From: Methylomonas sp.
GTDB taxonomy: Bacteria; Pseudomonadota; Gammaproteobacteria; Methylococcales; Methylomonadaceae
NCBI GenBank assembly: GCA_026988155.1
Contig: JALSLW010000068.1
Span: forward strand, 1-64,000
Direction: 5' to 3'
Length of the DNA stretch: 64,000 bases
The notes beneath the pieces are model-generated. The model was not told the origin of the DNA and did not search any database. It worked only from the letters and a program-made list of their open reading frames with translations. How positions within the stretch are numbered: position 1 is the stretch's first letter; every line of letters starts with the position of its first letter. Below are positions 1-64,000 of this stretch, one piece after another. The position numbers and the translations under genes are program-made.

Positions 1-72
1 CGTAACCTCATTGTTAGTTTAATGAGCTTGCAGGTTACCTTCCTATGCGAATAGAAGGAAGTGAGGTTACAA
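1..72. repeat. Nested inverted repeats at window start
   Basis: The heptamer GTAACCT and its complement AGGTTAC occur at about 2-8, 32-38 and 65-71. The interval also holds an inner hairpin with CTTCCT/AGGAAG-type arms around 40-63. The stretch looks like a palindromic element or a bidirectional termination structure just past the 3' end of the truncated gene at 79-276. No coding potential is seen. The element may be cut by the window edge. Confidence 0.5.
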
Positions 73-78
73 CTTTAA

Positions 79-276
79 TTACCGGCGTGGTGGTTCTTTT
101 CTCCGCGTTAGCGGCTTCGTCCAACTAAATAAAACACGGTGAACACGATCAAATGCGCGTCGGCTTTTTGTTATTTCTACACGGTTTGAAATATCCACCC
201 ATTGCTCAGCTTGCGCCTGAGGGATTATAAAAAGCCCTAATAAGAGCAGGTAAATCAATTTATTAATTTTTATCAT
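79..276 (-). pseudogene. Truncated secreted protein, signal peptide retained
   Basis: The 65-codon frame begins MIKINKLIYLLLLG and has a textbook signal peptide ending in QAQA before EQWVDISNRVEIT. The start at 276 is preferred because AGGG and AAGG lie just upstream. The segment WVDISNRVEITKSRRAFDR resembles the opening of larger extracellular proteins that continue into Ig-like repeats. Here it ends after about 40 mature residues in a basic tail (TRRKEPPRR) that looks like out-of-frame or repeat-derived sequence. I infer a 3'-truncated relic next to the inverted repeats at 1-72. It could instead be a genuine short secreted peptide. Confidence 0.4.
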
Positions 277-414
277 GTGCCTTAGTCCCTTTCTATTATT
301 TATTGGATTACGGGTGTTGGTGAAAATACATTCGTATTTAATTGGATAAATGACGCCACTTGTTCTCAAGCTCTACTATAAGTAAGCTTAAGTAAGCAAA
401 GCTATTTGTTCATG

Positions 415-439
415 CATTCCCAAACAGTGTTTGGGAATG
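415..439. terminator. Hairpin, 11-bp stem
   Basis: CATTCCCAAAC and GTTTGGGAATG are perfectly complementary around a 3-base loop. It lies 3' of the minus-strand gene at 484-1191. No clear U tract follows on either strand, so it could be a terminator or a solitary repeat. Confidence 0.5.
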
Positions 440-483
440 AGAGCGGTTACACTTGCTAGCTTTGGAACATCAGTTTCGATTAT

Positions 484-1191
484 TTATTGTGCGTTACCCA
501 GCCTGTTTTTGCGTTGATAGCCGATTAATCCGACAAATGCGGATCCCATCAGCCAGAATGCGGCTGGAATAGGGACGGATGATACAGTGACATTATCAAT
601 AACCACAGCAGACCCAAAACCATCAAACCCTGTATTCAACTGAAACTCTAGTGACCAGCCTAAAGTGCTGTTAAATGTGGCATCTAACGGTGCGGAATAG
701 GTACCTGATCCATAGGCTTCTGGATTTAAAAGAAAACCTAAGCAGCCATCTGCCGCATAATAGTCCCCGGCGCCATCCCTTAATGCTACCAAAAAACTTT
801 CATCAAAAGCACTTTGTTCGCCAGAAAAATGCCAGTCAAAACTTAGCGTAATAGGTTGATCTGAGGGTGCCGTTAAATCTAATGCTTGATATAAGGTGCT
901 TGCAAATAACGCGTCGTCCTTAGCTGTACTTTCGGTATCACCTGTCGTTGACCAATAATCCGTTTCTATCCGTGCAGCATATTCGCCTGCCAGCGACTCG
1001 TCTATAGTAAAATCGCTACCCCCTGGGCCAGGCTCCCCAGAACCATCAATATCTCTTGACCAGCTAGAGAAATCAGCGGTTTGAAAATCACCATTGTTTA
1101 CCTTATTAGCTGTAGACGCATGGCTAGTTATGGGGGTTAAGAGTGCAGCACTGATGATAGAGCTGATGACTTTAAACTTTATATATTTCAT
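484..1191 (-). CDS. VPxPA-CTERM sorted surface protein
   Basis: This 235-residue secreted protein is a likely substrate of the exosortase encoded at 11327-12919. It has an N-terminal signal peptide ending SHA, a beta-rich middle (NGDFQTADFSSW onwards) resembling carbohydrate-binding-like jelly-roll domains of PEP-CTERM proteins, and a tripartite C-terminus. That tail is VPIPAAFWLMGSAFVGLIG followed by a basic end with YQRKN. In VPLPA-type sorting the motif is cut and the protein is transferred to a surface anchor. It is monocistronic in appearance. The ligand or structural role is not recognisable from sequence. Confidence 0.85.
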   Translation of the reverse strand: MKYIKFKVISSIISAALLTPITSHASTANKVNNGDFQTADFSSWSRDIDGSGEPGPGGSDFTIDESLAGEYAARIETDYWSTTGDTESTAKDDALFASTLYQALDLTAPSDQPITLSFDWHFSGEQSAFDESFLVALRDGAGDYYAADGCLGFLLNPEAYGSGTYSAPLDATFNSTLGWSLEFQLNTGFDGFGSAVVIDNVTVSSVPIPAAFWLMGSAFVGLIGYQRKNRLGNAQ

Positions 1192-1403
1192 AGCTGAAGT
1201 TTCCTAATTTTTGGATGGTCTCACTACACAATGCCTATTCCGAGATTTATTTTAGGTTGTTTAGCCATGTCTATAGCAAGTCCCCATTTAATTCTCTTTA
1301 GGCGAAAGCGTTAAAAGCGAATGAAGATTAGTTTTTTCATCTGCTTGCAACATAATTACAACCCTACCATAAAAATTATAGGGAAACTTCAGCTATTTAA
1401 GTT

Positions 1404-3050
1404 TTAAAAAGTATAAGGGAATTTAAGTGAAAACTGACTGTCCGGTGCATCGTTGGTAAGACCGGCCGCAGCCGAAGCAACGACGGAAAAATTAGGCGAA
1501 AAAGAGTAGACTAGGCCAAAATTCAATTGACTGCTATTGACTTCACTGCCCAATATTTTTTTCCATTTCCCGCCTTGTGAACGCGTTTTAGATTTCACAC
1601 CATACCGGTGTGAATAGGCAATACTCATCGTTATGCTTTCATTTAGAGCAATCGCAAAACCTAGACCAAACTGAAATGAATCTCCCAGCTTGACACTCCC
1701 CGGTGCCACCTCGCCGACCTTGGAGCTAATATCCTTATAGTCTTCTTCTAGATTATAGGTATAACTCAAACTGGCAAATATTACAGCTGGATCTAGCGCT
1801 TTAACAAAGGAAAGTCCGGAGGTGACCGCCCAATTGCCATTACCGGTCGGAAGCTCTTCAGGGAATGTTACTTTGACGTCTTCAGTAACCTGAAATTGTT
1901 TAATGCCAAACGGGTGAGTACCGGAAGGTGCTCTAGCCCTTGTTGACCAGACAATGTCCGGCCAAGTTTTTGATTCGCTCAAAAGCTGGTAGGAAAAGCC
2001 GAAACTGATATCGCTAAGAGCAAAACCAAGATCTACCGTTCTTTCTATCTCTTCCTCTTCATTTCCTACATTAGCCGTAGTTCTGTATGTCGTACTGCGA
2101 TGTAAAAAGGGAATATTAAGATCAACTTGTAAACGGTCAGTTACCCCATATCTACCCGTCAAATCAAATAGCAGCACATCTGATTCCACTTCATCGATTG
2201 AAATTTGTCCAAGGGCAATAGCATCCAAGACCAAAAATCCGCTCAGGGCAACTCGGTTTCGGTCAATACGGGTATAACTAAAACCCGGTTCCACTGTAAA
2301 GCCGTGTTCAAAAATGGCGTGCTCTTCTCGCAGAACAGTTTCAATGCCTTTATCTCTAGGTGCTCTTTTCTTGATCTGCTGTTTTTTTGATGTCGGCTTT
2401 GGTTTTTCCTTTGCCATTTGCTTTGGTGTAAAAGAAGACTTTGCTGGGGGAAGGCCTGAAACTTTGCCAGCCTTTGACTTCATTGCCAGCACTTGTCCCT
2501 GCCGTTCCACCGTTGCCTGCAGCTCTCTTATTTTTTCTTCCTGAGCGGCAAAACGCTGATTTAACACTCTCAGCTGCTGTTTCCAGTTTGGCTCACCGCC
2601 TTTGTCTTTAGCTGATAATTCAGGGACGGCCGATGCAGAGGAAGCATTTTCTTCTGCAGGAATCAGGGCAATGATTAATTTTTTCTGCCCAAGTACTCGG
2701 CCGCTTAATATGCGGCTTCGTACCTGAACGGGCCGTTTTAACTCAAAAACAAAGCGCAAACTTTCTTTATCCGGTTTACTGCCTTTAATTTTACTGATAA
2801 TGCTGGCTTCAGGGTTTGATACCTCTAGGGGTTTGCCAAATTTTGTTGCAGGAAAATCGATAACAATGCGTTCAGGGTTGGTAAACTGCTTTACTTTGGG
2901 CGATACTGATCCGTTTAATGTAAATTCAGCCTGCGTTTGCCTGTTATCCAAAGAAATCTGCATTGCATTTAATAAGGTCTGCTCTGCCTGACAATTAAAA
3001 TTGGCTAGCAATAAAAAGAATGCATAATAAAGGGAGTGAAACTTGGTCAT
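1404..3050 (-). CDS. AMIN-domain outer-membrane beta-barrel protein
   Basis: This 548-residue protein has a signal peptide (residues 1-22) and an AMIN-like domain (about 25-125; FTNPERIVIDFPA is the signature stretch). A coiled-coil segment follows (about 150-190; LRVLNQRFAAQEEKIRELQ), then a Lys/Pro-rich linker. The C-terminal beta-barrel (about 245-548) is of the kind often annotated as transporter or MetA-pathway phenol-degradation-like protein, and it ends in the aromatic residue F expected for BAM-assembled porins. AMIN domains bind peptidoglycan or periplasmic partners, so an envelope-spanning anchor plus pore is a reasonable inference. It lies downstream of, and on the same strand as, the two-component genes at 3086-5491, which may control it. 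Confidence 0.75.
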   Translation of the reverse strand: MTKFHSLYYAFFLLLANFNCQAEQTLLNAMQISLDNRQTQAEFTLNGSVSPKVKQFTNPERIVIDFPATKFGKPLEVSNPEASIISKIKGSKPDKESLRFVFELKRPVQVRSRILSGRVLGQKKLIIALIPAEENASSASAVPELSAKDKGGEPNWKQQLRVLNQRFAAQEEKIRELQATVERQGQVLAMKSKAGKVSGLPPAKSSFTPKQMAKEKPKPTSKKQQIKKRAPRDKGIETVLREEHAIFEHGFTVEPGFSYTRIDRNRVALSGFLVLDAIALGQISIDEVESDVLLFDLTGRYGVTDRLQVDLNIPFLHRSTTYRTTANVGNEEEEIERTVDLGFALSDISFGFSYQLLSESKTWPDIVWSTRARAPSGTHPFGIKQFQVTEDVKVTFPEELPTGNGNWAVTSGLSFVKALDPAVIFASLSYTYNLEEDYKDISSKVGEVAPGSVKLGDSFQFGLGFAIALNESITMSIAYSHRYGVKSKTRSQGGKWKKILGSEVNSSQLNFGLVYSFSPNFSVVASAAAGLTNDAPDSQFSLKFPYTF

Positions 3051-3085
3051 AAGAATATCTCCTATAATAACTAAAAATCGGATTC

Positions 3086-3706
3086 CTACATTAATCCTAA
3101 GTTCATTGCCATAATAATAAGTGTATTTAGGCTATCGGCCTGCATCTTTTCCATAATATGGGCTCTATGAACATCAACTGTTCTATTGCTAATATTAAGC
3201 TTTTTAGCAGCCTGCTTATTGGAATGGTTATGTACTGTCAATAAAAAAACTTCTTTTTCTCTAGGCGTTAAAAGCATATAACGATCTTGAAGCTGTTTCT
3301 TTTTTTGATTTTCAGGCCAGGCAAACAGTAACTGATCAATCATTTCTTCAATGCGCTGCAATAAAACTTTACTGTCAAAAGGCTTTTCTATAAAGTCTAT
3401 TGCGCCTGCTCTAAAGGCCTACGAAGAAATCTGGATATTGGCATGACCGCTGATAAAAATAATAGGCATAGTGCTGTTTCTTTTTGCCAGCTCATCCTGA
3501 AGTTCTAACCCATCCATATAAGGAATTCGCATATCAAGAATTAGGCACCCAGGCTGGCTGATCTCAACCTGTTCTAAAAAAGTAATTGCTGAGTCATAAA
3601 CTTTTACTTTTAACCCGGCTGATTCAATCAGTAAGGACAATGAATCGCGAATTATAAATTCGTCATCAACCACAAAAATAGTAATATCCTGTCTGCTAAT
3701 TTCCAT
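3086..3706 (-). pseudogene. FixJ-like response regulator interrupted by amber codon
   Basis: Read in one frame from 3706, this gives a receiver domain (VVDDEF acidic pocket, ILDMRIP phospho-Asp, ISGH) continuing into AFRAGAIDFIEKPFD and a C-terminal LuxR-type helix-turn-helix (LTPREKEVFLL, VDVHRAHIMEKM). A TAG at 3419-3421 falls in receiver helix 4, where relatives usually carry R, Q or K before A-x-R-A-G-A. No frameshift is involved: 3361 and 3706 are in the same phase. One base change (for example CAG to TAG) would explain it. Outcomes could be loss of function, low-level readthrough, or reinitiation giving a free DNA-binding domain from a TTG near 3361. It starts 3 bp after the kinase gene. 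Confidence 0.85.
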
Positions 3707-3709
3707 AAT

Positions 3710-5491
3710 TTAACTTTTAATAATTGGTAAGGTAAAATAAAAAGTCGTCCCTTTCCCTTCGATACTGCTGAACCGCAACTGGCCGCCATGAGATATAATC
3801 AGCGATTGACTAATAGAGAGCCCCATTCCCATTCCTGCTACTTTAGTGGTGAAAAAGGAAGTAAAAATTTTAGCCTGTTCTTTTATTTTAATCCCTTGTC
3901 CATTGTCTTTTACTCTGGTTTCTAGCTGGCTGCTATCATTCAGATACATTTGGATGGAAAGTTTGCGTTGCTTTTCCGGTGGCATTTTGGACAGACTATC
4001 AATACTGTTTTTAATCAGGTTCAATAAAACCTGTTCTATCTGTATTTCGTCAACTGATATAAAGGGGGGCGAATCAAGCAGCTCAAGACTGCATTCTATG
4101 GAAAACTGCTGACACTCATCCGCAGCCAGGTCGATAGCATTTCCAATTAAGTCGCGAATATCAACAGAAGAGCGATGCTGTCTTTTTGAAGAAATAAACT
4201 CCCGCATACGGGAGATAATGCGTCCGGCCCGGCACGCCTGATTTTCGGTTTTTTCCAATACTTCCTTTAATTTCCCCCGATCAAAATCTGCCACCTCTAT
4301 CATCCGTAGGCAAACCTGACTATAAGTCGCTATTGCAGTCAAAGGCTGGTTAACTTCATGCGCAATACCGGTAGCCATTTCCCCCATAAGCCCCAGTCGG
4401 GTGACACGGGCCAGTTGAGCCAGATGCTGCTTATCCTCTAGCTCTTTGTTTCTGCGTTTGCTAATATCCCTGATCATGCCAATAAAATAAGATTTATCAT
4501 CTATTTTATACTCAGAAATGGAGATCTCCATTGGGATTAACTTACCATCTTTTCGCTGTCCTTCAATTTCCCGAGTCTTAGACAATATCTTAGCCTGGTC
4601 CTTGGCTAAATAATTCTGTATAAAACCGGCATGGTGCTCCCTATGCTGTGCAGACATCAATTTGCCTATATTATGTCCAATTAATTCATCAGTTTTATAG
4701 CCAAAAATAATTGTTATCGCTCTGTTAACTGATTCAATGGTGCCTTTTTCATCTATTGTAATAATGCCTTCTGCTGCCGCATTAAAAATGGTTATCAGCT
4801 TTGCCTCTCTAATGCTTACCTGCTGTTTTGAGTGTTTTAATTCATTGATATTGTCATGTAATTTTTCATTTTTTAACAACAGCTCTGTATTTTGGGCATT
4901 AATTTTTAGTTTCAACTGTTCATTTAGCCGGTTAATTGCCTGCTGCGCTTTTTTTTGATCGCAAATATCCTGCAGCATCATTAAAACTTCTTTTTTAGCA
5001 TCATCTGTATAACCGCCACACCCCCGGCAGGCTACTGCAATTGTATTCATATTTGACTGCTGAAGGTTAAATTCAATTTTTTGTTCTCCAGTTGAATTGA
5101 TAAGCTGTTTAAAAAATGAATCGAAACGGCTCTTTTCTTCTGCAACGAAATATTTAAATAGCTTTGTGCCTAATACTTGTATTTTAGATAAATCAAGCAA
5201 TTCGCAAGCGGCGTTATTAACATCAGTTATATAGCCTTGTTCATTCAGGGTGAGGAAACCTATTGGGGCGCAGTCATATAGTTTTTTGTATTGATCTCTA
5301 GAGTTAAGCAATTGCAATTGATCCTTTTGCAGCTCTTTAATCTGCAGTTCCATTTCCATCTGGTATGACTTAAACTCATGCACCAATTCCCGAATAACCT
5401 CCTGACTTATAGTAATAAAATCAGAGTTTATTTTTTTAAGACTAGCTAATGCACACTGGCTTGAATCTTGTTTGACCTTATTAGTGTCCAT
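3710..5491 (-). CDS. PAS-PAS sensor histidine kinase (FixL/DctB-like)
   Basis: This 593-residue, apparently cytoplasmic kinase has no transmembrane segments. An N-terminal coiled coil is followed by two PAS domains (about 65-185 and 225-345; the second has GTIESVNRAITIIFGYK). The HisKA domain carries the H-box MATGIAHEVNQPLTAI (about 375). The HATPase_c domain has N-box NLIKNSIDS, G1 DNGQGI and G2 GMGMGLSIS. The HEVNQPLTAI form is typical of kinases paired with FixJ-type regulators, and the damaged FixJ-like gene lies 3 bp downstream. The PAS ligand is unknown. It is a two-gene operon whose output may now be cut. Confidence 0.9.
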   Translation of the reverse strand: MDTNKVKQDSSQCALASLKKINSDFITISQEVIRELVHEFKSYQMEMELQIKELQKDQLQLLNSRDQYKKLYDCAPIGFLTLNEQGYITDVNNAACELLDLSKIQVLGTKLFKYFVAEEKSRFDSFFKQLINSTGEQKIEFNLQQSNMNTIAVACRGCGGYTDDAKKEVLMMLQDICDQKKAQQAINRLNEQLKLKINAQNTELLLKNEKLHDNINELKHSKQQVSIREAKLITIFNAAAEGIITIDEKGTIESVNRAITIIFGYKTDELIGHNIGKLMSAQHREHHAGFIQNYLAKDQAKILSKTREIEGQRKDGKLIPMEISISEYKIDDKSYFIGMIRDISKRRNKELEDKQHLAQLARVTRLGLMGEMATGIAHEVNQPLTAIATYSQVCLRMIEVADFDRGKLKEVLEKTENQACRAGRIISRMREFISSKRQHRSSVDIRDLIGNAIDLAADECQQFSIECSLELLDSPPFISVDEIQIEQVLLNLIKNSIDSLSKMPPEKQRKLSIQMYLNDSSQLETRVKDNGQGIKIKEQAKIFTSFFTTKVAGMGMGLSISQSLIISHGGQLRFSSIEGKGTTFYFTLPIIKS

Positions 5492-5758
5492 ATCAAATTA
5501 CTTTAGATTATGATGATTAACATATAAACACCTTTAACGGCTAAAAAGATATTAATTATTCACACTAAAAACCTGAGTTTGCATTGATCATATAGAAACT
5601 GGTTTGTAAGCAGTACCATTTATGCATCTTTATGGAGTCAAAAGCAATAGCTAAAAATTCTACCTTTTTAATTATAAAGCTAGAGTGCATAGTTAGAGAG
5701 GTTTGTTAAATGTATATAGGTATTTGCACTTAGACTGTTTCATCAACGTCACCATTAT

Positions 5759-5888
5759 AAATAAATCAGTTAACTGCCAAGTTCAGCTGTAACTTGTTAA
5801 ATAATATGCTTAAGCAGGTTTTTCTATTCTCACCAGATGGGTGAGACTATTTCGCTTCACGTTTTGTGAAAAATCTGCAGAATAGTTA
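5759..5888 (+). repeat. Family-A dispersed repeat, copy 1
   Basis: This copy aligns with others at 24036-24169 and 52801-52910. Shared blocks in order are ATAAATCAGTT, GTAACTTG(T/C)TAAATAA, a pyrimidine-rich spacer, CACCAGATGG and TTTCGCTTC. A TTTCGC/GCGAAA-type hairpin lies near the right end. The right terminal repeat is degenerate here. Confidence 0.8.
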
Positions 5889-6169
5889 ACAATAAGGAGT
5901 ACGGACAAATAAAACCTGTTTTGGCCCTAGGGAAAATGTCTAAGTCTTAGGTATAAGTTATTTGGGTTTTGATAAACCTTGATAAATCAGTTAGGTGCAG
6001 ATTTATGGTCATGACGGAAAACATTACTTTCTCTATCTTTTTTGATGTTAACTTAGTTTTTTACGAAGAGCATATTGATGGCATCAAAATTTGCAAGAAA
6101 TGTAAATGGGGATTTACGTTAAGTCCCCCCTGCGGAATTGATTATGATAGGAATGAAACCTGACAGCTA

Positions 6170-6358
6170 GTCTCTATCAATGTCTAAGGTAACGCGCATT
6201 AAATAACCTACCCAGATTGCGCAGGATTTTTATTCGTCTTCAAGGCGCAACGAAGGGAACATAGCAAGCTATATGACCGAAGTTGCAACGCTGAAGACGG
6301 ATAAAAAGACAAGCAAGATTGGTGGGTTATTTATTGCGAGTTGCCTAAGATAGAGACC
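6170..6358. mobile_element. Long imperfect palindrome, MITE-like (family B)
   Basis: The left half from GTCTCTATC through AATAACCTACC and CGTCTTCAAGGCGCAAC is mirrored by GTTGCAACGCTGAAGACG, GGTGGGTTATT and GATAGAGAC. The centre is CATAGCAAGCTA. It encodes no protein. The blocks GCGCAGGATTTTT, CATAGC-AGCTA and AAAAGACAAG recur in the element at 36526-36685, although the stems differ. I infer a non-autonomous element or a structured-RNA gene. Confidence 0.7.
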
Positions 6359-6465
6359 CTTTTGCTTTAAAATTCAATAGTATTCCCAAAACCATAGGTA
6401 ACGGTTTTGCCATTAGAGAGGCTCTGAACCGCCTATTGCTTTACTGTTGCTTATAGGGATTCTAG

Positions 6466-6592
6466 GCAATGTCGTTAAGTTAAGCATAAAACATTCGGAG
6501 GAGGGACTTTAGTCCCTACAAATACGGGGCTAAAAAACCCCGTCTCCAAAGTAAATTAGCTGTATAAACCTCTTAACTTAATGACATTGGGA
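6466..6592. mobile_element. Family-C MITE-like element, copy 1
   Basis: Terminal inverted repeats CAATGTC-TTAAGTTAAG (left) and CTTAACTTAATGACATTG (right) enclose two internal hairpins. These are GGGACTTTAGTCCC and a GGGGCTAAA/CCCCG type stem, bracketed by GGAG and CTCC. Related copies lie at 16344-16452 and 21618-21735. Confidence 0.75.
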
Positions 6593-6605
6593 TTTTAGGC
6601 CTTTA

Positions 6606-6643
6606 TAAGTACCCAAGTAAAATTAATTTAACTTGGGTACTTA
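6606..6643. repeat. Family-D palindrome, solo
   Basis: AAGTACCCAAGT and ACTTGGGTACTT flank AAAATTAATTTA. The arms match the termini of the element at 36526-36685 and the degenerate copy at 12991-13034, so this looks like an end-to-end remnant of that element. Confidence 0.75.
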
Positions 6644-6720
6644 AATATTTCTTAAAATAACACTTCAATTGTTTGGTAACGGCTAGCCTATTCGGATAAG
6701 AGACTAGCCGTTATCAAAAC

Positions 6721-9114
6721 TTACCTCCCCTTCAATTTTTGAAGAGCTTCTTTAGCCGAATCAAGTCCATAAAACTTTGCATCATTAGCAATCGCTTTTT
6801 CCAGTTCCAGTTTAGCTTCTTCAGTCCTGCCTTTTTCTATATAGAGCATACCCAAGTGATAATGCATTTCTGGAATAACATCTGCTTTTTTTATTACTGC
6901 TTCAAGAGCAACTAGCGCTTCATCAATTTTTCCATTTTTATAGTTAGTCCAGCCGTAAGTATCCAGAAAAGCCGAATGTTTTGAACCTTTTAATGGTCCA
7001 ATCAAGCTATAGGCTTTCTCTATCGCTTTCTGGTCTGCGCTTTCAACTAATAAAACAGCCAGGTTATTAATGGCTAGCAGGTTATCGGGAGCAATTTTCA
7101 GCAGTTTTTCATATGCATCAATTGCCTTTTCTCTATCACCGGCAGTCGTACTCAAAACGGCAATTTGCATTAAGAAATTGCCATTTTCAGGAAGTGCCTG
7201 CAAACCTTGCTGATAAACTAAAATAGCTTTTTCCAGCTGTTTCTGGATCAGATAGATAGATGCTAGATTGTTATAGCCCAGTTCAACCTTAGGTTTAAGC
7301 TCTATTACTCGCTTAAACAGCCTCTCAGCATCAGTCAGCTGTTTTCTCTGTCTATACAGCTCAGCCCGCATCGTTAATAAAGCCGCATTGTCTTTGTTGC
7401 TGGCAACAGCATTATCCAACAGTTTTTCTGCTTTCTGTTCCTGCTTCAACACTAAATAACTATTAACCAACCCTGCAAGTACATCAGGGGCTGTCGGTTT
7501 TGTCACCAATATTTTCTGAAACTCTGTAATAGCACTTTCAAATTTCTGCTGCCCCATATAAAGCTGAGCCAATTTATAATGCGGGAGTTCTTTAGCATCA
7601 GAACTATCTAAAAGTCCCTTTGCTAAACCTTCAGCTTTTTCCCAATGCTTATTCTTGCCATATAAATCGATCAGCATAACAGAAATGCTCTGATCATCCT
7701 TAAACAGGGTTCTGGCATTTTCCAATAATTTAATTGCCCCCGCTTCATCTTTCTGGGCGACCTTAATTCGGGCAAGGTCTTTAATTGCACTTAAGTTTTT
7801 AGGGTTGACCAATAATACCTTTTCCAAGGATTGCTTAGCCAGTTCAACTTTATTAGTGTTTAATTGCGCAACAGCCTGTAGCATCAAAGCCTTTTCTGAT
7901 TCCGGGTTATCTCTCAGCACTGTTCTGGCATCGGCTAGCGCACCATCAAAATCCTTTTCTTGAATTAAAATACTTGACCTAAACAGCAATGCTTCGGTAT
8001 TTCTAGAATCTAATTCAATCACCTGTTCCAGCAGTTCTCTAGCCTGCTCTTTATCTTCTTTTAAACTTAATAGCTTTGCCAGTTTATTTCGTGCATTAAT
8101 CCCTGAAGCGCCCAGCTTATCATCCTCGATAATGCTCTCAAGAATTTGCTGAATTTTTTCAGGCTGATCTTTATATAAGCTTATCTTGGCAAATCTAAAA
8201 CCAAAGTTATCTGGGGCTTCACTAATTAAGATATCTATTTCTTTTTCCGCCTGTTCAACCCCCCGCTGACGAGTCAAAAAATCAATTAAAACAAATTTCG
8301 GCTGATCCTTTTCTGGCAGCTTAGCCACCAGGTTTCTTAGTACAGTTTCTGCCTGATCATTTTTTTCTTCAGAAATGTAGAGCTTTGCCAGGCTGAATGA
8401 CAGATTTTCATTTTCTGGAAATTTCTGTACTAATGACTGAAATAGAATCTCCGCTTCTTCCTTTTTATCCTCAGCCATCAATATATTTACTTTGACTAGT
8501 GACAGCTTTAGCTTGTCAGGATGGGCCGCTAAAGCATTTTCTAATATCTGTTTAGCTTCAGTCAGATTTTTCTCATCCCCAAGCATTTTTATTAACAATA
8601 GAGAAGCATCATAATGGCCAGGTTCTATTTCCAATACTTTATTCAGCAAAGCCTTTGCTTCAGCATTTTCTTTTTTTGACAAATGGATGGTTGCCTTTAA
8701 GGCTAAAGCATCTGGATTGTTAGGCTCGTTAGCCAAAACCAGTTCTGCTTTTTCAGAAGCCTTGTCATTTTCTTTGCTGAACAGCAATAATTTACCCAGC
8801 TTTAATTGAGCCGCATAATGGTCGGGTTTGGCCTCGACAACTGCAGATAAATTGCTAAACATCTTTCTCCAGTCCTGCTCTTTCTCCGCAGCTAGAGCCA
8901 TTAAGTAACGGGCATTAATATTTTTAGGGTTAATTTGCAATACGTTCTTTAACTCGACCTGCATCTTTTCAAAATTATCTTCATCAAAATATGCCTGGGC
9001 TTTATTAAAATATTTTACCTCGCGTTCCTCTGTTCCTTCACATCCTGCTAAAGAAAGTAAACTGACACCTAAACATAGCGCCAAAACTCTTTTATCCCAT
9101 ATTATTTTCTTCAT
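6721..9114 (-). CDS. PrsT-like TPR-repeat lipoprotein of exosortase system
   Basis: This 797-residue protein has a lipoprotein signal (LLSLAGC, Cys about 25) followed almost entirely by tetratricopeptide repeats of the W/L-G/A-Y-A-P type from about residue 30 to the end. The architecture and neighbourhood match the TPR lipoproteins (PrsT type) found beside exosortase loci. Its role there is thought to be scaffolding of surface-polysaccharide export or sorting machinery. It lies about 180 bp from the WecA-like gene and 2.2 kb from the exosortase, all on one strand. Plain TPR proteins look alike, so the PrsT assignment rests on length, lipobox and context. Confidence 0.75.
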   Translation of the reverse strand: MKKIIWDKRVLALCLGVSLLSLAGCEGTEEREVKYFNKAQAYFDEDNFEKMQVELKNVLQINPKNINARYLMALAAEKEQDWRKMFSNLSAVVEAKPDHYAAQLKLGKLLLFSKENDKASEKAELVLANEPNNPDALALKATIHLSKKENAEAKALLNKVLEIEPGHYDASLLLIKMLGDEKNLTEAKQILENALAAHPDKLKLSLVKVNILMAEDKKEEAEILFQSLVQKFPENENLSFSLAKLYISEEKNDQAETVLRNLVAKLPEKDQPKFVLIDFLTRQRGVEQAEKEIDILISEAPDNFGFRFAKISLYKDQPEKIQQILESIIEDDKLGASGINARNKLAKLLSLKEDKEQARELLEQVIELDSRNTEALLFRSSILIQEKDFDGALADARTVLRDNPESEKALMLQAVAQLNTNKVELAKQSLEKVLLVNPKNLSAIKDLARIKVAQKDEAGAIKLLENARTLFKDDQSISVMLIDLYGKNKHWEKAEGLAKGLLDSSDAKELPHYKLAQLYMGQQKFESAITEFQKILVTKPTAPDVLAGLVNSYLVLKQEQKAEKLLDNAVASNKDNAALLTMRAELYRQRKQLTDAERLFKRVIELKPKVELGYNNLASIYLIQKQLEKAILVYQQGLQALPENGNFLMQIAVLSTTAGDREKAIDAYEKLLKIAPDNLLAINNLAVLLVESADQKAIEKAYSLIGPLKGSKHSAFLDTYGWTNYKNGKIDEALVALEAVIKKADVIPEMHYHLGMLYIEKGRTEEAKLELEKAIANDAKFYGLDSAKEALQKLKGR

Positions 9115-9272
9115 TTACTACACACCTATACCCTAAATATTTTGCGATTGTTCAACATTTTCTTTGGAACACGATAGCTTTGACCTGCATTTTTTATTGC
9201 TATCATACTATCACCAGTTTTTATAGCAGTCTGGCTGGACAAGCTAAAAAGTAATATTCCTACCCTTTAATC

Positions 9273-9305
9273 ATAAATAAATCAGTTGAATGCTTAGTTC
9301 AACTG
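9273..9305 (+). repeat. Family-A repeat, short copy overlapping gene end
   Basis: ATAAATCAGTTGAATGCTTAG continues into TTCAACTG, an 8-bp stem with CAGTTGAA. The minus-strand gene at 9294-10955 takes its stop codon and last codons from this repeat. Confidence 0.7.
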
Positions 9306-10955
9306 CATTGTCGGTAAAACAACCGCCATAATTATCATGCCTGTTGCCACTGCCAGATACCTGGACAGCCTGAATTCATAAACCTCCCGATGCAGCAGAT
9401 ATTCTAACGCATAAACTAGGCAAAACAGTCTAAAACTCACATGCTCTATCCCTTTCAAGTCAATAAGCAAAATACTGGCAATAATAAATAATACAACAAG
9501 AATATCCTGCGTGGTTACTCTAAACTTATCTTTACGTGTAATTCGAATAGCAACAGACACCACAGCAATTAAAACAAACAGAAACAGATCTATAAACCAG
9601 TGGCTATACATCGTCATTTCGGGAAATTCCTGCCCCATTATGCTAGCAAAAATGGCGGCAATATAAATGCTAAAACGAACTAAAACATCTTGAATAAACC
9701 GAGGTAAAATAAAAAATATGCCAAACCCGCAGATCATTAGCAAATAAATGCCATTTGACATAGTCGTGATTCGATCAGTCAAACAATACAATTGCGTTAA
9801 CAGGAAAATTGCCAATGCATAGTTAATATAATGCCGGCAAAACTGAAAAAGCCTATCACTTCTCAGAAAACGGCTTCCTCGTCTATCTTCTCCTTCAGTT
9901 GCTTTATGTAAATGCCAATGCGTCTCCTTAGCCCAATAAAAAAATAGCAAAATAGTCACAGAAAATAAACAAAATGTGCCAATTACTACCACATCTGAAG
10001 AGTATCGAAATGCCAGAGCAAATGCCAAATATAGACTTTGCAGCAAATAAATAGATCCTACAGCCTCACCGTGAGAAAAACCAAGCCCCATCAGCCGGTG
10101 ATGAATATGCGTTTTATCCGGAGAAAATGGAGACTTCCCCAACCGGATTCTGCGTACCATAACAGTTAGCGTATCCAAAATTGGCAGACCCAGCAGCAAT
10201 AAAGGCAAAGCGGGGTTTAAAGCCCTATTGGCATACTGTGTTAAATAAATAGCAAGAAAAACGGCCATAAAGCCAATAAACTGGCTGCCTGTATCTCCCA
10301 TAAAAACGATGGCAGGATGCGTATTGAACCACAAAAAACCTACAATTCCTCCTGCAACCGCTAAAGCCATGATTGCTACGCTAACACCACTGCCATTGCT
10401 GTCAATAGCCAAAAATGCAATGGCAACAAAAGTCATCAGCATAATGCCAGCAGCCAACCCGTCTAAGCCATCTGATAAATTGACCGCATTGGTCACGCCA
10501 ATGACAAAAACCAACGTTAAAGGCAATGTAATAATTAATGGCCCAGCTTCAATCCCTGCAAATGGAACAACGGAAATAAAAACCCCCCCGGCCATTGCAA
10601 CTAATACAGCTAGGAACTGACCAAAAAACTTCCACTTATAGCTCAGTTCAAAGCGATCATCCATAATTCCAAAGGCAACGATTATCAAACTGCCAATAAG
10701 AATGCCTATCAGTTCTATTTGGAAGGTGAGAGAAAATAAAATGGCTATTATGGCTCCGATAGCCAATCCCAGCCCACCGCATCGCGGTATTGCAACAGCA
10801 TGAACTTTTCGTTCGCCAGGCTCATCCAGCATATTTAAAAAAACTGCATGGCGCATCAAAAAAGGTATGAGAGCAAGGCTGATGATGGCAGAGATAACAA
10901 ATGAAAAAAATAAAACCATTACTGTTATGTTTAGTTGGGATTGAGTTGTAGACAA
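9294..10955 (-). CDS. WecA/MraY-family polyprenyl-phosphate sugar-1-phosphate transferase
   Basis: This polytopic membrane enzyme transfers a sugar-1-phosphate (often HexNAc-1-P) from a UDP-sugar to polyprenyl phosphate, the first step of surface glycan assembly. Family motifs are seen at DEPGERKVHA, SDGLDGLAAG, FMGDTGSQFIG and the cytoplasmic His loop KTHIHHRLMGLGFSH. At 553 residues it is about 200 longer than WecA. The extra C-terminal part (about 350-553) is a second set of hydrophobic helices without a motif I recognise. In exosortase loci such enzymes start the exopolysaccharide made alongside sorted proteins. The last codons run into a family-A repeat. Confidence 0.9.
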   Translation of the reverse strand: MSTTQSQLNITVMVLFFSFVISAIISLALIPFLMRHAVFLNMLDEPGERKVHAVAIPRCGGLGLAIGAIIAILFSLTFQIELIGILIGSLIIVAFGIMDDRFELSYKWKFFGQFLAVLVAMAGGVFISVVPFAGIEAGPLIITLPLTLVFVIGVTNAVNLSDGLDGLAAGIMLMTFVAIAFLAIDSNGSGVSVAIMALAVAGGIVGFLWFNTHPAIVFMGDTGSQFIGFMAVFLAIYLTQYANRALNPALPLLLLGLPILDTLTVMVRRIRLGKSPFSPDKTHIHHRLMGLGFSHGEAVGSIYLLQSLYLAFALAFRYSSDVVVIGTFCLFSVTILLFFYWAKETHWHLHKATEGEDRRGSRFLRSDRLFQFCRHYINYALAIFLLTQLYCLTDRITTMSNGIYLLMICGFGIFFILPRFIQDVLVRFSIYIAAIFASIMGQEFPEMTMYSHWFIDLFLFVLIAVVSVAIRITRKDKFRVTTQDILVVLFIIASILLIDLKGIEHVSFRLFCLVYALEYLLHREVYEFRLSRYLAVATGMIIMAVVLPTMQLN

Positions 10956-11326
10956 AGTACTGCATTACTATAGAACTAGGGAATAGCCGATTTAAATCGC
11001 CCTAACTAATCCGATGGTCTGACAAAGCACCGTTAAATCATTTTGCTTTAGCTATTTAATTAGTAATAATTTAAAAAACTATGCATACAATTCTACAGAA
11101 AATAAAGAAGCAATGGTATTTTAAAAAAAACTGTCATTACTCAGAACATTTATGCATTCAATAATAGCTGCTTATTCCAGAAAGTGGCGAAAATACCTCC
11201 GTGAAGAGTTGAATGCATCATCCATGATACACCTACATCTTCCACAAGCTCCTGATATTCAATAATTACGGTTAATTTACCCAATGCCGAGCGTTAAAAA
11301 CAATACTTTAAACGGGCTATTCTTCA
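10956..11326. other. 371-bp intergenic region
   Basis: No gene is seen. A 16-17 bp motif, GAATAGCC-NN-TTTAAA, occurs at about 10981 and, inverted, at about 11307-11323, so it brackets nearly the whole gap. This could be the trace of an inserted element. The rest is AT-rich and probably carries the promoter of the minus-strand WecA-like gene. Confidence 0.4.
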
Positions 11327-12919
11327 CTAGCTAGGAACATATTTTTCCAGCTCAGGAAAAATTACATTTAAAAAATCAGCCATTTTTTTATCTGCTTCGG
11401 CCTCACTGCTGCCATCCGGCAAAGTTACAACCAATCGTACCAACGCACCATCGGTACGATGCTGTGTCAGCGCATCCCAAAACAGGTACCATTTAACCAA
11501 ATATTCATTAGTAATAACTCTGCCCCTCTGCTGAAACCAGTAATAAACCAGCTGTCTATTATTGCCTTTACTGATAACTGTTCGGTTCACTATAAGCGGT
11601 TCGCCCTTAGCTGTCTTAAGAGAACCAATTTGACGCTGTGCAAAATCACCTATTCGCCATCCATCTCCCGGCATGCAGGATTTGGGAGAATGAGCCGAAG
11701 CTCCTTTTCGCTGAGACGCATAATATGCCACATAAAAATTCACAGGGAGCCTGTCACCCTTCTGTGAATAATTGCCGATGATGTAATCATCAAATCTCAA
11801 TGTATCTATAAATTTTTGCTCCATCCCCACTTCAACACCTTTCCATGATTCTATTTTCAGAGGAAAAGATGCAAAACGCTGCCTATCGGGTACTACATCT
11901 TCTCTGCCTCCTAGCAGAATAGAAAGAGGCAGCATCACCAATAACAAAATGCAGGCAACAAGATAGGAATTTGAGAGTCCAAAAGCTGAGGAGTCAGTTC
12001 CTTTAGCTTCTTTAGGAACATCACCTGAACCCTCATTCGAAACATGGGCATCTACCACAAAGACATCAGAAAAAGTTTTCCCTGGCATAAAGACCTTAAC
12101 CATCAGCCACATCTCTGCAAACAGCACCGCTAAACAGCCCATAAATATAACCCAGCCCTCAAAGTCATGCAAAAAACCTTCTGCCTGCTCAATGCCGCCG
12201 TACTCAACCAAAACGCCAATAATTCCTATTCTTAAACTGTTCATAAGCACGGTAATAGGCAAAGTGGTTAAAAACACAACCACTCGCATCCAAAGCTTTG
12301 CTTTAAAAAAATAGGCGCATAAAAAACCAAAACTAGTTAATGGAAACAGGTAGCGCAAACCGCTGCAGGCTTCAACAACCTGCAATTTATACACACCTAA
12401 ATCAATCACATTGCCTTGCAAAAACACACTGATATCGAATAGCCGAATGACCATAACGCCTAATTTAGACGAAATTAACTGTAACTGAGAAGAAAGGTTA
12501 TTATATAGAAAGTTAGGCAGCGGAATCATAAAGAACAGATAGGCTAAAGGAAACCACAATATTCGGCTCCCCTTCCATCCAACTAAAGCCAGCGACAAAC
12601 CATATATAATCAGTAAAAAAGCATACTGGGTCACTATGTAAAGTGAGGCCAGCTCGCCCATTAACCCAACGAACAAGCCTGCCAGTATAAGGACAACACC
12701 AAACCAGCTGCCCTCCGTTAAATAATTGCTGACAGCAACCCTATTGTTCCAAATAAACCAAAAAGAAATAACTGGGATTAAGTAGCCGTGGCTATATTCT
12801 TCCGTTTCCCATTGGCTAGCCATAAAATGCAGTGCATCACTGAACATAAAGCCCAGCAGTAAAGCAACGACACATAAAGAGACATACAGTCCCAGGTTTT
12901 CTTTAATCGATGAATTCAT
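11327..12919 (-). CDS. xrtD: Exosortase D (XrtD), VPLPA-CTERM type, with EpsI domain
   Basis: This integral-membrane transpeptidase-like enzyme cleaves C-terminal VPxPA sorting signals. The N-terminal exosortase domain (about 1-270) has repeated hydrophobic helices and the three invariant residues: Cys about 185 in VVEACSGLRYLFP, Arg about 230 in NSLRIGIIGV and His about 250 in GFLHDFEGW. After a hydrophilic linker and another helix comes an EpsI-like periplasmic domain (about 340-530; VNFYVAYYASQRKG, HSPKSCMPGDGW). The fusion, the EYSHGYLIP start and the AEGFLHDFEGW segment are characteristic of XrtD. Four proteins here (484, 19561, 26980, 28067) carry VPIPA or VPVPA tails and fit as substrates. 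Confidence 0.92.
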   Translation of the reverse strand: MNSSIKENLGLYVSLCVVALLLGFMFSDALHFMASQWETEEYSHGYLIPVISFWFIWNNRVAVSNYLTEGSWFGVVLILAGLFVGLMGELASLYIVTQYAFLLIIYGLSLALVGWKGSRILWFPLAYLFFMIPLPNFLYNNLSSQLQLISSKLGVMVIRLFDISVFLQGNVIDLGVYKLQVVEACSGLRYLFPLTSFGFLCAYFFKAKLWMRVVVFLTTLPITVLMNSLRIGIIGVLVEYGGIEQAEGFLHDFEGWVIFMGCLAVLFAEMWLMVKVFMPGKTFSDVFVVDAHVSNEGSGDVPKEAKGTDSSAFGLSNSYLVACILLLVMLPLSILLGGREDVVPDRQRFASFPLKIESWKGVEVGMEQKFIDTLRFDDYIIGNYSQKGDRLPVNFYVAYYASQRKGASAHSPKSCMPGDGWRIGDFAQRQIGSLKTAKGEPLIVNRTVISKGNNRQLVYYWFQQRGRVITNEYLVKWYLFWDALTQHRTDGALVRLVVTLPDGSSEAEADKKMADFLNVIFPELEKYVPS

Positions 12920-12990
12920 ATAAATTTTTACTCTAATCCATTAGGTGAATAACTACAAACACCTAAAGTTCTACAAAATTATTTACAGCA

Positions 12991-13034
12991 TAAATACCCA
13001 AATAAAATTAATTCTTCCTTTTACTTGGGTACTA
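12991..13034. repeat. Family-D palindrome, degenerate copy
   Basis: AAATACCCAAATAAAATTAA on the left pairs imperfectly with TTACTTGGGTACT on the right. It belongs with 6606-6643 and the ends of 36526-36685. Confidence 0.65.
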
Positions 13035-13081
13035 AAGTGAGCTAGAAATAAATCATTAAATCCGCGCTCCCTATCTTCGTT

Positions 13082-13126
13082 TGCTAGACTGCAATTAACT
13101 CAATAAGCCAAACCCATAGTCTAGCA
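13082..13126. terminator. Inverted repeat between exosortase and barrel genes
   Basis: TGCTAGACT at 13082-13090 pairs with AGTCTAGCA at 13118-13126. It sits just 3' of the minus-strand gene at 13160-15811. It lacks an adjacent long U tract, so a terminator role is only likely. Confidence 0.4.
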
Positions 13127-13159
13127 TACTGAAAAATTGTGTCATTTTAATGAAAAAAA

Positions 13160-15811
13160 TCAAAAAGCATAGCCCCAATTAACAGACAAGGCACCATCCC
13201 TTTCCAGCTGATAGCCATTAACATCATCTTCCATCGGCTGTATCCATTCAATACTCAGACTGTTCCCTGCCAAATCTCCTGTTGGTATCATTGCATTTAT
13301 GCCGAACCCAAGATCAAAATATTCGCCGCCATAACTTGCGGGCGCATCCATCGGCCCTATAGGGCGGTGGTCTTCATTGTATTCGCCACGTAACGATCCC
13401 TGCGTGGTATAGACACCCCGTACAGAAAACGCCAGCCAATCCTTTAATTTATAGCTGCCCCAAACAGTCGACTGCAGCATATCTCCCAGCGCATATCCCA
13501 CCTCATTTCGACTCTCCAGGCGTTTAATGCCCCTAGCCTGAGCGCCCCACGACCAGTTATCTGCCTGGCCAGTATAGGTCAGACTCGGCGTAAAGTCCCA
13601 AGTTCCGCTGCCCACCTGCATGCCATAATGAATCAGACCAAGATCAACTTGGTGAGTTCTTCTTAATTCAATATCCACATCGCCTGTCGGTGCGCTAAAC
13701 CCCAACCCCAAATGCAAATGATGAATACCATTATCATACAGCTTAAACAGAGCAGATATATTTGTATCACCTAGGCCGCCCGTCATATGTTCATGGTTAG
13801 CATGTACAACCTCGGCAAAATTATTGCTAAGCGCACCGCTGGCACCCCCTGGTGACGGCGCGCCATCCAGACTGCGCATGCCCATGCTCATATCGACAAA
13901 AGTAGGCATCAGCATCAGGTTAAGCCAATCGGTTGGCGCATACATAATATTAAACATATGCATATGCATAATCATTTCATCAGGTGCCACATAGCACTGA
14001 CTGCCACCGCAACTGTCAGCGGAAGCAAGAATTGCACTGTCGCCTAACTTTTCATTGCCATGCAGCATATCGCCAGCCTGCCGGCTATACATATAGCGAT
14101 ACCCGACCATCACATCACCGGCATTAGCCAGCATATGTGCAGACATTACACCAGCAGGTGCAGGCACACCATGCTTCATATGATGCCGTGCATGGTCGCT
14201 GTAGTCAACGCCTCGGCCCAAGCTAGCCAAGTCAACTTTAAGCGCCGCATTGGCCGAATAGGAACTAAAGTCTGCATAGCCCCCTTCGCCTCCGCCGCCC
14301 AGCTTTAAACCGCCTTCATGAGTATAATATTCAAAGCCCATTTCCAGACTGAGTCCTTTGGCAAACTGCTTGCTAAGCACCACACCGCCGCTTAAAGCGC
14401 CATATCCTGACAGCCTATGATCACTGGAAAAATTCTTTTCAGGGATATTGCTGTAGTCTTGCTCAAGATCATTTGTCACAGCATGTTTAGAAATTAAAAA
14501 AGGCGAGTAAAAATCCGCCTCACTCTGCGAGTAATAGCGTATAGTCGGTGTCAGCGTCCAGCCATGCCCTAAAGGCTGGATCCAGTCCATCTCCATGGTA
14601 TGGGCATTAATCCCCCAGTCATCATGAAAAAAACGGTAGCTGAAATTTACAGCAGCATCCAGCGGCTCAATATGCTGTACCAGCCTAAGATCATAAGTCC
14701 ACTGGTTGCGCTCATCAGGGCGCTGCTCAATATAGGATGCTGTATCGCCCACCAATACTCCGGGCGTTGCCTGAACCTGGTCAGGATCGACATAAAACAC
14801 ATAAACCGTTTTATAAGGGTTTTCCATAAAGCCAGAACTATTGGTATAGCCGATACTGGCCTCCAGTAAAGTGCTCCTGCTTAATACCTGAGTAAGCCCC
14901 AGACTGGCAGACCAGTCCTCCCGATCGCCAAACAGCGTATCATGCTTATCAATGGCTACTTTAGGTATTGTCGTTACAATTTGGTCTTTATAGCCATAGG
15001 TTCTCAAATAAGGAAAAGAATCATGATCCAATAAAGCAGAGACTGTACTATTGGTATAGCTTTGACTAAAATTAACAGTGGTCAGCTTATTATTAAAATC
15101 CAGACTGCCTCCCCAATTGACAAAACGGGACTCATAATCATTTTCTATGGAAATTCCGCCCCCCACATTAACCGATGCCTCATCCCACTGGTAACTTAAA
15201 TTAAAATCACCCTGTTTGCGAGTCTCCGGCGAAGCAATGGCCAAGGTATGTACCAATTGATTGTCCTTAGAATAAATATTATTCGTTTCAAACAAGTCAT
15301 TTACATAAAGACCTTCCCAGCGCAATGGATTAAATTGAGTATCAAAAGCAGTACCATCGGAAGCCAAAGTATTTATATAAGGCGATGCACCGGTTACAGC
15401 CCCATCCTCACCATTATATGCACTATTGCCACCAAAGCCGGCAGGTGCAGTAGAAATTGGAGTAGCACCCGACCAGGTATCTTCCGTGTAATTGGCAGTA
15501 AATTTCCAACGGTCAAAAAAGCCTATTTTTGCCTGAGCATGAATGCTATCAACCGTTAAGGGCTTAAAAGTATCTGGCAGTTTTTTTGTCTTATTATTTA
15601 TTAAAAATGTTCCAGGCTCAAAATTGCTGCTGGTAGTTGATACCGGTCCATAGACATCCCGTTTGCCTTCCTCGTAATGCCCGTACTGAATCGTTACCTC
15701 TGCATCAGCCGCATGGCTGCTAGAGATAATGCCTGGCAATACCATAGCGGCCGTACTTAATGCCTGCAGAGCAGAACTCATACGCGCAGGTTTTTTATTC
15801 TTTGTTTTCAT
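13160..15811 (-). CDS. DUF3570 barrel fused to Met/His-rich outer-membrane domain
   Basis: This protein of 883 residues starts at the ATG at 15811, one base after the DUF4266 stop. A GTG at 15832 is an alternative. A signal peptide is followed by a DUF3570-like beta-barrel (about 30-540; SIHAQAKIGFFDRWKFTANY, then SGATPI). The second part (about 550-883) matches a family of Met/His-rich outer-membrane 'transporter' proteins: GDVMVGYRYMYSRQ, MIMHMHMFNIMYAPTDW and MSMGM, with the linker DHARHHMKHG. It ends in a terminal F as outer-membrane barrels do. The Met/His clusters suggest copper or another soft metal. DUF3570, DUF4266, ApbE and TlpA proteins are often co-encoded. The role is unproven. 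Confidence 0.8.
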   Translation of the reverse strand: MKTKNKKPARMSSALQALSTAAMVLPGIISSSHAADAEVTIQYGHYEEGKRDVYGPVSTTSSNFEPGTFLINNKTKKLPDTFKPLTVDSIHAQAKIGFFDRWKFTANYTEDTWSGATPISTAPAGFGGNSAYNGEDGAVTGASPYINTLASDGTAFDTQFNPLRWEGLYVNDLFETNNIYSKDNQLVHTLAIASPETRKQGDFNLSYQWDEASVNVGGGISIENDYESRFVNWGGSLDFNNKLTTVNFSQSYTNSTVSALLDHDSFPYLRTYGYKDQIVTTIPKVAIDKHDTLFGDREDWSASLGLTQVLSRSTLLEASIGYTNSSGFMENPYKTVYVFYVDPDQVQATPGVLVGDTASYIEQRPDERNQWTYDLRLVQHIEPLDAAVNFSYRFFHDDWGINAHTMEMDWIQPLGHGWTLTPTIRYYSQSEADFYSPFLISKHAVTNDLEQDYSNIPEKNFSSDHRLSGYGALSGGVVLSKQFAKGLSLEMGFEYYTHEGGLKLGGGGEGGYADFSSYSANAALKVDLASLGRGVDYSDHARHHMKHGVPAPAGVMSAHMLANAGDVMVGYRYMYSRQAGDMLHGNEKLGDSAILASADSCGGSQCYVAPDEMIMHMHMFNIMYAPTDWLNLMLMPTFVDMSMGMRSLDGAPSPGGASGALSNNFAEVVHANHEHMTGGLGDTNISALFKLYDNGIHHLHLGLGFSAPTGDVDIELRRTHQVDLGLIHYGMQVGSGTWDFTPSLTYTGQADNWSWGAQARGIKRLESRNEVGYALGDMLQSTVWGSYKLKDWLAFSVRGVYTTQGSLRGEYNEDHRPIGPMDAPASYGGEYFDLGFGINAMIPTGDLAGNSLSIEWIQPMEDDVNGYQLERDGALSVNWGYAF

Positions 15812-15812
15812 C

Positions 15813-16028
15813 TTAATAACAGCCACAGCCACCTCCCGCGCCTACACTGCTGCCGGTCGCACCTTCTCTGCTGCCATAGGCATGGCTTCGAAAATTTGTT
15901 TGGACCGGATGTGAATCCAATGCCATTTGGGGTTTAGCTAAGTTCCCACGCTCCCACGGAGCTACAGAACAGCCTGTTAACATTAAGTTTAGTAACACTA
16001 TTACCAGTAAAAAGGGTCTTATTTTCAT
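15813..16028 (-). CDS. DUF4266 small lipoprotein
   Basis: The 71-residue product has a lipoprotein signal (LMLTGC, Cys 20) and the DUF4266 hallmark PWERGNLAKPQMALD. It ends GAGGGCGCY, the Gly/Cys tail typical of the family. The stop is one base from the start of the DUF3570 gene, so translation is probably coupled. The family is of unknown function and travels with DUF3570 barrels, thioredoxin-like proteins and ApbE. The C-terminal Cys pair could bind metal or be a thioredoxin target. This is inference. Confidence 0.9.
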   Translation of the reverse strand: MKIRPFLLVIVLLNLMLTGCSVAPWERGNLAKPQMALDSHPVQTNFRSHAYGSREGATGSSVGAGGGCGCY

Positions 16029-16132
16029 TACCTATCTGCCGTTTAATCCAGAAAAAATCGGTCGATCACAGATTTTTCTGTATTTATAAAAAATTTCCCG
16101 TTCCCATGCTCTTCGTGGAAACGGTAAATAGC

Positions 16133-16279
16133 TGTAACTACTCAGCATATTGTTATTGGGATAATTGGTTTTATTATCATTTCGACCCGCAGGAGAAATC
16201 TTGAGCACTGTATGGTGCAAATCCCAAAGCAAGATTCCTCGCTCCCCTCGGAATGACAAACCATGGTGAGTAACTACAA
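16133..16279. mobile_element. Family-E MITE-like element, copy 1
   Basis: The ends are TGTAACTACTCAGCAT and ATGGTGAGTAACTACA, an imperfect terminal inverted repeat. Inside are ATTTCGACC-GCAGGAGAAATC and CGGAATGACAA. Related copies are at 17632-17751 and 35770-35912. A 97-codon minus-strand frame across this stretch is repeat sequence, not a gene. Confidence 0.75.
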
Positions 16280-16343
16280 ATAATTTATCCTCAACACAAG
16301 CACCCAGCAAAAAAAAGAGGTACACATAGCCAATATTCGTTAT

Positions 16344-16452
16344 GTATAAGCAGCATAAAACATTCGGAGCAGGGACTTTAGTCCCTTAAAATACGGGGCT
16401 AAAGCCCCATCTCCAAGGTGAATATCTCCATAACCTTAGCTTAATAACATTT
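16344..16452. mobile_element. Family-C MITE-like element, copy 2
   Basis: It repeats GCATAAAACATTCGGAG, GGGACTTTAGTCCC and GGGGCTAAAGCCCC in the order seen at 6466-6592. Terminal repeats are degenerate. Together with the family-E copy it accounts for most of the 476-bp gap between 16029 and 16505. Confidence 0.75.
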
Positions 16453-16505
16453 CCCAGCTACCCTGAAAGCTAACCCTCACGGTCTCTATTCCTTATAGCT
16501 CTATG

Positions 16506-17045
16506 CTAATTTTCTGCAAGCAGCTTTTCAGTCATTTCCTTTAACTCTGCCACTTCTCCTTCACGAAAACCTAAATGCACATATCGAACCACACCTTTCT
16601 TATCTATTAAATAGGTAGAAGGCATAGCCTGAATATTAAAATCTTTAGCGCACTGCTTGTCAGCATCAAACGCCACAGTAAAATTTGCCGGTATTTTATC
16701 CAGAAATTGCCGAGCGTCTTTTATGTTTTCATCCAGATTAACCGCAATAATCTTTAATCCCGCTGATTTTAAGCTGCCGTCCATCTTATTCATAAAGGGA
16801 AATGATTTAGCGCAAGGAGCGCACCAAGACGCCCAAAAATCCATATACAGCACCTGCTCCTTAAATTGAGATAAATTAATCGCAGCCTGGGAGTCATCCA
16901 TTTTCTGTATTAAACATAAGGGGGCTTTATCTCCCACCTCTAATGCCAGTGCATTTTTTACTGTAAATTCAGAGAACACTATAAGCAGCACAAATAAAAT
17001 ACAAAACTTTAATGGCCTATCAGTAAAACGATATATTTTTTCCAT
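16506..17045 (-). CDS. TlpA/ResA-like thioredoxin
   Basis: This periplasmic thiol-disulfide oxidoreductase has about 179 residues. The ATG at 17045 (MEKIYRF) is chosen because it opens a single hydrophobic signal or anchor segment. A TTG at 17093 would add 16 atypical residues. The redoxin fold runs from about 40 to 175, with active site MDFWASWCAPCAKSFPF and cis-Pro segment AMPSTYLID. It is of the TlpA/ResA type that delivers electrons to extracytoplasmic partners. It sits upstream of DUF4266/DUF3570, which often accompany such thioredoxins and ApbE. Two repeat elements separate it from DUF4266, so co-transcription is uncertain. Confidence 0.88.
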   Translation of the reverse strand: MEKIYRFTDRPLKFCILFVLLIVFSEFTVKNALALEVGDKAPLCLIQKMDDSQAAINLSQFKEQVLYMDFWASWCAPCAKSFPFMNKMDGSLKSAGLKIIAVNLDENIKDARQFLDKIPANFTVAFDADKQCAKDFNIQAMPSTYLIDKKGVVRYVHLGFREGEVAELKEMTEKLLAEN

Positions 17046-17111
17046 TGGCAAAGGTGATGATGTAGAACGCGGATTAATTGAAGGAGAAAGCAAGACAATT
17101 ATTGCTAAGGC

Positions 17112-17142
17112 AAAAAAAACACGCCTATTTTAAATAGGCGTG
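17112..17142 (-). terminator. Rho-independent terminator
   Basis: On the minus strand CACGCCTATTT pairs with AAATAGGCGTG and is followed by eight T residues. It lies just 3' of the secreted-protein gene at 17162-17596. Confidence 0.85.
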
Positions 17143-17161
17143 CAACCTTAAGTGATTAAAA

Positions 17162-17596
17162 CTATTGATCTTGAACTGGCGTTGAAGGTACAGTAGTTGG
17201 AGTATGGCTGCCACTTGCATTTTCACAGTGATAGGTTATTGAATAAAGTTTAAACCCTGGCTTATTATGGCCAACCATCATGCTATAAGTCCCACTGCCA
17301 GCACTTAAGGAGACTAGCGGACTGTAGTCACTATCCTCTCCAACCAAATCGGTAGAAGTAACCGCCTTGCCATCTTTATAAAGTATAAGCACAACTTTAT
17401 TAGTGTCCAGATCATGATCTTTTACTTGAGCTACCAGCCGTTGACTATTTTGGCAGCCAACCTCCCAGACATCAGTGGCACCTACACCATTTGCAGGCAT
17501 CAATGTTTTGAAGCGTAAATCATGAGCTGATACTGATGTAGCAAGCCCGACTGAGAATAAAGAGATAGCTAAAGCTATTGCTGTTTTGATTTTCAT
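17162..17596 (-). CDS. Small secreted protein, paralog of 17937-18400
   Basis: The 144-residue product has a clear signal peptide ending SVSA. The mature part opens HDLRFKTLMPANG and contains ATDVWEV, VKDHDLDTNKVVL, DLVGEDSDYSPLVS and YSITYHCENA, ending PSTPVQDQ. The two Cys (in VGCQNS and YHCEN) could form a disulfide. The fold looks like a small beta-sandwich. I do not recognise a family. It is tandem with a near relative of the same length and tail, and it has its own terminator. Location between TlpA and an STN/HEAT protein suggests a periplasmic or surface role. Confidence 0.75.
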   Translation of the reverse strand: MKIKTAIALAISLFSVGLATSVSAHDLRFKTLMPANGVGATDVWEVGCQNSQRLVAQVKDHDLDTNKVVLILYKDGKAVTSTDLVGEDSDYSPLVSLSAGSGTYSMMVGHNKPGFKLYSITYHCENASGSHTPTTVPSTPVQDQ

Positions 17597-17631
17597 TGTA
17601 TTTCTATATTAATTAAAAGTTTAAAAATAAA

Positions 17632-17751
17632 GTAGCTACTCAGCCTGCTTTATAAAAGCAATTGATTTTCTGACATTTCAACCAGCGGGAGAAATCTTAT
17701 GCGATTAAGAGAGCCCTGCTGTCGGAATGACAAACACGCTGAGTAACTGCA
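17632..17751. mobile_element. Family-E MITE-like element, copy 2
   Basis: It begins GTAGCTACTCAGCC, has ATTTCAACCAGCGGGAGAAATC and GTCGGAATGACAAA inside, and ends GCTGAGTAACTGC. It lies between the two paralogous genes. Confidence 0.7.
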
Positions 17752-17894
17752 AAATAAATTCCTTTTATGCTGAAGACTCCTTTCTTCAATATCCTTTAGT
17801 TATTGCCCTTTTATCTCCTTAAATAGCAGAACCTTATCCAAATATCAGCGACTATTAAATTATTACTCTAAACAGTCGTCAATTACTTAGCAAA

Positions 17895-17921
17895 TACGCA
17901 TCTATAAAAATAGATGTGTGA
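17895..17921 (-). terminator. Possible terminator hairpin
   Basis: GCATCTAT and ATAGATGTG form an 8-bp stem around AAAA, 16 bases 3' of the paralog gene. The following U tract is weak (TATTTG on the minus strand). Confidence 0.5.
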
Positions 17922-17936
17922 TTTTACTGCTTTTAA

Positions 17937-18400
17937 CTACTGATCTTGAACAGGTGTGCTAGGTACAGATGTTGATCCTGATAAATAATTCCCCTCGGCA
18001 TCTTCGCATTGATACGAAAGAGAATAGACACCAAACCCCACTCGGGTATGATGAACCATAAGAGTATATACACCATCTCCAGCCGCAACAGTAGCTTTAG
18101 GACTATAATCGCCATCCTCTCCCACGATATCGGTCGTAGATGCCGCTTTATCGTCTTTATATACAACTACAGAAAGCTTATTAGTATCCCTTATATGATC
18201 TTTTATTTGTACTGACAGCTGATTAGCAGTGCCTGATGCTGTATTTGAACAGTTAATTTTCCACACCTCGGTGGCCCCTGATCCTGAGCTAGGAAATAAT
18301 GTTTTAAACCTCAGCTGTATGTGTGCCGAAGCCGGTGCTGCAAACCCAAGCAAGAACAAAGAGAGAACCAACGCCGTCAGTGTTGTGTTGTGTTGTTCAT
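17937..18400 (-). pseudogene. Small secreted protein, frameshifted at a 5-bp repeat
   Basis: This is a paralog of 17162-17596, sharing AHIQLRFKTLFPSSG, ATEVWKI, DIVGEDGDYSPKA and PSTPVQDQ. The expected ATG is at 18398-18400, 7 nt after AAGGATT. From there translation gives only MNNTTQH then TGA at 18377. The signal-peptide frame (LTALVLSLFLLGFAAPASA) is open but lacks an ATG. The cause is three copies of AACAC right after the start. With two copies the frame would read MNNTTLTALVLSLF and give about 152 residues. A TTG at 18371 could rescue a shortened protein. It is either a fixed frameshift or a phase-variable switch. Confidence 0.75.
18381..18395. repeat. Pentanucleotide tandem repeat (TGTTG)3
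   Basis: Three exact copies of TGTTG (AACAC on the coding strand) lie immediately inside the start codon of the secreted-protein gene. A change of one unit alters the reading frame. Confidence 0.85.
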
Positions 18401-18493
18401 AATAATCCTTATGTATTAACTAAATCATTTAAAAACATATAAAGTTGGCGCGTTACCTTGCACCTTATGGTAGTTCCTGGAGCTTCGTACCCC

Positions 18494-18522
18494 AAAAAAT
18501 GATTCGCCAAGGCGAAATCATT
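18494..18522 (-). terminator. Rho-independent terminator
   Basis: On the minus strand ATGATT-T-CGCC pairs with GGCGAATCAT and runs into a T6 tract. It terminates the STN/HEAT-like gene at 18654-19511, so the frameshifted gene downstream likely has its own promoter within 18401-18490. Confidence 0.8.
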
Positions 18523-18653
18523 AGACTCCAACAATGCTTATCTGTCGCGCTCGCTAGCGGAACATCGCAGATCACTGCATTCTCTGGAAACTTTCTGCCC
18601 ATCTTCTGGGCATAACATCACGTGAGGTAAAGATAGCTTTAATTCCTCTCCCC

Positions 18654-19511
18654 TCAATTACTTTTCTTAACTTGCACATCCAGATCGTCCAGCTTCATTT
18701 GCGCTAATTGGCGTACCAGTTTATTGCTATCCGCTGTCGCCTGAGTTAATAACGCTCTATTCTGGGTCAAGTCCACCACTTTCAGCCGAACTGACATTTC
18801 AGGATCCTGCAAGGCATGCTGTAACTCTGCTGTTGCATCATCTCCTTTACGATAGACCCAGCCAAATAAAGCCTGCTCCTTAACGATAACCGCTTTATCA
18901 CCCATCGCATTAAGCAACACCTCATCAACCTCCGTATTATCTATCGCCGTTTTTGTTGCCAGGTCAGCAATTGCATTTGCTCTTTGCTTAGGACTCTTAC
19001 TGGCTATCAATTTAGCCAATAATATTTCATCCGCCTGCCGTACATCCAGCGCCTTATTAATGACCAAGGGTTCTCCCTGCATTTTTTCACAAGAATCGCT
19101 ATTTCTCAACGCGACACGTTCTGTCAATGAACTGCCCAGAATCCAAACATCTACGGGGCGCCCTACTCCCGCAGTCTTTTCAGTATCCTGAGCATATTGA
19201 AAAACCATATTCTGTGAATCACCCAATAGGCATTTCAGCACTTTCTTTAAACTGTCGCCTACACATGTTGCAGTGACCCGTTCATCTGCCAAAACCGAAT
19301 AATGAATACCAATTTTAGTGACCCTGCCTAGTTCATCCAGCACTTTTCTTAATGGCGCATAAGCAACCTGCAACTGTAGCGTTCCACCCAACAAGGAGGC
19401 ATACTTAACTGTAGTCACAGCATCTTGTTGGGTGCCTGCGTTATCTTCGGCATGACTGACGACCGACAAAAACATAAAGCAAAAGAAAAAAATATTTGCT
19501 TTAGCTTTCAT
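18654..19511 (-). CDS. Periplasmic STN-like domain plus HEAT-like repeats
   Basis: The protein of about 285 residues starts at 19511, where GGAG lies 9 nt upstream. It has a signal peptide ending SHA. Residues about 35-125 resemble the secretin/TonB short N-terminal (STN) fold: LQVAYAPLRKVLDELGR, then VLADERVTATC and a hydrophobic strand ending WILGS. The rest is helical (about 150-280) with HEAT/PBS-like units: QRANAIADLA, VIVKEQALFGWVYR and EMSVRLKVVDL. STN domains occur in secretins and TonB-dependent transducers, so a periplasmic adaptor role is plausible. It sits 50 bp after a VPxPA-CTERM gene. Confidence 0.65.
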   Translation of the reverse strand: MKAKANIFFFCFMFLSVVSHAEDNAGTQQDAVTTVKYASLLGGTLQLQVAYAPLRKVLDELGRVTKIGIHYSVLADERVTATCVGDSLKKVLKCLLGDSQNMVFQYAQDTEKTAGVGRPVDVWILGSSLTERVALRNSDSCEKMQGEPLVINKALDVRQADEILLAKLIASKSPKQRANAIADLATKTAIDNTEVDEVLLNAMGDKAVIVKEQALFGWVYRKGDDATAELQHALQDPEMSVRLKVVDLTQNRALLTQATADSNKLVRQLAQMKLDDLDVQVKKSN

Positions 19512-19560
19512 CCGCCATTCTCCAGGCAAAGCTAGAAATTAACATTACAGATAAACAAAA

Positions 19561-20262
19561 CTAACCGTACTTTCTGCCACGGCTAGTTGCGCCCAAACCT
19601 ATGACTGCCGAGGCAAACAGCCAGACAGCGGCAGGAACTGGCACAGCCGATACTGCAGGCAAAGAAACATCACCCGCTATAAATACCTTATAAGGACTTG
19701 GAGCTCCACCTGTATTAAAGCGCCAAGTACTCCACTGATCCTCCGGATTTGCAGCTCCTCTAAAGCGGACATTTGTATCAAGCCAGCCTTCATCTAAAGT
19801 ACCTACGCCATTAATAGCCGCTTCAGGAACATAAGCAAAACCTGTAATCGCTAATAGATAACTCCCTGGATCTAAATCTAAAATACGCCCTGCATCTGAT
19901 TCCCCTAAAGCATTTGGATCCTCTGGAACATACCCATTCTTAATTTTTACACCAAAGTCATTAAACCCAGTCGTATTGTAATCAAGAACCATATCTATAA
20001 CCTGAGGCCCAGCCCCGACATCAGTAAAAAAATCATATTTTTCTGAAGCCGAATTCAACTTAAACAAAGCACCAGTTGATTTAAAACCATCTTGCAAAGT
20101 ATCCGTCCAAAGCGAAACGCTACCCGTATTATTTACATTAAATTTAAAATGATCCACTTCACCGTTAGCAGTATGCGTATCAGAAAAATTCAATGTAACT
20201 GCCTGTGCAGAACCCACAGACAGCCCTAGTAATGCTATTGAAGCCAGTAATTTTATTTTCAT
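19561..20262 (-). CDS. VPxPA-CTERM sorted surface protein
   Basis: The 233-residue secreted protein has a signal peptide ending AQA and a beta-rich body with FSDTHTANGEVDHFKFN, common in PEP-CTERM-type proteins with a pre-peptidase-like fold. The C-terminus is VPVPAAVWLFASAVIGLG followed by a basic end, TSRGRKYG. It is a probable substrate of the XrtD enzyme at 11327-12919. It lies between ApbE and the STN/HEAT gene on the same strand. The biochemical role is not recognisable. Confidence 0.85.
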   Translation of the reverse strand: MKIKLLASIALLGLSVGSAQAVTLNFSDTHTANGEVDHFKFNVNNTGSVSLWTDTLQDGFKSTGALFKLNSASEKYDFFTDVGAGPQVIDMVLDYNTTGFNDFGVKIKNGYVPEDPNALGESDAGRILDLDPGSYLLAITGFAYVPEAAINGVGTLDEGWLDTNVRFRGAANPEDQWSTWRFNTGGAPSPYKVFIAGDVSLPAVSAVPVPAAVWLFASAVIGLGATSRGRKYG

Positions 20263-20612
20263 ATTAAAATATCCCTGTATCTAAATTAAAAAAATTATTG
20301 CAAATTTTGCCGCAACGGCTCAGCTGGTTTTATAAAAGCGCGCTGAGCCGTTGCATTTTGCCAATCATTTCGCACTTTATTAAATGTATTTGTGCTATCG
20401 AATTAAATTACTGAGCAATATATAAGCCAACAACTCTTTTAGAAAAGTGGCTTTGCTTTGCAAGCTAATAGCATCACCAGCATTACCTAAGCCATTAAGA
20501 TTATTTTTTCCAGTCAGTTCTTTTTTCTCCGGCGTTATAACTATTATTTGCCTGAAAAAACATGCCATATAACGTATTTCCAACCAAAATAACGGTAAAT
20601 AACATAGTTTAA
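20263..20612. other. 350-bp intergenic region
   Basis: No convincing gene. It contains the strong hairpin at 20312-20354. A 62-codon frame (20395-20583) begins with TTG and has no ribosome-binding site or family resemblance. Confidence 0.6.
20312..20354. terminator. Strong 13-bp hairpin
   Basis: GCAACGGCTCAGC pairs perfectly with GCTGAGCCGTTGC around an 18-base loop. It lies 5' of the VPxPA gene and about 250 bp 3' of ApbE. U tracts are short on both strands, so it could be an intrinsic terminator, an attenuator or a repeat. Confidence 0.5.
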
Positions 20613-21509
20613 TTAATTGTGTCCTCCGACCCTACCCTGCAGATCAACCCAGATATGCTGAACGCCCAGCTTATCCAGCCAGCGCTTGCCCCGCCCTTCC
20701 ATTAGCATTGCGATGGTGCAGGCACTGCCCGCAATAACACATTGCTCAGCTACAACCGTTACGGCAGATAGCCCACGTACCGGCCAGCCTGTTTTTGGGT
20801 TTAATACATGGCTATAGCGCTTGCCATTTATTTCAATACAGCGCTGATAGTCACCGCTGCTGGCTACGCCGCCTGAATAGAGGCTTAGGCTAGTTAGCAG
20901 CTGATTTGGCTTGCGGGGGTGACTTATTCCTACTATCCAGGGCTTGCCATCAACATGCGGCCCAATAATTTTAATATCTCCGCCCAGATTAACCAATCCA
21001 TGCTGAACTCCATGCTGCCAGCATATCCCTGCAGCCCGGTCTACGGCATATTCTTTACCTATGCCGCCAAAATCCAGCTGCATACCTGATACTGAAAAGC
21101 TGATACTGTTCTCTGTCAGCTTAATTTTTTTCCAGCCTATAGACTTTAATAGCCGCTTTATCTCAGCCTTTTTAGGTATGGTTTGCGATTTAAAGTCCCA
21201 TGCATTTCTAAGAATGCCCGAACTGATATCAAACAGTCCTGCACTCTGCTGATAACAGGTATTGGCATAATTAAGCAGCGCCATAGTTTCTTCATCTACC
21301 TCAACGCTTCCGCCCTTTTCAGCGACCCGGTTAATAGCTGACAGCGTGCTATCCTGCTGGTATCGTGAATAGCGCTGCTCTATTCTTTTAACATCGGCTA
21401 TCACTTTATCTGAGACTTGTTTTGCACTCTGCTGGCTTTTGGCATAAAATTTTAGCTCACAGGGCGAGCCCATTGCATTAAAGGGGAAATGGAATAAATT
21501 TAATGACAT
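20613..21509 (-). CDS. apbE: ApbE-family FAD:protein FMN transferase
   Basis: ApbE enzymes attach FMN to Ser/Thr of target proteins using FAD. Family signatures are visible: NAMGSPCELK, SAINRVAE, DFGGIGKEYAVDRAA, LVNLGGDIKI, SGDYQR, HVLNPKTGWPV and VVAEQCVIAGSACTIAM. The start at 21509 is chosen because AGGA lies 6 nt upstream and the fold begins there (298 residues). This start has no signal peptide or lipobox, whereas most ApbE proteins are exported. A longer frame to 21635 has no convincing export signal either. It heads a same-strand cluster with VPxPA, TlpA, DUF4266 and DUF3570 genes. Confidence 0.88.
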   Translation of the reverse strand: MSLNLFHFPFNAMGSPCELKFYAKSQQSAKQVSDKVIADVKRIEQRYSRYQQDSTLSAINRVAEKGGSVEVDEETMALLNYANTCYQQSAGLFDISSGILRNAWDFKSQTIPKKAEIKRLLKSIGWKKIKLTENSISFSVSGMQLDFGGIGKEYAVDRAAGICWQHGVQHGLVNLGGDIKIIGPHVDGKPWIVGISHPRKPNQLLTSLSLYSGGVASSGDYQRCIEINGKRYSHVLNPKTGWPVRGLSAVTVVAEQCVIAGSACTIAMLMEGRGKRWLDKLGVQHIWVDLQGRVGGHN

Positions 21510-21617
21510 TTTATTTCCTGTTTTGATAGCATTAATCATTAGTTTACTGGAGAGATAGAAACTCAAACAACCTATTTTCTGATCAAGGATGAACTGACAG
21601 CAACACTTTTCCTTCTT

Positions 21618-21735
21618 GGCTGTTAAGTTAAGCACAAAACAATCGGAGATGGGACTTTAGTCCCTCCAAAGACGGGGCTAAAGCCCCACCTCCAAGGTGA
21701 ATTAGCTCTATAAATTTCTTAACTTTACTCCCATT
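21618..21735. mobile_element. Family-C MITE-like element, copy 3
   Basis: It opens GTTAAGTTAAGCACAAAAC, carries GGGACTTTAGTCCC and GGGGCTAAAGCCCC and closes with TTCTTAACTTTACTCCC. Order and spacing are as in the other two copies. Confidence 0.75.
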
Positions 21736-21836
21736 AGCATAGAAAATGGGGGACTAGGATGGCTTCGTCATTTCAACTTTAATCTGTGGTAAGTTTATGC
21801 CCCTGTTTTCCTTTAATCTTTAACCTGCTCTTCCAT

Positions 21837-23372
21837 ATGAATAATTTTTTACAGCTCGGCCAAGCGGCTATTAATTCCCGCAATACGACGGAAGCCATCC
21901 AGTGGTTTGAAAAAGCTGTGCAGGCAGCCCCTCTTGATGCCCAGGCATTAGCCTGCCTGGGACAGGCATTATGCTGGGCAAACCAGCAGAATCAGGGACT
22001 TAATTACTTACAAAAAGCAGGCAGGCAATTAGTAAAAAAAGCGCGTAAAAGCAAAAACACAGGTCAGCTTTTACTGATGGCTGAGCAGCTGCAATTTTGG
22101 AATGATTATCCAAACTCACTGGAACTGGTTAAACAGGCTGTACAAATCAATAAAAAAAATGCTTGCGGTTTCCAAATGTTAGCCCATACTTATTCTCGCC
22201 TTAATAAAAATGAACTCGCCTTGACAGCTAGCCGACAAGCGCTAAAAAAAGCCCCTGACAATACTATTTTAAATATTCAACAAGCCACATTAGAAGCCCG
22301 TATGGGTCTGTATGATGCAGCCATTATGCGTTTGCAATCTGTGCTGAAAAAACCAGCCAGCAATGAAGAGCAGTTTCGGGTGCATAAGGAACTGGCAAAT
22401 ATATTTGATAAGACTGGACAGTATCATCAAGTTTTCCCCCACCTACACCAATCCGCAGAACTTTCAGCATTGCTGCCTGACGTTAAAAAACAGGATAAAA
22501 CCTCTGTACCCAACATGCTGAAAGCGTACACCTCTGGCTTCGAGAAAAAAATATTGAATTGCTGGGGCAAAACACAATTTCAGCACCTTCAACAGCCAGC
22601 GCCCGTTTTTTTAATTGGTTTTTTACGCTCAGGCACAACACTGGTCCAAGAGGTTTTAGACACCCACCCTGAAGTATTTATATCTGATGAGACTGATTTG
22701 GTCGTTGCCATGCGAAATGAGCTGAACAAGATTTTTCACGGCAAGGGAAGCACGGCTGAACAGCTAACAAATGCTAATCTAAGCATCATTGAACATTTAC
22801 GCAATTTTTACTGGGAGCGGGCAAAAAATCGCTATGGCCAACAGATGTCAGGCAAATTATTTATTGATAAAACCACTATGAACACCTTTGATATTGGATT
22901 GATCAATTGCGTATTTCCGGAGGCTAAGATTATTTTTGTTGCCAGAGATCCTCGTGATGTGTGTTTAAGCTGTTTTATGCAAATAATGCAGCCGACCCCC
23001 ACCACCATACACCTTTTAAACTGGGAAAACACTATCGATCTATACTGCAAAACCATGGCTTGGTGGCTATATATTAGGGAGCTTATGAGCCTTGACACTA
23101 TTGAATTTCGGTACGAAGACAGCATTACCGATTTTGAAGCCACTTTCCGTAAACTTTTCAGCTTTGTTGATTTGCAATGGGTAGACTCTGCAACTGATTT
23201 TCATAAGCATGCGGCCAAAAAATTTATTGCCAGCCCAAGTTTCAGTCAGGTTTCACAGCCACTGTATTCCAGTTCAGTTGCTCGCTGGAAACGATATGAA
23301 AATGAATTTAAGCCGGTTATTTCTAAACTGCAGCCTTTTATTGATGCTTTTGGTTATGGCGCACCTAATTAA
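21837..23372 (+). CDS. TPR-repeat sulfotransferase
   Basis: The 511-residue protein starts at the ATG at 21837. The in-frame GTG at 21786 adds a non-conserved segment. Residues about 1-230 are TPR repeats. The sulfotransferase domain (about 250-500) has the PAPS 5'-phosphosulfate loop FLIGFLRSGTTLVQEVL and the 3'-phosphate motif IIFVARDPRDVCLSC. Proteins with this TPR plus sulfotransferase layout probably sulfate peptides or glycans, and the TPR part likely binds the acceptor. CysH at 44587 belongs to reductive sulfate assimilation rather than PAPS use. It stands alone, with a repeat upstream and ParDE downstream on the opposite strand. Confidence 0.85.
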   Translation: MNNFLQLGQAAINSRNTTEAIQWFEKAVQAAPLDAQALACLGQALCWANQQNQGLNYLQKAGRQLVKKARKSKNTGQLLLMAEQLQFWNDYPNSLELVKQAVQINKKNACGFQMLAHTYSRLNKNELALTASRQALKKAPDNTILNIQQATLEARMGLYDAAIMRLQSVLKKPASNEEQFRVHKELANIFDKTGQYHQVFPHLHQSAELSALLPDVKKQDKTSVPNMLKAYTSGFEKKILNCWGKTQFQHLQQPAPVFLIGFLRSGTTLVQEVLDTHPEVFISDETDLVVAMRNELNKIFHGKGSTAEQLTNANLSIIEHLRNFYWERAKNRYGQQMSGKLFIDKTTMNTFDIGLINCVFPEAKIIFVARDPRDVCLSCFMQIMQPTPTTIHLLNWENTIDLYCKTMAWWLYIRELMSLDTIEFRYEDSITDFEATFRKLFSFVDLQWVDSATDFHKHAAKKFIASPSFSQVSQPLYSSSVARWKRYENEFKPVISKLQPFIDAFGYGAPN

Positions 23373-23442
23373 AAAGAAATAGACCGAGTTACACAGACTA
23401 AAGATAGAAATTTCACCAAACTCAGCCTATTGAAAAACTTTT

Positions 23443-23733
23443 TTACTCTAAACTATTTTTCGCATCTTGCGACCCTAAAACTCTCATAATTTCAACAGCC
23501 CCACCATTGATTCGGTAATAAACGGAATCATTGCCATATACACTTCGACGATACCCAGACCGTATAGAATCAACAGCTTGCCAAAGGTACGGAATTTCAG
23601 CAAGTTTGTAAAAATGCTCTACCAATCCGTCGTAATAGCGGTCCGCCTGGTCCAGCCCAAAATAAATAACCCCATATTCGTAAATACGCTCTAAATCCCC
23701 TTCAGCTTCTTCGCTCAGCTTAAAGGCTGCCAT
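23443..23733 (-). CDS. parE: ParE-type toxin (RelE/ParE superfamily)
   Basis: The 96-residue protein has the ParE core LSEEAEGDLERIYEYG, IPYLWQAVDSIRSGYRRSVYG, DSVYYRI and VEIMRVLGSQDA. ParE toxins poison DNA gyrase. The start overlaps the ParD stop by 14 nt, so antitoxin is translated first and coupled. Length is normal and no damage is visible. Confidence 0.92.
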   Translation of the reverse strand: MAAFKLSEEAEGDLERIYEYGVIYFGLDQADRYYDGLVEHFYKLAEIPYLWQAVDSIRSGYRRSVYGNDSVYYRINGGAVEIMRVLGSQDAKNSLE

Positions 23734-23977
23734 TAATTTTTAGTCGTTTTTTTACAGCCTGCTTAATTTGCTCAGGAGTTCGCCCCCCCATACCACCACC
23801 TTCAGCCTTAATAAGTGCAGCACGAATGACTTCAATATCAGTATTTTGGGCTTGTTTTCTACGAATCAAATCACGCAAAAGTTCACTTTCATTTCCATAA
23901 TCACCTGTTACAATTTGTGCCTTAATCCAAGCATCTTGCCGCTCTGTAACAGTAATGCTTTTTTTTACCATTGCCAT
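23720..23977 (-). CDS. parD: ParD-type antitoxin
   Basis: The 85-residue protein has an N-terminal ribbon-helix-helix (KSITVTERQDAWIKAQI, GNESELLRDLIRR) and a C-terminal toxin-binding helix rich in charged residues. The start at 23977 has GAGGAAAA 7 nt upstream. It binds and neutralises ParE and usually represses its own promoter; a dyad lies at 23999-24016. Confidence 0.92.
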   Translation of the reverse strand: MAMVKKSITVTERQDAWIKAQIVTGDYGNESELLRDLIRRKQAQNTDIEVIRAALIKAEGGGMGGRTPEQIKQAVKKRLKINGSL

Positions 23978-23998
23978 AAATTTTCCTCAAAATCTAGA

Positions 23999-24016
23999 TA
24001 GTAGCATAATATACTA
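23999..24016. promoter_or_regulatory. Candidate ParD operator/promoter
   Basis: TAGTA and TACTA flank GCATAATA just upstream of the antitoxin ribosome-binding site. On the minus strand TATTATGCT could serve as part of a -10. The position suits ParD autorepression, but this is inferred from symmetry only. Confidence 0.4.
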
Positions 24017-24035
24017 CCAAGAACTCCGTTGACCT

Positions 24036-24169
24036 TAAATAAATCAGTTGAACGCTTAGTTTGACTGTAACTTGCTAAATAAACTGTTTAACTCAGTTTT
24101 CACTATTCACCAGATGGATGAGGGTTTTTCGCTTCCCGGTTTTGCGAAAAATCCGTGCTGATTTATTTG
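24036..24169 (+). mobile_element. Family-A MITE-like element, most complete copy
   Basis: Terminal inverted repeats AAATAAATCAG (left) and CTGATTTATTT (right) are perfect. Inside are CAGTTGAACGCTTAGTTTG, GTAACTTGCTAAATAA, TATTCACCAGATGG and a TTTTTCGC/GCGAAAAA hairpin. This copy defines the family boundaries. Confidence 0.8.
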
Positions 24170-24401
24170 AAAACAATTCCTGCTACTCGTTATATCCATC
24201 CCCCACAGAGTTCAACTCCACCATTATTTGAACAATAAAGCTATAGCCACGAGTTTTCCATACCAAATGTAAAAAATAAGTCATATCACACACTTTCACC
24301 CCATTACCCCCATCTCTCAACCTATCTAAAAAACAACCCCTTGTTTTAACATCAGTTTTTTATCTGGCTTAAAAATTGCTTACTTTTAATGTGCTATTTA
24401 T

Positions 24402-24484
24402 CGCCACACTCGTTGCAAAACGAGGCCGGAAAACCAAGGATCTAACGATAGAACACCTCTATAGTTAGACAGCCAGGCTGCTAC
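24402..24484 (+). promoter_or_regulatory. Candidate c-di-GMP-I-like (GEMM) riboswitch
   Basis: A structured leader lies about 110 nt before the di-haem peroxidase. It has a hairpin CTCGTT-GCAA-AACGAG with a GNRA-type loop, then GGAAAACCAAGGATCTAA. A second stem pairs TCTAAC-ATAGA with TCTAT-GTTAGA, and the 3' block is ACAGCCAGGCTGC. The order GNRA hairpin, AAA-CC-GG-TCTAA, hairpin, AGCC-GG-TGC parallels GEMM-I RNAs. The 5' block departs from the GCAAACC consensus. A covariance search (Rfam RF01051) is needed. Fallback: an unclassified structured 5' UTR. Confidence 0.42.
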
Positions 24485-24595
24485 TTAATTAAGCCCCTCC
24501 TGCTAAATCTATTTTACCGAGGCGCTTATACCTATTCGCATTGTCATTTTTTGCACTGATAAAAACTGACAGTTTTCTTAAAATAAAGGTGAAAA

Positions 24596-26875
24596 ATGAA
24601 ATTTTCAAAAACTATTTTTGCAGTCTGCTGTTTTATGCTTTCGCAAGCAGCACCTGCACACGGGCCCTTCCCAGTACCTCTTATTGGCGCCCCCATACCC
24701 CCCGTTCCTGGCTTAGTCGACGGTGCAGACCCTATCGTCGTCAATAAAGACATGGCGATCGCTTTGGGTAAAGCCCTATTCTGGGATGTCAATATAGGCA
24801 GTGATGGCATGGCCTGCGCCTCCTGCCATTTTCATGCAGGTGCAGACAACCGGGTAAAAAACCAAATCAGCCCAGGCACACTTAGCCCCCACCCAAGCGG
24901 ACAGACATTTGATACCTTAGCATCAGGCATGGGAGGCCCAAACCATACTCTTACAGCATCTGACTTTCCTCTGCTTCAGTTTGCAGACCCTCTGGACAAT
25001 TCTAGCGAAATGATTTCCGTTACAGATGATGCCATTACTTCTTCCGGCTCATTTAGCGGCGTGTTTACAGGATCATCAAGATTCAGCGGCATGAATGATG
25101 ATTGCATTCGAAGCGCTTCCCCTATGTTTAATGTAAATGGTACGGGGACACGGCAAACGGGACCCAGAAACGCACCCACAGTTATCAATGCTGTTTTTAA
25201 TCATAGAAATTTCTGGGATGGCCGTGCAAACAATATATTCAATGGCGTCAATAACTGGGGAGACCGTGACCCTGATGCCGGGGTTTGGGTGCAGGTTAAT
25301 AGGCGCACCGTTAAAAAACAGCGCCTTCGTTTAGAAAACTCTTCATTGGCATCCCAGGTTGTTGCAACGGCTTTGAGCCAGCTTGAAATGACCTGCAGCA
25401 ATCGCAGCATTGCCGATATAGGCAGAAAAGTTTTATTGCGCCAGCCACTGCAGCATCAAAAAGTGCATACCAACGACAGTGTTTTTGGCCCGTTAAATCT
25501 AAATAAACCACTAAATTCGGCTGGTGAATTGCAGGCAGGATTAAAAACCACCTATAAAACCATGATCCGCAAATCATTTGCCCGTAAATATTGGTCATAC
25601 AGAAGACGTGGCCAGTTTGGCGCACCGGCAATAGGCGGTACTGCCTATAATCAAATGGAAGCTAATTTCCCCATGTTTATGGCTTTGGCAATACAGCTAT
25701 ATGAAACAACCCTAGTTTCTGACCAGGCACCAATTGATACAGTAGCCAGAAACCCCTTCTCCTATAAACCGACAGGACTGACTGAATCAGAGGTTAGAGG
25801 GATGGAAACGTTTACCTCACTCCATTGTAATATTTGTCATGCTGGCCCTAGCTTAACAGCGGCGGCTGTAGTGGCCAATTCCGCATTGGTAACTCCCACA
25901 CCTAATGCTTTTTATGGACCTTCACACAGCCTAAGAGAATTTGGCCCCCATGCAATGGGAGCAGGTGGTTTTTCAGCTTCAGATGCAGGGATTACCCAGT
26001 TTCCTAATGTTGTTACTCGTGATATTAGCCGGATGCCTGCACCATCCAAACTACATGACTTTGGCTATTTTAACACCGGCGTAGGCGATCCAAACTCTGA
26101 CCCGGGTCTTGGAGGCCTTGATGATTTTGGCAAGCCATTATCCTTCAGTAGCCAGTATGTACAATACTTGATAGGAAATTATCAAAATATAAAAGATCAG
26201 GCTGTTAAACAGGTACGCAGCTGCCAATTTATAGCTCCTCTTGCCAAGGACTTGGGCATTGAGTTCAACCTACATGGCATGTTTACCCTATCCGCTGATA
26301 GAGAGGCCGATGGCAGCAGAGAAGGCTTAGCCGAAGTTTCAGCACGCAGTCAAAACTGCCGAGATGATAAAATGACTTTCATCCCAACAGTTGAAGCTGC
26401 TATTACGGCCTTCAACAACCCTGCAGATAGAAAGCTAATTATTGCAGAACAAGCCGCATTTAAAGTGCCAACGCTTAGAAACATTGAGCTAACAGGCCCC
26501 TATATGCATAACGGCAGCATGGCCACTTTAGAACAGGTTGTTGAATTTTACACTCGTGGCGGAAATATTGTTAACAACAATATGCATAATTTTATAGCCC
26601 CATTATCAGGGTTACAAACCGACTCACAGAGGCGTGCAGATCTTGTGGCTTTTTTGAAAACGCTAACGGATGATAGAGTCAGATACGAGCAGGCTCCTTT
26701 TGACCATCCAGAGCTTACCATTCCAAATGGCCACCAAGGCGATGATGCTTTTGTTAAGACAGGCAATCCTTTAAGCCCCGCTTTATCCAAAGAGGAGTTT
26801 ATAACCATTCCGGCTGTTGGTGCAAATGGCACTGCCACAGCACTGCTTCCTTTTGAGGCTAATCTGGCACCTTAA
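24596..26875 (+). CDS. Di-haem cytochrome c peroxidase / MauG-family protein
   Basis: This 759-residue exported protein has a signal peptide ending APAHG. Two c-type haem sites are seen: CASCH (about 74-78) and CNICH (about 411-415). The bacterial CCP/MauG signature VPTLRNIELTGPYMHNG is near 630, followed by MATLEQVVEFYTRGG. It is much longer than a classical BCCP (about 330 residues). Extra segments lie between the haems and after the second. Long forms act in oxidative modification or peroxide reduction at the surface. A structured leader precedes it and a VPxPA-CTERM gene follows 104 bp later, suggesting a shared envelope role. Confidence 0.85.
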   Translation: MKFSKTIFAVCCFMLSQAAPAHGPFPVPLIGAPIPPVPGLVDGADPIVVNKDMAIALGKALFWDVNIGSDGMACASCHFHAGADNRVKNQISPGTLSPHPSGQTFDTLASGMGGPNHTLTASDFPLLQFADPLDNSSEMISVTDDAITSSGSFSGVFTGSSRFSGMNDDCIRSASPMFNVNGTGTRQTGPRNAPTVINAVFNHRNFWDGRANNIFNGVNNWGDRDPDAGVWVQVNRRTVKKQRLRLENSSLASQVVATALSQLEMTCSNRSIADIGRKVLLRQPLQHQKVHTNDSVFGPLNLNKPLNSAGELQAGLKTTYKTMIRKSFARKYWSYRRRGQFGAPAIGGTAYNQMEANFPMFMALAIQLYETTLVSDQAPIDTVARNPFSYKPTGLTESEVRGMETFTSLHCNICHAGPSLTAAAVVANSALVTPTPNAFYGPSHSLREFGPHAMGAGGFSASDAGITQFPNVVTRDISRMPAPSKLHDFGYFNTGVGDPNSDPGLGGLDDFGKPLSFSSQYVQYLIGNYQNIKDQAVKQVRSCQFIAPLAKDLGIEFNLHGMFTLSADREADGSREGLAEVSARSQNCRDDKMTFIPTVEAAITAFNNPADRKLIIAEQAAFKVPTLRNIELTGPYMHNGSMATLEQVVEFYTRGGNIVNNNMHNFIAPLSGLQTDSQRRADLVAFLKTLTDDRVRYEQAPFDHPELTIPNGHQGDDAFVKTGNPLSPALSKEEFITIPAVGANGTATALLPFEANLAP

Positions 26876-26886
26876 TTTTTAAATGG

Positions 26887-26921
26887 CGAGCTACTTGAAT
26901 GCTAATACCTCAAGTAGCTCC
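26887..26921 (+). terminator. Hairpin after peroxidase gene
   Basis: GAGCTACTTG and CAAGTAGCTC form a perfect 10-bp stem around a 13-base loop, 12 bases after the peroxidase stop. The downstream tract is CATCTTCT, a weak U run. Confidence 0.55.
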
Positions 26922-26979
26922 ATCTTCTAATGCATTAACTTAGAAAGTGCATAGCAATTATTTTATTTAGGCAAAACGT

Positions 26980-27729
26980 ATGATTTTTTTAACAAAAAAA
27001 AACAAAATACTCACTTCATCTCTGATAGCTTTATCCGCCATAAGCATACAGTCAGCTCATGCAATCAGCACATACAGCAATACTGCCACATACTCTTTTA
27101 CTATATCGGCAGTTAATGCCAACAGCAATAGCAACTCTTTGGCACACTTAGCCATTGGCGACGCAATAGATGATGGCACGGAGATTTTTACATCCACTTT
27201 AGATTTTTTACCGGAATTTGCCAGCGCGTCCAGTACGCAGTTAAGCACGCTTGAGGATTTCAGCAGCTATGGCGCAAGCTATTCTCAGACTTATCAAGCT
27301 GGGGACAGTATACTCAATGGCTCAGCGGCATCCGAATATTTAGGTGAGTATATCCAAACCTTTGCCAATAAATCTAGCGATGCTTTGGATGTTTATGATA
27401 TTACTTTCGATTATAGCTACACCATAGAAAGCAATGCTACAGGGCAAAATGCCGATTCAGAGATCAGTATTGCCTTGTCCGATTATAGCTATGTTTTGGA
27501 TTACTCAGACCTTGCTCATGCATCAACGGCAGAAAGCAGCAATAAAACGGCATCTGGCAACGGCTCATTCAGCTTCAGCCTTAACCCGGGCGAATTTAAT
27601 ATACTCCTTGTTGAAACCTCTATGACTGGCAATCTGGAAGCAGTTGCTCCTGTGCCTGTACCTGCCGCATTCTGGCTATTTGGATCCGCATTAATGGCGA
27701 TTCCTGGCATTAGAAAATTTAATAGCTAA
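26980..27729 (+). CDS. VPxPA-CTERM sorted surface protein
   Basis: The 249-residue protein has an N-terminal signal peptide (ending SAHA) and a Ser/Asn/Ala-rich beta body (SYTIESNATGQNADSE). The sorting tail is VPVPAAFWLFGSALMAI plus a short basic end (PGIRKF). It is a candidate XrtD substrate. It lies downstream of the di-haem peroxidase on the same strand, separated by a hairpin. No enzyme motif is visible, and a structural or matrix role is likely. Confidence 0.82.
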   Translation: MIFLTKKNKILTSSLIALSAISIQSAHAISTYSNTATYSFTISAVNANSNSNSLAHLAIGDAIDDGTEIFTSTLDFLPEFASASSTQLSTLEDFSSYGASYSQTYQAGDSILNGSAASEYLGEYIQTFANKSSDALDVYDITFDYSYTIESNATGQNADSEISIALSDYSYVLDYSDLAHASTAESSNKTASGNGSFSFSLNPGEFNILLVETSMTGNLEAVAPVPVPAAFWLFGSALMAIPGIRKFNS

Positions 27730-27769
27730 ACACGTGCCTCTATATACTCCGCACGTTCACTTTTCGGCT

Positions 27770-27878
27770 TTATAATGCAAGCTACTGGCTTCACAGGGCT
27801 TTCTGAAAACACTAACCGCCCTTAGATTGGTGAGTGTTTTTGTAACCCTTGCAGAGTCAATAGCTTGCAACATAATTC
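27770..27878. repeat. Long imperfect palindrome
   Basis: The left arm (ATAATGCAAGCTACTG, then GAAAACACTAACC) is mirrored by the right arm (GGTGAGTGTTTTTG, then CAATAGCTTGCAACATAAT). The whole could fold into one long hairpin. GCTTGCAACATAATT also occurs near 1345. It is MITE-like or a bidirectional terminator between convergent VPxPA genes. Confidence 0.6.
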
Positions 27879-27942
27879 GCGAGCAACTGATTTCTCTAGG
27901 GTTTGACTTGATTATGACAGGTTAAAATATATGGTCGCGTGT

Positions 27943-27963
27943 GTTCCCACAGAGCATGGGAAC
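27943..27963. repeat. Short hairpin
   Basis: GTTCCCA and TGGGAAC flank CAGAGCA. Similar GTTCCCAYGCTC sequence occurs near 16100 and 15950, so this is a dispersed motif. Confidence 0.45.
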
Positions 27964-28066
27964 AAGAAAAATCATTAATATGCAGTAGCTATAAGCACCC
28001 TCCTTGGTGCACTGCCATTCCCTTAAAAACAGTTCAACTTGCTACAAATTAACCTTGGCTTTTTCT

Positions 28067-28948
28067 TTAAACCACTTCCTGCTTTCTACGGCCTAAAGAA
28101 ACCAGCCCTATTAAACCACTGCCAAACAGCCAGGCTGCCGCCGGGACAGGAACTGCACTGATAGTTGCCTCATAACCATAACTTTTACCAAAATGCTCAC
28201 CATTAACCTCATTGCCCCCTAAGTAAACAGAATATACCTGTCCAGCCACGGCATGAAAAGTCACTGTGCTTTGATCACCATGGGTTAAATATTTAACACC
28301 ATGAGTGCCAAATGGGTCATCTACCTTTGCACCAACCTCCAAAACTCCAGATATATAGCCACTGTTCCATGGTGCGTGGTGGCTAAACCCGGGCTTATCT
28401 CGATTCCCTGCGTCATAGTTAGTCCCATCATCCATACCGGTAAAGACTGTTATGCCAAAGTTGTCGCCAGCTCCCATTGGGTCTACTTTAGCTAAATCAA
28501 TTCTAATATTAGTATCAATATCTGATTTGATAAGGCCAAAATCAACATTATGCCCCCAGCCTTGTAAGCTAGTCCCTCCTTCTTCAATTGGCCAAGCACC
28601 CCATGCACCATTTGCGGTATCAAGCTCAGCTTCAAAGCCATAATTAGCGACTGAATCCGCCTGAGAAACCTTTAACACCGAGCCTGAATCATGGATCGCC
28701 GCAGCCCAGCTTAAAGCCTGTGTGCCTACGAAACCGAAAGGGCGAACTCCGCCTTCAGTGCCTTTCCAAGGTACCGGCGTACCTATTTTTGACTTTCCGC
28801 CCGACAAAGTCCAGCCATCTGTCATACCCTCAGGAAAATGAGCTGTGTTATACATCACTTTCGCCGATGCTACAGAAGATACACCTAAAGAAAGCACTGC
28901 ACCCGTTGCCGCAATAGCAACCGCTTTAGCTAAATTTGTTTTTTTCAT
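28067..28948 (-). CDS. VPxPA-CTERM sorted surface protein
   Basis: The 293-residue protein has a signal peptide (ending ASA) and a C-terminal sorting signal VPVPAAAWLFGSGLIGLV followed by SLGRRKQEVV, the most canonical of the four here. The mature region (MYNTAHFPEGMTDGWTLSGG onwards) is beta-rich, with repeated Trp/Gly turns and no catalytic motif I recognise. It is a predicted XrtD substrate. A ribosome-binding site (GGAGTGA) is present upstream. The 590-bp upstream gap may hold regulatory sites. Confidence 0.85.
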   Translation of the reverse strand: MKKTNLAKAVAIAATGAVLSLGVSSVASAKVMYNTAHFPEGMTDGWTLSGGKSKIGTPVPWKGTEGGVRPFGFVGTQALSWAAAIHDSGSVLKVSQADSVANYGFEAELDTANGAWGAWPIEEGGTSLQGWGHNVDFGLIKSDIDTNIRIDLAKVDPMGAGDNFGITVFTGMDDGTNYDAGNRDKPGFSHHAPWNSGYISGVLEVGAKVDDPFGTHGVKYLTHGDQSTVTFHAVAGQVYSVYLGGNEVNGEHFGKSYGYEATISAVPVPAAAWLFGSGLIGLVSLGRRKQEVV

Positions 28949-29539
28949 ACTTCACTCCATAAATAATTTTCAATAATTGCTGTTTTGCAATACAGATCAC
29001 AGAAAGCAAACAATATTTACCTTATTATGCTTCTGCGTTTTAACTGAATTCTCGGCTTTTTCTTTAATAAAGGATACAGCTTCAAACTACAGCATATTTC
29101 AATTATCTTGATGAAACCAAAACAACTGAGATAAACAACAATCAAGCAATATTTATACCATTTTACTAGCCTAGCTTTTTACAAAAAAACAATTTTTTTA
29201 CTGCTTTAAAACAACAGCCAGCATCATTCTCATCCATAAAAGCAACGGCAGTATCATCAGAAGTCATTGCACAAAGTAAAAAATTATTTTCCAATTGAGC
29301 AGAAACATGTCATTTGACATGGTACAAGGTTAAATAACATAGTTTTTTTGTTTTCAGACACAACACCCTTTTCCATCAGCACATATTTCACACAAAAAAC
29401 AAACAGCTGAAGCAGCAAGAAATCATCCCGCTATTTATAAACCTTTCTTTTAGCGACATCACTGCAAAATACTCGTTGCAAGCAATTATTTTTGCAGCTG
29501 CCTCCTGGCTGTCACCCACTAATTTCTTAGCTTTTAAGG
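28949..29539. other. 591-bp intergenic region, probable promoter of VPxPA gene
   Basis: No gene is seen. It is AT-rich with long T runs. The one clear symmetric site is the dyad at 29306-29321. The region separates two minus-strand units and must hold the VPxPA-gene promoter. Confidence 0.5.
29306..29321. promoter_or_regulatory. Perfect dyad CATGTCA-TT-TGACATG
   Basis: Seven-base arms are perfectly symmetric around a two-base spacer, the geometry of a dimeric repressor or activator operator. It lies about 360 bp upstream of the VPxPA gene and 230 bp past the RidA gene. The cognate regulator is unknown. Confidence 0.4.
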
Positions 29540-29896
29540 CTATCTTTTAACGGCTGCAACCACAGAAATCTCAACCAGCAATTCGGCGCGGGCAAGACTG
29601 GCTTCAACACATGCCCTTGCAGGCGAACGGCCTTCAACAACCCAGGCATCCCACACCGCATTCATGTCAGCAAAGTGTTTCATGTCTTTGACATAAATGG
29701 TGGCTGATAATATATGCTCGCGGTCACTGCCTGCCTGTATCAAAAGCTCATCGACTTTATCAAGCATTGTAACTGTCTGCTCTTTAATGTCTGCGTCAGA
29801 GTCTTTGGCAACCTGACCACATAAATAAATAGTGTCATTATGAATAACGATTTTACTCATTCGGCGACGTTCAGTTCCAATTCGGGTAATTGTCAT
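29540..29896 (-). CDS. RidA-family enamine/imine deaminase
   Basis: The 118-residue YjgF/YER057c/UK114 protein hydrolyses reactive 2-aminoacrylate-type enamines and imines to keto acids. Visible signatures are [20 protein letters not shown] and [18 protein letters not shown], with the carboxylate-binding Arg. It is the last gene of a tight five-gene operon encoding FAD amine oxidases, where it would clear imines released by oxidation. AAGGAAAA precedes the start. Confidence 0.92.
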
Positions 29897-29906
29897 GATA
29901 TTTTCC

Positions 29907-31013
29907 TTATTGATTAAAACGGTTAATATGAAAAGCGTCTAAAGGTATTTCAGAACAGCCATCTAGTATCAGCTGCGACATAACTTTTCCTATCACAGGA
30001 GACAATTGAAAGCCATGTGCAGAAAAACCAAAAGCATGATAGGCATTGCTATCCGTTTGAGATTGGCTAATCACAGGTATATTATCAGGCATAAACGACT
30101 CAATGCCCGCCCAAGCCCTTACAACCCGAACATCCTTTAACTGAGGAAAAAAACTGACTACCGTTTCTGCACTTTTAGCCAATTGAGTCCAGTCCAATTC
30201 GGTCTTTTCCCGTTCAAAATCCAGCTTTGCCTGCAATGCACCGCCAATAATCAAAGTGCCATTTTGCATCTGCTTAAAAGACAGTTTTCGGCTTGCAGCC
30301 CCCATTACAGGATCTACAAAATGAGGCAGACGCTCTGTAACCATTAGCGCCAAGGCCTTCGCTGTCAAAGGAACAGGCTCATTTAACAGGGTCGATAATT
30401 TATTTGCCCAGGCACCTGCACAGTTCACCAAAACAGAACTGCTAAACGTCCTTTTTGAGGTCCTGACCTGCCAGTCATTTCCTTGTTTTTCAAAATTAAA
30501 AACCTCAGTTGATGAGTGATACTCGACACCTAGTGATTCAGCTTTACGGCGAAAAGCTGTTAGCGCATGATAGGGGCGAGCATAGCCATCCGTACGGTTG
30601 ATTAACGCCCCCACACAATGTGGTGCAAGTGCAGGAACCAGCTGATACAGCTCTTTCCTGTCAATGATTTCTTCGTGCCCATACCCTAACGAGCGCACCA
30701 ATGCGGCTCGCTTTTCCAGCTTTTCCATATCAGCTTTATTTTCTGCAACGCGAATCTGGCCAGGGAAACGGGCATCACAGTCAGAATCAACTAACGATGC
30801 AATGTCCCGCCACATCTTCGATGCTTCCACAGATAATGGAATTTCAGCCGGGTCACGGTTCAGCAGTCTCAAACCGCCTGCGCTAACACCTGAGGAATGA
30901 CGGCCAGGACTGGCCTTTTCAACAACAGTACACTTACATCCCCGCATTGCCAGTTGCAGCGCAATGGATGAACCCATCAGGCCCCCGCCAACAATCAATG
31001 CATCAGAATTCAT
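29907..31013 (-). CDS. FAD-dependent amino-acid/amine oxidase, DAO family (HcnC-like)
   Basis: The 368-residue flavoprotein has an N-terminal dinucleotide fold ([22 protein letters not shown]) and a DAO domain throughout. The C-terminal motif [20 protein letters not shown] is typical of glycine/sarcosine/D-amino-acid oxidases. It corresponds to the beta subunit (HcnC, OoxB or D-hydroxyproline dehydrogenase beta) of heteromeric dehydrogenases. Its start overlaps the preceding gene by 4 nt. The substrate is likely an amino acid or N-substituted amino acid (opine, proline derivative), and the sequence alone does not decide. Confidence 0.88.
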
Positions 31014-32404
31014 AGCACATCCTCCTTATTCAGGCCGGCCAACTGCTCCAATGTTAAAGGCGTGACAGGGGGGCGGCCGCGATAATGGCCCATTTTCTCT
31101 ACCGGCATTCCGCCTTCATCAGCAACTATATGGGCTACCGCATTGCTGCATTGCCGCCCTTGACACGGCCCCATGCCACAGCGGGTAAAGAATTTAACTT
31201 GGTTTGTATTATCATGCCCTTCTCTGACAGCTTGCCTGACCTCTCCAGCCGTTATCTCCTCGCAGCGGCAGACAATAGTCTTGTCGTCAGAAGTTGCCAG
31301 CATATCTTTAGGAATTTGATAATACTTTTCCAAAAAGGGACGAATATGACGCTCATCTCGTACCCATTTACGGTCTTTAACGGCTTTTCTGTCGCGCTCT
31401 TCCCTGCTTATGGCCCCAAGCGCAAAAAGAGCTTCAAGTCCAGCCAATCTGCCAGCATGTTCAGCAGAACGTGCGCCATTAATGCCCGCGCCATCACCTG
31501 CTACCAATATACCTGGTAAATCTGTATTTCCCCATTCATCATGTTCTGGTCTCCAGCATTGCTGACTTTCATCCCATTGATGCTTGCAACCCGCTGATTG
31601 TGTCAGCCAAATATGTGGAATAACGCCAAAATGTGTCAGCAACAGTTCTGATTCAATAGTTTTCTGTTTGCCTGAATGCTTAAAGCAAACGCGCTGACAT
31701 AGTTCTTCACCTTCTGCACGCAAATCACTAACACCAAACAGCATGGGAATGCCCGCACGTTTTAATTCTATTTGATAGCCTATGCCTTTAATCAGATATT
31801 GGTGTGCAAGCAATGCTCTAGGAAATTTAGGCAGTGCAGTTATATGATTGCTCAGCGGTGTTACATCTAGCAGTGCTTTAACTTCCACGCCAGCATGCAA
31901 ATATTGCCAGGCAAGCAATAGCAAGAGAGGGCCGGATCCCGCAAGAACCACACCATTGTCAGGAACAATGCCCGCAGATTTGAACAGGATCTGCCCTGCC
32001 CCTGCCTGCATTACACCAGGCAATGTCCAGCCTGGAAACGGAATGGGCCTTTCCATTGCACCACTGGCAACGATAATCTGATCTGCACTGATAATGTCCG
32101 CTTCATTGCTGCGTATCACTCCGACTTCGCGCTCGCTATTTAGCGACCATACTTTTGTTTCAGCATAAAATTCTGCATCGCTTGCCCTAAACTCAGACGC
32201 TATTGTTTTGCCCCGCAAATATTCAGAACCTAACTGTTTTCCCCGCTGTTCAGGTATGGATTCTATTGCCCGATAAATTTGCCCGCCTGGCGTGGCCTGC
32301 TCATCTAATACGGCACAGGAAATGCCTTCCGCTGATGCAACAGTCGCAGCTGCAAGTCCTGCCGGCCCACCGCCAATAACAAGCAATTGATAATGATTCT
32401 TCAT
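31010..32404 (-). CDS. FAD/2Fe-2S oxidoreductase alpha subunit (HcnB/OoxA-like)
   Basis: The 464-residue protein has an N-terminal FAD fold (LLVIGGGPAGLAAATVASAEG) and a second nucleotide-binding region (about 150-190; NGVVLAGSGPLLLLLAWQY). A C-terminal BFD-like [2Fe-2S] domain has CRCEEITAGEVRQAV and TRCGMGPCQGRQC. This arrangement is that of HcnB and opine oxidase or D-hydroxyproline dehydrogenase alpha subunits. It overlaps both neighbours by 4 nt, implying stoichiometric co-translation of the heterotrimer with the ferredoxin-like and DAO subunits. Confidence 0.9.
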   Translation of the reverse strand: MKNHYQLLVIGGGPAGLAAATVASAEGISCAVLDEQATPGGQIYRAIESIPEQRGKQLGSEYLRGKTIASEFRASDAEFYAETKVWSLNSEREVGVIRSNEADIISADQIIVASGAMERPIPFPGWTLPGVMQAGAGQILFKSAGIVPDNGVVLAGSGPLLLLLAWQYLHAGVEVKALLDVTPLSNHITALPKFPRALLAHQYLIKGIGYQIELKRAGIPMLFGVSDLRAEGEELCQRVCFKHSGKQKTIESELLLTHFGVIPHIWLTQSAGCKHQWDESQQCWRPEHDEWGNTDLPGILVAGDGAGINGARSAEHAGRLAGLEALFALGAISREERDRKAVKDRKWVRDERHIRPFLEKYYQIPKDMLATSDDKTIVCRCEEITAGEVRQAVREGHDNTNQVKFFTRCGMGPCQGRQCSNAVAHIVADEGGMPVEKMGHYRGRPPVTPLTLEQLAGLNKEDVL

Positions 32405-32706
32405 TGATTTGCTCCCAATTCAGGGCCAACGCTCTGCTGTCTATCAATCTGCATTCCGTTTTGCACATAAGTCGCACAGGCTCGCTGATTAGCTTTGCCA
32501 TCAATAACCATCAGGCAATCATAACAGACCCCCATCATACAAAACGGTGCCCGCTTACTGTTAGAAACCGGGCTGGTTCGGGTGTACCGATAGTTATTGC
32601 TTAATACCGCAGCGGCAACAGTAATGCCTTTGGAAACCTGCAAAGGCTGACCATCCAATATAATCTGGACACTGTCTATTTGGTCTACATCAAGCTGTTT
32701 AAACAT
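32401..32706 (-). CDS. Small 2Fe-2S ferredoxin-like subunit (HcnA-like)
   Basis: The 101-residue protein has a ferredoxin fold with cluster ligands in PFCMMGVCYDCLMVIDG and ANQRAC (C-x4-C-x2-C-x12-C). It is the gamma subunit of the HcnABC/opine-oxidase type complex, passing electrons from the flavin subunits. The stop overlaps the next start (ATGA). Confidence 0.9.
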   Translation of the reverse strand: MFKQLDVDQIDSVQIILDGQPLQVSKGITVAAAVLSNNYRYTRTSPVSNSKRAPFCMMGVCYDCLMVIDGKANQRACATYVQNGMQIDRQQSVGPELGANQ

Positions 32707-32709
32707 GCT

Positions 32710-33771
32710 TTACAACCTAATTTTACTGATTATATTATGATGTTCAAAAACCATAGTTTCCTGCAAAGTTAGCTTTTCACCGATATGGGATGACTGAGCC
32801 CGTTTAAACATTGCCTGAGCAAGTGCAATATCAACATAGGACAAACCTACCGCATTAAAATAAATGCGCTCATCATCAGATTCACGGCCTGGTTTATGTT
32901 TCGACACCAGTTCATGCAAATCTGCGTGGATATCACCGTGAGACAGCAGTCCCTCCTTATACATACGGCTTAAAGTCTGGGTACGGTGAGTCACTGTCTC
33001 CCAATCATCACAGATAATTTTGTCACACTGCTGGGCAACTGCATATTCATCTTCCCAGCCGCCAATATGGCTGTAAAAAGCACCAGGCTTCATCCATTCT
33101 GCTTTTAACAGCGGGCCTTGAGCGCTAGTCGCCGTAACCAAAATATCAGCATCCAGCATGGCATCACGCGCCACTGTATTGGCACCGATAAACGTCATAT
33201 CTGGCAATATGGGTGACAATTCATTAATAAACTGCTCTTCTTCTATTGCTGTTTTGGCCGCAACCCGACATTCTTTTAAGCTAGGACGAACCACTTTCAT
33301 CGCCAGCAAATGCATTTTTGCCTGCTCACCAGCACCAATAAAACCAATACTTTTACTGTCTTTCCTGGCTAAATGTTTGGCTGCTATGCCGCCCATGGCC
33401 GCAACTCGCATATTTGATGCCAAAGTGCCATCCATTACTGCAACAGGAAACCCTTTTTCAATCTCTGACAGAATAAAAATAGCTGATAAATTCTGTACAT
33501 CGTACTTCTTTGGATTATGAGGAAAAACAGAAACCCACTTAGCACCGCATATTTTTTCATCCATCAATGTCGCCGGCAGACAGTTGATGCGATCCTGAGT
33601 AACCTGATCAAAAATTTGTACGATTTTTTCAGGAAACATAATACGATGATCTTCAAACGCAAGCATCGCTTTTTCAGATACCTCTATTGCCATCCGTAAA
33701 TCAAAGCAGCCAGCATCTAATAAATCTTCTTGAGATAAATAAGTAAAACCGAGATGATGATGAGAAGCCAT
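32710..33771 (-). CDS. Ornithine cyclodeaminase / mu-crystallin family protein
   Basis: The 353-residue NAD(P)-dependent enzyme has KWVSVFPHNP, AVMDGTLASNMRVAAMGG and the Rossmann motif SIGFIGAGEQAKMHLLA. Family members include ornithine cyclodeaminase, ketimine reductases, Delta1-pyrroline-2-carboxylate reductase and SbnB-type N-(1-carboxyethyl)-amino-acid dehydrogenases. It is first in the operon with the three oxidase subunits and RidA. The same pairing (oxidase subunits plus ocd) occurs in octopine/nopaline catabolism of Agrobacterium. Imine reduction or cyclodeamination of the oxidase product is the natural inference, and the exact substrate is open. Confidence 0.85.
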   Translation of the reverse strand: MASHHHLGFTYLSQEDLLDAGCFDLRMAIEVSEKAMLAFEDHRIMFPEKIVQIFDQVTQDRINCLPATLMDEKICGAKWVSVFPHNPKKYDVQNLSAIFILSEIEKGFPVAVMDGTLASNMRVAAMGGIAAKHLARKDSKSIGFIGAGEQAKMHLLAMKVVRPSLKECRVAAKTAIEEEQFINELSPILPDMTFIGANTVARDAMLDADILVTATSAQGPLLKAEWMKPGAFYSHIGGWEDEYAVAQQCDKIICDDWETVTHRTQTLSRMYKEGLLSHGDIHADLHELVSKHKPGRESDDERIYFNAVGLSYVDIALAQAMFKRAQSSHIGEKLTLQETMVFEHHNIISKIRL

Positions 33772-34027
33772 GTTTTTTCCTTTAAATAATAGAATACTAA
33801 TATTATACCGTCTGCATTTAATATCATTTAAATATTTAATGTATTTTTCTAAACATTATGCCCCCTATTTACAGAAGCAATATTTAAGGTGAGTAAACAT
33901 AGCGAGCTTTGTAAACTTTCTTTATAATAAGCCAATATCACTATGACAAAATAACTTTATCTCTTGCATTAGCGGTGTCCAAGCAATCAAGACTAGCCCA
34001 GAACCCATACAAATCAATTACTAATTA

Positions 34028-34840
34028 ATGAAAATTGTTAAAGGAGAGCTCGCTATAGGGCGATTTCTTGTGCCTTACCGTATTTATGGTGAAGCAGAAA
34101 CACACATCGTCTGCATTAGTGGTGCCAAACAAACCATGGCTGCATGGCGCTCATTTGTTAGCCATTTTATTGCTGACTATTCAATTGTTGTATTTGATCT
34201 GCCCGGGCAAGGCAGAGCCTCTATTATATCCGGTGAACCGGGCATTTCTTTTGATGAACAAATTGAAGTGCTGCATAACGTCGTCGAAGCAACTACACCC
34301 AATAATGGCTCAACTATTCTGGCTGCAGCTTCCTGGGGAACCATTATCGCAGCAGCATTTGCCGCGCACTACCCTGATCTTGTAGATAAAATGATACTTG
34401 GCAGTTTTGGCGCAAAACCTAGCAAAGCTGTTATTGCAGTAATCAGAGAGGGCCAAGGGCTGTTTGATGGCGATAAAACGGATGAAATTGCTCCGCTGAT
34501 GATAGAGAAATTTGGCCAGCAGATTCCTGATTCACACAAAAAGCAAATGATTTTGCAGTTTAAAGGCATGAGCCGAGAAGATTTTCTCAGCTTTTATGAA
34601 CATTGCAAATTTGTTGAGCAGGCCACTGATATTGAAGACTTTGTTACGCTGGGAGATATAACGGCCTCCACGCTGATAGTAAGTGGCGAATTTGATGCCA
34701 TTATTGACATCAGCGATATTGAAGATGCCTCAACCCGAATCCCTGACTGTAAATTTATAATGATACCGGGAGCAGGTCATTTTCTTCATTGGGAACAGCC
34801 AGAGATTCTCTATCATTATAGTGAATTTCTAGCTAGCTAA
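34028..34840 (+). CDS. RhlA-like alpha/beta hydrolase
   Basis: The 270-residue alpha/beta-hydrolase has nucleophile Ser in LAAASWGTII, acid in IVSGEFDAI and His in PGAGHFLHWEQ. The surrounding layout (VVFDLPGQGRAS, QIEVLHNVVEA, a cap beginning GSFGAKPSKAV) follows RhlA, the enzyme that dimerises 3-hydroxyacyl-ACPs into 3-(3-hydroxyalkanoyloxy)alkanoates. No RhlB glycosyltransferase is adjacent. A JmjC/cupin gene follows 5 bp later, suggesting the product is further oxidised. It is divergent from the oxidase operon. A generic esterase remains possible. Confidence 0.75.
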   Translation: MKIVKGELAIGRFLVPYRIYGEAETHIVCISGAKQTMAAWRSFVSHFIADYSIVVFDLPGQGRASIISGEPGISFDEQIEVLHNVVEATTPNNGSTILAAASWGTIIAAAFAAHYPDLVDKMILGSFGAKPSKAVIAVIREGQGLFDGDKTDEIAPLMIEKFGQQIPDSHKKQMILQFKGMSREDFLSFYEHCKFVEQATDIEDFVTLGDITASTLIVSGEFDAIIDISDIEDASTRIPDCKFIMIPGAGHFLHWEQPEILYHYSEFLAS

Positions 34841-34845
34841 ATATT

Positions 34846-35709
34846 ATGACAGAACCTGAACAAAGCACTGCAAGTTTAAATTTCTCTACTGTTGACTCCG
34901 TTGCAACTATCAGCCGAAAGGATTTCTCTGATGCCTATTTTACCCCTCTACGGCCGCTGATTATTCAGGATCTTGCAAAATCATGGCCTGCATTAAAAAA
35001 GTGGACACCAGGTTTTTTTAGCAAGCAGTATGGAGACAGGCAAGTAAAACTCTATGACGAAGGCTTTGTTGAGGCTGGTGACAGCTATATGTCCCAGGCA
35101 AAATTCATCCCTTTAAGAGAGTTTATAAATGCCATCACAAACACCTCTCAAGATTTACGTATGTTTCTGTATAACATCAAATCTGAGATTCCCGAGCTAG
35201 TTGATGATGTGGTTTTTCCGGATTTGGTCGACGGACTGTCAAAACAGTTTATTTTTATGTTTTTCGGCTGCAAAGGATCTGTAACGCAAATGCACTTTGA
35301 TATTGATATGTCACATGTGTTTCATACCGCCATCTTTGGCAGAAAAACAATCACCCTGCTCCCCTTTGAACAAGGTAAAAACCTGCACCGCTACCCTTTC
35401 ACCTGCAGAAGCTATGTCGATGTTCATCAGCCTGATTTTCATCAATACCCCGGACTAAAAGAACTGCAGGGCTATCAAGTTGTGCTTGAACCGGGCGAAA
35501 CACTGTTTATCCCAAGCGGGTACTGGCACCACCTAGTATATGAAGAAGCTTCATGTGCAATCTCACTCCGCTGTCCCAGCCAGACATGGCAAGGCAAACT
35601 GCATGGTTTTTACAATTTGATTGTTATGCAGTCCATTGATCGCCTGATGAACAAATTATCACCACAGCGCTGGTTTGACTGGAAAAAACGGCGGGCTCTT
35701 TTAGCATAA
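34846..35709 (+). CDS. JmjC/cupin-like Fe(II)/2-oxoglutarate oxygenase
   Basis: The 287-residue cupin-8/JmjC protein has PLIIQDLAKSWPALKKW near the N-terminus and metal ligands H-x-D in TQMHFDIDMSHVFHT (about 150). The distal His is in LFIPSGYWHHLVYEE (about 227), with SLRCPS after it. Such enzymes hydroxylate protein side chains or small molecules. The tight pairing with the RhlA-like hydrolase suggests joint action on a lipid or peptide product. No target can be named. Confidence 0.85.
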   Translation: MTEPEQSTASLNFSTVDSVATISRKDFSDAYFTPLRPLIIQDLAKSWPALKKWTPGFFSKQYGDRQVKLYDEGFVEAGDSYMSQAKFIPLREFINAITNTSQDLRMFLYNIKSEIPELVDDVVFPDLVDGLSKQFIFMFFGCKGSVTQMHFDIDMSHVFHTAIFGRKTITLLPFEQGKNLHRYPFTCRSYVDVHQPDFHQYPGLKELQGYQVVLEPGETLFIPSGYWHHLVYEEASCAISLRCPSQTWQGKLHGFYNLIVMQSIDRLMNKLSPQRWFDWKKRRALLA

Positions 35710-35769
35710 AACGAATACCCCCTCATAATTGGAAGTTTTCAGGATAGCTAGGGAATAGCTTTCATTTTC

Positions 35770-35912
35770 GTAACTACTCCGCATATTGTTATTGGAATAA
35801 TTGATTGTATTGCCATCTCGACCATCGGGGAAATCTTGATCACCGTATGATGAAAATCCTAGTGCAAGATTCTTCGTTCCACTTGGAATGACAACTTATG
35901 CTGAGTAGTTGT
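35770..35912. mobile_element. Family-E MITE-like element, copy 3
   Basis: It starts GTAACTACTCCGCATATTG, includes ATCTCGACCATCGGGGAAATC and TTGGAATGACAA, and ends ATGCTGAGTAGTTGTC. It fills most of the 315-bp gap after the JmjC gene. Confidence 0.75.
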
Positions 35913-36007
35913 CAGGCCTCATGATTTATGCCCCCCTGTTTTTGTGCAGAGCCATGTACAGGGCGACAAGGGAGAGCGGCCCTTACTCGATTAGCCATTT
36001 CTATTAA

Positions 36008-36034
36008 CCTAAGCATTCAACTGATTTATTTAGG
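36008..36034 (-). repeat. Family-A repeat, short copy
   Basis: On the minus strand CCTAAATAAATCAGTTGAAT forms the 3' end of the neighbouring gene: CCT AAA TAA supplies Pro, Lys and the stop. Confidence 0.65.
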
Positions 36035-36764
36035 TTTAAGGGAAGAGTTGCTTGAGTTATTCCTAATCATTTCTATTATTCTAGTTTCAGTATAATTTAC
36101 AGATTGGTTCTCCCCTAAAATATCCTTGCGTATTTTTATTGTTAAATTACTCAATGATTCGTGAATTTTATACATATCGCCAGCAAAGCTTTTATCTTCT
36201 GAAATTACTTTGATAACATTCAGAAATGAATGATATTCATCCAATACTTCTGGCGAGGCAATAATTGACAGCTTGTGAGTGATAAATTGAAGCCTGACAA
36301 TATCCCTGTCCGCAAATTTTTCCAATATAGACATTTCTTCGATTAAGTCTAATAATTGTTGGTAAGTAGATGTTTTAAGATCAATATACCGTATGTTTTG
36401 CTCTTTTTCTATTTCAACTGATGTTTGCTTATTTAGTAACAGTGCAGTAATAAGTATTGTGGCGACTGTTCCTAAAATAATAAGAATAATCTCTTGAGTA
36501 AATGGAAAGCTGTCAGTAGCATGGTAAGTATCCAGGTAAAATTAATTTAATAGTTTTACGCAGGATTTTTTTTCATTTTAGGCCCTGAATAAATAGGCGC
36601 ATAGCGAGCTACGTAACTATTTATTCAGGGCCTAAAATGGTAAAAAAGACAAGTAAAAGGTTAAATTAATTTTACTTGGGTACTTATGCATACCTCAGAA
36701 AGGCGTATCCCGCAATAAGTGTGAATAAAGAAAGAGTTAAATAGACAATGTTTTTATCTTTCAA
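36026..36764 (-). pseudogene. Two-helix membrane protein gene split by palindromic element
   Basis: The 5' part starts at TTG 36762-36764 (AAGG about 9 nt upstream) and encodes MKDKNIVYLTLSLFTLIAG, then YAFLRYA, before TAA at 36684. The 3' part is open from about 36538 without any ATG until 36334 and encodes a second hydrophobic helix (QEIILIILGTVATILITALL). A helical, probably coiled, soluble region follows, ending at 36026. The element at 36526-36685 lies between them. Removing it with one copy of a TA joins GCA TAC CAT in frame and gives one 192-residue protein. A product from an internal start at 36334 (102 residues) is possible. The function is not recognised. Confidence 0.8.
36526..36685. 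mobile_element. Family-D/B palindromic element inserted in a gene
   Basis: Terminal inverted repeats TAAGTA(T/C)CC(A/C)(A/G)GTAAAATTAATTTAA face each other. The inner long stem pairs TTTTAGGCCCTGAATAAATAG with its complement around CATAGCGAGCTACGTAA. Flanking bases are consistent with insertion at a TA with TA duplication. It has no transposase gene. It shares GCAGGATTTTT, CATAGC-AGCTA and AAAAGACAAG with the element at 6170-6358. Confidence 0.8.
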
Positions 36765-36870
36765 GTGAATTTACCTTAATAAACAGCCGTGCTCTGGCAG
36801 CAAAACAAAGCCCCAGCTGTTTTTCCCGTTTTAACAGTTTTCTAGAGCGAGATTTCAATAAAATAAAACT

Positions 36871-37221
36871 TTATTTCATAATTGATTTAATGAAATTTGA
36901 AAATATGCTCAGACGGTTAAAAATACATTTGACGAGTTTACCTCCGCTATGTCTATAGCGTTTTTTAAGTGCTTTTTTTACCTCCCAAGTACCTTTATAG
37001 CCTAATGGAAATACTACCAGGTCACCCGCTTTGAAAGTAACTGAAGGGCCGCCACCTTCGGGGGTCATTTCACATTCACCTTCTAAAATAAGTGCTGTTT
37101 CTGTAGTAACAAATTCCCATGGGAATACAGACACTTCTTTTTCCCATGTTGGCCAGTAAGCAACCCCCATTTCTTTTAATCGTGCTTCACTTGGGTTGCT
37201 GTCAACTGTAATTTCTTTCAT
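36871..37221 (-). CDS. Cupin-domain (DUF861-type) protein
   Basis: The 116-residue protein starts at the ATG at 37221 (AGGAATAAC upstream). The longer frame to 37362 adds an unrelated hydrophobic stretch. The cupin_3/DUF861 fold is seen in YWPTWEKEVSVFPWEF, ALILEGECEMTPEGG, FKAGDLVVFPLGYKGTWEV and KKRYRH. The metal-site pattern is weak. Relatives act as small-molecule-binding or ureidoglycolate-lyase-like cupins. The last 20-odd residues (CIFNRLSIFSNFIKSIMK) look non-family and may come from a shifted stop. Confidence 0.75.
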   Translation of the reverse strand: MKEITVDSNPSEARLKEMGVAYWPTWEKEVSVFPWEFVTTETALILEGECEMTPEGGGPSVTFKAGDLVVFPLGYKGTWEVKKALKKRYRHSGGKLVKCIFNRLSIFSNFIKSIMK

Positions 37222-37489
37222 GTTATTCCTATTGTTGGACGAAGCAGCTATCGAGGAGAAAAAAGCCGCTACGCCGATAAAATAAAGTGTAACTCCCATT
37301 CCCTTCCATTCTCTAAAGAAGGCGATCTGCAAGCTCATCAAGCCGCCAGTGAGGTTACACACTTATAACACCATCTCTCGAATCAAAATACAACCATTAT
37401 TATTCTTTCCACTGCAAACATTTGAAACATCAATATCTGCATGCCACCAACCGGCAAGGTTTTATCTTCTGTGAAACAGAACGGCTTCA

Positions 37490-37693
37490 GCATTTAGTGA
37501 AGTGACTCAGTATGAAGCTGTGCTACCCAATCGAAACAGCGAAAAGTTTCTGATTCCTGTTTTAGCAGAAATGATTGAAACACTCCCTTTCGCTATTAAT
37601 GGGTTTCATGCCAATAATTGCTCTGAATATATTAACCGCCAAGCAACCAAACTGCGACCTCACCACTATCGACTGAAAGCCGTTATGCAGTAG
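37490..37693 (+). pseudogene. Transposase (rve-type DDE) remnant
   Basis: The frame FLIPVLAEMIETLPFAINGFHANNCSEYINRQ matches the integrase-core segment of IS481/IS3-like transposases, where relatives read LIPVLE...PF.I.GFH.DNGSEYIN. The catalytic Asp is replaced by Asn (HANNCSEY), and no upstream or downstream transposase part survives. It is a decayed insertion-sequence fragment between the cupin and PilZ genes. Confidence 0.7.
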
Positions 37694-37876
37694 AGCCATA
37701 TATTAATTGAAAAACATTCGATAGTTGCTCCAAATTTAAAAACCCTCTCACTCATTTATCTATAATATAGTACACTTCGACTTCCAATAAATTATTAGCA
37801 AAAGACTCTGGCAGACTGCAGAAAAATCGTCTAAGGTTACTTTGAGACAATTTATTTATTACCATAGGAGAAACAC

Positions 37877-38170
37877 ATGCTAGAGTATGATGAAAAACGT
37901 GACTATATTCGAATGGATGTCGATTGTGACATGACCTACAAACTAGCTGATTCGGACGAAACTAAAACTGGACATTGCACATCACTTAGCGGCGCAGGAG
38001 TGTCTTTTCTTGCTGAAAGTTCATACGATGTTGGCTTGGCAATGGAAGTTAATATATTGCCTAAAAATTCAGTCACCCCTCCTATGACTGCTTTTATCGA
38101 AGTGGTCAGAAGTACAGCTAAAGATGACGGCTCCTTCGAAATCGCAGCTTCAATCAAAAGCCTTAAATAA
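37877..38170 (+). CDS. PilZ-domain c-di-GMP-binding protein
   Basis: The 97-residue single-domain protein has the N-terminal R-xxx-R motif in KRDYIRMDVD and the second loop CTSLSGAGVSF, corresponding to (D/N)xSxxG with the first residue changed to Ser. PilZ proteins bind cyclic di-GMP and relay it to motility, adhesion or secretion machinery. A good ribosome-binding site (AGGAGAAAC) precedes the start. It fits with the GGDEF-EAL protein at 51017. Confidence 0.88.
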   Translation: MLEYDEKRDYIRMDVDCDMTYKLADSDETKTGHCTSLSGAGVSFLAESSYDVGLAMEVNILPKNSVTPPMTAFIEVVRSTAKDDGSFEIAASIKSLK

Positions 38171-38216
38171 CACATTTAATTATCCGAAGATTAAATATTT
38201 TTCACAATCATTTAGT

Positions 38217-38621
38217 ATGTACACAATAACAAAAGAGGTTTATTTCTGTTATGGCCATAGGTTAATGAACCATAAGGGTAAATGTAAGAACCTACATGGC
38301 CATAGCGTAAAAGCCTCAATATCCATCCAGCAGGAACAGCTGGATGAACAAGGCATGGTCTGTGATTTTTCAGACATAAAAGACCTTGTTGAAAATTATA
38401 TCAGCCAATACCTGGATCATAATTTCCTGCTGCACAAAGATGACCCTATCATACCCATGCTAGAGCAGCAGAATGAGCGTTTCATGGCGATTGATGAGCA
38501 CCCTACTGCCGAAGTTTTAAGTAAAATGATTTACCAGCATTTAAAGCGGCATGGATTAAATGTTGATCAAGTTGTGCTATGGGAAACAGCCAGCGCAAAT
38601 GCCTGTTACCGAGAAAGTTAA
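38217..38621 (+). CDS. queD: 6-carboxytetrahydropterin synthase QueD / PTPS family
   Basis: The 134-residue enzyme of the 6-pyruvoyl-tetrahydropterin synthase fold makes 6-carboxy-tetrahydropterin in queuosine/7-deazaguanine synthesis. The start is set at ATG 38217. Zinc ligands are in FCYGHRL and LHGHSVKA, the catalytic Cys is in GKCKNLHGHS, and the acid is in VVLWETAS. The product lies 2 bp from the DUF1249 gene, so the two are probably co-transcribed. Confidence 0.88.
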   Translation: MYTITKEVYFCYGHRLMNHKGKCKNLHGHSVKASISIQQEQLDEQGMVCDFSDIKDLVENYISQYLDHNFLLHKDDPIIPMLEQQNERFMAIDEHPTAEVLSKMIYQHLKRHGLNVDQVVLWETASANACYRES

Positions 38622-38623
38622 CT

Positions 38624-39064
38624 ATGAGTTTGGTTCATCCCGTCAATACTTCACTATGCCTGGAAAAGCTCTGTGAATCCAATTACCAAAAGCTATTTAG
38701 CCTAATTCCTAACTTATGCTCCTTTAGAAAACAGGCAACAGGAGAAACTACCGACAAACCAGCCTTGCATTTGACAATAATTGAGCGAACAAAGCACACA
38801 ATAACAGTTGAGCTGAGTCATAACTTCAATCAGGATCTTAAAGATTTTATGGAACCAGCAGTTAAAATAAGAATTTATTTAGATGCAAACCTGGCCGAAG
38901 TTTTAAAAGATCATGCAAGACCACAAGTTTCAACTGTTTACAAAAACCCGGCACAAAGCGTTGAAATAATGAACTACAAATGGCGCCTCAATTATTTCCT
39001 GCAAAAATGGCTGGATCACTGTCTACAAACCAACTATAAATTTCAAAGCACAGGGATGTGCTGA
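38624..39064 (+). CDS. DUF1249 family protein
   Basis: The 146-residue cytoplasmic protein starts at ATG 38624. It has the family traits YQKLFSLIPNL near the N-terminus, VKIRIYLDANLAEVL in the middle and NYKWRLNYFLQKWLDHCL at the C-terminus. The family (E. coli YqiB-like) is conserved in gammaproteobacteria, usually near nudF and cpdA, and has no established function. Here it follows queD. Confidence 0.85.
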   Translation: MSLVHPVNTSLCLEKLCESNYQKLFSLIPNLCSFRKQATGETTDKPALHLTIIERTKHTITVELSHNFNQDLKDFMEPAVKIRIYLDANLAEVLKDHARPQVSTVYKNPAQSVEIMNYKWRLNYFLQKWLDHCLQTNYKFQSTGMC

Positions 39065-39187
39065 GTTCAGATAATGCAGGAGCAATTACATTTCCACATT
39101 CTCTTAATACTAAAAATTTGGCTTGATTAGCAATATAAAGTAGAGTGCTTGTACGCATCCAACAAATCAACGCCCCGCATAATACAC

Positions 39188-40075
39188 ATGTTGAAGAAAA
39201 TAGGCCTTTTTACAGCGCTTGCTCTAGCATTATTATTGTCAGCCTTTTTTTTAGCTGTATACAATAATAATCAAGAAACCAATAACTTTGATGTAAAAGT
39301 CTATAAAACACATTTAGAAAAATCAATTGCCTGGCTAAAGACCAATAAACAAAAAATTGTTCTTGAGAACAATGCCATGCTCTGGTGGATGATTTATGAA
39401 TCACACAAAATCAGTCACGACCCAGAATTAGCTGAATTATTAAAATCATATTTTAATCAGCACCCTAAAATAAAATCTGCCATCTGGGGCCCACTATTTA
39501 ATGGTCGAAAATACTACTTTATAGATGGCTATTCGTTATCTAACCTCCCTTATTACAACCAACATTTTATTTATTCCCTTCATTGCGCCAATGATTTAGC
39601 AGAAGAACTCCCTGTTATTGCACAGCAAAATAAATCTGATTTTTGCCTCCACCCAAACTACTTTTATCGACCTGCGTGCATAACCCACCAGCTAATGGGA
39701 ATTAATTTTCTAAATCAAAACAGGTGCATTAATATAGCAGAAATTGAAACGGTCATAAATGACCTTCAACAAGATATAGTCAAACAGATGACTTGGGATA
39801 TTCGAGTGGTAGACGTCTATCTCCAGCGGGTTATGATGCTTTTGATAACTGGTGCACAAGATGAAGTTAAACCGATATGGATACAGCAAATACTTAACCA
39901 TCAGCTAAGGGATGGCGGATGGGGCAATTTTGATGCGCTTTTCAAGCTATGGGGGGACAAATCCGTAGGGTTTAGTTCCAGGGTAATATCTATAAGATCG
40001 GAGAAAAGTTCATTTCACGCAACTGCACAGGCCCTCTATATTTTGACCTGGTTAACACACAGCCGTAACAATTAA
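39188..40075 (+). CDS. Membrane-anchored helical protein, unknown function
   Basis: The 295-residue protein starts at ATG 39188. An N-terminal hydrophobic helix (IGLFTALALALLLSAFFLAV) anchors or exports it. The rest is helical, with possible ligand positions in HFIYSLHCANDL, FCLHPNYFYRPACITHQL and SSFHATAQALYILTWL. QLRDGGWGNFD resembles the QW-like turns of alpha/alpha-toroid proteins. I do not recognise the family. A periplasmic alpha/alpha barrel is a structural guess only. It lies alone between DUF1249 and the ACP-like gene. Confidence 0.6.
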   Translation: MLKKIGLFTALALALLLSAFFLAVYNNNQETNNFDVKVYKTHLEKSIAWLKTNKQKIVLENNAMLWWMIYESHKISHDPELAELLKSYFNQHPKIKSAIWGPLFNGRKYYFIDGYSLSNLPYYNQHFIYSLHCANDLAEELPVIAQQNKSDFCLHPNYFYRPACITHQLMGINFLNQNRCINIAEIETVINDLQQDIVKQMTWDIRVVDVYLQRVMMLLITGAQDEVKPIWIQQILNHQLRDGGWGNFDALFKLWGDKSVGFSSRVISIRSEKSSFHATAQALYILTWLTHSRNN

Positions 40076-40189
40076 CACAAACTGCTAACCGGTTCAAATA
40101 CCCCTTCTAAAAAACGTTAACCAGATAAATTTTTGTAAATCATACATTTGTTTCAATACTCCTACCATTAATTAGGAGAGAAATTAAAC

Positions 40190-40456
40190 ATGTGTGGAAA
40201 AATGGGAAATAGCGAAATAGATACAATGAAAAATATGATGGCGATGTCCGTCTATTATATTATTGCAGATGCCTTTGATATTGATGCAATGGATATTGAA
40301 CCTAAAGACAGTTTAGAAAACGACCTGCATATGACAGATCAAAGCAAACAGGAGCTTAATGATTTGGTTATAGATATGTTCAATGGTCAGCGTTTAGACT
40401 TCTCAACTATTCGCAATGTACAGGATATTGTTGATCAGGTAGCGCGAGTTCATTAA
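40190..40456 (+). CDS. Acyl-carrier-like protein lacking the phosphopantetheine Ser
   Basis: The 88-residue acidic protein has ACP layout: YYIIADAFDIDAMDIEPKDSLENDLHM, then helix 2 and LDFSTIRNVQDIVDQV. At the DSL position it reads LHMTDQSKQEL, so the Ser that carries 4'-phosphopantetheine is absent (Asp there). A strong ribosome-binding site (TTAGGAGAG) precedes it. It may be a regulatory ACP mimic, a structural subunit or a decayed ACP. No fatty-acid or polyketide genes are adjacent. Confidence 0.7.
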   Translation: MCGKMGNSEIDTMKNMMAMSVYYIIADAFDIDAMDIEPKDSLENDLHMTDQSKQELNDLVIDMFNGQRLDFSTIRNVQDIVDQVARVH

Positions 40457-40700
40457 TGCGAACTGTCACCTTATTCTTCTTCATAGTCCCTGGCCTCATT
40501 GCTTAAGTCAGGAACAAAACTTTATCACCCCAAACTTTCTTGTCGGGAATCCAGCTTTCAAAATGCATGGATTCCTGTCAACAAATTATGAATAGCACGG
40601 GATGTTGTCATGATATAAACCCATTCATACTTAATCTCATGGGCCAACTCAGTTTGTAAATATTCTGCTTTTGTCAGTTTATTATCCGCATGCTTTTGTC

Positions 40701-42797
40701 CTATTCAGTTTTATGCTGAAGATTTGCCCTTACACAGCGCAATACTCCATAACTGTATGTTTCATCAAACTGTTCAAATAATGGTTTAAGAGAGTTTTTC
40801 TGATCTTCCGGCAACTCAATAATTGCATCTTCGATTTGCTTAATTTCATTCTCAGCCAAGTCTATAACATCATTTAACAGCACCTTGCCATCTTCCAGGG
40901 CTTGGGATAAATGGCCGTAGACCGTTGTGGGTTTTAACTCCCGTTTCTCCGCCACCTGTTCAACAGTGTAGCCCAGCCTAAATAATGCAAGTGACTCTGC
41001 TGCAGTATCAGGTAGCTCCATATTTGAAAAGCCATCCAGCACCTCTAAAAACTTATCGCCATACAGCTCCAGTTTCTTCTCCCCCACCCCAGAAATGTAA
41101 CTCATTTGCTTTAGGTCTGCAGGCTTTTCCTCTATCATTGCCATTAAGGTCGCATCATGAAAAATAACAAAGGGCGGTACATCCTGATCATCAGCAATTT
41201 CTCGGCGTTTTGCCCGTAAAGCTTCCCATAGCAGACTGTCTTTGCCTTGAGCCATCGCTCTTTTCTCTGCCTTGCCACGCTTTCCTTTTGCCGGTGAAAT
41301 ATCTTTACGCAGCATTAAGGTTTCCTCGCCACGTAAAAGAGGTCGGCATTTCCCTGCCATCTTATATGTATTGAATTCAAAATCCACTTCTACATACCCT
41401 TTTGCCACTAATTGCCTAAACACGGATCGCCACTGTTTTTCATCCAGATCTTTTCCAATGCCAAAAGTTGATTGTTTATCATGACCAAAACTTTTTATAC
41501 GCTCATCTTCTTTACCCAGTAAAACATTAATCAAGTAATTTACACCAAAACGCTGTCCTGTTCGCCAGATGCAAGACAATGCCTGCTGGGCTGCAATACT
41601 GCCATCCCAAGTTTCAACCGGTTCTAAACAGGTATCGCAATTGCCACAGCCTTCTTTTAGCTCATCCCCAAAATAACGCAATAAAGCCTGCCTTCTGCAA
41701 CTCACCAGTTCACATAAAGCCACCATAGAATCAAGCTTATGGGACTCTATTCGTTTATGCATTTCGTCTGCTTTTGAGTCAGCCAGCATTCTTCGCAAAC
41801 TGATAACATCTTGCAGGCCATATGCCATCCAGGCATTTGCTGGCTGGCCATCACGCCCCGCCCTTCCCGTTTCCTGATAATAGCCTTCTATGCTTTTGGG
41901 CAAGTCCAAATGCCCCACAAAGCGCACATTAGGTTTATCTATTCCCATACCAAAAGCAATAGTGGCAACAATAACAATACCTTCTTCCATTAAGAACCGA
42001 TGCTGATTTTGCTGTTTAACATTGTTGGATAATCCTGCATGATACGGCAATGCATTAATGCCCTTGCCTGCCAGCCATTCAGCAGTGGCTTCTACTTTTT
42101 TTCGAGACAGGCAATAAATAATGCCGGCATCTCCCGAGTGTTCAGCTCTAATAAAATTCAACAGCTGCTGTTTGGCATTTTGCTTTTGAATAATGCGATA
42201 GCGAATATTAGGCCGGTCAAAACCACTAATGAATGAATGCGCCTTTTCCAAAGCCAGGCGCTTGATAATTTCTTCCCTTGTTTTCTCATCAGCCGTTGCA
42301 GTTAGAGCTATCCGCGGGATAGTTGGGAAACTTTCATGCAAAAGTGATAGCTGTAGATAGTCAACCCGAAAATCATGCCCCCATTGTGATACGCAATGCG
42401 CCTCATCAATCGCAAACAACGCAATATCAATGCGCTGAAATAAAGATTGCGTCCAGCTTGAGGTTAGGCGTTCCGGTGCAATATAAAGCAGATCAAGTTC
42501 ACCCTGCTGCAGCTGATGCTCAACTAAACGTGTCTCATCCATTGATAAGGTTGAATTAAGAAACGCAGCTTTAACTCCCAGTTGGTGTAAGGCCGTTACT
42601 TGGTCCTGCATTAATGCAATCAAAGGAGAAATAACGATACCGACACCTGAACGAACCATAGCAGGGATTTGGTAGCATAAAGATTTACCGCCGCCCGTAG
42701 GCATTAAGACCAAGGCATCCTGTCCTGCTATCAATTGCTTAATGATTGTTTCCTGCTGACCTCTAAAATGATCATAGCCAAATACAGATTTAAGCAC
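40701..42797 (-). CDS. recQ: ATP-dependent DNA helicase RecQ
   Basis: This SF2 helicase of 698 residues has Walker [23 protein letters not shown] box [18 protein letters not shown] and motif VI in [15 protein letters not shown]. Zinc-binding Cys residues are in [24 protein letters not shown], followed by a winged helix and an HRDC domain (about 515-590). It unwinds DNA for recombination and fork repair. The start is uncertain: GTG at 42797 is used, though the frame stays open about 40 nt upstream without an ATG. It is divergent from gshA. Confidence 0.93.
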
Positions 42798-42917
42798 TTT
42801 TTCAGACTGCAGTTCACCCTTAGTCCTTTGTTCAGTATTGATAAACTACTCCAAATGATATTAACCCATTATAATAGTCGGATTATATCAAGATCAGTTG
42901 GGCGACAACGCCTCTTT

Positions 42918-44507
42918 ATGACTATTTTAAACACAGAGCATTCAGCAAAACTTAGCTATTTACTAAAGCACAAAAAACAGCATCTGCTTAATGGCGGTCT
43001 GAAAGGCATAGAAAAAGAAAGCCTGCGGATATCAAAGGAAGGCATGATTTCTCAATTAGTGCATCCTATTGCTTTAGGCGCACCTCTGACGCATCCCCAC
43101 ATCACCACAGACTATTCGGAAGCCTTGCTAGAATTTATCACGCCGCCCTTTGCGGAGATAACGGACACTCTGGACTTCATGCATAATGTACACCAGTACG
43201 TCTATGATCACCTGGATGATGAAATGCTGCTCTCTGCAAGTATGCCCTGTGGTATAAACGGTGATGAGAGCATCCCCATTGCCGAGTATGGCTGTTCTAA
43301 TATCGGCAAAATGAAGAATGTCTATCGTCAAGGATTATGGCACCGATATGGACGCACCATGCAAGCCATTGCAGGCATTCACTTCAATTATTCAGTACCG
43401 GAACCTTTGTGGCCCGTACTGCATGAACAAAGCAATTCAAAAAAAAGCCTGACTGATTTTATATCAGCAAGCTATTTTGATCTGATAAGAAATTTTCAGC
43501 GTCAAGGCTGGATAATTCTGTATCTATTCGGTGCCTCGCCGGCTATCTGCAAAAGCTTTTTTAAAAGCAGACCTCATTTAATGGCAGAGTTTGATGAGTT
43601 CGACCAATATACTCTTTATCATCCCTATGCCACTTCCTTGCGTATGAGCGATATTGGCTATAAAAGTAAAAATCAGGCTAATCTGGAAATTGATTATAAT
43701 TCACTATCTGGCTATGTTGAGAGTTTAAGTCATGCGATAGAAACGCCTTATCCAGACTATGAAAAAATAGGCGTCAAGGTTGATGGTCAGTATAAACAGT
43801 TAAATGCCAACATTTTACAAATCGAAAACGAATTTTATAGCACCGTCCGCCCTAAACAGATAGCAAAATCCTGTGAAAAACCGACCTTAGCTTTAAAACG
43901 CCGTGGGGTTAAATATATAGAAATTCGTTCATTAGATTTAGACATCTTCAACCCTATTGGCATTGATGAAAGCAAATCAAGGTTTATTGAGGCATTTCTC
44001 TTAAATTGCCTATTACACCCAAGTTCTGAATATATAGGACAGGAACAGAAAATCAACAATAGCAATCAGCTTGCTGTTGCCCACTTCGGCAGAAAGCCCG
44101 ATTTAAAACTCAATAAAGATGGCCAGCACATCCGCCTGAAATCCTGGGCAAATGATATATTGCATTCCATGCAAGCCGTCTGTGCAATATTAGATAAAAA
44201 CTCATCTGACAAACCTTATAGCAAGGCCTTAGAACAGCAAGTAAAAGTAGTAGAAAACCCTGAATTAACCCCTTCTGCAAAGGTTCTGCAGGGCATGCGG
44301 TCAACACAGCAGCCTTTTGGATGCTTTGGCTTGAAAACATCTGAACGTCATAAACAGTATTTTAAGCAGGGCGCTTTAGACAGCAGAACAACACAGCAGT
44401 TTGATGAAATGGCTACTGCCTCGCATAGCAAACAGCGGCAAATCGAGGCCGATGACACCCTTTCTTTTGATGACTTTTTAGAACGGTATTTTTCTCACAC
44501 TTGCTGA
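42918..44507 (+). CDS. gshA: Glutamate-cysteine ligase
   Basis: The 529-residue enzyme joins glutamate and cysteine, the first step of glutathione synthesis. ATG 42918 (MTILNTEHSAKLSYLL) gives the usual E. coli-type length. Signatures are GGLKGIEKESLRI, the catalytic TTDYSEALLEFITPP, AGIHFNYSVP and RRGVKYIEIRSLDLD. It is followed 79 bp later by cysH, consistent with a sulfur/thiol theme. Confidence 0.95.
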   Translation: MTILNTEHSAKLSYLLKHKKQHLLNGGLKGIEKESLRISKEGMISQLVHPIALGAPLTHPHITTDYSEALLEFITPPFAEITDTLDFMHNVHQYVYDHLDDEMLLSASMPCGINGDESIPIAEYGCSNIGKMKNVYRQGLWHRYGRTMQAIAGIHFNYSVPEPLWPVLHEQSNSKKSLTDFISASYFDLIRNFQRQGWIILYLFGASPAICKSFFKSRPHLMAEFDEFDQYTLYHPYATSLRMSDIGYKSKNQANLEIDYNSLSGYVESLSHAIETPYPDYEKIGVKVDGQYKQLNANILQIENEFYSTVRPKQIAKSCEKPTLALKRRGVKYIEIRSLDLDIFNPIGIDESKSRFIEAFLLNCLLHPSSEYIGQEQKINNSNQLAVAHFGRKPDLKLNKDGQHIRLKSWANDILHSMQAVCAILDKNSSDKPYSKALEQQVKVVENPELTPSAKVLQGMRSTQQPFGCFGLKTSERHKQYFKQGALDSRTTQQFDEMATASHSKQRQIEADDTLSFDDFLERYFSHTC

Positions 44508-44586
44508 CCGTATATGCGCCCTTCTTTCCAAAAAGGAAAGTAAAATGTCACAACACTAAAATTAGACCAATAACCCTATAAAAATC

Positions 44587-45309
44587 ATGACCTCTTTTAA
44601 TATTAATGCTGCTCAAGCAGAACTTGCAAATAAAAAGCCACGTGGAATTTTAAAAACCGCCTTGGAAAGTTTTGAAAATATTGCTATTTCTTTCAGCGGT
44701 GCTGAAGACGTTGTATTAATCGACATGGCACTGAAAATAAGAAAAGATATTCAGGTTTTCTCTTTAGATACAGGCCGTCTGCATCCTGATACCTATCGCT
44801 TTATTGAAAAAGTAAGACAGCACTACAATATAGACATTGAATTACTGACAGCAGACCGAGACTCGCTAGACTCTTTCGTAAAAGAAAAGGGCCTATTCAG
44901 TTTTTATAAAGACGGTCATAAGCAATGCTGCAATATCCGTAAAGTAGAACCGCTCAGGCGTAAATTGTCACAGCTTGATGCGTGGATTACTGGACAGCGC
45001 AAAGACCAAAGCCTTGAAACACGCAATGATCTTCCTGAGGTTGAAATTGATTCTGCATTTTCTACTGCTGAAAAGCAGCTGGTAAAATTTAACCCCTTGC
45101 TGAATTGGAATTCTGCCCAAGTATGGGATCACATAGAAGCCTATCAGGTGCCTTATAATAAGCTGCATGAAAAAGGCTTTATCAGCATAGGATGTGAGCC
45201 TTGTACCCGTGCGGTATTACCTAATCAGCATGAACGTGCAGGACGCTGGTGGTGGGAGTCAGGCAATAAAAAAGAATGCGGTTTGCATGCTGGAAACATA
45301 AAAAGATAA
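44587..45309 (+). CDS. cysH: APS-type sulfate reductase CysH
   Basis: The 240-residue adenylyl-sulfate reductase makes sulfite for assimilation. It has the PP-loop-like [15 protein letters not shown] and [4Fe-4S] ligands in [12 protein letters not shown] and GCEPCTRAV, which mark the APS rather than PAPS form. The C-terminal catalytic Cys is in KKECGLH. The length suits the family. It is downstream of gshA. Confidence 0.93.
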
Positions 45310-45436
45310 CACTGATCATATACTCTTCATTATCTTCAAGCACCTCATACCTCACTCCCTCCACCAAAAAATCTTGACAAAAGCACTCTAACTTAGCGAC
45401 ACTGTCGGAAAGAGGGCTGGGCTGGGCTGGATTGGT

Positions 45437-45817
45437 ATGGAAACAAAACTAAAAATTCTGATTGTTGATGATGAACGGTTTTACATCAATATTTTGGTGG
45501 AATTGCTTAAGAACAAATACAAGCTTTATATTGCCAAAAGCGGAGAACAGGCTTTAAAAAGGATTTCCGATAACCGTCCCGATTTAATTCTGCTAGACAT
45601 TATGATGCCTGAAATGGATGGCTATCAAACCTGCGCTGAAATCAAACAAAACCAGCAATGGAATAATATTCCCATTATATTTCTGACAGGAAAAACTGAC
45701 CAGAATTCTGAAGAAAAAGCTTTTGAGGCGGGTGCAATTGATGTCATAAACAAACCCATTGCACCAGCCACACTATTATCAAGGTTAAATATTCATTTAA
45801 CCCAGGCCCTATTATAG
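45437..45817 (+). CDS. Stand-alone response-regulator receiver
   Basis: The 126-residue CheY-like single domain has acidic pocket LIVDDERFY, phospho-Asp in LILLDIMMPEMDGY, Thr in IFLTGK and Lys in INKPIAP. It has no output domain. It begins the signalling block and ends 8 bp before the hybrid kinase, so it may be a phosphate sink or a shuttle for it. It closely resembles the receiver of the GGDEF-EAL protein at 51017 (DERFY versus DERFF). Confidence 0.92.
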   Translation: METKLKILIVDDERFYINILVELLKNKYKLYIAKSGEQALKRISDNRPDLILLDIMMPEMDGYQTCAEIKQNQQWNNIPIIFLTGKTDQNSEEKAFEAGAIDVINKPIAPATLLSRLNIHLTQALL

Positions 45818-45825
45818 GGAATCTT

Positions 45826-48800
45826 ATGTCCTCACCATTATTATTCCTCTTTCTTTTTTTATTTTCTAATCAGATTTTTTCAGCTACACAGCAAATCAGT
45901 TTAACTGAAGCTGAACAGGGCTGGCTAGAGAATCATCCAGTAGTTAATGTTGGCGTTAATCGCAATATGCCGCCCTTTGATTACGTTAAGGCTGGCAATA
46001 GCCATCAAGGCATAGCTTCGGACTATCTTAAATACTTATCTAAAGCACTTAACATTCAATTTAAAATAACAGCCGCTAGTTGGAAAAGCTTGGCCAATGG
46101 TGTTAAATCACATCAACTGGATATGCTGGCATGTGCTTCTAACACTAAAAAAAGCCGAAAATTTCTTAATTTCTCCAGACCTTACATAGAAACCGACCCC
46201 GTTTTCGTCACTCGAAGCAATCAGCCAGTCATCAACTCTCTCTCCGACCTGTCGGGCAAAACGATTGCATTACCCAGAAACGCTGATGTTCAGTCATTGC
46301 TAAAAAAAAGGTCGCAAAACATCTCTTTTCTGTTTGTAAACTCTTATCAGGAAGCTCTGCGGGCAGTTTCTTCAGGCACTGCAAACGCCTACCTAGGAAA
46401 CATGACTGTAATTAGCCATTTTATAGAAAATAATCTATTGTCCAACCTCAGAATAGATAGCCGCTTATCGACAAGCCATTCAAACTTAGGCTTTGCCGTT
46501 AGTAAAGACCTGCCATTTCTGCACAGCATCTTGCAAAAAGGGCTTAATTCCATCCCTGCTAGCATAAGTCATAAAATCAAACAAAAATGGATCAATGCTG
46601 ATTACAGTATTAGCAACCCTCCTTCAAAATTGCTAACGGCTAAAGAAAGCAAATGGCTGCAGACACATAAAAATATCAATATAGGGATTGACCCCGCCTG
46701 GGCACCGATTGAGTTTATTCATCCTCAAAAAAAAATATATCAAGGCATAGCTACCGAATATGTCAACATTATTGAAAACAAACTGGACATAAAAACACAC
46801 TATAACGCCAATTTAAGCTGGGCTCAGGTGATTGAAAGAACCAGGGCAGGAGATATTGATGTGCTCCCGGCTGTATCAAAAACACCAGAGCGAGAAAAAT
46901 ACCTCAACTTTACTAAACCCTACCTTAAATTTCCCTATGTTGTTTTTACCCGTACTGATGCAGAGATAATTACCGGTATCACCGAGCTTATTGATAAAAA
47001 AATAGCTGTTGAAAAAAACTATGCCAATCACGAAATCCTTAAAGCTAAATTCCCTGAAATTGAATTGATACCAGTAGAAACAACTGAACAGGCATTATTA
47101 GCGCTCTCCGTAGGACAAGCCGATGCTTATATGGGCAACCTGGCAACAACCAGCTATATAATTTTACAGAAAGGCATAACCAACATTAAAGTTGCAGCTC
47201 CTACGCCTTTTAATAATGAAATAGCCTTTGCTGTACGAAAAGACTGGCCAGAAATGATCCCCATTATCCAGCAAATATTGGATGGCATTTCCCTGAAAGA
47301 GCAAAATGACTTCAAAAAAAAATGGTTTTCCATTCATTATGATTACAGCAAGGACTTTGATAATTCTTTAATATGGAAAATCATTGCTATTGGCGCCGTA
47401 CTTTTCCTATTCTCTGGCCTTTGGCTGTGGCAAATGCGGAAACAGAAGGAAACGCTCCGGTTTAGTAAAGAACGTTTTAAACTGGCAATTGAAGCCTCCC
47501 AGGGTGGCCTATGGGACTGGAATATAAAAACGGATGAAGTATATTTCAGTCCCAGGTATTCAGAAATGCTGGGTTACCAGCCAAATGAACTGAAAAGCAG
47601 TCACCTCGCATGGGAGAACCTATTGCACCCTGATGATAAAAAAATAGCGTTACTTTTTGTAGACCAGCAGGTCGCTAACTGCAGCCAACATTATGAACAT
47701 GAATTTAGACTGCGCCATAAGCTAGGGCATTATCTTCATATCCGCTCGATTGGTTCAATTATCTGTACAGGGAGAGGCAAGGCATTAAGGGCTTTAGGCA
47801 TACAGCAAGATATAACTGAGCAAAAAAACACTCAAATTGCACTGGAACAGCAAAAATTAGCATTAGACGCTTCCGCTATTGTAGCGATGACGAATGTTAA
47901 AGGCATTATTACCTATGCTAACAATCAGTTTTGCAACATTAGCGGCTATAGCAGAGAAGAACTTATCGGCCAAGATCATCGACTTTTAAATTCTGGCGTT
48001 CACCCAGCTTCATTTTGGAGACGCATGTTTTTACAGGCATCAAAAGGTATTCCCTGGCGTCAGGAAGTCTGCAACAGAGCAAAAGACGGTTCTCTTTACT
48101 GGGTTGATAGCACCATACTTGGTCTATTCAATACACAAGGCCAGCTAGATCACTATATCGCCATTCGCACCGACATAAGCAAAAGAAAAGTTGCCGAACA
48201 GAAACTTAAACAACGAGAACAGCAGTTTAGTTCCCTCATCCATAATATTCCCAGTACATTCTACCAATATGTAGCTAATCCCAGCTGGTCTCTTTCCTTT
48301 ATCACTGATGCCATTGAATCTATTAGCGGCTACCCTGCAAGCCTTTTTGTCAGCAGGCAAATGACATTGGCAGATATTACACACCCGGATGACAGCCACA
48401 TTATTGGAAAAACAGTGCACAACGCCATAGAATCTCATTGTTCCTATGCCGTGGAATACCGCATTATTCATAAAGACAATTCAATTCTCTGGCTACATGA
48501 TAAAGGCACGCCAATCTACGATGACAAAAACCGGCCTCTCTATCTGCAAGGCGCTATTTTTGATATTACAGCGAACAAACAGGCCGAACTTGAACTGGCA
48601 AAAGCCAAACAGAGCGCTGAACAGGCCAATCGCTTTAAAAGCGACTTTCTCTCCAACATGAGCCATGAAATACGTACCCCCATGAATGCTATTGTCGGCC
48701 TGGGGTACTTAGCAATGCAGACTGATCTTAGCTCGCAGCAGTGCGACTATATAAGGAAAATACAGAATGCCAGCCAATCGTTATTAACCATTATCAACGA

Positions 48801-50814
48801 TATTCTCGATTTTTCTAAAATTGAGGCTGGAAAATTGCACTTAGAATCCGTCAACTTTCAATTAGACAGTATTTTTGAAAACTTGGGCGACTTATTTCGC
48901 CTATCCGCTGAAGAAAAAGATATTGAACTGGTTTTTAATATTAGCCCAAAAACGCCTATCAGTTTAATTGGAGACCCAACCCGTTTATCGCAAATTTTAA
49001 ATAACCTATGCAGCAATGCTATTAAGTTCACTCATCAGGGGGAAATAAAAATATCAGTAAAGCCTATTGAAAAGTCTGAATCCAAAGCCATTTTAAAGTT
49101 TTCGGTGACAGATACAGGATGCGGGATTGCAAAAAATAAACAGCACCAGCTATTTGATTCTTTTTTTCAGACTGATACCTCTACTACACGCCTGCATGGC
49201 GGCACAGGATTAGGTTTGGCGATAAGCAAACAGCTGGTTGAAATGATGGACGGCTCCATTGGTATCAATAGCATAGAAGGACAAGGCAGTACTTTTTTCT
49301 TTTTTATAGAATGTGGCCTCGATCCCCAGCAACAAAGGCAGTTTGCATTGCCGCAGCCAGACCTGCGAGGCATTAGAGTGCTTATTGTTGATGACAACCT
49401 AAGCAGTCGCTATGCGCTTCGCAACCAGCTTGCTTCACTCTCCTTTAAAGTCACTGCCGTGGCTACTGCCGATGAAGCCTATTCTGCATTAAAAACAGCT
49501 GACAAATTATTTGACCTGATTCTAATGGACTGGTCCCTGCCCGGAACTAATGGCTTAGATGCCATTAGATATATTAAAGAGTCTCTTCATTTAAATAAAA
49601 TTCCCGTCATTATGCTGGTGACAGCCAGTGCACAGGAGGCAGTAGCTAAACAGACTAAAAAAAATCATTTAGATGATTTTATCGTCAAACCTGTACCTCC
49701 TTCCACTCTATTTGACACTATTATAAAAGTTCTGCACCCTTCTGCACCCTCCAAACCTTCAGCGGTCAAAATAAAGCAGTCAGCCTTATCCGGTTCGGTT
49801 TTATTAGTTGAAGATAACAAAATTAACCAGCAAGTCGCGGAAGAATTGCTTAAATCTTTCGGGTTGAAAGTAAAAATTGCCATTAATGGATTGGATGCTG
49901 TTAAACAGATAACCCAGCAAACTGCCAGCATTGATCTGTTTGACCTGGTATTAATGGATATCCAAATGCCTGAAATGGACGGCATACAGGCAACCCAAAT
50001 AATCAGAGCCAATCCCACCTATACAGATCTGCCCATTATTGCTATGACGGCTCATGCCATGGTTGGCGATAGGGATAAGTCTCTGACTGCCGGAATGAAT
50101 GAACATATCACCAAACCCATAGATCCTGCAGAACTCTATAAGGTAATAAAACAATGGCTGCCACATCCAGGCGATGCTGACAGTCCTTTATTGGCAGAAA
50201 CTGATGATGCATCTCTACCGCCTATTATTTCAGAAAACATTGATATGGCGTGGGGAATTGAACGAATCGGAGGAAATAGCAAACTATTCGGCAAACTGCT
50301 GAAGGAATTCTTCCAGGATCATCAAAATGATGTCCGATTACTGCTGCAGGCTTTTGATCAAAATCAGCCTGAAGCCGCCAAACGCATTATCCATACAGTA
50401 AAGGGAGTGTCCGGCAATATTGGCGCCCACAAACTGTACCAGAAATCAGCCAAACTAGAGCAGGCAATTGATTCAGAACAGGACCATTCTGAAGAGCTAA
50501 CTCAATTCACCCGAGCATTTAGCCATTTAATGTCTGAACTTGATCAGTTTAATAGTCAGCAACAGCCCATACAGCAAACAATTTCTGAATTATCTGACAA
50601 ACAGCTAAGCGAACAGGTAAAAAAATTATGCACATTGCTTAATGAAGGTGATGCCGATGCGATTAATCTATTAATCACTTTTCAGGAAGTTTTATCTAAA
50701 TATTCTGCAGACAAAGCGCTAACGCTTCGACAGGCTATCGAAGATTATGACTTTGAACAGGCGCTTGTCATCCTAAAAGAAATATGCCGTAAGCTAAAGA
50801 TTACCATCACTTAG
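45826..50814 (+). CDS. BvgS/EvgS-like hybrid sensor kinase
   Basis: The 1662-residue membrane kinase has a signal peptide and two tandem periplasmic solute-binding (PBPb/SBP_bac_3) domains (about 25-255 and 275-505). A transmembrane helix near 520 is followed by three PAS/PAC domains (about 550, 680, 800). HisKA has FLSNMSHEIRTPMNAI (His about 946), then HATPase_c with DTGCGIA and GGTGLGLAIS. Receiver 1 is at about 1183-1300 (LILMDWSLPG) and receiver 2 at about 1324-1440 (LVLMDIQMPEMDG). An Hpt domain is near 1524 (RIIHTVKGVSGNIGA). It is a phosphorelay with the likely output at 51017-52810. The ligand is unknown. All catalytic residues appear intact. Confidence 0.93.
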   Translation: MSSPLLFLFLFLFSNQIFSATQQISLTEAEQGWLENHPVVNVGVNRNMPPFDYVKAGNSHQGIASDYLKYLSKALNIQFKITAASWKSLANGVKSHQLDMLACASNTKKSRKFLNFSRPYIETDPVFVTRSNQPVINSLSDLSGKTIALPRNADVQSLLKKRSQNISFLFVNSYQEALRAVSSGTANAYLGNMTVISHFIENNLLSNLRIDSRLSTSHSNLGFAVSKDLPFLHSILQKGLNSIPASISHKIKQKWINADYSISNPPSKLLTAKESKWLQTHKNINIGIDPAWAPIEFIHPQKKIYQGIATEYVNIIENKLDIKTHYNANLSWAQVIERTRAGDIDVLPAVSKTPEREKYLNFTKPYLKFPYVVFTRTDAEIITGITELIDKKIAVEKNYANHEILKAKFPEIELIPVETTEQALLALSVGQADAYMGNLATTSYIILQKGITNIKVAAPTPFNNEIAFAVRKDWPEMIPIIQQILDGISLKEQNDFKKKWFSIHYDYSKDFDNSLIWKIIAIGAVLFLFSGLWLWQMRKQKETLRFSKERFKLAIEASQGGLWDWNIKTDEVYFSPRYSEMLGYQPNELKSSHLAWENLLHPDDKKIALLFVDQQVANCSQHYEHEFRLRHKLGHYLHIRSIGSIICTGRGKALRALGIQQDITEQKNTQIALEQQKLALDASAIVAMTNVKGIITYANNQFCNISGYSREELIGQDHRLLNSGVHPASFWRRMFLQASKGIPWRQEVCNRAKDGSLYWVDSTILGLFNTQGQLDHYIAIRTDISKRKVAEQKLKQREQQFSSLIHNIPSTFYQYVANPSWSLSFITDAIESISGYPASLFVSRQMTLADITHPDDSHIIGKTVHNAIESHCSYAVEYRIIHKDNSILWLHDKGTPIYDDKNRPLYLQGAIFDITANKQAELELAKAKQSAEQANRFKSDFLSNMSHEIRTPMNAIVGLGYLAMQTDLSSQQCDYIRKIQNASQSLLTIINDILDFSKIEAGKLHLESVNFQLDSIFENLGDLFRLSAEEKDIELVFNISPKTPISLIGDPTRLSQILNNLCSNAIKFTHQGEIKISVKPIEKSESKAILKFSVTDTGCGIAKNKQHQLFDSFFQTDTSTTRLHGGTGLGLAISKQLVEMMDGSIGINSIEGQGSTFFFFIECGLDPQQQRQFALPQPDLRGIRVLIVDDNLSSRYALRNQLASLSFKVTAVATADEAYSALKTADKLFDLILMDWSLPGTNGLDAIRYIKESLHLNKIPVIMLVTASAQEAVAKQTKKNHLDDFIVKPVPPSTLFDTIIKVLHPSAPSKPSAVKIKQSALSGSVLLVEDNKINQQVAEELLKSFGLKVKIAINGLDAVKQITQQTASIDLFDLVLMDIQMPEMDGIQATQIIRANPTYTDLPIIAMTAHAMVGDRDKSLTAGMNEHITKPIDPAELYKVIKQWLPHPGDADSPLLAETDDASLPPIISENIDMAWGIERIGGNSKLFGKLLKEFFQDHQNDVRLLLQAFDQNQPEAAKRIIHTVKGVSGNIGAHKLYQKSAKLEQAIDSEQDHSEELTQFTRAFSHLMSELDQFNSQQQPIQQTISELSDKQLSEQVKKLCTLLNEGDADAINLLITFQEVLSKYSADKALTLRQAIEDYDFEQALVILKEICRKLKITIT

Positions 50815-51016
50815 TTAATAAATCACACCTGTAAATACCGCTTTACTTATTAACTCTTTCGAGCTTAAAATCTAGCTTAATTATAAAATTAACGCCACCT
50901 TCAGTGACCCAGTTCCTTGGATTACAGAGACACTGCTTATATCATACTGTTTGCACGGAATTTTATATTCTTCAATCCAGCATTGATAGATTACTGCTTT
51001 TTACTCAGATAATAAT

Positions 51017-52810
51017 ATGTCTAAAGACACTATTTTAATAGTAGATGATGAACGGTTCTTTTGCAGTTTATTAGAAGATATTCTTAAAGATGATTATCAG
51101 ACAATAATTGTATATGACAGCAATAAAACCATAGAAGCTCTAAGCAAACACCCCGTCGATTTAATTCTGCTCGACATCATCATGCCTGACAGTAATGGCT
51201 ACGAGGTCTGTAAAACAATAAAAAGCAATGAACTTTATCGTGACCTCCCAGTTATCTTTCTTTCAGCTAAAAATGAAATGGAAGATGAAATTAGAGGGTT
51301 TAACCTAGGCGCTGTTGATTATATTACCAAACCTATCAGTCCTCCCATTGTCAAAGCTCGAATTTCGACGCATATCGCCCTGGCTAAAGCGACCAAAAAA
51401 TTGCAGAGGCATACTCATGAGCTTGAACAGCTAGTATCTCAGCGTACGGAAAAGCTTACTCAGGAAATATCAAAAAAACAGGAGATATATGAAAAACTAC
51501 ACTATTTAGCTAATTATGACCAGCTAACATTACTCCCTAACAGAAACCTGTTTAACGAGCGTCTTGCCTACGCATACGAACTGGCGAAACGTAATAATAG
51601 CTCTTTTTGCCTGTTGCTTATCGATCTAGACCGTTTCAAATACGTCAACGATTCGCTGGGACATCATATTGGCGACTTAGTGCTGGAACAGGTTGCCCAG
51701 CGCCTATCAGCCTGTGTACGGGGTGTTGATATGGTAGCTAGGCTTGGCGGAGATGAGTTTACAGTTACCTTAACAGAATTAAAGTTTAGGGAAGATGCCG
51801 CCATCGTTGCTGAAAAAATTATAGCGGACATTGCCCAGCCTTTCGAAATACATGGCCAAATGATTCATATCGGCTGCAGCATCGGAATTTCTAGCTTTCC
51901 TGACGATGGAGAGGATTTACACTGTATGCTAAAAAATGCTGATATGGCAATGTATGCGGTTAAAGAAAAAGGCAAAAATGCTTATGCCTTTTTCTCCCCA
52001 GAGATGAGAAAGCATGCAAATCATCGAATTGAACTAGAAGAAGATTTGTATAAAGCATTAGCAAATAATGAAATCTATCTTCATTACCAGCCTATCATAA
52101 ACCTGAAAACTAAAAATATTTGTGCTGTTGAAGCCCTATTGCGCTGGAAACACCCAAAACATGGACAAATAGCTGCAGATAAAATTATCTCTATTGCTGA
52201 AGATAGCAGTCTAATTATAAAAATAGGAGAATGGGTTCTAAACAAAGCTTGTCAGCAATTATCTTTATGGCATTCTCAGGGATATACCTTTCTAAATATT
52301 GCCATTAACATGTCTGCCCGCCAATTTGACAGGAAAAATGATAGTGTAGCTTTAATAAAAAAAATGTTTGATCAATATCAAATACCTAAGCATTCTATTC
52401 ATTTAGAAATAACTGAAAGTTTAATGCAAAAGGACACTAACTTCATTTTAGAGATTCTATCCGATCTAAAAAAAATTGGCATATTGCTTTCGATTGATGA
52501 TTTTGGCACGGGCTATTCATCACTTAGTTTCCTGAGCAAATTCCCTGTTGATTTTTTAAAAATTGATCACTCATTTTTAAGAGACCTTAGTCTAGAATCA
52601 AAAAATAACATTTTGATAAAAGCCATTATTGCTATGGCACAAAGTTTGAATCTGACTGTGATCGCAGAAGGTATCGAAACTGGAGAACAGCTTTCATTTT
52701 TACAGCAGCAAGGATGCAACCAGGCTCAGGGCAATTATTTTAGTTCGCCCATTTCGGCTAGTGAAATTGAGAAAATGTTAAGAGCTGAGGCAAGGTTAAA
52801 CCTAAATTAA
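51017..52810 (+). CDS. REC-GGDEF-EAL c-di-GMP enzyme
   Basis: The 597-residue protein has a receiver (LIVDDERFF, LILLDIIMPDSNGY), a coiled linker and a GGDEF domain. The active site is ARLGGDEFTVTL, with an I-site RGVD five residues earlier. An EAL domain follows with VEALLRW, NMSARQF, ITES, SIDDFGTGYSSL, LKIDHSF and VIAEGIE. Both catalytic halves look competent, so it may make and degrade c-di-GMP under phosphorelay control. Location after the BvgS-like kinase supports that input. The stop codon lies inside a family-A repeat. Confidence 0.93.
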   Translation: MSKDTILIVDDERFFCSLLEDILKDDYQTIIVYDSNKTIEALSKHPVDLILLDIIMPDSNGYEVCKTIKSNELYRDLPVIFLSAKNEMEDEIRGFNLGAVDYITKPISPPIVKARISTHIALAKATKKLQRHTHELEQLVSQRTEKLTQEISKKQEIYEKLHYLANYDQLTLLPNRNLFNERLAYAYELAKRNNSSFCLLLIDLDRFKYVNDSLGHHIGDLVLEQVAQRLSACVRGVDMVARLGGDEFTVTLTELKFREDAAIVAEKIIADIAQPFEIHGQMIHIGCSIGISSFPDDGEDLHCMLKNADMAMYAVKEKGKNAYAFFSPEMRKHANHRIELEEDLYKALANNEIYLHYQPIINLKTKNICAVEALLRWKHPKHGQIAADKIISIAEDSSLIIKIGEWVLNKACQQLSLWHSQGYTFLNIAINMSARQFDRKNDSVALIKKMFDQYQIPKHSIHLEITESLMQKDTNFILEILSDLKKIGILLSIDDFGTGYSSLSFLSKFPVDFLKIDHSFLRDLSLESKNNILIKAIIAMAQSLNLTVIAEGIETGEQLSFLQQQGCNQAQGNYFSSPISASEIEKMLRAEARLNLN

Positions 52811-52910
52811 TCAGTTGAACGCTTAGTTTAACTGTAACTTGTTAAATAAACAGTAAAATCCAGTTTTTAACTATTCACCAGATGGGGGAGTGTATTTCGC
52901 TTCATGGTTT
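52801..52910 (+). repeat. Family-A repeat, copy 3 (right end lost)
   Basis: CCTAAATTAATCAGTTGAAC, GTAACTTGTTAAATAA, TATTCACCAGATGG and TTTCGCTTC follow the order of the copy at 24036-24169. It gives the GGDEF-EAL gene its stop and reaches to within 11 bp of the TrmL stop. Confidence 0.8.
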
Positions 52911-52920
52911 CTTTCGACTT

Positions 52921-53391
52921 TCACTTCAGTTTTCCACCTTCAAAACCTAGCTGTTTCCATGCTTCAAAAAGCACAATAGAGACTGTGTTAGAAAGGTTTA
53001 AACTTCTGCTTTCCGGCTTCATTGGTAAGTACAGCTTTAAATCTTGCTGGTGCTGGTGTAAAAAACTATTCGGGAGCCCTCTGGTCTCAGGTCCAAACAT
53101 CAAAGCATCTCCATCCTGATAGGCGACATCTGCATAGTTAGCTGATCCTTTAGTCGTTAAAGCAAATAGTCTATTGGGGTTTGCCTTTTCAACATAATCC
53201 GTCAATGAGGCATACTGATGTACATTCACCCACTCGTGATAATCCAGACCGGCTCTGCGAAGTTTTTTATCATCCAATTCAAAACCTAAAGGATGAATCA
53301 AATGCAATTGTGCGCCCGTGTTGGCGCACAACCGAATAATATTGCCCGTATTAGCCGGGATTTCTGGCTCATATAAGACAACATTTATCAT
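52921..53391 (-). CDS. trmL: tRNA (cytidine/uridine-34-2'-O)-methyltransferase TrmL
   Basis: The 156-residue SPOUT methyltransferase modifies the wobble position of tRNA-Leu. Signatures are VVLYEPEIPANTGNIIRLCA, LIHPLGFELDDKKLRRAGLDY and the knot region LMFGPETRGLP, with LNLSNTVSIVLFEAWKQ. It starts 9 bp after the glycogen phosphorylase stop, so probably one transcript. Confidence 0.95.
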   Translation of the reverse strand: MINVVLYEPEIPANTGNIIRLCANTGAQLHLIHPLGFELDDKKLRRAGLDYHEWVNVHQYASLTDYVEKANPNRLFALTTKGSANYADVAYQDGDALMFGPETRGLPNSFLHQHQQDLKLYLPMKPESRSLNLSNTVSIVLFEAWKQLGFEGGKLK

Positions 53392-53400
53392 GCCAACAAC

Positions 53401-55908
53401 TTATTTGGAGGCATCAACTGCTTTCAAACCCCAAATATCATCAGCATATTCAGTGATAGTTCTGTCTGTTGAAAACTTACCGCTAGCAGCCGTATTAAGG
53501 ATGCTCATCTTAGTCCAGTGCTCCTTATCTCTATATGCTTCATTAACCCGTTCCTGCGCATCAATATAGCTACGGAAATCAGCAATGGTCATCCACGGGT
53601 CATTAGCACTTCTAAGCGAGCCAATAATATCGTCAAAAATGCCCTGTTCAAACTGATTAAAATAGCCCGTTTCCAGCAATTTCATAACGGCTTTCAGGTC
53701 CTCATCTTCCTCAATCATTGCACCGGGATTGTAGTGACTTCTTAAATCTTCAACTTCATTTTCCGTTAACCCGAATAAGAAAAAGTTTTCTTCACCCACC
53801 TCTTCACGAATTTCAACATTCGCACCATCTAATGTACCGATTGTTAAAGCGCCATTCATCATAAATTTCATGTTGCCAGTACCTGAGGCTTCTTTTCCGG
53901 CCGTTGAAACCTGCTCAGACAGGTCTGCACCCGGACAAATTTTCTCCATTGCAGACACACGATAATTTGGCAAGAAAACTAGTTTTAATTTATCGCCAAC
54001 ATCAGGGTCAGTGTTAATGACATTAGCTACATTATTAATTAACTTAATAGTTTTCTTGGCCATTGCATAGCCAGGTGCAGCTTTTCCCCCAATCAGGACA
54101 CAGCGGGATACCCAGTTTTTTGTATCGCCTTTCTTGATTCGGTTATATAAATGGATAACGTGCAGAACATTTAATATTTGACGCTTATACTCATGTATCC
54201 GTTTAACTTGCACGTCAAACAGGGCATCGACAGTCAGCCCCAGATCGTAACCCAACTCTTCTGATTTATAGTCAATCAGACGCTGCTTGCTGGACTGCTG
54301 CAATGCAAACCATTTTTTCCTAAAAGCAGCTTTTTCTGCATGAGGTTTAAGCCTCTCAAGCTGAGATAAATCTGTTACCCAGCCATCACCAATTGTTTTG
54401 GTGATCAATTCAGCCAACTCGGGGTTACAGGCGGCCAGCCAGCGTCTTGGTGTGACACCATTGGTTTTATTATTGAATTTATTAGGCCATAACTGGTAAA
54501 AATCATTAAACAGACCATCTACCAATAACTGTGAATGCAATGCTGCAACGCCATTAATAGAGAAACTGCCAACAATTGCCAAATAGGCCATTCTGACCTG
54601 TTTATCATGTCCTTCTTCAATAATTGACATTCTAGCTAAACGTTCGGTATCTCCGGGCCACTTCTCTGAAACTTCTGCCATAAAATGTGCATTAATTTCA
54701 AAAATTATTTCCATAATGCGTGGCAATAAATGCTGCATCAGGCTAACCGACCATTTTTCCAATGCTTCCGGCAATAAGGTATGGTTAGTATACGCCATGG
54801 TATGACGGGTAATTTCCCACGCTTCATCCCAGCCTAAGCCATGTTCATCCATCAATAAACGCATCAGCTCAGCAATTGAAATGCTGGGGTGCGTATCATT
54901 TAGCTGAAAACAGTTCTTCTCTGCAAAATGGGTGAAATCGGTGCCATGCCGCCCAACCCAGTTGGCTACTACATCCTGCAGACTAGCTGATGCCAGTAAA
55001 TATTGCTGCTGCAGCCTCAATACCTTGCCATTTTCATTAGCATCATTGGGATACAGCACCATGGTAATGTTTTCCGCAGTATTTTTTTCTGCAACCGATT
55101 CCGCATACGCTCCAGCATTAAACTCCTGCAGATCAAACTCTTCGGTCGCTTCTGATTTCCATAGGCGCAATGTATTGACCGTTCCATTTTGATAGCCAGG
55201 GATAGGCGTATCATAGGGCACTGCTAGTACATCATTAGTATTTACCCAAACAACCTTTTCCCTGCCATTTTCATCTATATGTCTTTCTGTATGACCACCA
55301 AATTTAATACGTACGGTATATTCCGGACGTTCAATTTCCCAGACATTGCCATTACGCAGCCAATGATCCGGTTTTTCTATTTGCTCTCCATTTTCAATCC
55401 CCTGCGCAAACATTCCGTACTCATACCGCAAACCATACCCTGTGACAGGTAGCTGTAGAGTAGCACAGCTGTCTATAAAACAGGCTGCTAACCGACCTAG
55501 CCCCCCATTTCCTAACCCCGCATCCGGCTCACTGTCTATCAGTTCTTCAAGATCCAAGCCTAAATCATACAGCGATTTATCTACGGTTGTGGTAATGCCT
55601 AAATTCAGCATCGCATTGCTAAGCGTTCTTCCCATCAAAAATTCCATTGAAATATAGAATGCTTTTTTACAGTCCTGCTCCCTATAGGAATTGTAGGTTT
55701 TTTTCCAGCGTTCTATCAATCGGTCACTAACCGCTAAAGAAAGTGCTTCATACGCATAATGCGGCGAACGGCATAATTCATCTCGTCCTAAGCGATGGCT
55801 ATAATATCTTTTAAAATCAGCAATAAAATCTTTTTTATCCATCCCTAGGTCAGGAAGTTTGGTGATATTCTGTTTTGGCTTACTTTTTGTAAAAGTTCTA
55901 TTCGGCAT
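53401..55908 (-). CDS. glgP: Glycogen/starch phosphorylase
   Basis: The 835-residue family-35 enzyme releases glucose-1-phosphate from alpha-glucans. Recognisable stretches are YISMEFLMGRTLSNAMLN, GNGGLGRLAACFIDS, FQLNDTHPSISIAELMR, KRIHEYKRQILN and the PLP-lysine region EASGTGNMKFMMNGALTIG. Full length, no damage. Followed by trmL. Confidence 0.96.
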   Translation of the reverse strand: MPNRTFTKSKPKQNITKLPDLGMDKKDFIADFKRYYSHRLGRDELCRSPHYAYEALSLAVSDRLIERWKKTYNSYREQDCKKAFYISMEFLMGRTLSNAMLNLGITTTVDKSLYDLGLDLEELIDSEPDAGLGNGGLGRLAACFIDSCATLQLPVTGYGLRYEYGMFAQGIENGEQIEKPDHWLRNGNVWEIERPEYTVRIKFGGHTERHIDENGREKVVWVNTNDVLAVPYDTPIPGYQNGTVNTLRLWKSEATEEFDLQEFNAGAYAESVAEKNTAENITMVLYPNDANENGKVLRLQQQYLLASASLQDVVANWVGRHGTDFTHFAEKNCFQLNDTHPSISIAELMRLLMDEHGLGWDEAWEITRHTMAYTNHTLLPEALEKWSVSLMQHLLPRIMEIIFEINAHFMAEVSEKWPGDTERLARMSIIEEGHDKQVRMAYLAIVGSFSINGVAALHSQLLVDGLFNDFYQLWPNKFNNKTNGVTPRRWLAACNPELAELITKTIGDGWVTDLSQLERLKPHAEKAAFRKKWFALQQSSKQRLIDYKSEELGYDLGLTVDALFDVQVKRIHEYKRQILNVLHVIHLYNRIKKGDTKNWVSRCVLIGGKAAPGYAMAKKTIKLINNVANVINTDPDVGDKLKLVFLPNYRVSAMEKICPGADLSEQVSTAGKEASGTGNMKFMMNGALTIGTLDGANVEIREEVGEENFFLFGLTENEVEDLRSHYNPGAMIEEDEDLKAVMKLLETGYFNQFEQGIFDDIIGSLRSANDPWMTIADFRSYIDAQERVNEAYRDKEHWTKMSILNTAASGKFSTDRTITEYADDIWGLKAVDASK

Positions 55909-56054
55909 GATATTTACTATTTCTACTCTTAAAATTAATTTTTAGCGTAAACAATGACTTGGGTTTCTTATTCTCATGCTCTGTGTACTATGACACATAG
56001 AGCCCTATTGACCGGTCCGTGTATCCCATTGTTAAAAATGGGGTAAAAAAAACG

Positions 56055-58781
56055 TTAGGTCAATTTTCCATGGCACTGCTTATATTTTTTCCCAGAACCA
56101 CAGGGACAAGGAGAATTACGCCCTACTTTTTTGCCTTCTCGTACAAAAGGCTGGTCTTCATTTTCCTTCTGCTGGGGTTCAGTGTGCTCTTCAATTGGGT
56201 CGGCTTCGGCATGTTCATAATGCATTTCCTGCGGAGCCTGTCTTTGCTGATCAATTGCTTCAGCATCTTCCTCCTGAGCAACCTGAACTTTTGCAAGAAT
56301 GCCAACTACTTCATATTTAATGTGATCAAGTAAACTGGTAAACATATCAAATGCTTCACGCTTAAATTCCTGCTTAGGGTCTTTTTGAGCATAGCCTCTA
56401 AAATGGATGCCCTGTCGCAATGAATCCATTGCGGCCAGATGTTCTTTCCAGCTGTTATCAAGCACTTGCAACATCACCGACTTTTCAAAATGACGCATCA
56501 CCTCCGGCGATGATAGTTCCTCCTTAGCTTTGCTGGCTTTTTCCAATTCATCCACAATAAATTGGCGCAAATCACTTTCTTGAAAAGCTTTATCTTTATC
56601 CAGCCTATCCTTTAAAGGCAAATCCACCAGATATTCTAGCGCCAGGTGCTCTTCCAACCCTTTAACATCCCATTGTTCCTCCATTGTTTTTGCAGGAATA
56701 TATTTAGTTACCACGTCATTCAGCACATCCTGGCGTATATCGCTGATCATTTCACTAATGTCTTCCGAAGCCATTAACTCATTTCGATGCTCATAAATCA
56801 CTTTACGCTGATCATTAGCCACATCGTCATAAGCCAGGATTTCTTTACGCTGATCAAAGTTTCGCCCTTCCACTTTGGTCTGTGCATTTTCTATTGCCCG
56901 AGTCACCCAGGGATGTTCAATTGCTTCGCCTTCTTCCATCCCTAAAGACTTCATTAGTTTCGAAACGCGCTCAGATGCAAATATTCGCATTAAGTCATCT
57001 TCCAATGATAGGTAAAATCGTGTTGAACCAGGGTCTCCCTGTCGTCCAGAACGCCCTCTCAATTGATTATCAATTCGGCGGGATTCATGCCTTTCTGATC
57101 CGATGACATGTAATCCACCGCTAGCCAGTACTTGCTGATGTCTATCTAGCCAGGCACCGCGTACTTTTTCTTTTTCAGCATCAGAGGCATCTTCACCCAG
57201 GGCTATTAACCCAGCCTCCATATTTCCACCTAAGACTATATCTGTTCCACGCCCGGCCATATTTGTTGCAATAGTCACGGCACCAGGCATACCGGCATTC
57301 TCGACAATATGAGCTTCACGCTCATGCTGTTTAGCATTAAGTACTTCGTGCTTAATATTTTGCTGCGTTAAAATGTCAGCAATAATTTCTGAATTTTCAA
57401 TTGACGTAGTACCCACTAAAACAGGCTGCTTGCGCTCAACACAGTCTTTAATATCTGCTACAACTGCCTGATACTTTTCAGCTTTAGAAAGATAGACAGA
57501 ATCCCCTTTATCATCACGAATCATATCTCTATGAGTAGGAATAACGACCACTTCCAACCCATAAATCTTATTTAATTCAAACGCTTCTGTATCCGCAGTC
57601 CCTGTCATCCCTGACAGTTTTTCATATAGGCGAAAATAGTTTTGAAAAGTTATTGAAGCCAGGGTCTGATTTTCATTTTGAATGGTCACGCCTTCCTTTG
57701 CTTCAATAGCCTGATGCAATCCATCTGACCAGCGCCTACCCGTCATCATTCTGCCTGTATTCTCATCAACAATAATGACTTCATTATTTCTGACAACATA
57801 GTCGACATTTTTATGAAACAGCACATGGGCTCGCAATGAAGCACCCAAATAGTGCATTAATCGAATATTGGCCGCATCATACAATGTGGCACCCTGATCC
57901 ATCATCCCAAGTTCGACCATTAGCTGCTCAACTCTCTGATGGCCCTGCTCGGTCAAATGAATCTGCTTGCTTTTTTCATCAACCAGATAGTCACCTGGCA
58001 TTTTTTCCTGTTCTTCCTTATCTTCTACAATTTCCTGCGCAGTTAAAAGTGGCGCAATTTCATTTGTTTTAAGATAAACCTCAGTACCTTCTTCTGTAGG
58101 CCCAGAAATAATAAGCGGTGTTCTGGCTTCATCAATAAGAATTGAATCCACCTCATCAATAATGGCAAAGTTCAATCCGCGCTGTACTTTTTGCTCCATG
58201 CTAAAAGCCATATTGTCACGCAGATAATCAAAGCCAAATTCATTATTAGTACCATAGGTAATATCAGCGGCATAGGCATCTTTACGTTCCTGATGCCCTA
58301 AATCATTAATAATGACGCCTACTGTCAGCCCTAAAAAGTTATACAGTCTGCCCATCCATTCTGCATCCCTGGATGCCAGGTAGTCATTAACTGTTACAAT
58401 GTGGACTCCTTCTCCAGGCAAAGCATTTAAGTAGGCCGCCAGCGTTGCCATTAGCGTCTTACCTTCTCCCGTTTTCATCTCAGCAATTTTGCCGTCATTT
58501 AGAATCATGCCTCCAATCATCTGCACATCATAATGACTCATGCCAAAGACACGCTTTGATGCTTCTCTGACTGCTGAAAATGCTTCTGGAATCAAATCAT
58601 CCAGCTTGACACCCTGCTCTAGGCGCTGACGAAATTCCTGAGTTTTTGCTTTTAAAGCATCATCAGACAGATTTTCATATTCAGCAGTTAAGGCATTAAC
58701 CTTATTGACCAATGCCCGTTTTTTCTTTACGTTCCTGTCATTACGACTTCCAACAACTAATTTGACCAGCTTACCAAACAT
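56055..58781 (-). CDS. secA: Preprotein translocase ATPase SecA
   Basis: The 908-residue motor drives Sec export. Nucleotide motifs are [17 protein letters not shown] and the DEVD box [18 protein letters not shown]. Also seen are [13 protein letters not shown] and [13 protein letters not shown]. The zinc-binding SecB/lipid tail is [19 protein letters not shown]. The signal peptides of the sorted proteins in this window would pass through this pathway. Confidence 0.97.
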
Positions 58782-59051
58782 GCTTATTTTCCGATGAGAT
58801 TTCGTGAGATTTTATTAAAAAAACCGTTTATTATATACCGTATATATAGCTCATTACCAGATAATCAAAAAATATCCGGCACTTAAAATTACCATAACCT
58901 TTCAACCTAAAAAACTAAAGGCACACTGCTTCTAGCACAAGCCATTATTTTTCTATATTTTACTGCGGTATACTTCAAAAAAACTGACTAATACAGTTCC
59001 TATCTTCAAAATATGACCCCATATAGAGCAGATTATTTATTTAAAGATGAT

Positions 59052-60362
59052 TTATGCCAAATGTCCCCATAAATCATATGCATCTGCCTCCTCCAACTTT
59101 ACATCAACAAACTCACCCACTTTCAAATGTACGGCACCATCAATATAAACTTGGCCATCGATTTCAGGTGCATCGGCTTTACTTCGTGCAACCGCACCCT
59201 CTTCAACCACTTCATCAATCAGTACCGTTTCTATCTTACCCACTCTAAGCTGCAACCGTTCCTCACTAATCGCTGCCTGGTGAGCCATAAAACGCTGCAG
59301 CCGTTCTTGCTTCACCTCTTCTGGCACGGGACTGGGCAACTCATTGGCTGCTGCCCCTTTTACGGGTGAGTAGGCAAAACATCCTACTCTATCCAGTTTC
59401 GCTTCAGTCAAAAAATCCAGCAGCCCCTCAAATTCCTGTTCAGTTTCCCCAGGGAAACCAACAATAAAAGTGCTGCGCAGGGTAATATCGGGACAGTCAC
59501 TTCGCCAGGCCAAAATTCGCTCCAAATTATTTTCTGTGGCAGCGGGTCTTTTCATCAATTTAAGAATACGGGCATTAGCGTGTTGAAAAGGGATGTCCAG
59601 ATAAGGCAAGATTTTTCCTTCAGCCATTAAAGGGATTACTTTATCCACGTGGGGATAAGGATAGACATAATGCATTCTCACCCAAATACCTAAATCACCC
59701 AACGCTTCCGCCAAATCATAAAACCGGGTATTTAAATAATGCCCCTTCCAGTTCCTGGCCTGATATTTCAAATCCAATCCATAGGCACTGGTATCTTGAG
59801 AAACAACCAGCAACTCCTTTACTCCTGCATTTGCCAGGTTTTCCGCCTCCAGCAGCACCTGATCAATTGGACGACTAACTAAATCCCCCCGCATTGAAGG
59901 AATAATGCAAAAAGTACAGCGATGATTACAGCCTTCAGATATTTTCAGATATGCATAATGATCAGGAGTTAACTTGATCCCCTGAGGCGGCAAAATGTCG
60001 TTAAATGGATTATGAATAGGCGGCAAATGCTTATGTACAGCCGCTACTACCTCATCCGTCGCGTGAGCACCAGAAATACTCAATACTTTTGGATGACGCG
60101 TTCTAATCTCATCCTCTCTTGCCCCCAAACAGCCTGTCACAATGACTTTACCATTTTCAGCCAGGGCCTCACCAATGCTATCAAGCGACTCTTCTACTGC
60201 AGCATCAATAAAACCGCACGTATTGACAACAACAATATCGGCATCCTGATACGTTGGAGACACTTGATATCCTTCCGTCCTTAATTTAGTGATAATCTGC
60301 TCACTATCAACCAAAGCTTTAGGACAACCCAGACTTATAAATCCAACACGGGGATCACTCAT
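59052..60362 (-). CDS. rimO: Ribosomal protein S12 methylthiotransferase RimO
   Basis: This 436-residue radical-SAM enzyme methylthiolates an Asp of S12. The N-terminal UPF0004 domain has [24 protein letters not shown] and [11 protein letters not shown] (the three Cys for the auxiliary cluster). The radical-SAM motif is [16 protein letters not shown], and the C-terminal TRAM domain runs from about 370. Length and motifs are complete. Confidence 0.96.
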
Positions 60363-60704
60363 TACAGACTCTCAAACTATTATCAAAATGGAGCATAGTC
60401 TATCAAATACCCGTTAATGAGACGACAAATGAATATTATTGACGCATGCCTAGGGCAGTTTGATGAAATAAAATTACCTAGATTACAAAGAAATTTTGCT
60501 TCAGGTCAGGCCATATCAAGAGACACGCAGGGAGATTGGAAACTCCATCTGTCATTAAAAAGAAACAGGTTACCGTGCTTGATCCAGAAGAAACACTGTA
60601 TTTATTGTTTTTTTTCGAGACTCTAGAATCACCACGCGGGCATGGCAGTTTAAATAATCGTTGAAAAAACTACAGCCAGGGCTTCACAAAGAACAGTTAT
60701 TCAT
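60363..60704. other. 342-bp intergenic region
   Basis: No convincing gene. A 69-codon plus-strand frame (60417-60626) has a start but no ribosome-binding site, and its C-terminal half is low-quality sequence (CIYCFFSRL). Nothing else is seen. Confidence 0.5.
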
Positions 60705-62054
60705 TTACACATCAATTCCGTACTTATTAAATAATGCATATAGTGTGGGCCTAGTAACACCTAAAAGCTTTGCCGCATTGGAGACATGATTATTTGTATA
60801 TGCAAGCGCCCTTTTTATTGCATTTGTTTCCGCCACTTCCCTTACTTTTTTCAAATTCAGAGGAATTTCTTCTTCAGCAGCCTGAGCCAAATCTAAATCC
60901 TTAGAGGTTAAAACGTTATCGTCTGCCATGATAACCGCCCGCTTAATTTTATTTTCTAACTGCCTAATATTGCCAGGCCATTGATAACTCTCTATTACCT
61001 GTGCTGCTTCTTCAGTAAACCCCTTAATTTTCTTCCCATTTTCATCACTAAATCGTTTTAATAACGCTGTTGCAATAACAATTGCATCACCATCTCTTTC
61101 TCTTAAAGGTGGAATATTGACTGTTATTTCATTAATTCGATAATATAAATCTTCTCTAAACAGGCCATCCTCAATTGCCTTTTGAATATTTTGGTGAGTC
61201 GCACAAATTATTCGCACATCTACAGGAATTGCAGTGGGCCCTCCCAGCCGCTCTATCGTTCTTTCCTGAATAAATCTTAATAGTTTCGCCTGCAATGAAA
61301 AAGGCAGATCGCCTATCTCATCTAAGAAAAAGGTACCGCCTTCTGCATATTCTATTTTTCCTATCGTTTGTTTTGTAGCACCCGAAAATGCGCCTTTTTC
61401 ATATCCGAACAACTCACTCTCTAATAAATTCTCCGGAATGGCGGCACAATTGACAGCTACAAAAGGTTTGTCGGCGCGATTGCTTAAACCATGTATTGCT
61501 TTTGCCAAAACTTCCTTACCGGTACCGCTTTCGCCCAATAGCAAGGTTGTTACATTTGTCGGTGCAATTTTTTCTATCATTTTTGATAGGTTTTGCATCT
61601 TTTCACTGGTTGCAATAATCCCTTTTAGAGGTTCTTCTGAATTTTTCTGTAGGTTTACATAATCCTTTTCTAACTGATCTAACTGGAAAGCTCTTGCTAT
61701 GATTAAGCTTAAAACATCTAAATCCACTGGTTTTTGATAAAAATCATATGCACCCATTGCGACTGCTTTGATTGCATTATCTCTTTCATCATTCCCTGTA
61801 ACCACAATCACTTTTGTTGCAGGTGCCAACAATAAAATTTCTTTTAATGTTGCAAGTCCTTCACTAGCATTTGCGGTGTCTGGCGGCAAACCAAGATCTA
61901 AGGTAACAACACTGGGCATAAATCGCCTCAAAGCAGTAATAGCTTCTTCTCTGTTACCTGCTATAACGGTTTGATAACTGTCAAAACTCCATTTTAGCTG
62001 TTTTTGTATCCCTGGATCATCTTCTACTATAAGCAGTACTTTTTTTGTATCCAT
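60705..62054 (-). CDS. prsR: PrsR: sigma-54 response regulator of exosortase system
   Basis: The 449-residue regulator has a receiver domain (LLIVEDDPGIQKQ, VVTLDLGLPP, VVTGND), a sigma-54 AAA+ domain and a C-terminal Fis-type helix-turn-helix. The AAA+ domain has Walker A GESGTGKEVLAKAIH, L1 loop YEKGAFSGATKQ (GAFTGA with Thr to Ser) and GGTFFLDEIGDLPF. The helix-turn-helix reads NNHVSNAAKLLGVTRPTLYALFNKYG. The receiver start VLLIVEDDPGIQKQLKW is typical of PEP-CTERM-box regulators. It would activate sigma-54 promoters of sorted-protein or polysaccharide genes under PrsK control. Confidence 0.9.
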   Translation of the reverse strand: MDTKKVLLIVEDDPGIQKQLKWSFDSYQTVIAGNREEAITALRRFMPSVVTLDLGLPPDTANASEGLATLKEILLLAPATKVIVVTGNDERDNAIKAVAMGAYDFYQKPVDLDVLSLIIARAFQLDQLEKDYVNLQKNSEEPLKGIIATSEKMQNLSKMIEKIAPTNVTTLLLGESGTGKEVLAKAIHGLSNRADKPFVAVNCAAIPENLLESELFGYEKGAFSGATKQTIGKIEYAEGGTFFLDEIGDLPFSLQAKLLRFIQERTIERLGGPTAIPVDVRIICATHQNIQKAIEDGLFREDLYYRINEITVNIPPLRERDGDAIVIATALLKRFSDENGKKIKGFTEEAAQVIESYQWPGNIRQLENKIKRAVIMADDNVLTSKDLDLAQAAEEEIPLNLKKVREVAETNAIKRALAYTNNHVSNAAKLLGVTRPTLYALFNKYGIDV

Positions 62055-62210
62055 TTTCTCGGCTGGCTTTTTTGTCTGGTGAGTGTATTTAATATGCTTA
62101 TTCTGAGATTAGTACATTTTTTCCACATCACCCGAAAAATTTCGCGACTACGGTAACACTCTTCAAATATAACCGTTATATTCAGCCTATTATCATGCAA
62201 TCTTAAATAA

Positions 62211-64000
62211 TCAGACTGCTTTTGGTAACAATAAGATAAATACCGTGCCTTCACCCACTTTACTAATAACGTCAACGCGCCCTGATTGTTGCAAAATATA
62301 TTCCCGGGCTTCATACACACCAATCCCCATACCTGCATTTCCCTTTGTAGTATCAAACGGCTTAAATAGTCGCTGCTGAATGAATTTTTCATCCATGCCA
62401 GTGCCCGTGTCAATTATTTTCACCACAATTTCATTATCTGTCTGGGATATTTCTATTTGGACCTGCCCACTGTCATCTGTAGCCTCTTGTGCATTTTGCA
62501 CCAAATGCCCAAGAATAGCCGTTATCTTTTCTTTCTCCGCAAAAACCCAATATTCCCTGTTATCTTTTTTGATGGTGACTGATGGTTTATTGGATGATTG
62601 CTGTATAGCAACATCTTCTACCACTATCGCCAAATCAATCTTTGTTTGATTTTTTTCCTGGCTATTCCCTTTTTTCAATTGCCCAAGCAAATGATCTATC
62701 TTTTTCACCACATTTTCTAAAGTTTCTATGGAATCATCAATAAACTCAGGGTTTCTTTTATGTTTTTCTGAATTTGTTACAATTAACGATATTTGCGCAA
62801 CTAAATTTTTAAGATCATGCACTAAAAATGCTGAAAAACGATTATAAGCCTCAAACTGCCTAGCGCGGCTTAAATCTTCACTTATTTGAGTTAAAGCATG
62901 CGCATTTGCCAGTTGCATTCCCGTTGTTTTTAATAAATCGTGATCCTCCCAATCAATTTGTCTCGGAACTCGAGGCTTAGTGAGTACGACAAACGCATTC
63001 AATTCATTTTTTTGAAATAATGGAACAATTAGCCAGATATCTTCAAATTCTGCATGCCATTTATCCAAATTCAGACCAGCATAAATATCAGGATCATTAA
63101 AAAACTCTACAAAATCAATAACCCATTGTTTTTTTATCAGAAATTCTATTAAGGGGTCTCTTTTATTGACCAAAGGCCTGGTATGTTCGCCTAAATTTTG
63201 TTCGGCAACAAAGTAATAATCTCCCTGCTCATTTTTTACCCATAAACCTCCCCCCGAGCTATCAACAATATCAGCCATTGTTTTAACTATCAAGCTTGAC
63301 AAGTCATCTAATGTATCAAGCTCTGCAATTTTTTTACTCAAATTTATCCATTCATCTCTGTAATCATAGCGGTGCTGAAAAAAATGCTTGCTAAAAAAAA
63401 CTTTTGCCAGAGCCCGTATTTTTCCTGATACAAAAAAAACCAGCAACAGTACAATGGCTAAAATGATAAAGCTTATCTGAGCAAATGCCCCCCAACTGCC
63501 TCCATATATTTTTATATAATACCCAGCTAAAGACATAATTAGCAGATACAACCCTGCTCCTAGCAGCACAGTACTATGAAAAATAACTTTATTGGAGACT
63601 TGAACTTTTAACTGTTCTGTACTGATTCTATTTAATGAAATAGCAAGTAACGGTACACCCAGCATATTAATAAAGCCCCTTACCTCCCAAAGCAAAGTGT
63701 CCAATGTATTAAATAGCAAAGATTTACTGTAAAGAATAAAATCAAAAGCAAAAATCAATGCCAATCCTAAGCAGAGAAATTTGATCGCCCATCGCTGCTC
63801 TTGCATGGCATTGCGATAAAGTTGCTCGACTAGTATTAATCCAATAAGTGAAAACCCGATATGAACAAAAGGGCGAAAATCAAAACCTACTATTTGTTGC
63901 ATTTGGTAACGTAAGCTCGGAATAAGCTCCAGCACAACGATACAGATAATCAGAGTAATGAATGTAGGAGCCTGCCAAGAAGTTCTTAATAAATGATATA
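62211..64000 (-). CDS. prsK: PrsK: exosortase-system histidine kinase (5' end beyond window)
   Basis: The frame is still open at the window edge, so the N-terminus is missing. A GTG at 63935 is not the true start, because coding continues upstream (LIICIVV-like helix). The visible part has several membrane helices, then a GAF-like domain (about 63330-62900) and an H-box variant FLVHDLKNLVAQISLI. The HATPase_c domain has LVQNAQEAT, IDTGTGMDE and GMGIGVYEAREYI. HDLKN plus GVYEAREYI is characteristic of PrsK. It pairs with PrsR 156 bp downstream. Confidence 0.9.
   Translation of the reverse strand, partial: YHLLRTSWQAPTFITLIICIVVLELIPSLRYQMQQIVGFDFRPFVHIGFSLIGLILVEQLYRNAMQEQRWAIKFLCLGLALIFAFDFILYSKSLLFNTLDTLLWEVRGFINMLGVPLLAISLNRISTEQLKVQVSNKVIFHSTVLLGAGLYLLIMSLAGYYIKIYGGSWGAFAQISFIILAIVLLLVFFVSGKIRALAKVFFSKHFFQHRYDYRDEWINLSKKIAELDTLDDLSSLIVKTMADIVDSSGGGLWVKNEQGDYYFVAEQNLGEHTRPLVNKRDPLIEFLIKKQWVIDFVEFFNDPDIYAGLNLDKWHAEFEDIWLIVPLFQKNELNAFVVLTKPRVPRQIDWEDHDLLKTTGMQLANAHALTQISEDLSRARQFEAYNRFSAFLVHDLKNLVAQISLIVTNSEKHKRNPEFIDDSIETLENVVKKIDHLLGQLKKGNSQEKNQTKIDLAIVVEDVAIQQSSNKPSVTIKKDNREYWVFAEKEKITAILGHLVQNAQEATDDSGQVQIEISQTDNEIVVKIIDTGTGMDEKFIQQRLFKPFDTTKGNAGMGIGVYEAREYILQQSGRVDVISKVGEGTVFILLLPKAV

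Follow-up and report, generated by a model that had tools for sequence, protein, structure and literature searches.

In a 64,000-nucleotide stretch of a Methylomonas sp. contig (the window), a palindromic element separates two pieces of an open reading frame on the minus strand, which raises the questions of whether these pieces were once one gene, what the element is and whether the protein can still be restored. Overall, it is very nearly certain that an IS630-type MITE, presumably mobilised by a matching IS630 transposase, inserted at a TA in a 192-codon gene and inactivated it. The coding parts of the locus are as follows.

36687–36764, minus strand: 5′ piece, with the TTG start at 36762–36764, codons 1–26 and the first membrane helix
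36026–36526, minus strand: 3′ piece, with the second membrane helix and a helical domain, open to the stop codon at 36026–36028
36026–36334, minus strand: 102-aa remnant ORF from an internal ATG, at which no homolog starts

The TTG-started 5′ piece and the start-less but open 3′ piece are present on the sequence as originally described: a Shine-Dalgarno-like AAGG (36774–36777) lies by the TTG, and the 3′ piece has no in-frame ATG, GTG or TTG before 36334. Deletion of the element with one TA joins GCA-TAC-CAT exactly as predicted, and 36023–36526 and 36687–36764, joined on the minus strand, give a continuous frame of TTG, 191 codons and a stop, encoding 192 aa. The gene has no lesion besides the insertion. 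A piece of a repeat family (AAATAAATCAGTTGAACGCTTAGTTTAACTG...), at 36004–36042, overlaps the end of the gene such that the last codons and the stop are inside the repeat; further members are at 9264–9305, 24026–24142, 52793–52910 and 5748–5865.

Restoration of a frame in silico is weak evidence in itself, and the one-gene question is settled by uninterrupted homologs. When the joined 192-aa protein was searched against 60 relatives, six full-length homologs were found, all spanning the junction in one frame with 45–75% identity (L028, 75%; L029, 58%; L030, 53%; L031–L033, 45–46%), in addition to a partial match (L034, 30%). These include records of a Crenotrichaceae bacterium (L028/L086), a Methylomonas sp. 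(L029/L097) and the methane-oxidising endosymbiont of Gigantopelta aegis (L030/L140). In a scan of named genomes that yielded 80 loci, the frame is open across the junction in 79, and the sole exception (L155) lies at the edge of its contig and starts just past the junction; one locus (L111) carries a stop in frame, 88 codons in and far downstream of the junction. The TTG start is also found in the closest homologs (L085–L089) and, when the nearest start is chosen, in 26 of the 80 loci. At the DNA level, the site is uninterrupted in L085–L089, L093 and L097 (for example, TATGCATACACT in L088 and TATGCATACAAA in L097), as judged by alignment and not by identity, because the homologs diverge from this genome near the junction. 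The gene was not found in eight same-genus genomes that were searched.

The homologs also bear on the reading in which the halves never formed one gene and the real gene is the 102-aa ORF at 36026–36334. This ORF starts with an ATG and exceeds every other ORF listed for the gene region in length, but the homologs all run through both helices, reach about 90 residues upstream of the 36334 ATG and are best conserved in the two-helix part, notably in the second helix and the stretch that follows it (PFTQEIVLIILGTVATVFITALLLNKQTAVEIEKEQ). None starts at 36334 or holds residues encoded by the element, so that the 102-aa reading is refuted and retains practically no probability. As the homologs run through the junction without interruption, the two halves once formed a single gene. 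The fold predicted for the L086 homolog (mean pLDDT, 84.7) consists of a helix at residues 3–32, a turn, a long helix at residues 36–95 and four shorter helices; on this model, the insertion point would be near the end of helix 1. Since the second helix and the following stretch are best conserved, an insertion just before them should be disabling.

The element that occupies this site has the following parts.

36525–36526, no strand assigned: left copy of the TA target site
36527–36684, no strand assigned: MITE with IS630-type ends (type A), 158 bp, TA-bounded and multicopy
36527–36550, plus strand: left terminal inverted repeat, AGTATCCAGGTAAAATTAATTTAA
36556–36654, plus strand: palindromic core, which recurs within this taxonomic family in MITEs whose ends fall into at least six different sets
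36661–36684, minus strand: right terminal inverted repeat, AGTACCCAAGTAAAATTAATTTAA
36685–36686, no strand assigned: right copy of the TA target site, TA borders being found at every full copy

The element is thus real, but each of its ends had been placed one nucleotide too far out, at 36526 and 36685. The terminal inverted repeats claimed for it were recovered as 24-bp sequences (AGTAYCCARGTAAAATTAATTTAA) with a complementarity of 92%, TA included. Stops in all six frames leave the element without coding capacity, and a single strong hairpin (–81.7 kcal/mol) is predicted if it is transcribed. Being short, non-coding, multicopy, flanked by a TA duplication and bounded by terminal inverted repeats, it qualifies as a bacterial MITE. 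Eleven full copies (160–162 bp with TAs, 94–98% identity) are present in this genome in addition to partial ones, and the flanks of the full copies are unrelated to one another. The copy described here differs from the genome consensus at three positions.

MITEs derived from IS630/Tc1-mariner elements are short, non-coding, hairpin-forming sequences that have the repeats of a resident IS630, target TA and occur in many copies. Two IS630-family elements of 1101 and 1100 bp (L036, 1411–2511, and L037, 920–2019) are located on contigs C78 and C99 of this genome; both are TA-bounded, encode an intact 332-aa DDE_3 transposase without stops and have ends of the same type as the MITE, the inverted repeats being common to both kinds of element. 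The MITE, with repeats in common with a resident DDE_3-encoding IS630 and a TA target, is likely IS630-derived, and its helper elements are likely resident; to judge from their sequences, the two intact IS630 elements can supply transposase for it.

Also frequent genome-wide are palindromes of 38, 45 and 46 bp that consist of only the two type-A inverted repeats; most are TA-bounded. Two of them are in the window.

6606–6643, no strand assigned: 38-bp relic that lacks the core and retains both type-A inverted repeats
12991–13035, no strand assigned: degenerate relic of this type, 45 bp

These 38–46-bp palindromes are probably internal-deletion relics of the MITE, and the 45- and 46-bp forms could, to judge from the sequence, have arisen when short direct repeats of the parent element (CAAGTAAAA; TTTTAC) lost the segment between them.

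In the most plausible course of events, an IS630-family element that carries the inverted repeats of the MITE would have been its partner: the transposase of this element would have mobilised the non-autonomous MITE, which would have entered the TA within codon 27 (TAC) of the 192-codon gene and thereby duplicated TA. The gene as it stands reads ...AGG TAT GCA TAA, and as this TAA is the first in-frame codon of the element, the product would end at 26 residues. Beyond this one-helix peptide, the locus could yield no more than a remnant of 102 residues without a membrane anchor; the gene is thus almost certainly disrupted and would now be a pseudogene. Of the recent TA-targeted insertion originally proposed, the targeting of a TA within one gene is well supported, but recency is only probable, as judged from the small number of differences from the MITE consensus and the lack of other lesions in the gene. 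At this level, the insertion is an ordinary gene disruption with an identifiable partner transposase.

The original prediction further suggested that precise excision or RNA-level removal could restore the protein; neither finds support. A reversible switch, in which precise removal of the element by transposase would give some cells of the population an intact gene again, would be favoured by the presence of intact IS630 transposases with matching ends and by the intact frame obtained when the element and one TA are removed. However, in vitro, ISY100, a bacterial member of the Tc1/mariner family, is cut precisely at its 3′ termini and 2 nt inward of its 5′ termini (PMC2170065), and with such cuts a transposase of the Tc1/mariner/IS630 type tends to leave a footprint instead of a clean removal. 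In addition, the deletions that this genome displays have removed internal sequence, with 38–46 bp staying behind, and a relic of this kind would not restore the frame here because TAA directly follows GCA. Precise excision would go unseen in a single assembly; the switch therefore keeps some probability, though a very small one. Removal or skipping at the RNA level, by intron-like splicing or by ribosomal bypass of the hairpin, would be compatible with the strong hairpin expected in the transcript and with gene halves that are otherwise intact. Against this, no Rfam intron family matches the element at the gathering threshold, self-splicing introns included, and a search for a group I or II intron core found none at E values up to 10; the sub-threshold Rfam matches are generic hairpins. 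A ribosome would meet the stop codon at the junction, and matching take-off and landing codons are not seen (GCA before the element, TAC at the landing site). RNA-level restoration is therefore extremely improbable, and simple inactivation by the MITE is the preferred reading.

The core of the element has a wider distribution than its ends. Across 121 genomes sampled from the taxonomic family, covering 29 genera, a covariance-model search detected the core in 38 genomes and 14 genera, often with at least 34 candidates per genome (loci L069, L074, L077–L084, L179–L188 and L189–L209). The arms that enclose the core fall into at least six sets, given here as they read at the left end.

End-type A, left end: TAAGTACCCAAGTAAAATT
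End-type B, left end: TAAGGAACGTGCACGAAATAA
End-type C, left end: TTAGGACTGAGGATGAAATAA
End-type D, left end: TTAGGGAGCTGGAAATAAATAA
End-type E, left end: TTAGGTAACTCGCAGTAAATAA
End-type F, left end: TTAAGGCGATTTCCAAGAATGAATA

All end-type representatives are 162–165 bp long, with arms of 33–36 nt and a core of 94–95 nt. For the arms, mean identity is 48% between end-types (shuffled, 35%; SD, 6%) and 84% within one; for the core, the corresponding values are 83% and 89%. The nearly equal lengths of the arms argue for divergence in place over swapping. In the stem, 12 of the 24 predicted pairs have both partners changed in one copy or more, which could result from selection for the hairpin or from one arm correcting the other as the element is replicated. 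A search of eight genomes for IS630 partners of the other end-types showed IS630 genes next to type-A ends only, yielding no mobilising transposase for the remaining five types, and three core-rich genomes had no DDE_3 match at all.

It is conceivable, if rather more doubtful than probable, that the core is a conserved, structure-constrained unit and that these elements constitute one MITE superfamily with a fixed 162–165-bp architecture, the arms of which have diverged or been replaced. If so, the same cargo would be movable by different transposases, suggesting a separate function for the core, either as RNA or as a DNA hairpin. In MITEs, the ends are usually conserved and the interiors drift; the pattern seen here reverses this rule and makes a test of core function possible.

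The interrupted gene is predicted to encode a two-helix membrane protein with a helical bundle. No Pfam, NCBIfam or PADLOC family was matched above cut-off (for PADLOC, three homologs were searched), a Foldseek search against PDB gave a best E value of 0.79 and no relatives were found in viral contigs. Assignment as a SLATT effector (2TM, CBASS-associated) was considered and rejected, as SLATT_4 scored 13.6 bits against a cut-off of 27 and the three homologs had no PADLOC match. Homologs are spread over many phyla (L085–L164; mostly 45–76% identity), most of them in MAGs that we take, from the isolate names, to represent deep-sea vent material. This spread, together with neighbours that are conserved among close relatives only, suggests horizontal transfer of the family. 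In this genome, the immediate neighbours of the gene encode a hydrolase and Cupin_8 and Cupin_3 proteins. Elsewhere in the window are a second multicopy repeat, at 37232–37441 and 1–125 in mutually inverted orientation, and a c-di-GMP-I riboswitch at 24393–24485 (RF01051; 44.4 bits, E 2e-05). Among the proteins of this genome is one of PF02461 (AmoA/PmoA family), which, together with the same-order homologs named above, points to a methanotroph of the Methylococcales, probably of the Methylomonadaceae.

More distant homologs, at about 30% identity, are found in 41 plasmid records; in pFAM21805, the gene order is mechanosensitive channel, host-gene homolog and Trx-GI. A tblastn search relating the closest homolog to OrfD gave 30% identity over 85% of the query, and the profile of the chromosomal family matches OrfD (E 7.4e-39; OrfD-related locus L166, 14959–15651). 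By sequence comparison, the host gene is thus a homolog of OrfD in the heat-resistance island LHR2/tLST2, orfC and orfD being the names used in PMC5383660. The gene thereby reveals a family lacking a Pfam model that is related to an unexplained gene of a transmissible heat-resistance island, and a role of its product in the envelope or in stress tolerance might be envisaged.

Compared with OrfD of LHR2/tLST2 (PMC5383660; PMC8290217), the homology extends over nearly the whole interrupted gene, but identity is only about 30% and the gene here is stand-alone and chromosomal, without the tLST island genes (clpK, sHsp20, yfdX, hdeD and trx) next to it. In Thiomargarita nelsonii, a MITE insertion in hupL and a MITE associated with a group I intron of dsrA have been described (PMC4853749). 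The two cases are alike in that MITEs lie inside genes of a marine gammaproteobacterium and in the TATA-bounded hairpin element; unlike in T. nelsonii, an intron is not involved here and a probable parental IS is identified. A further parallel is with bacterial MITEs derived from IS630/Tc1-mariner elements, such as Nezha of cyanobacteria (cited in PMC10969869): the element described here is likewise short, non-coding, multicopy and hairpin-forming, with IS630-matched repeats and a TA target, but its core recurs, in other genomes, in MITEs with quite different ends.
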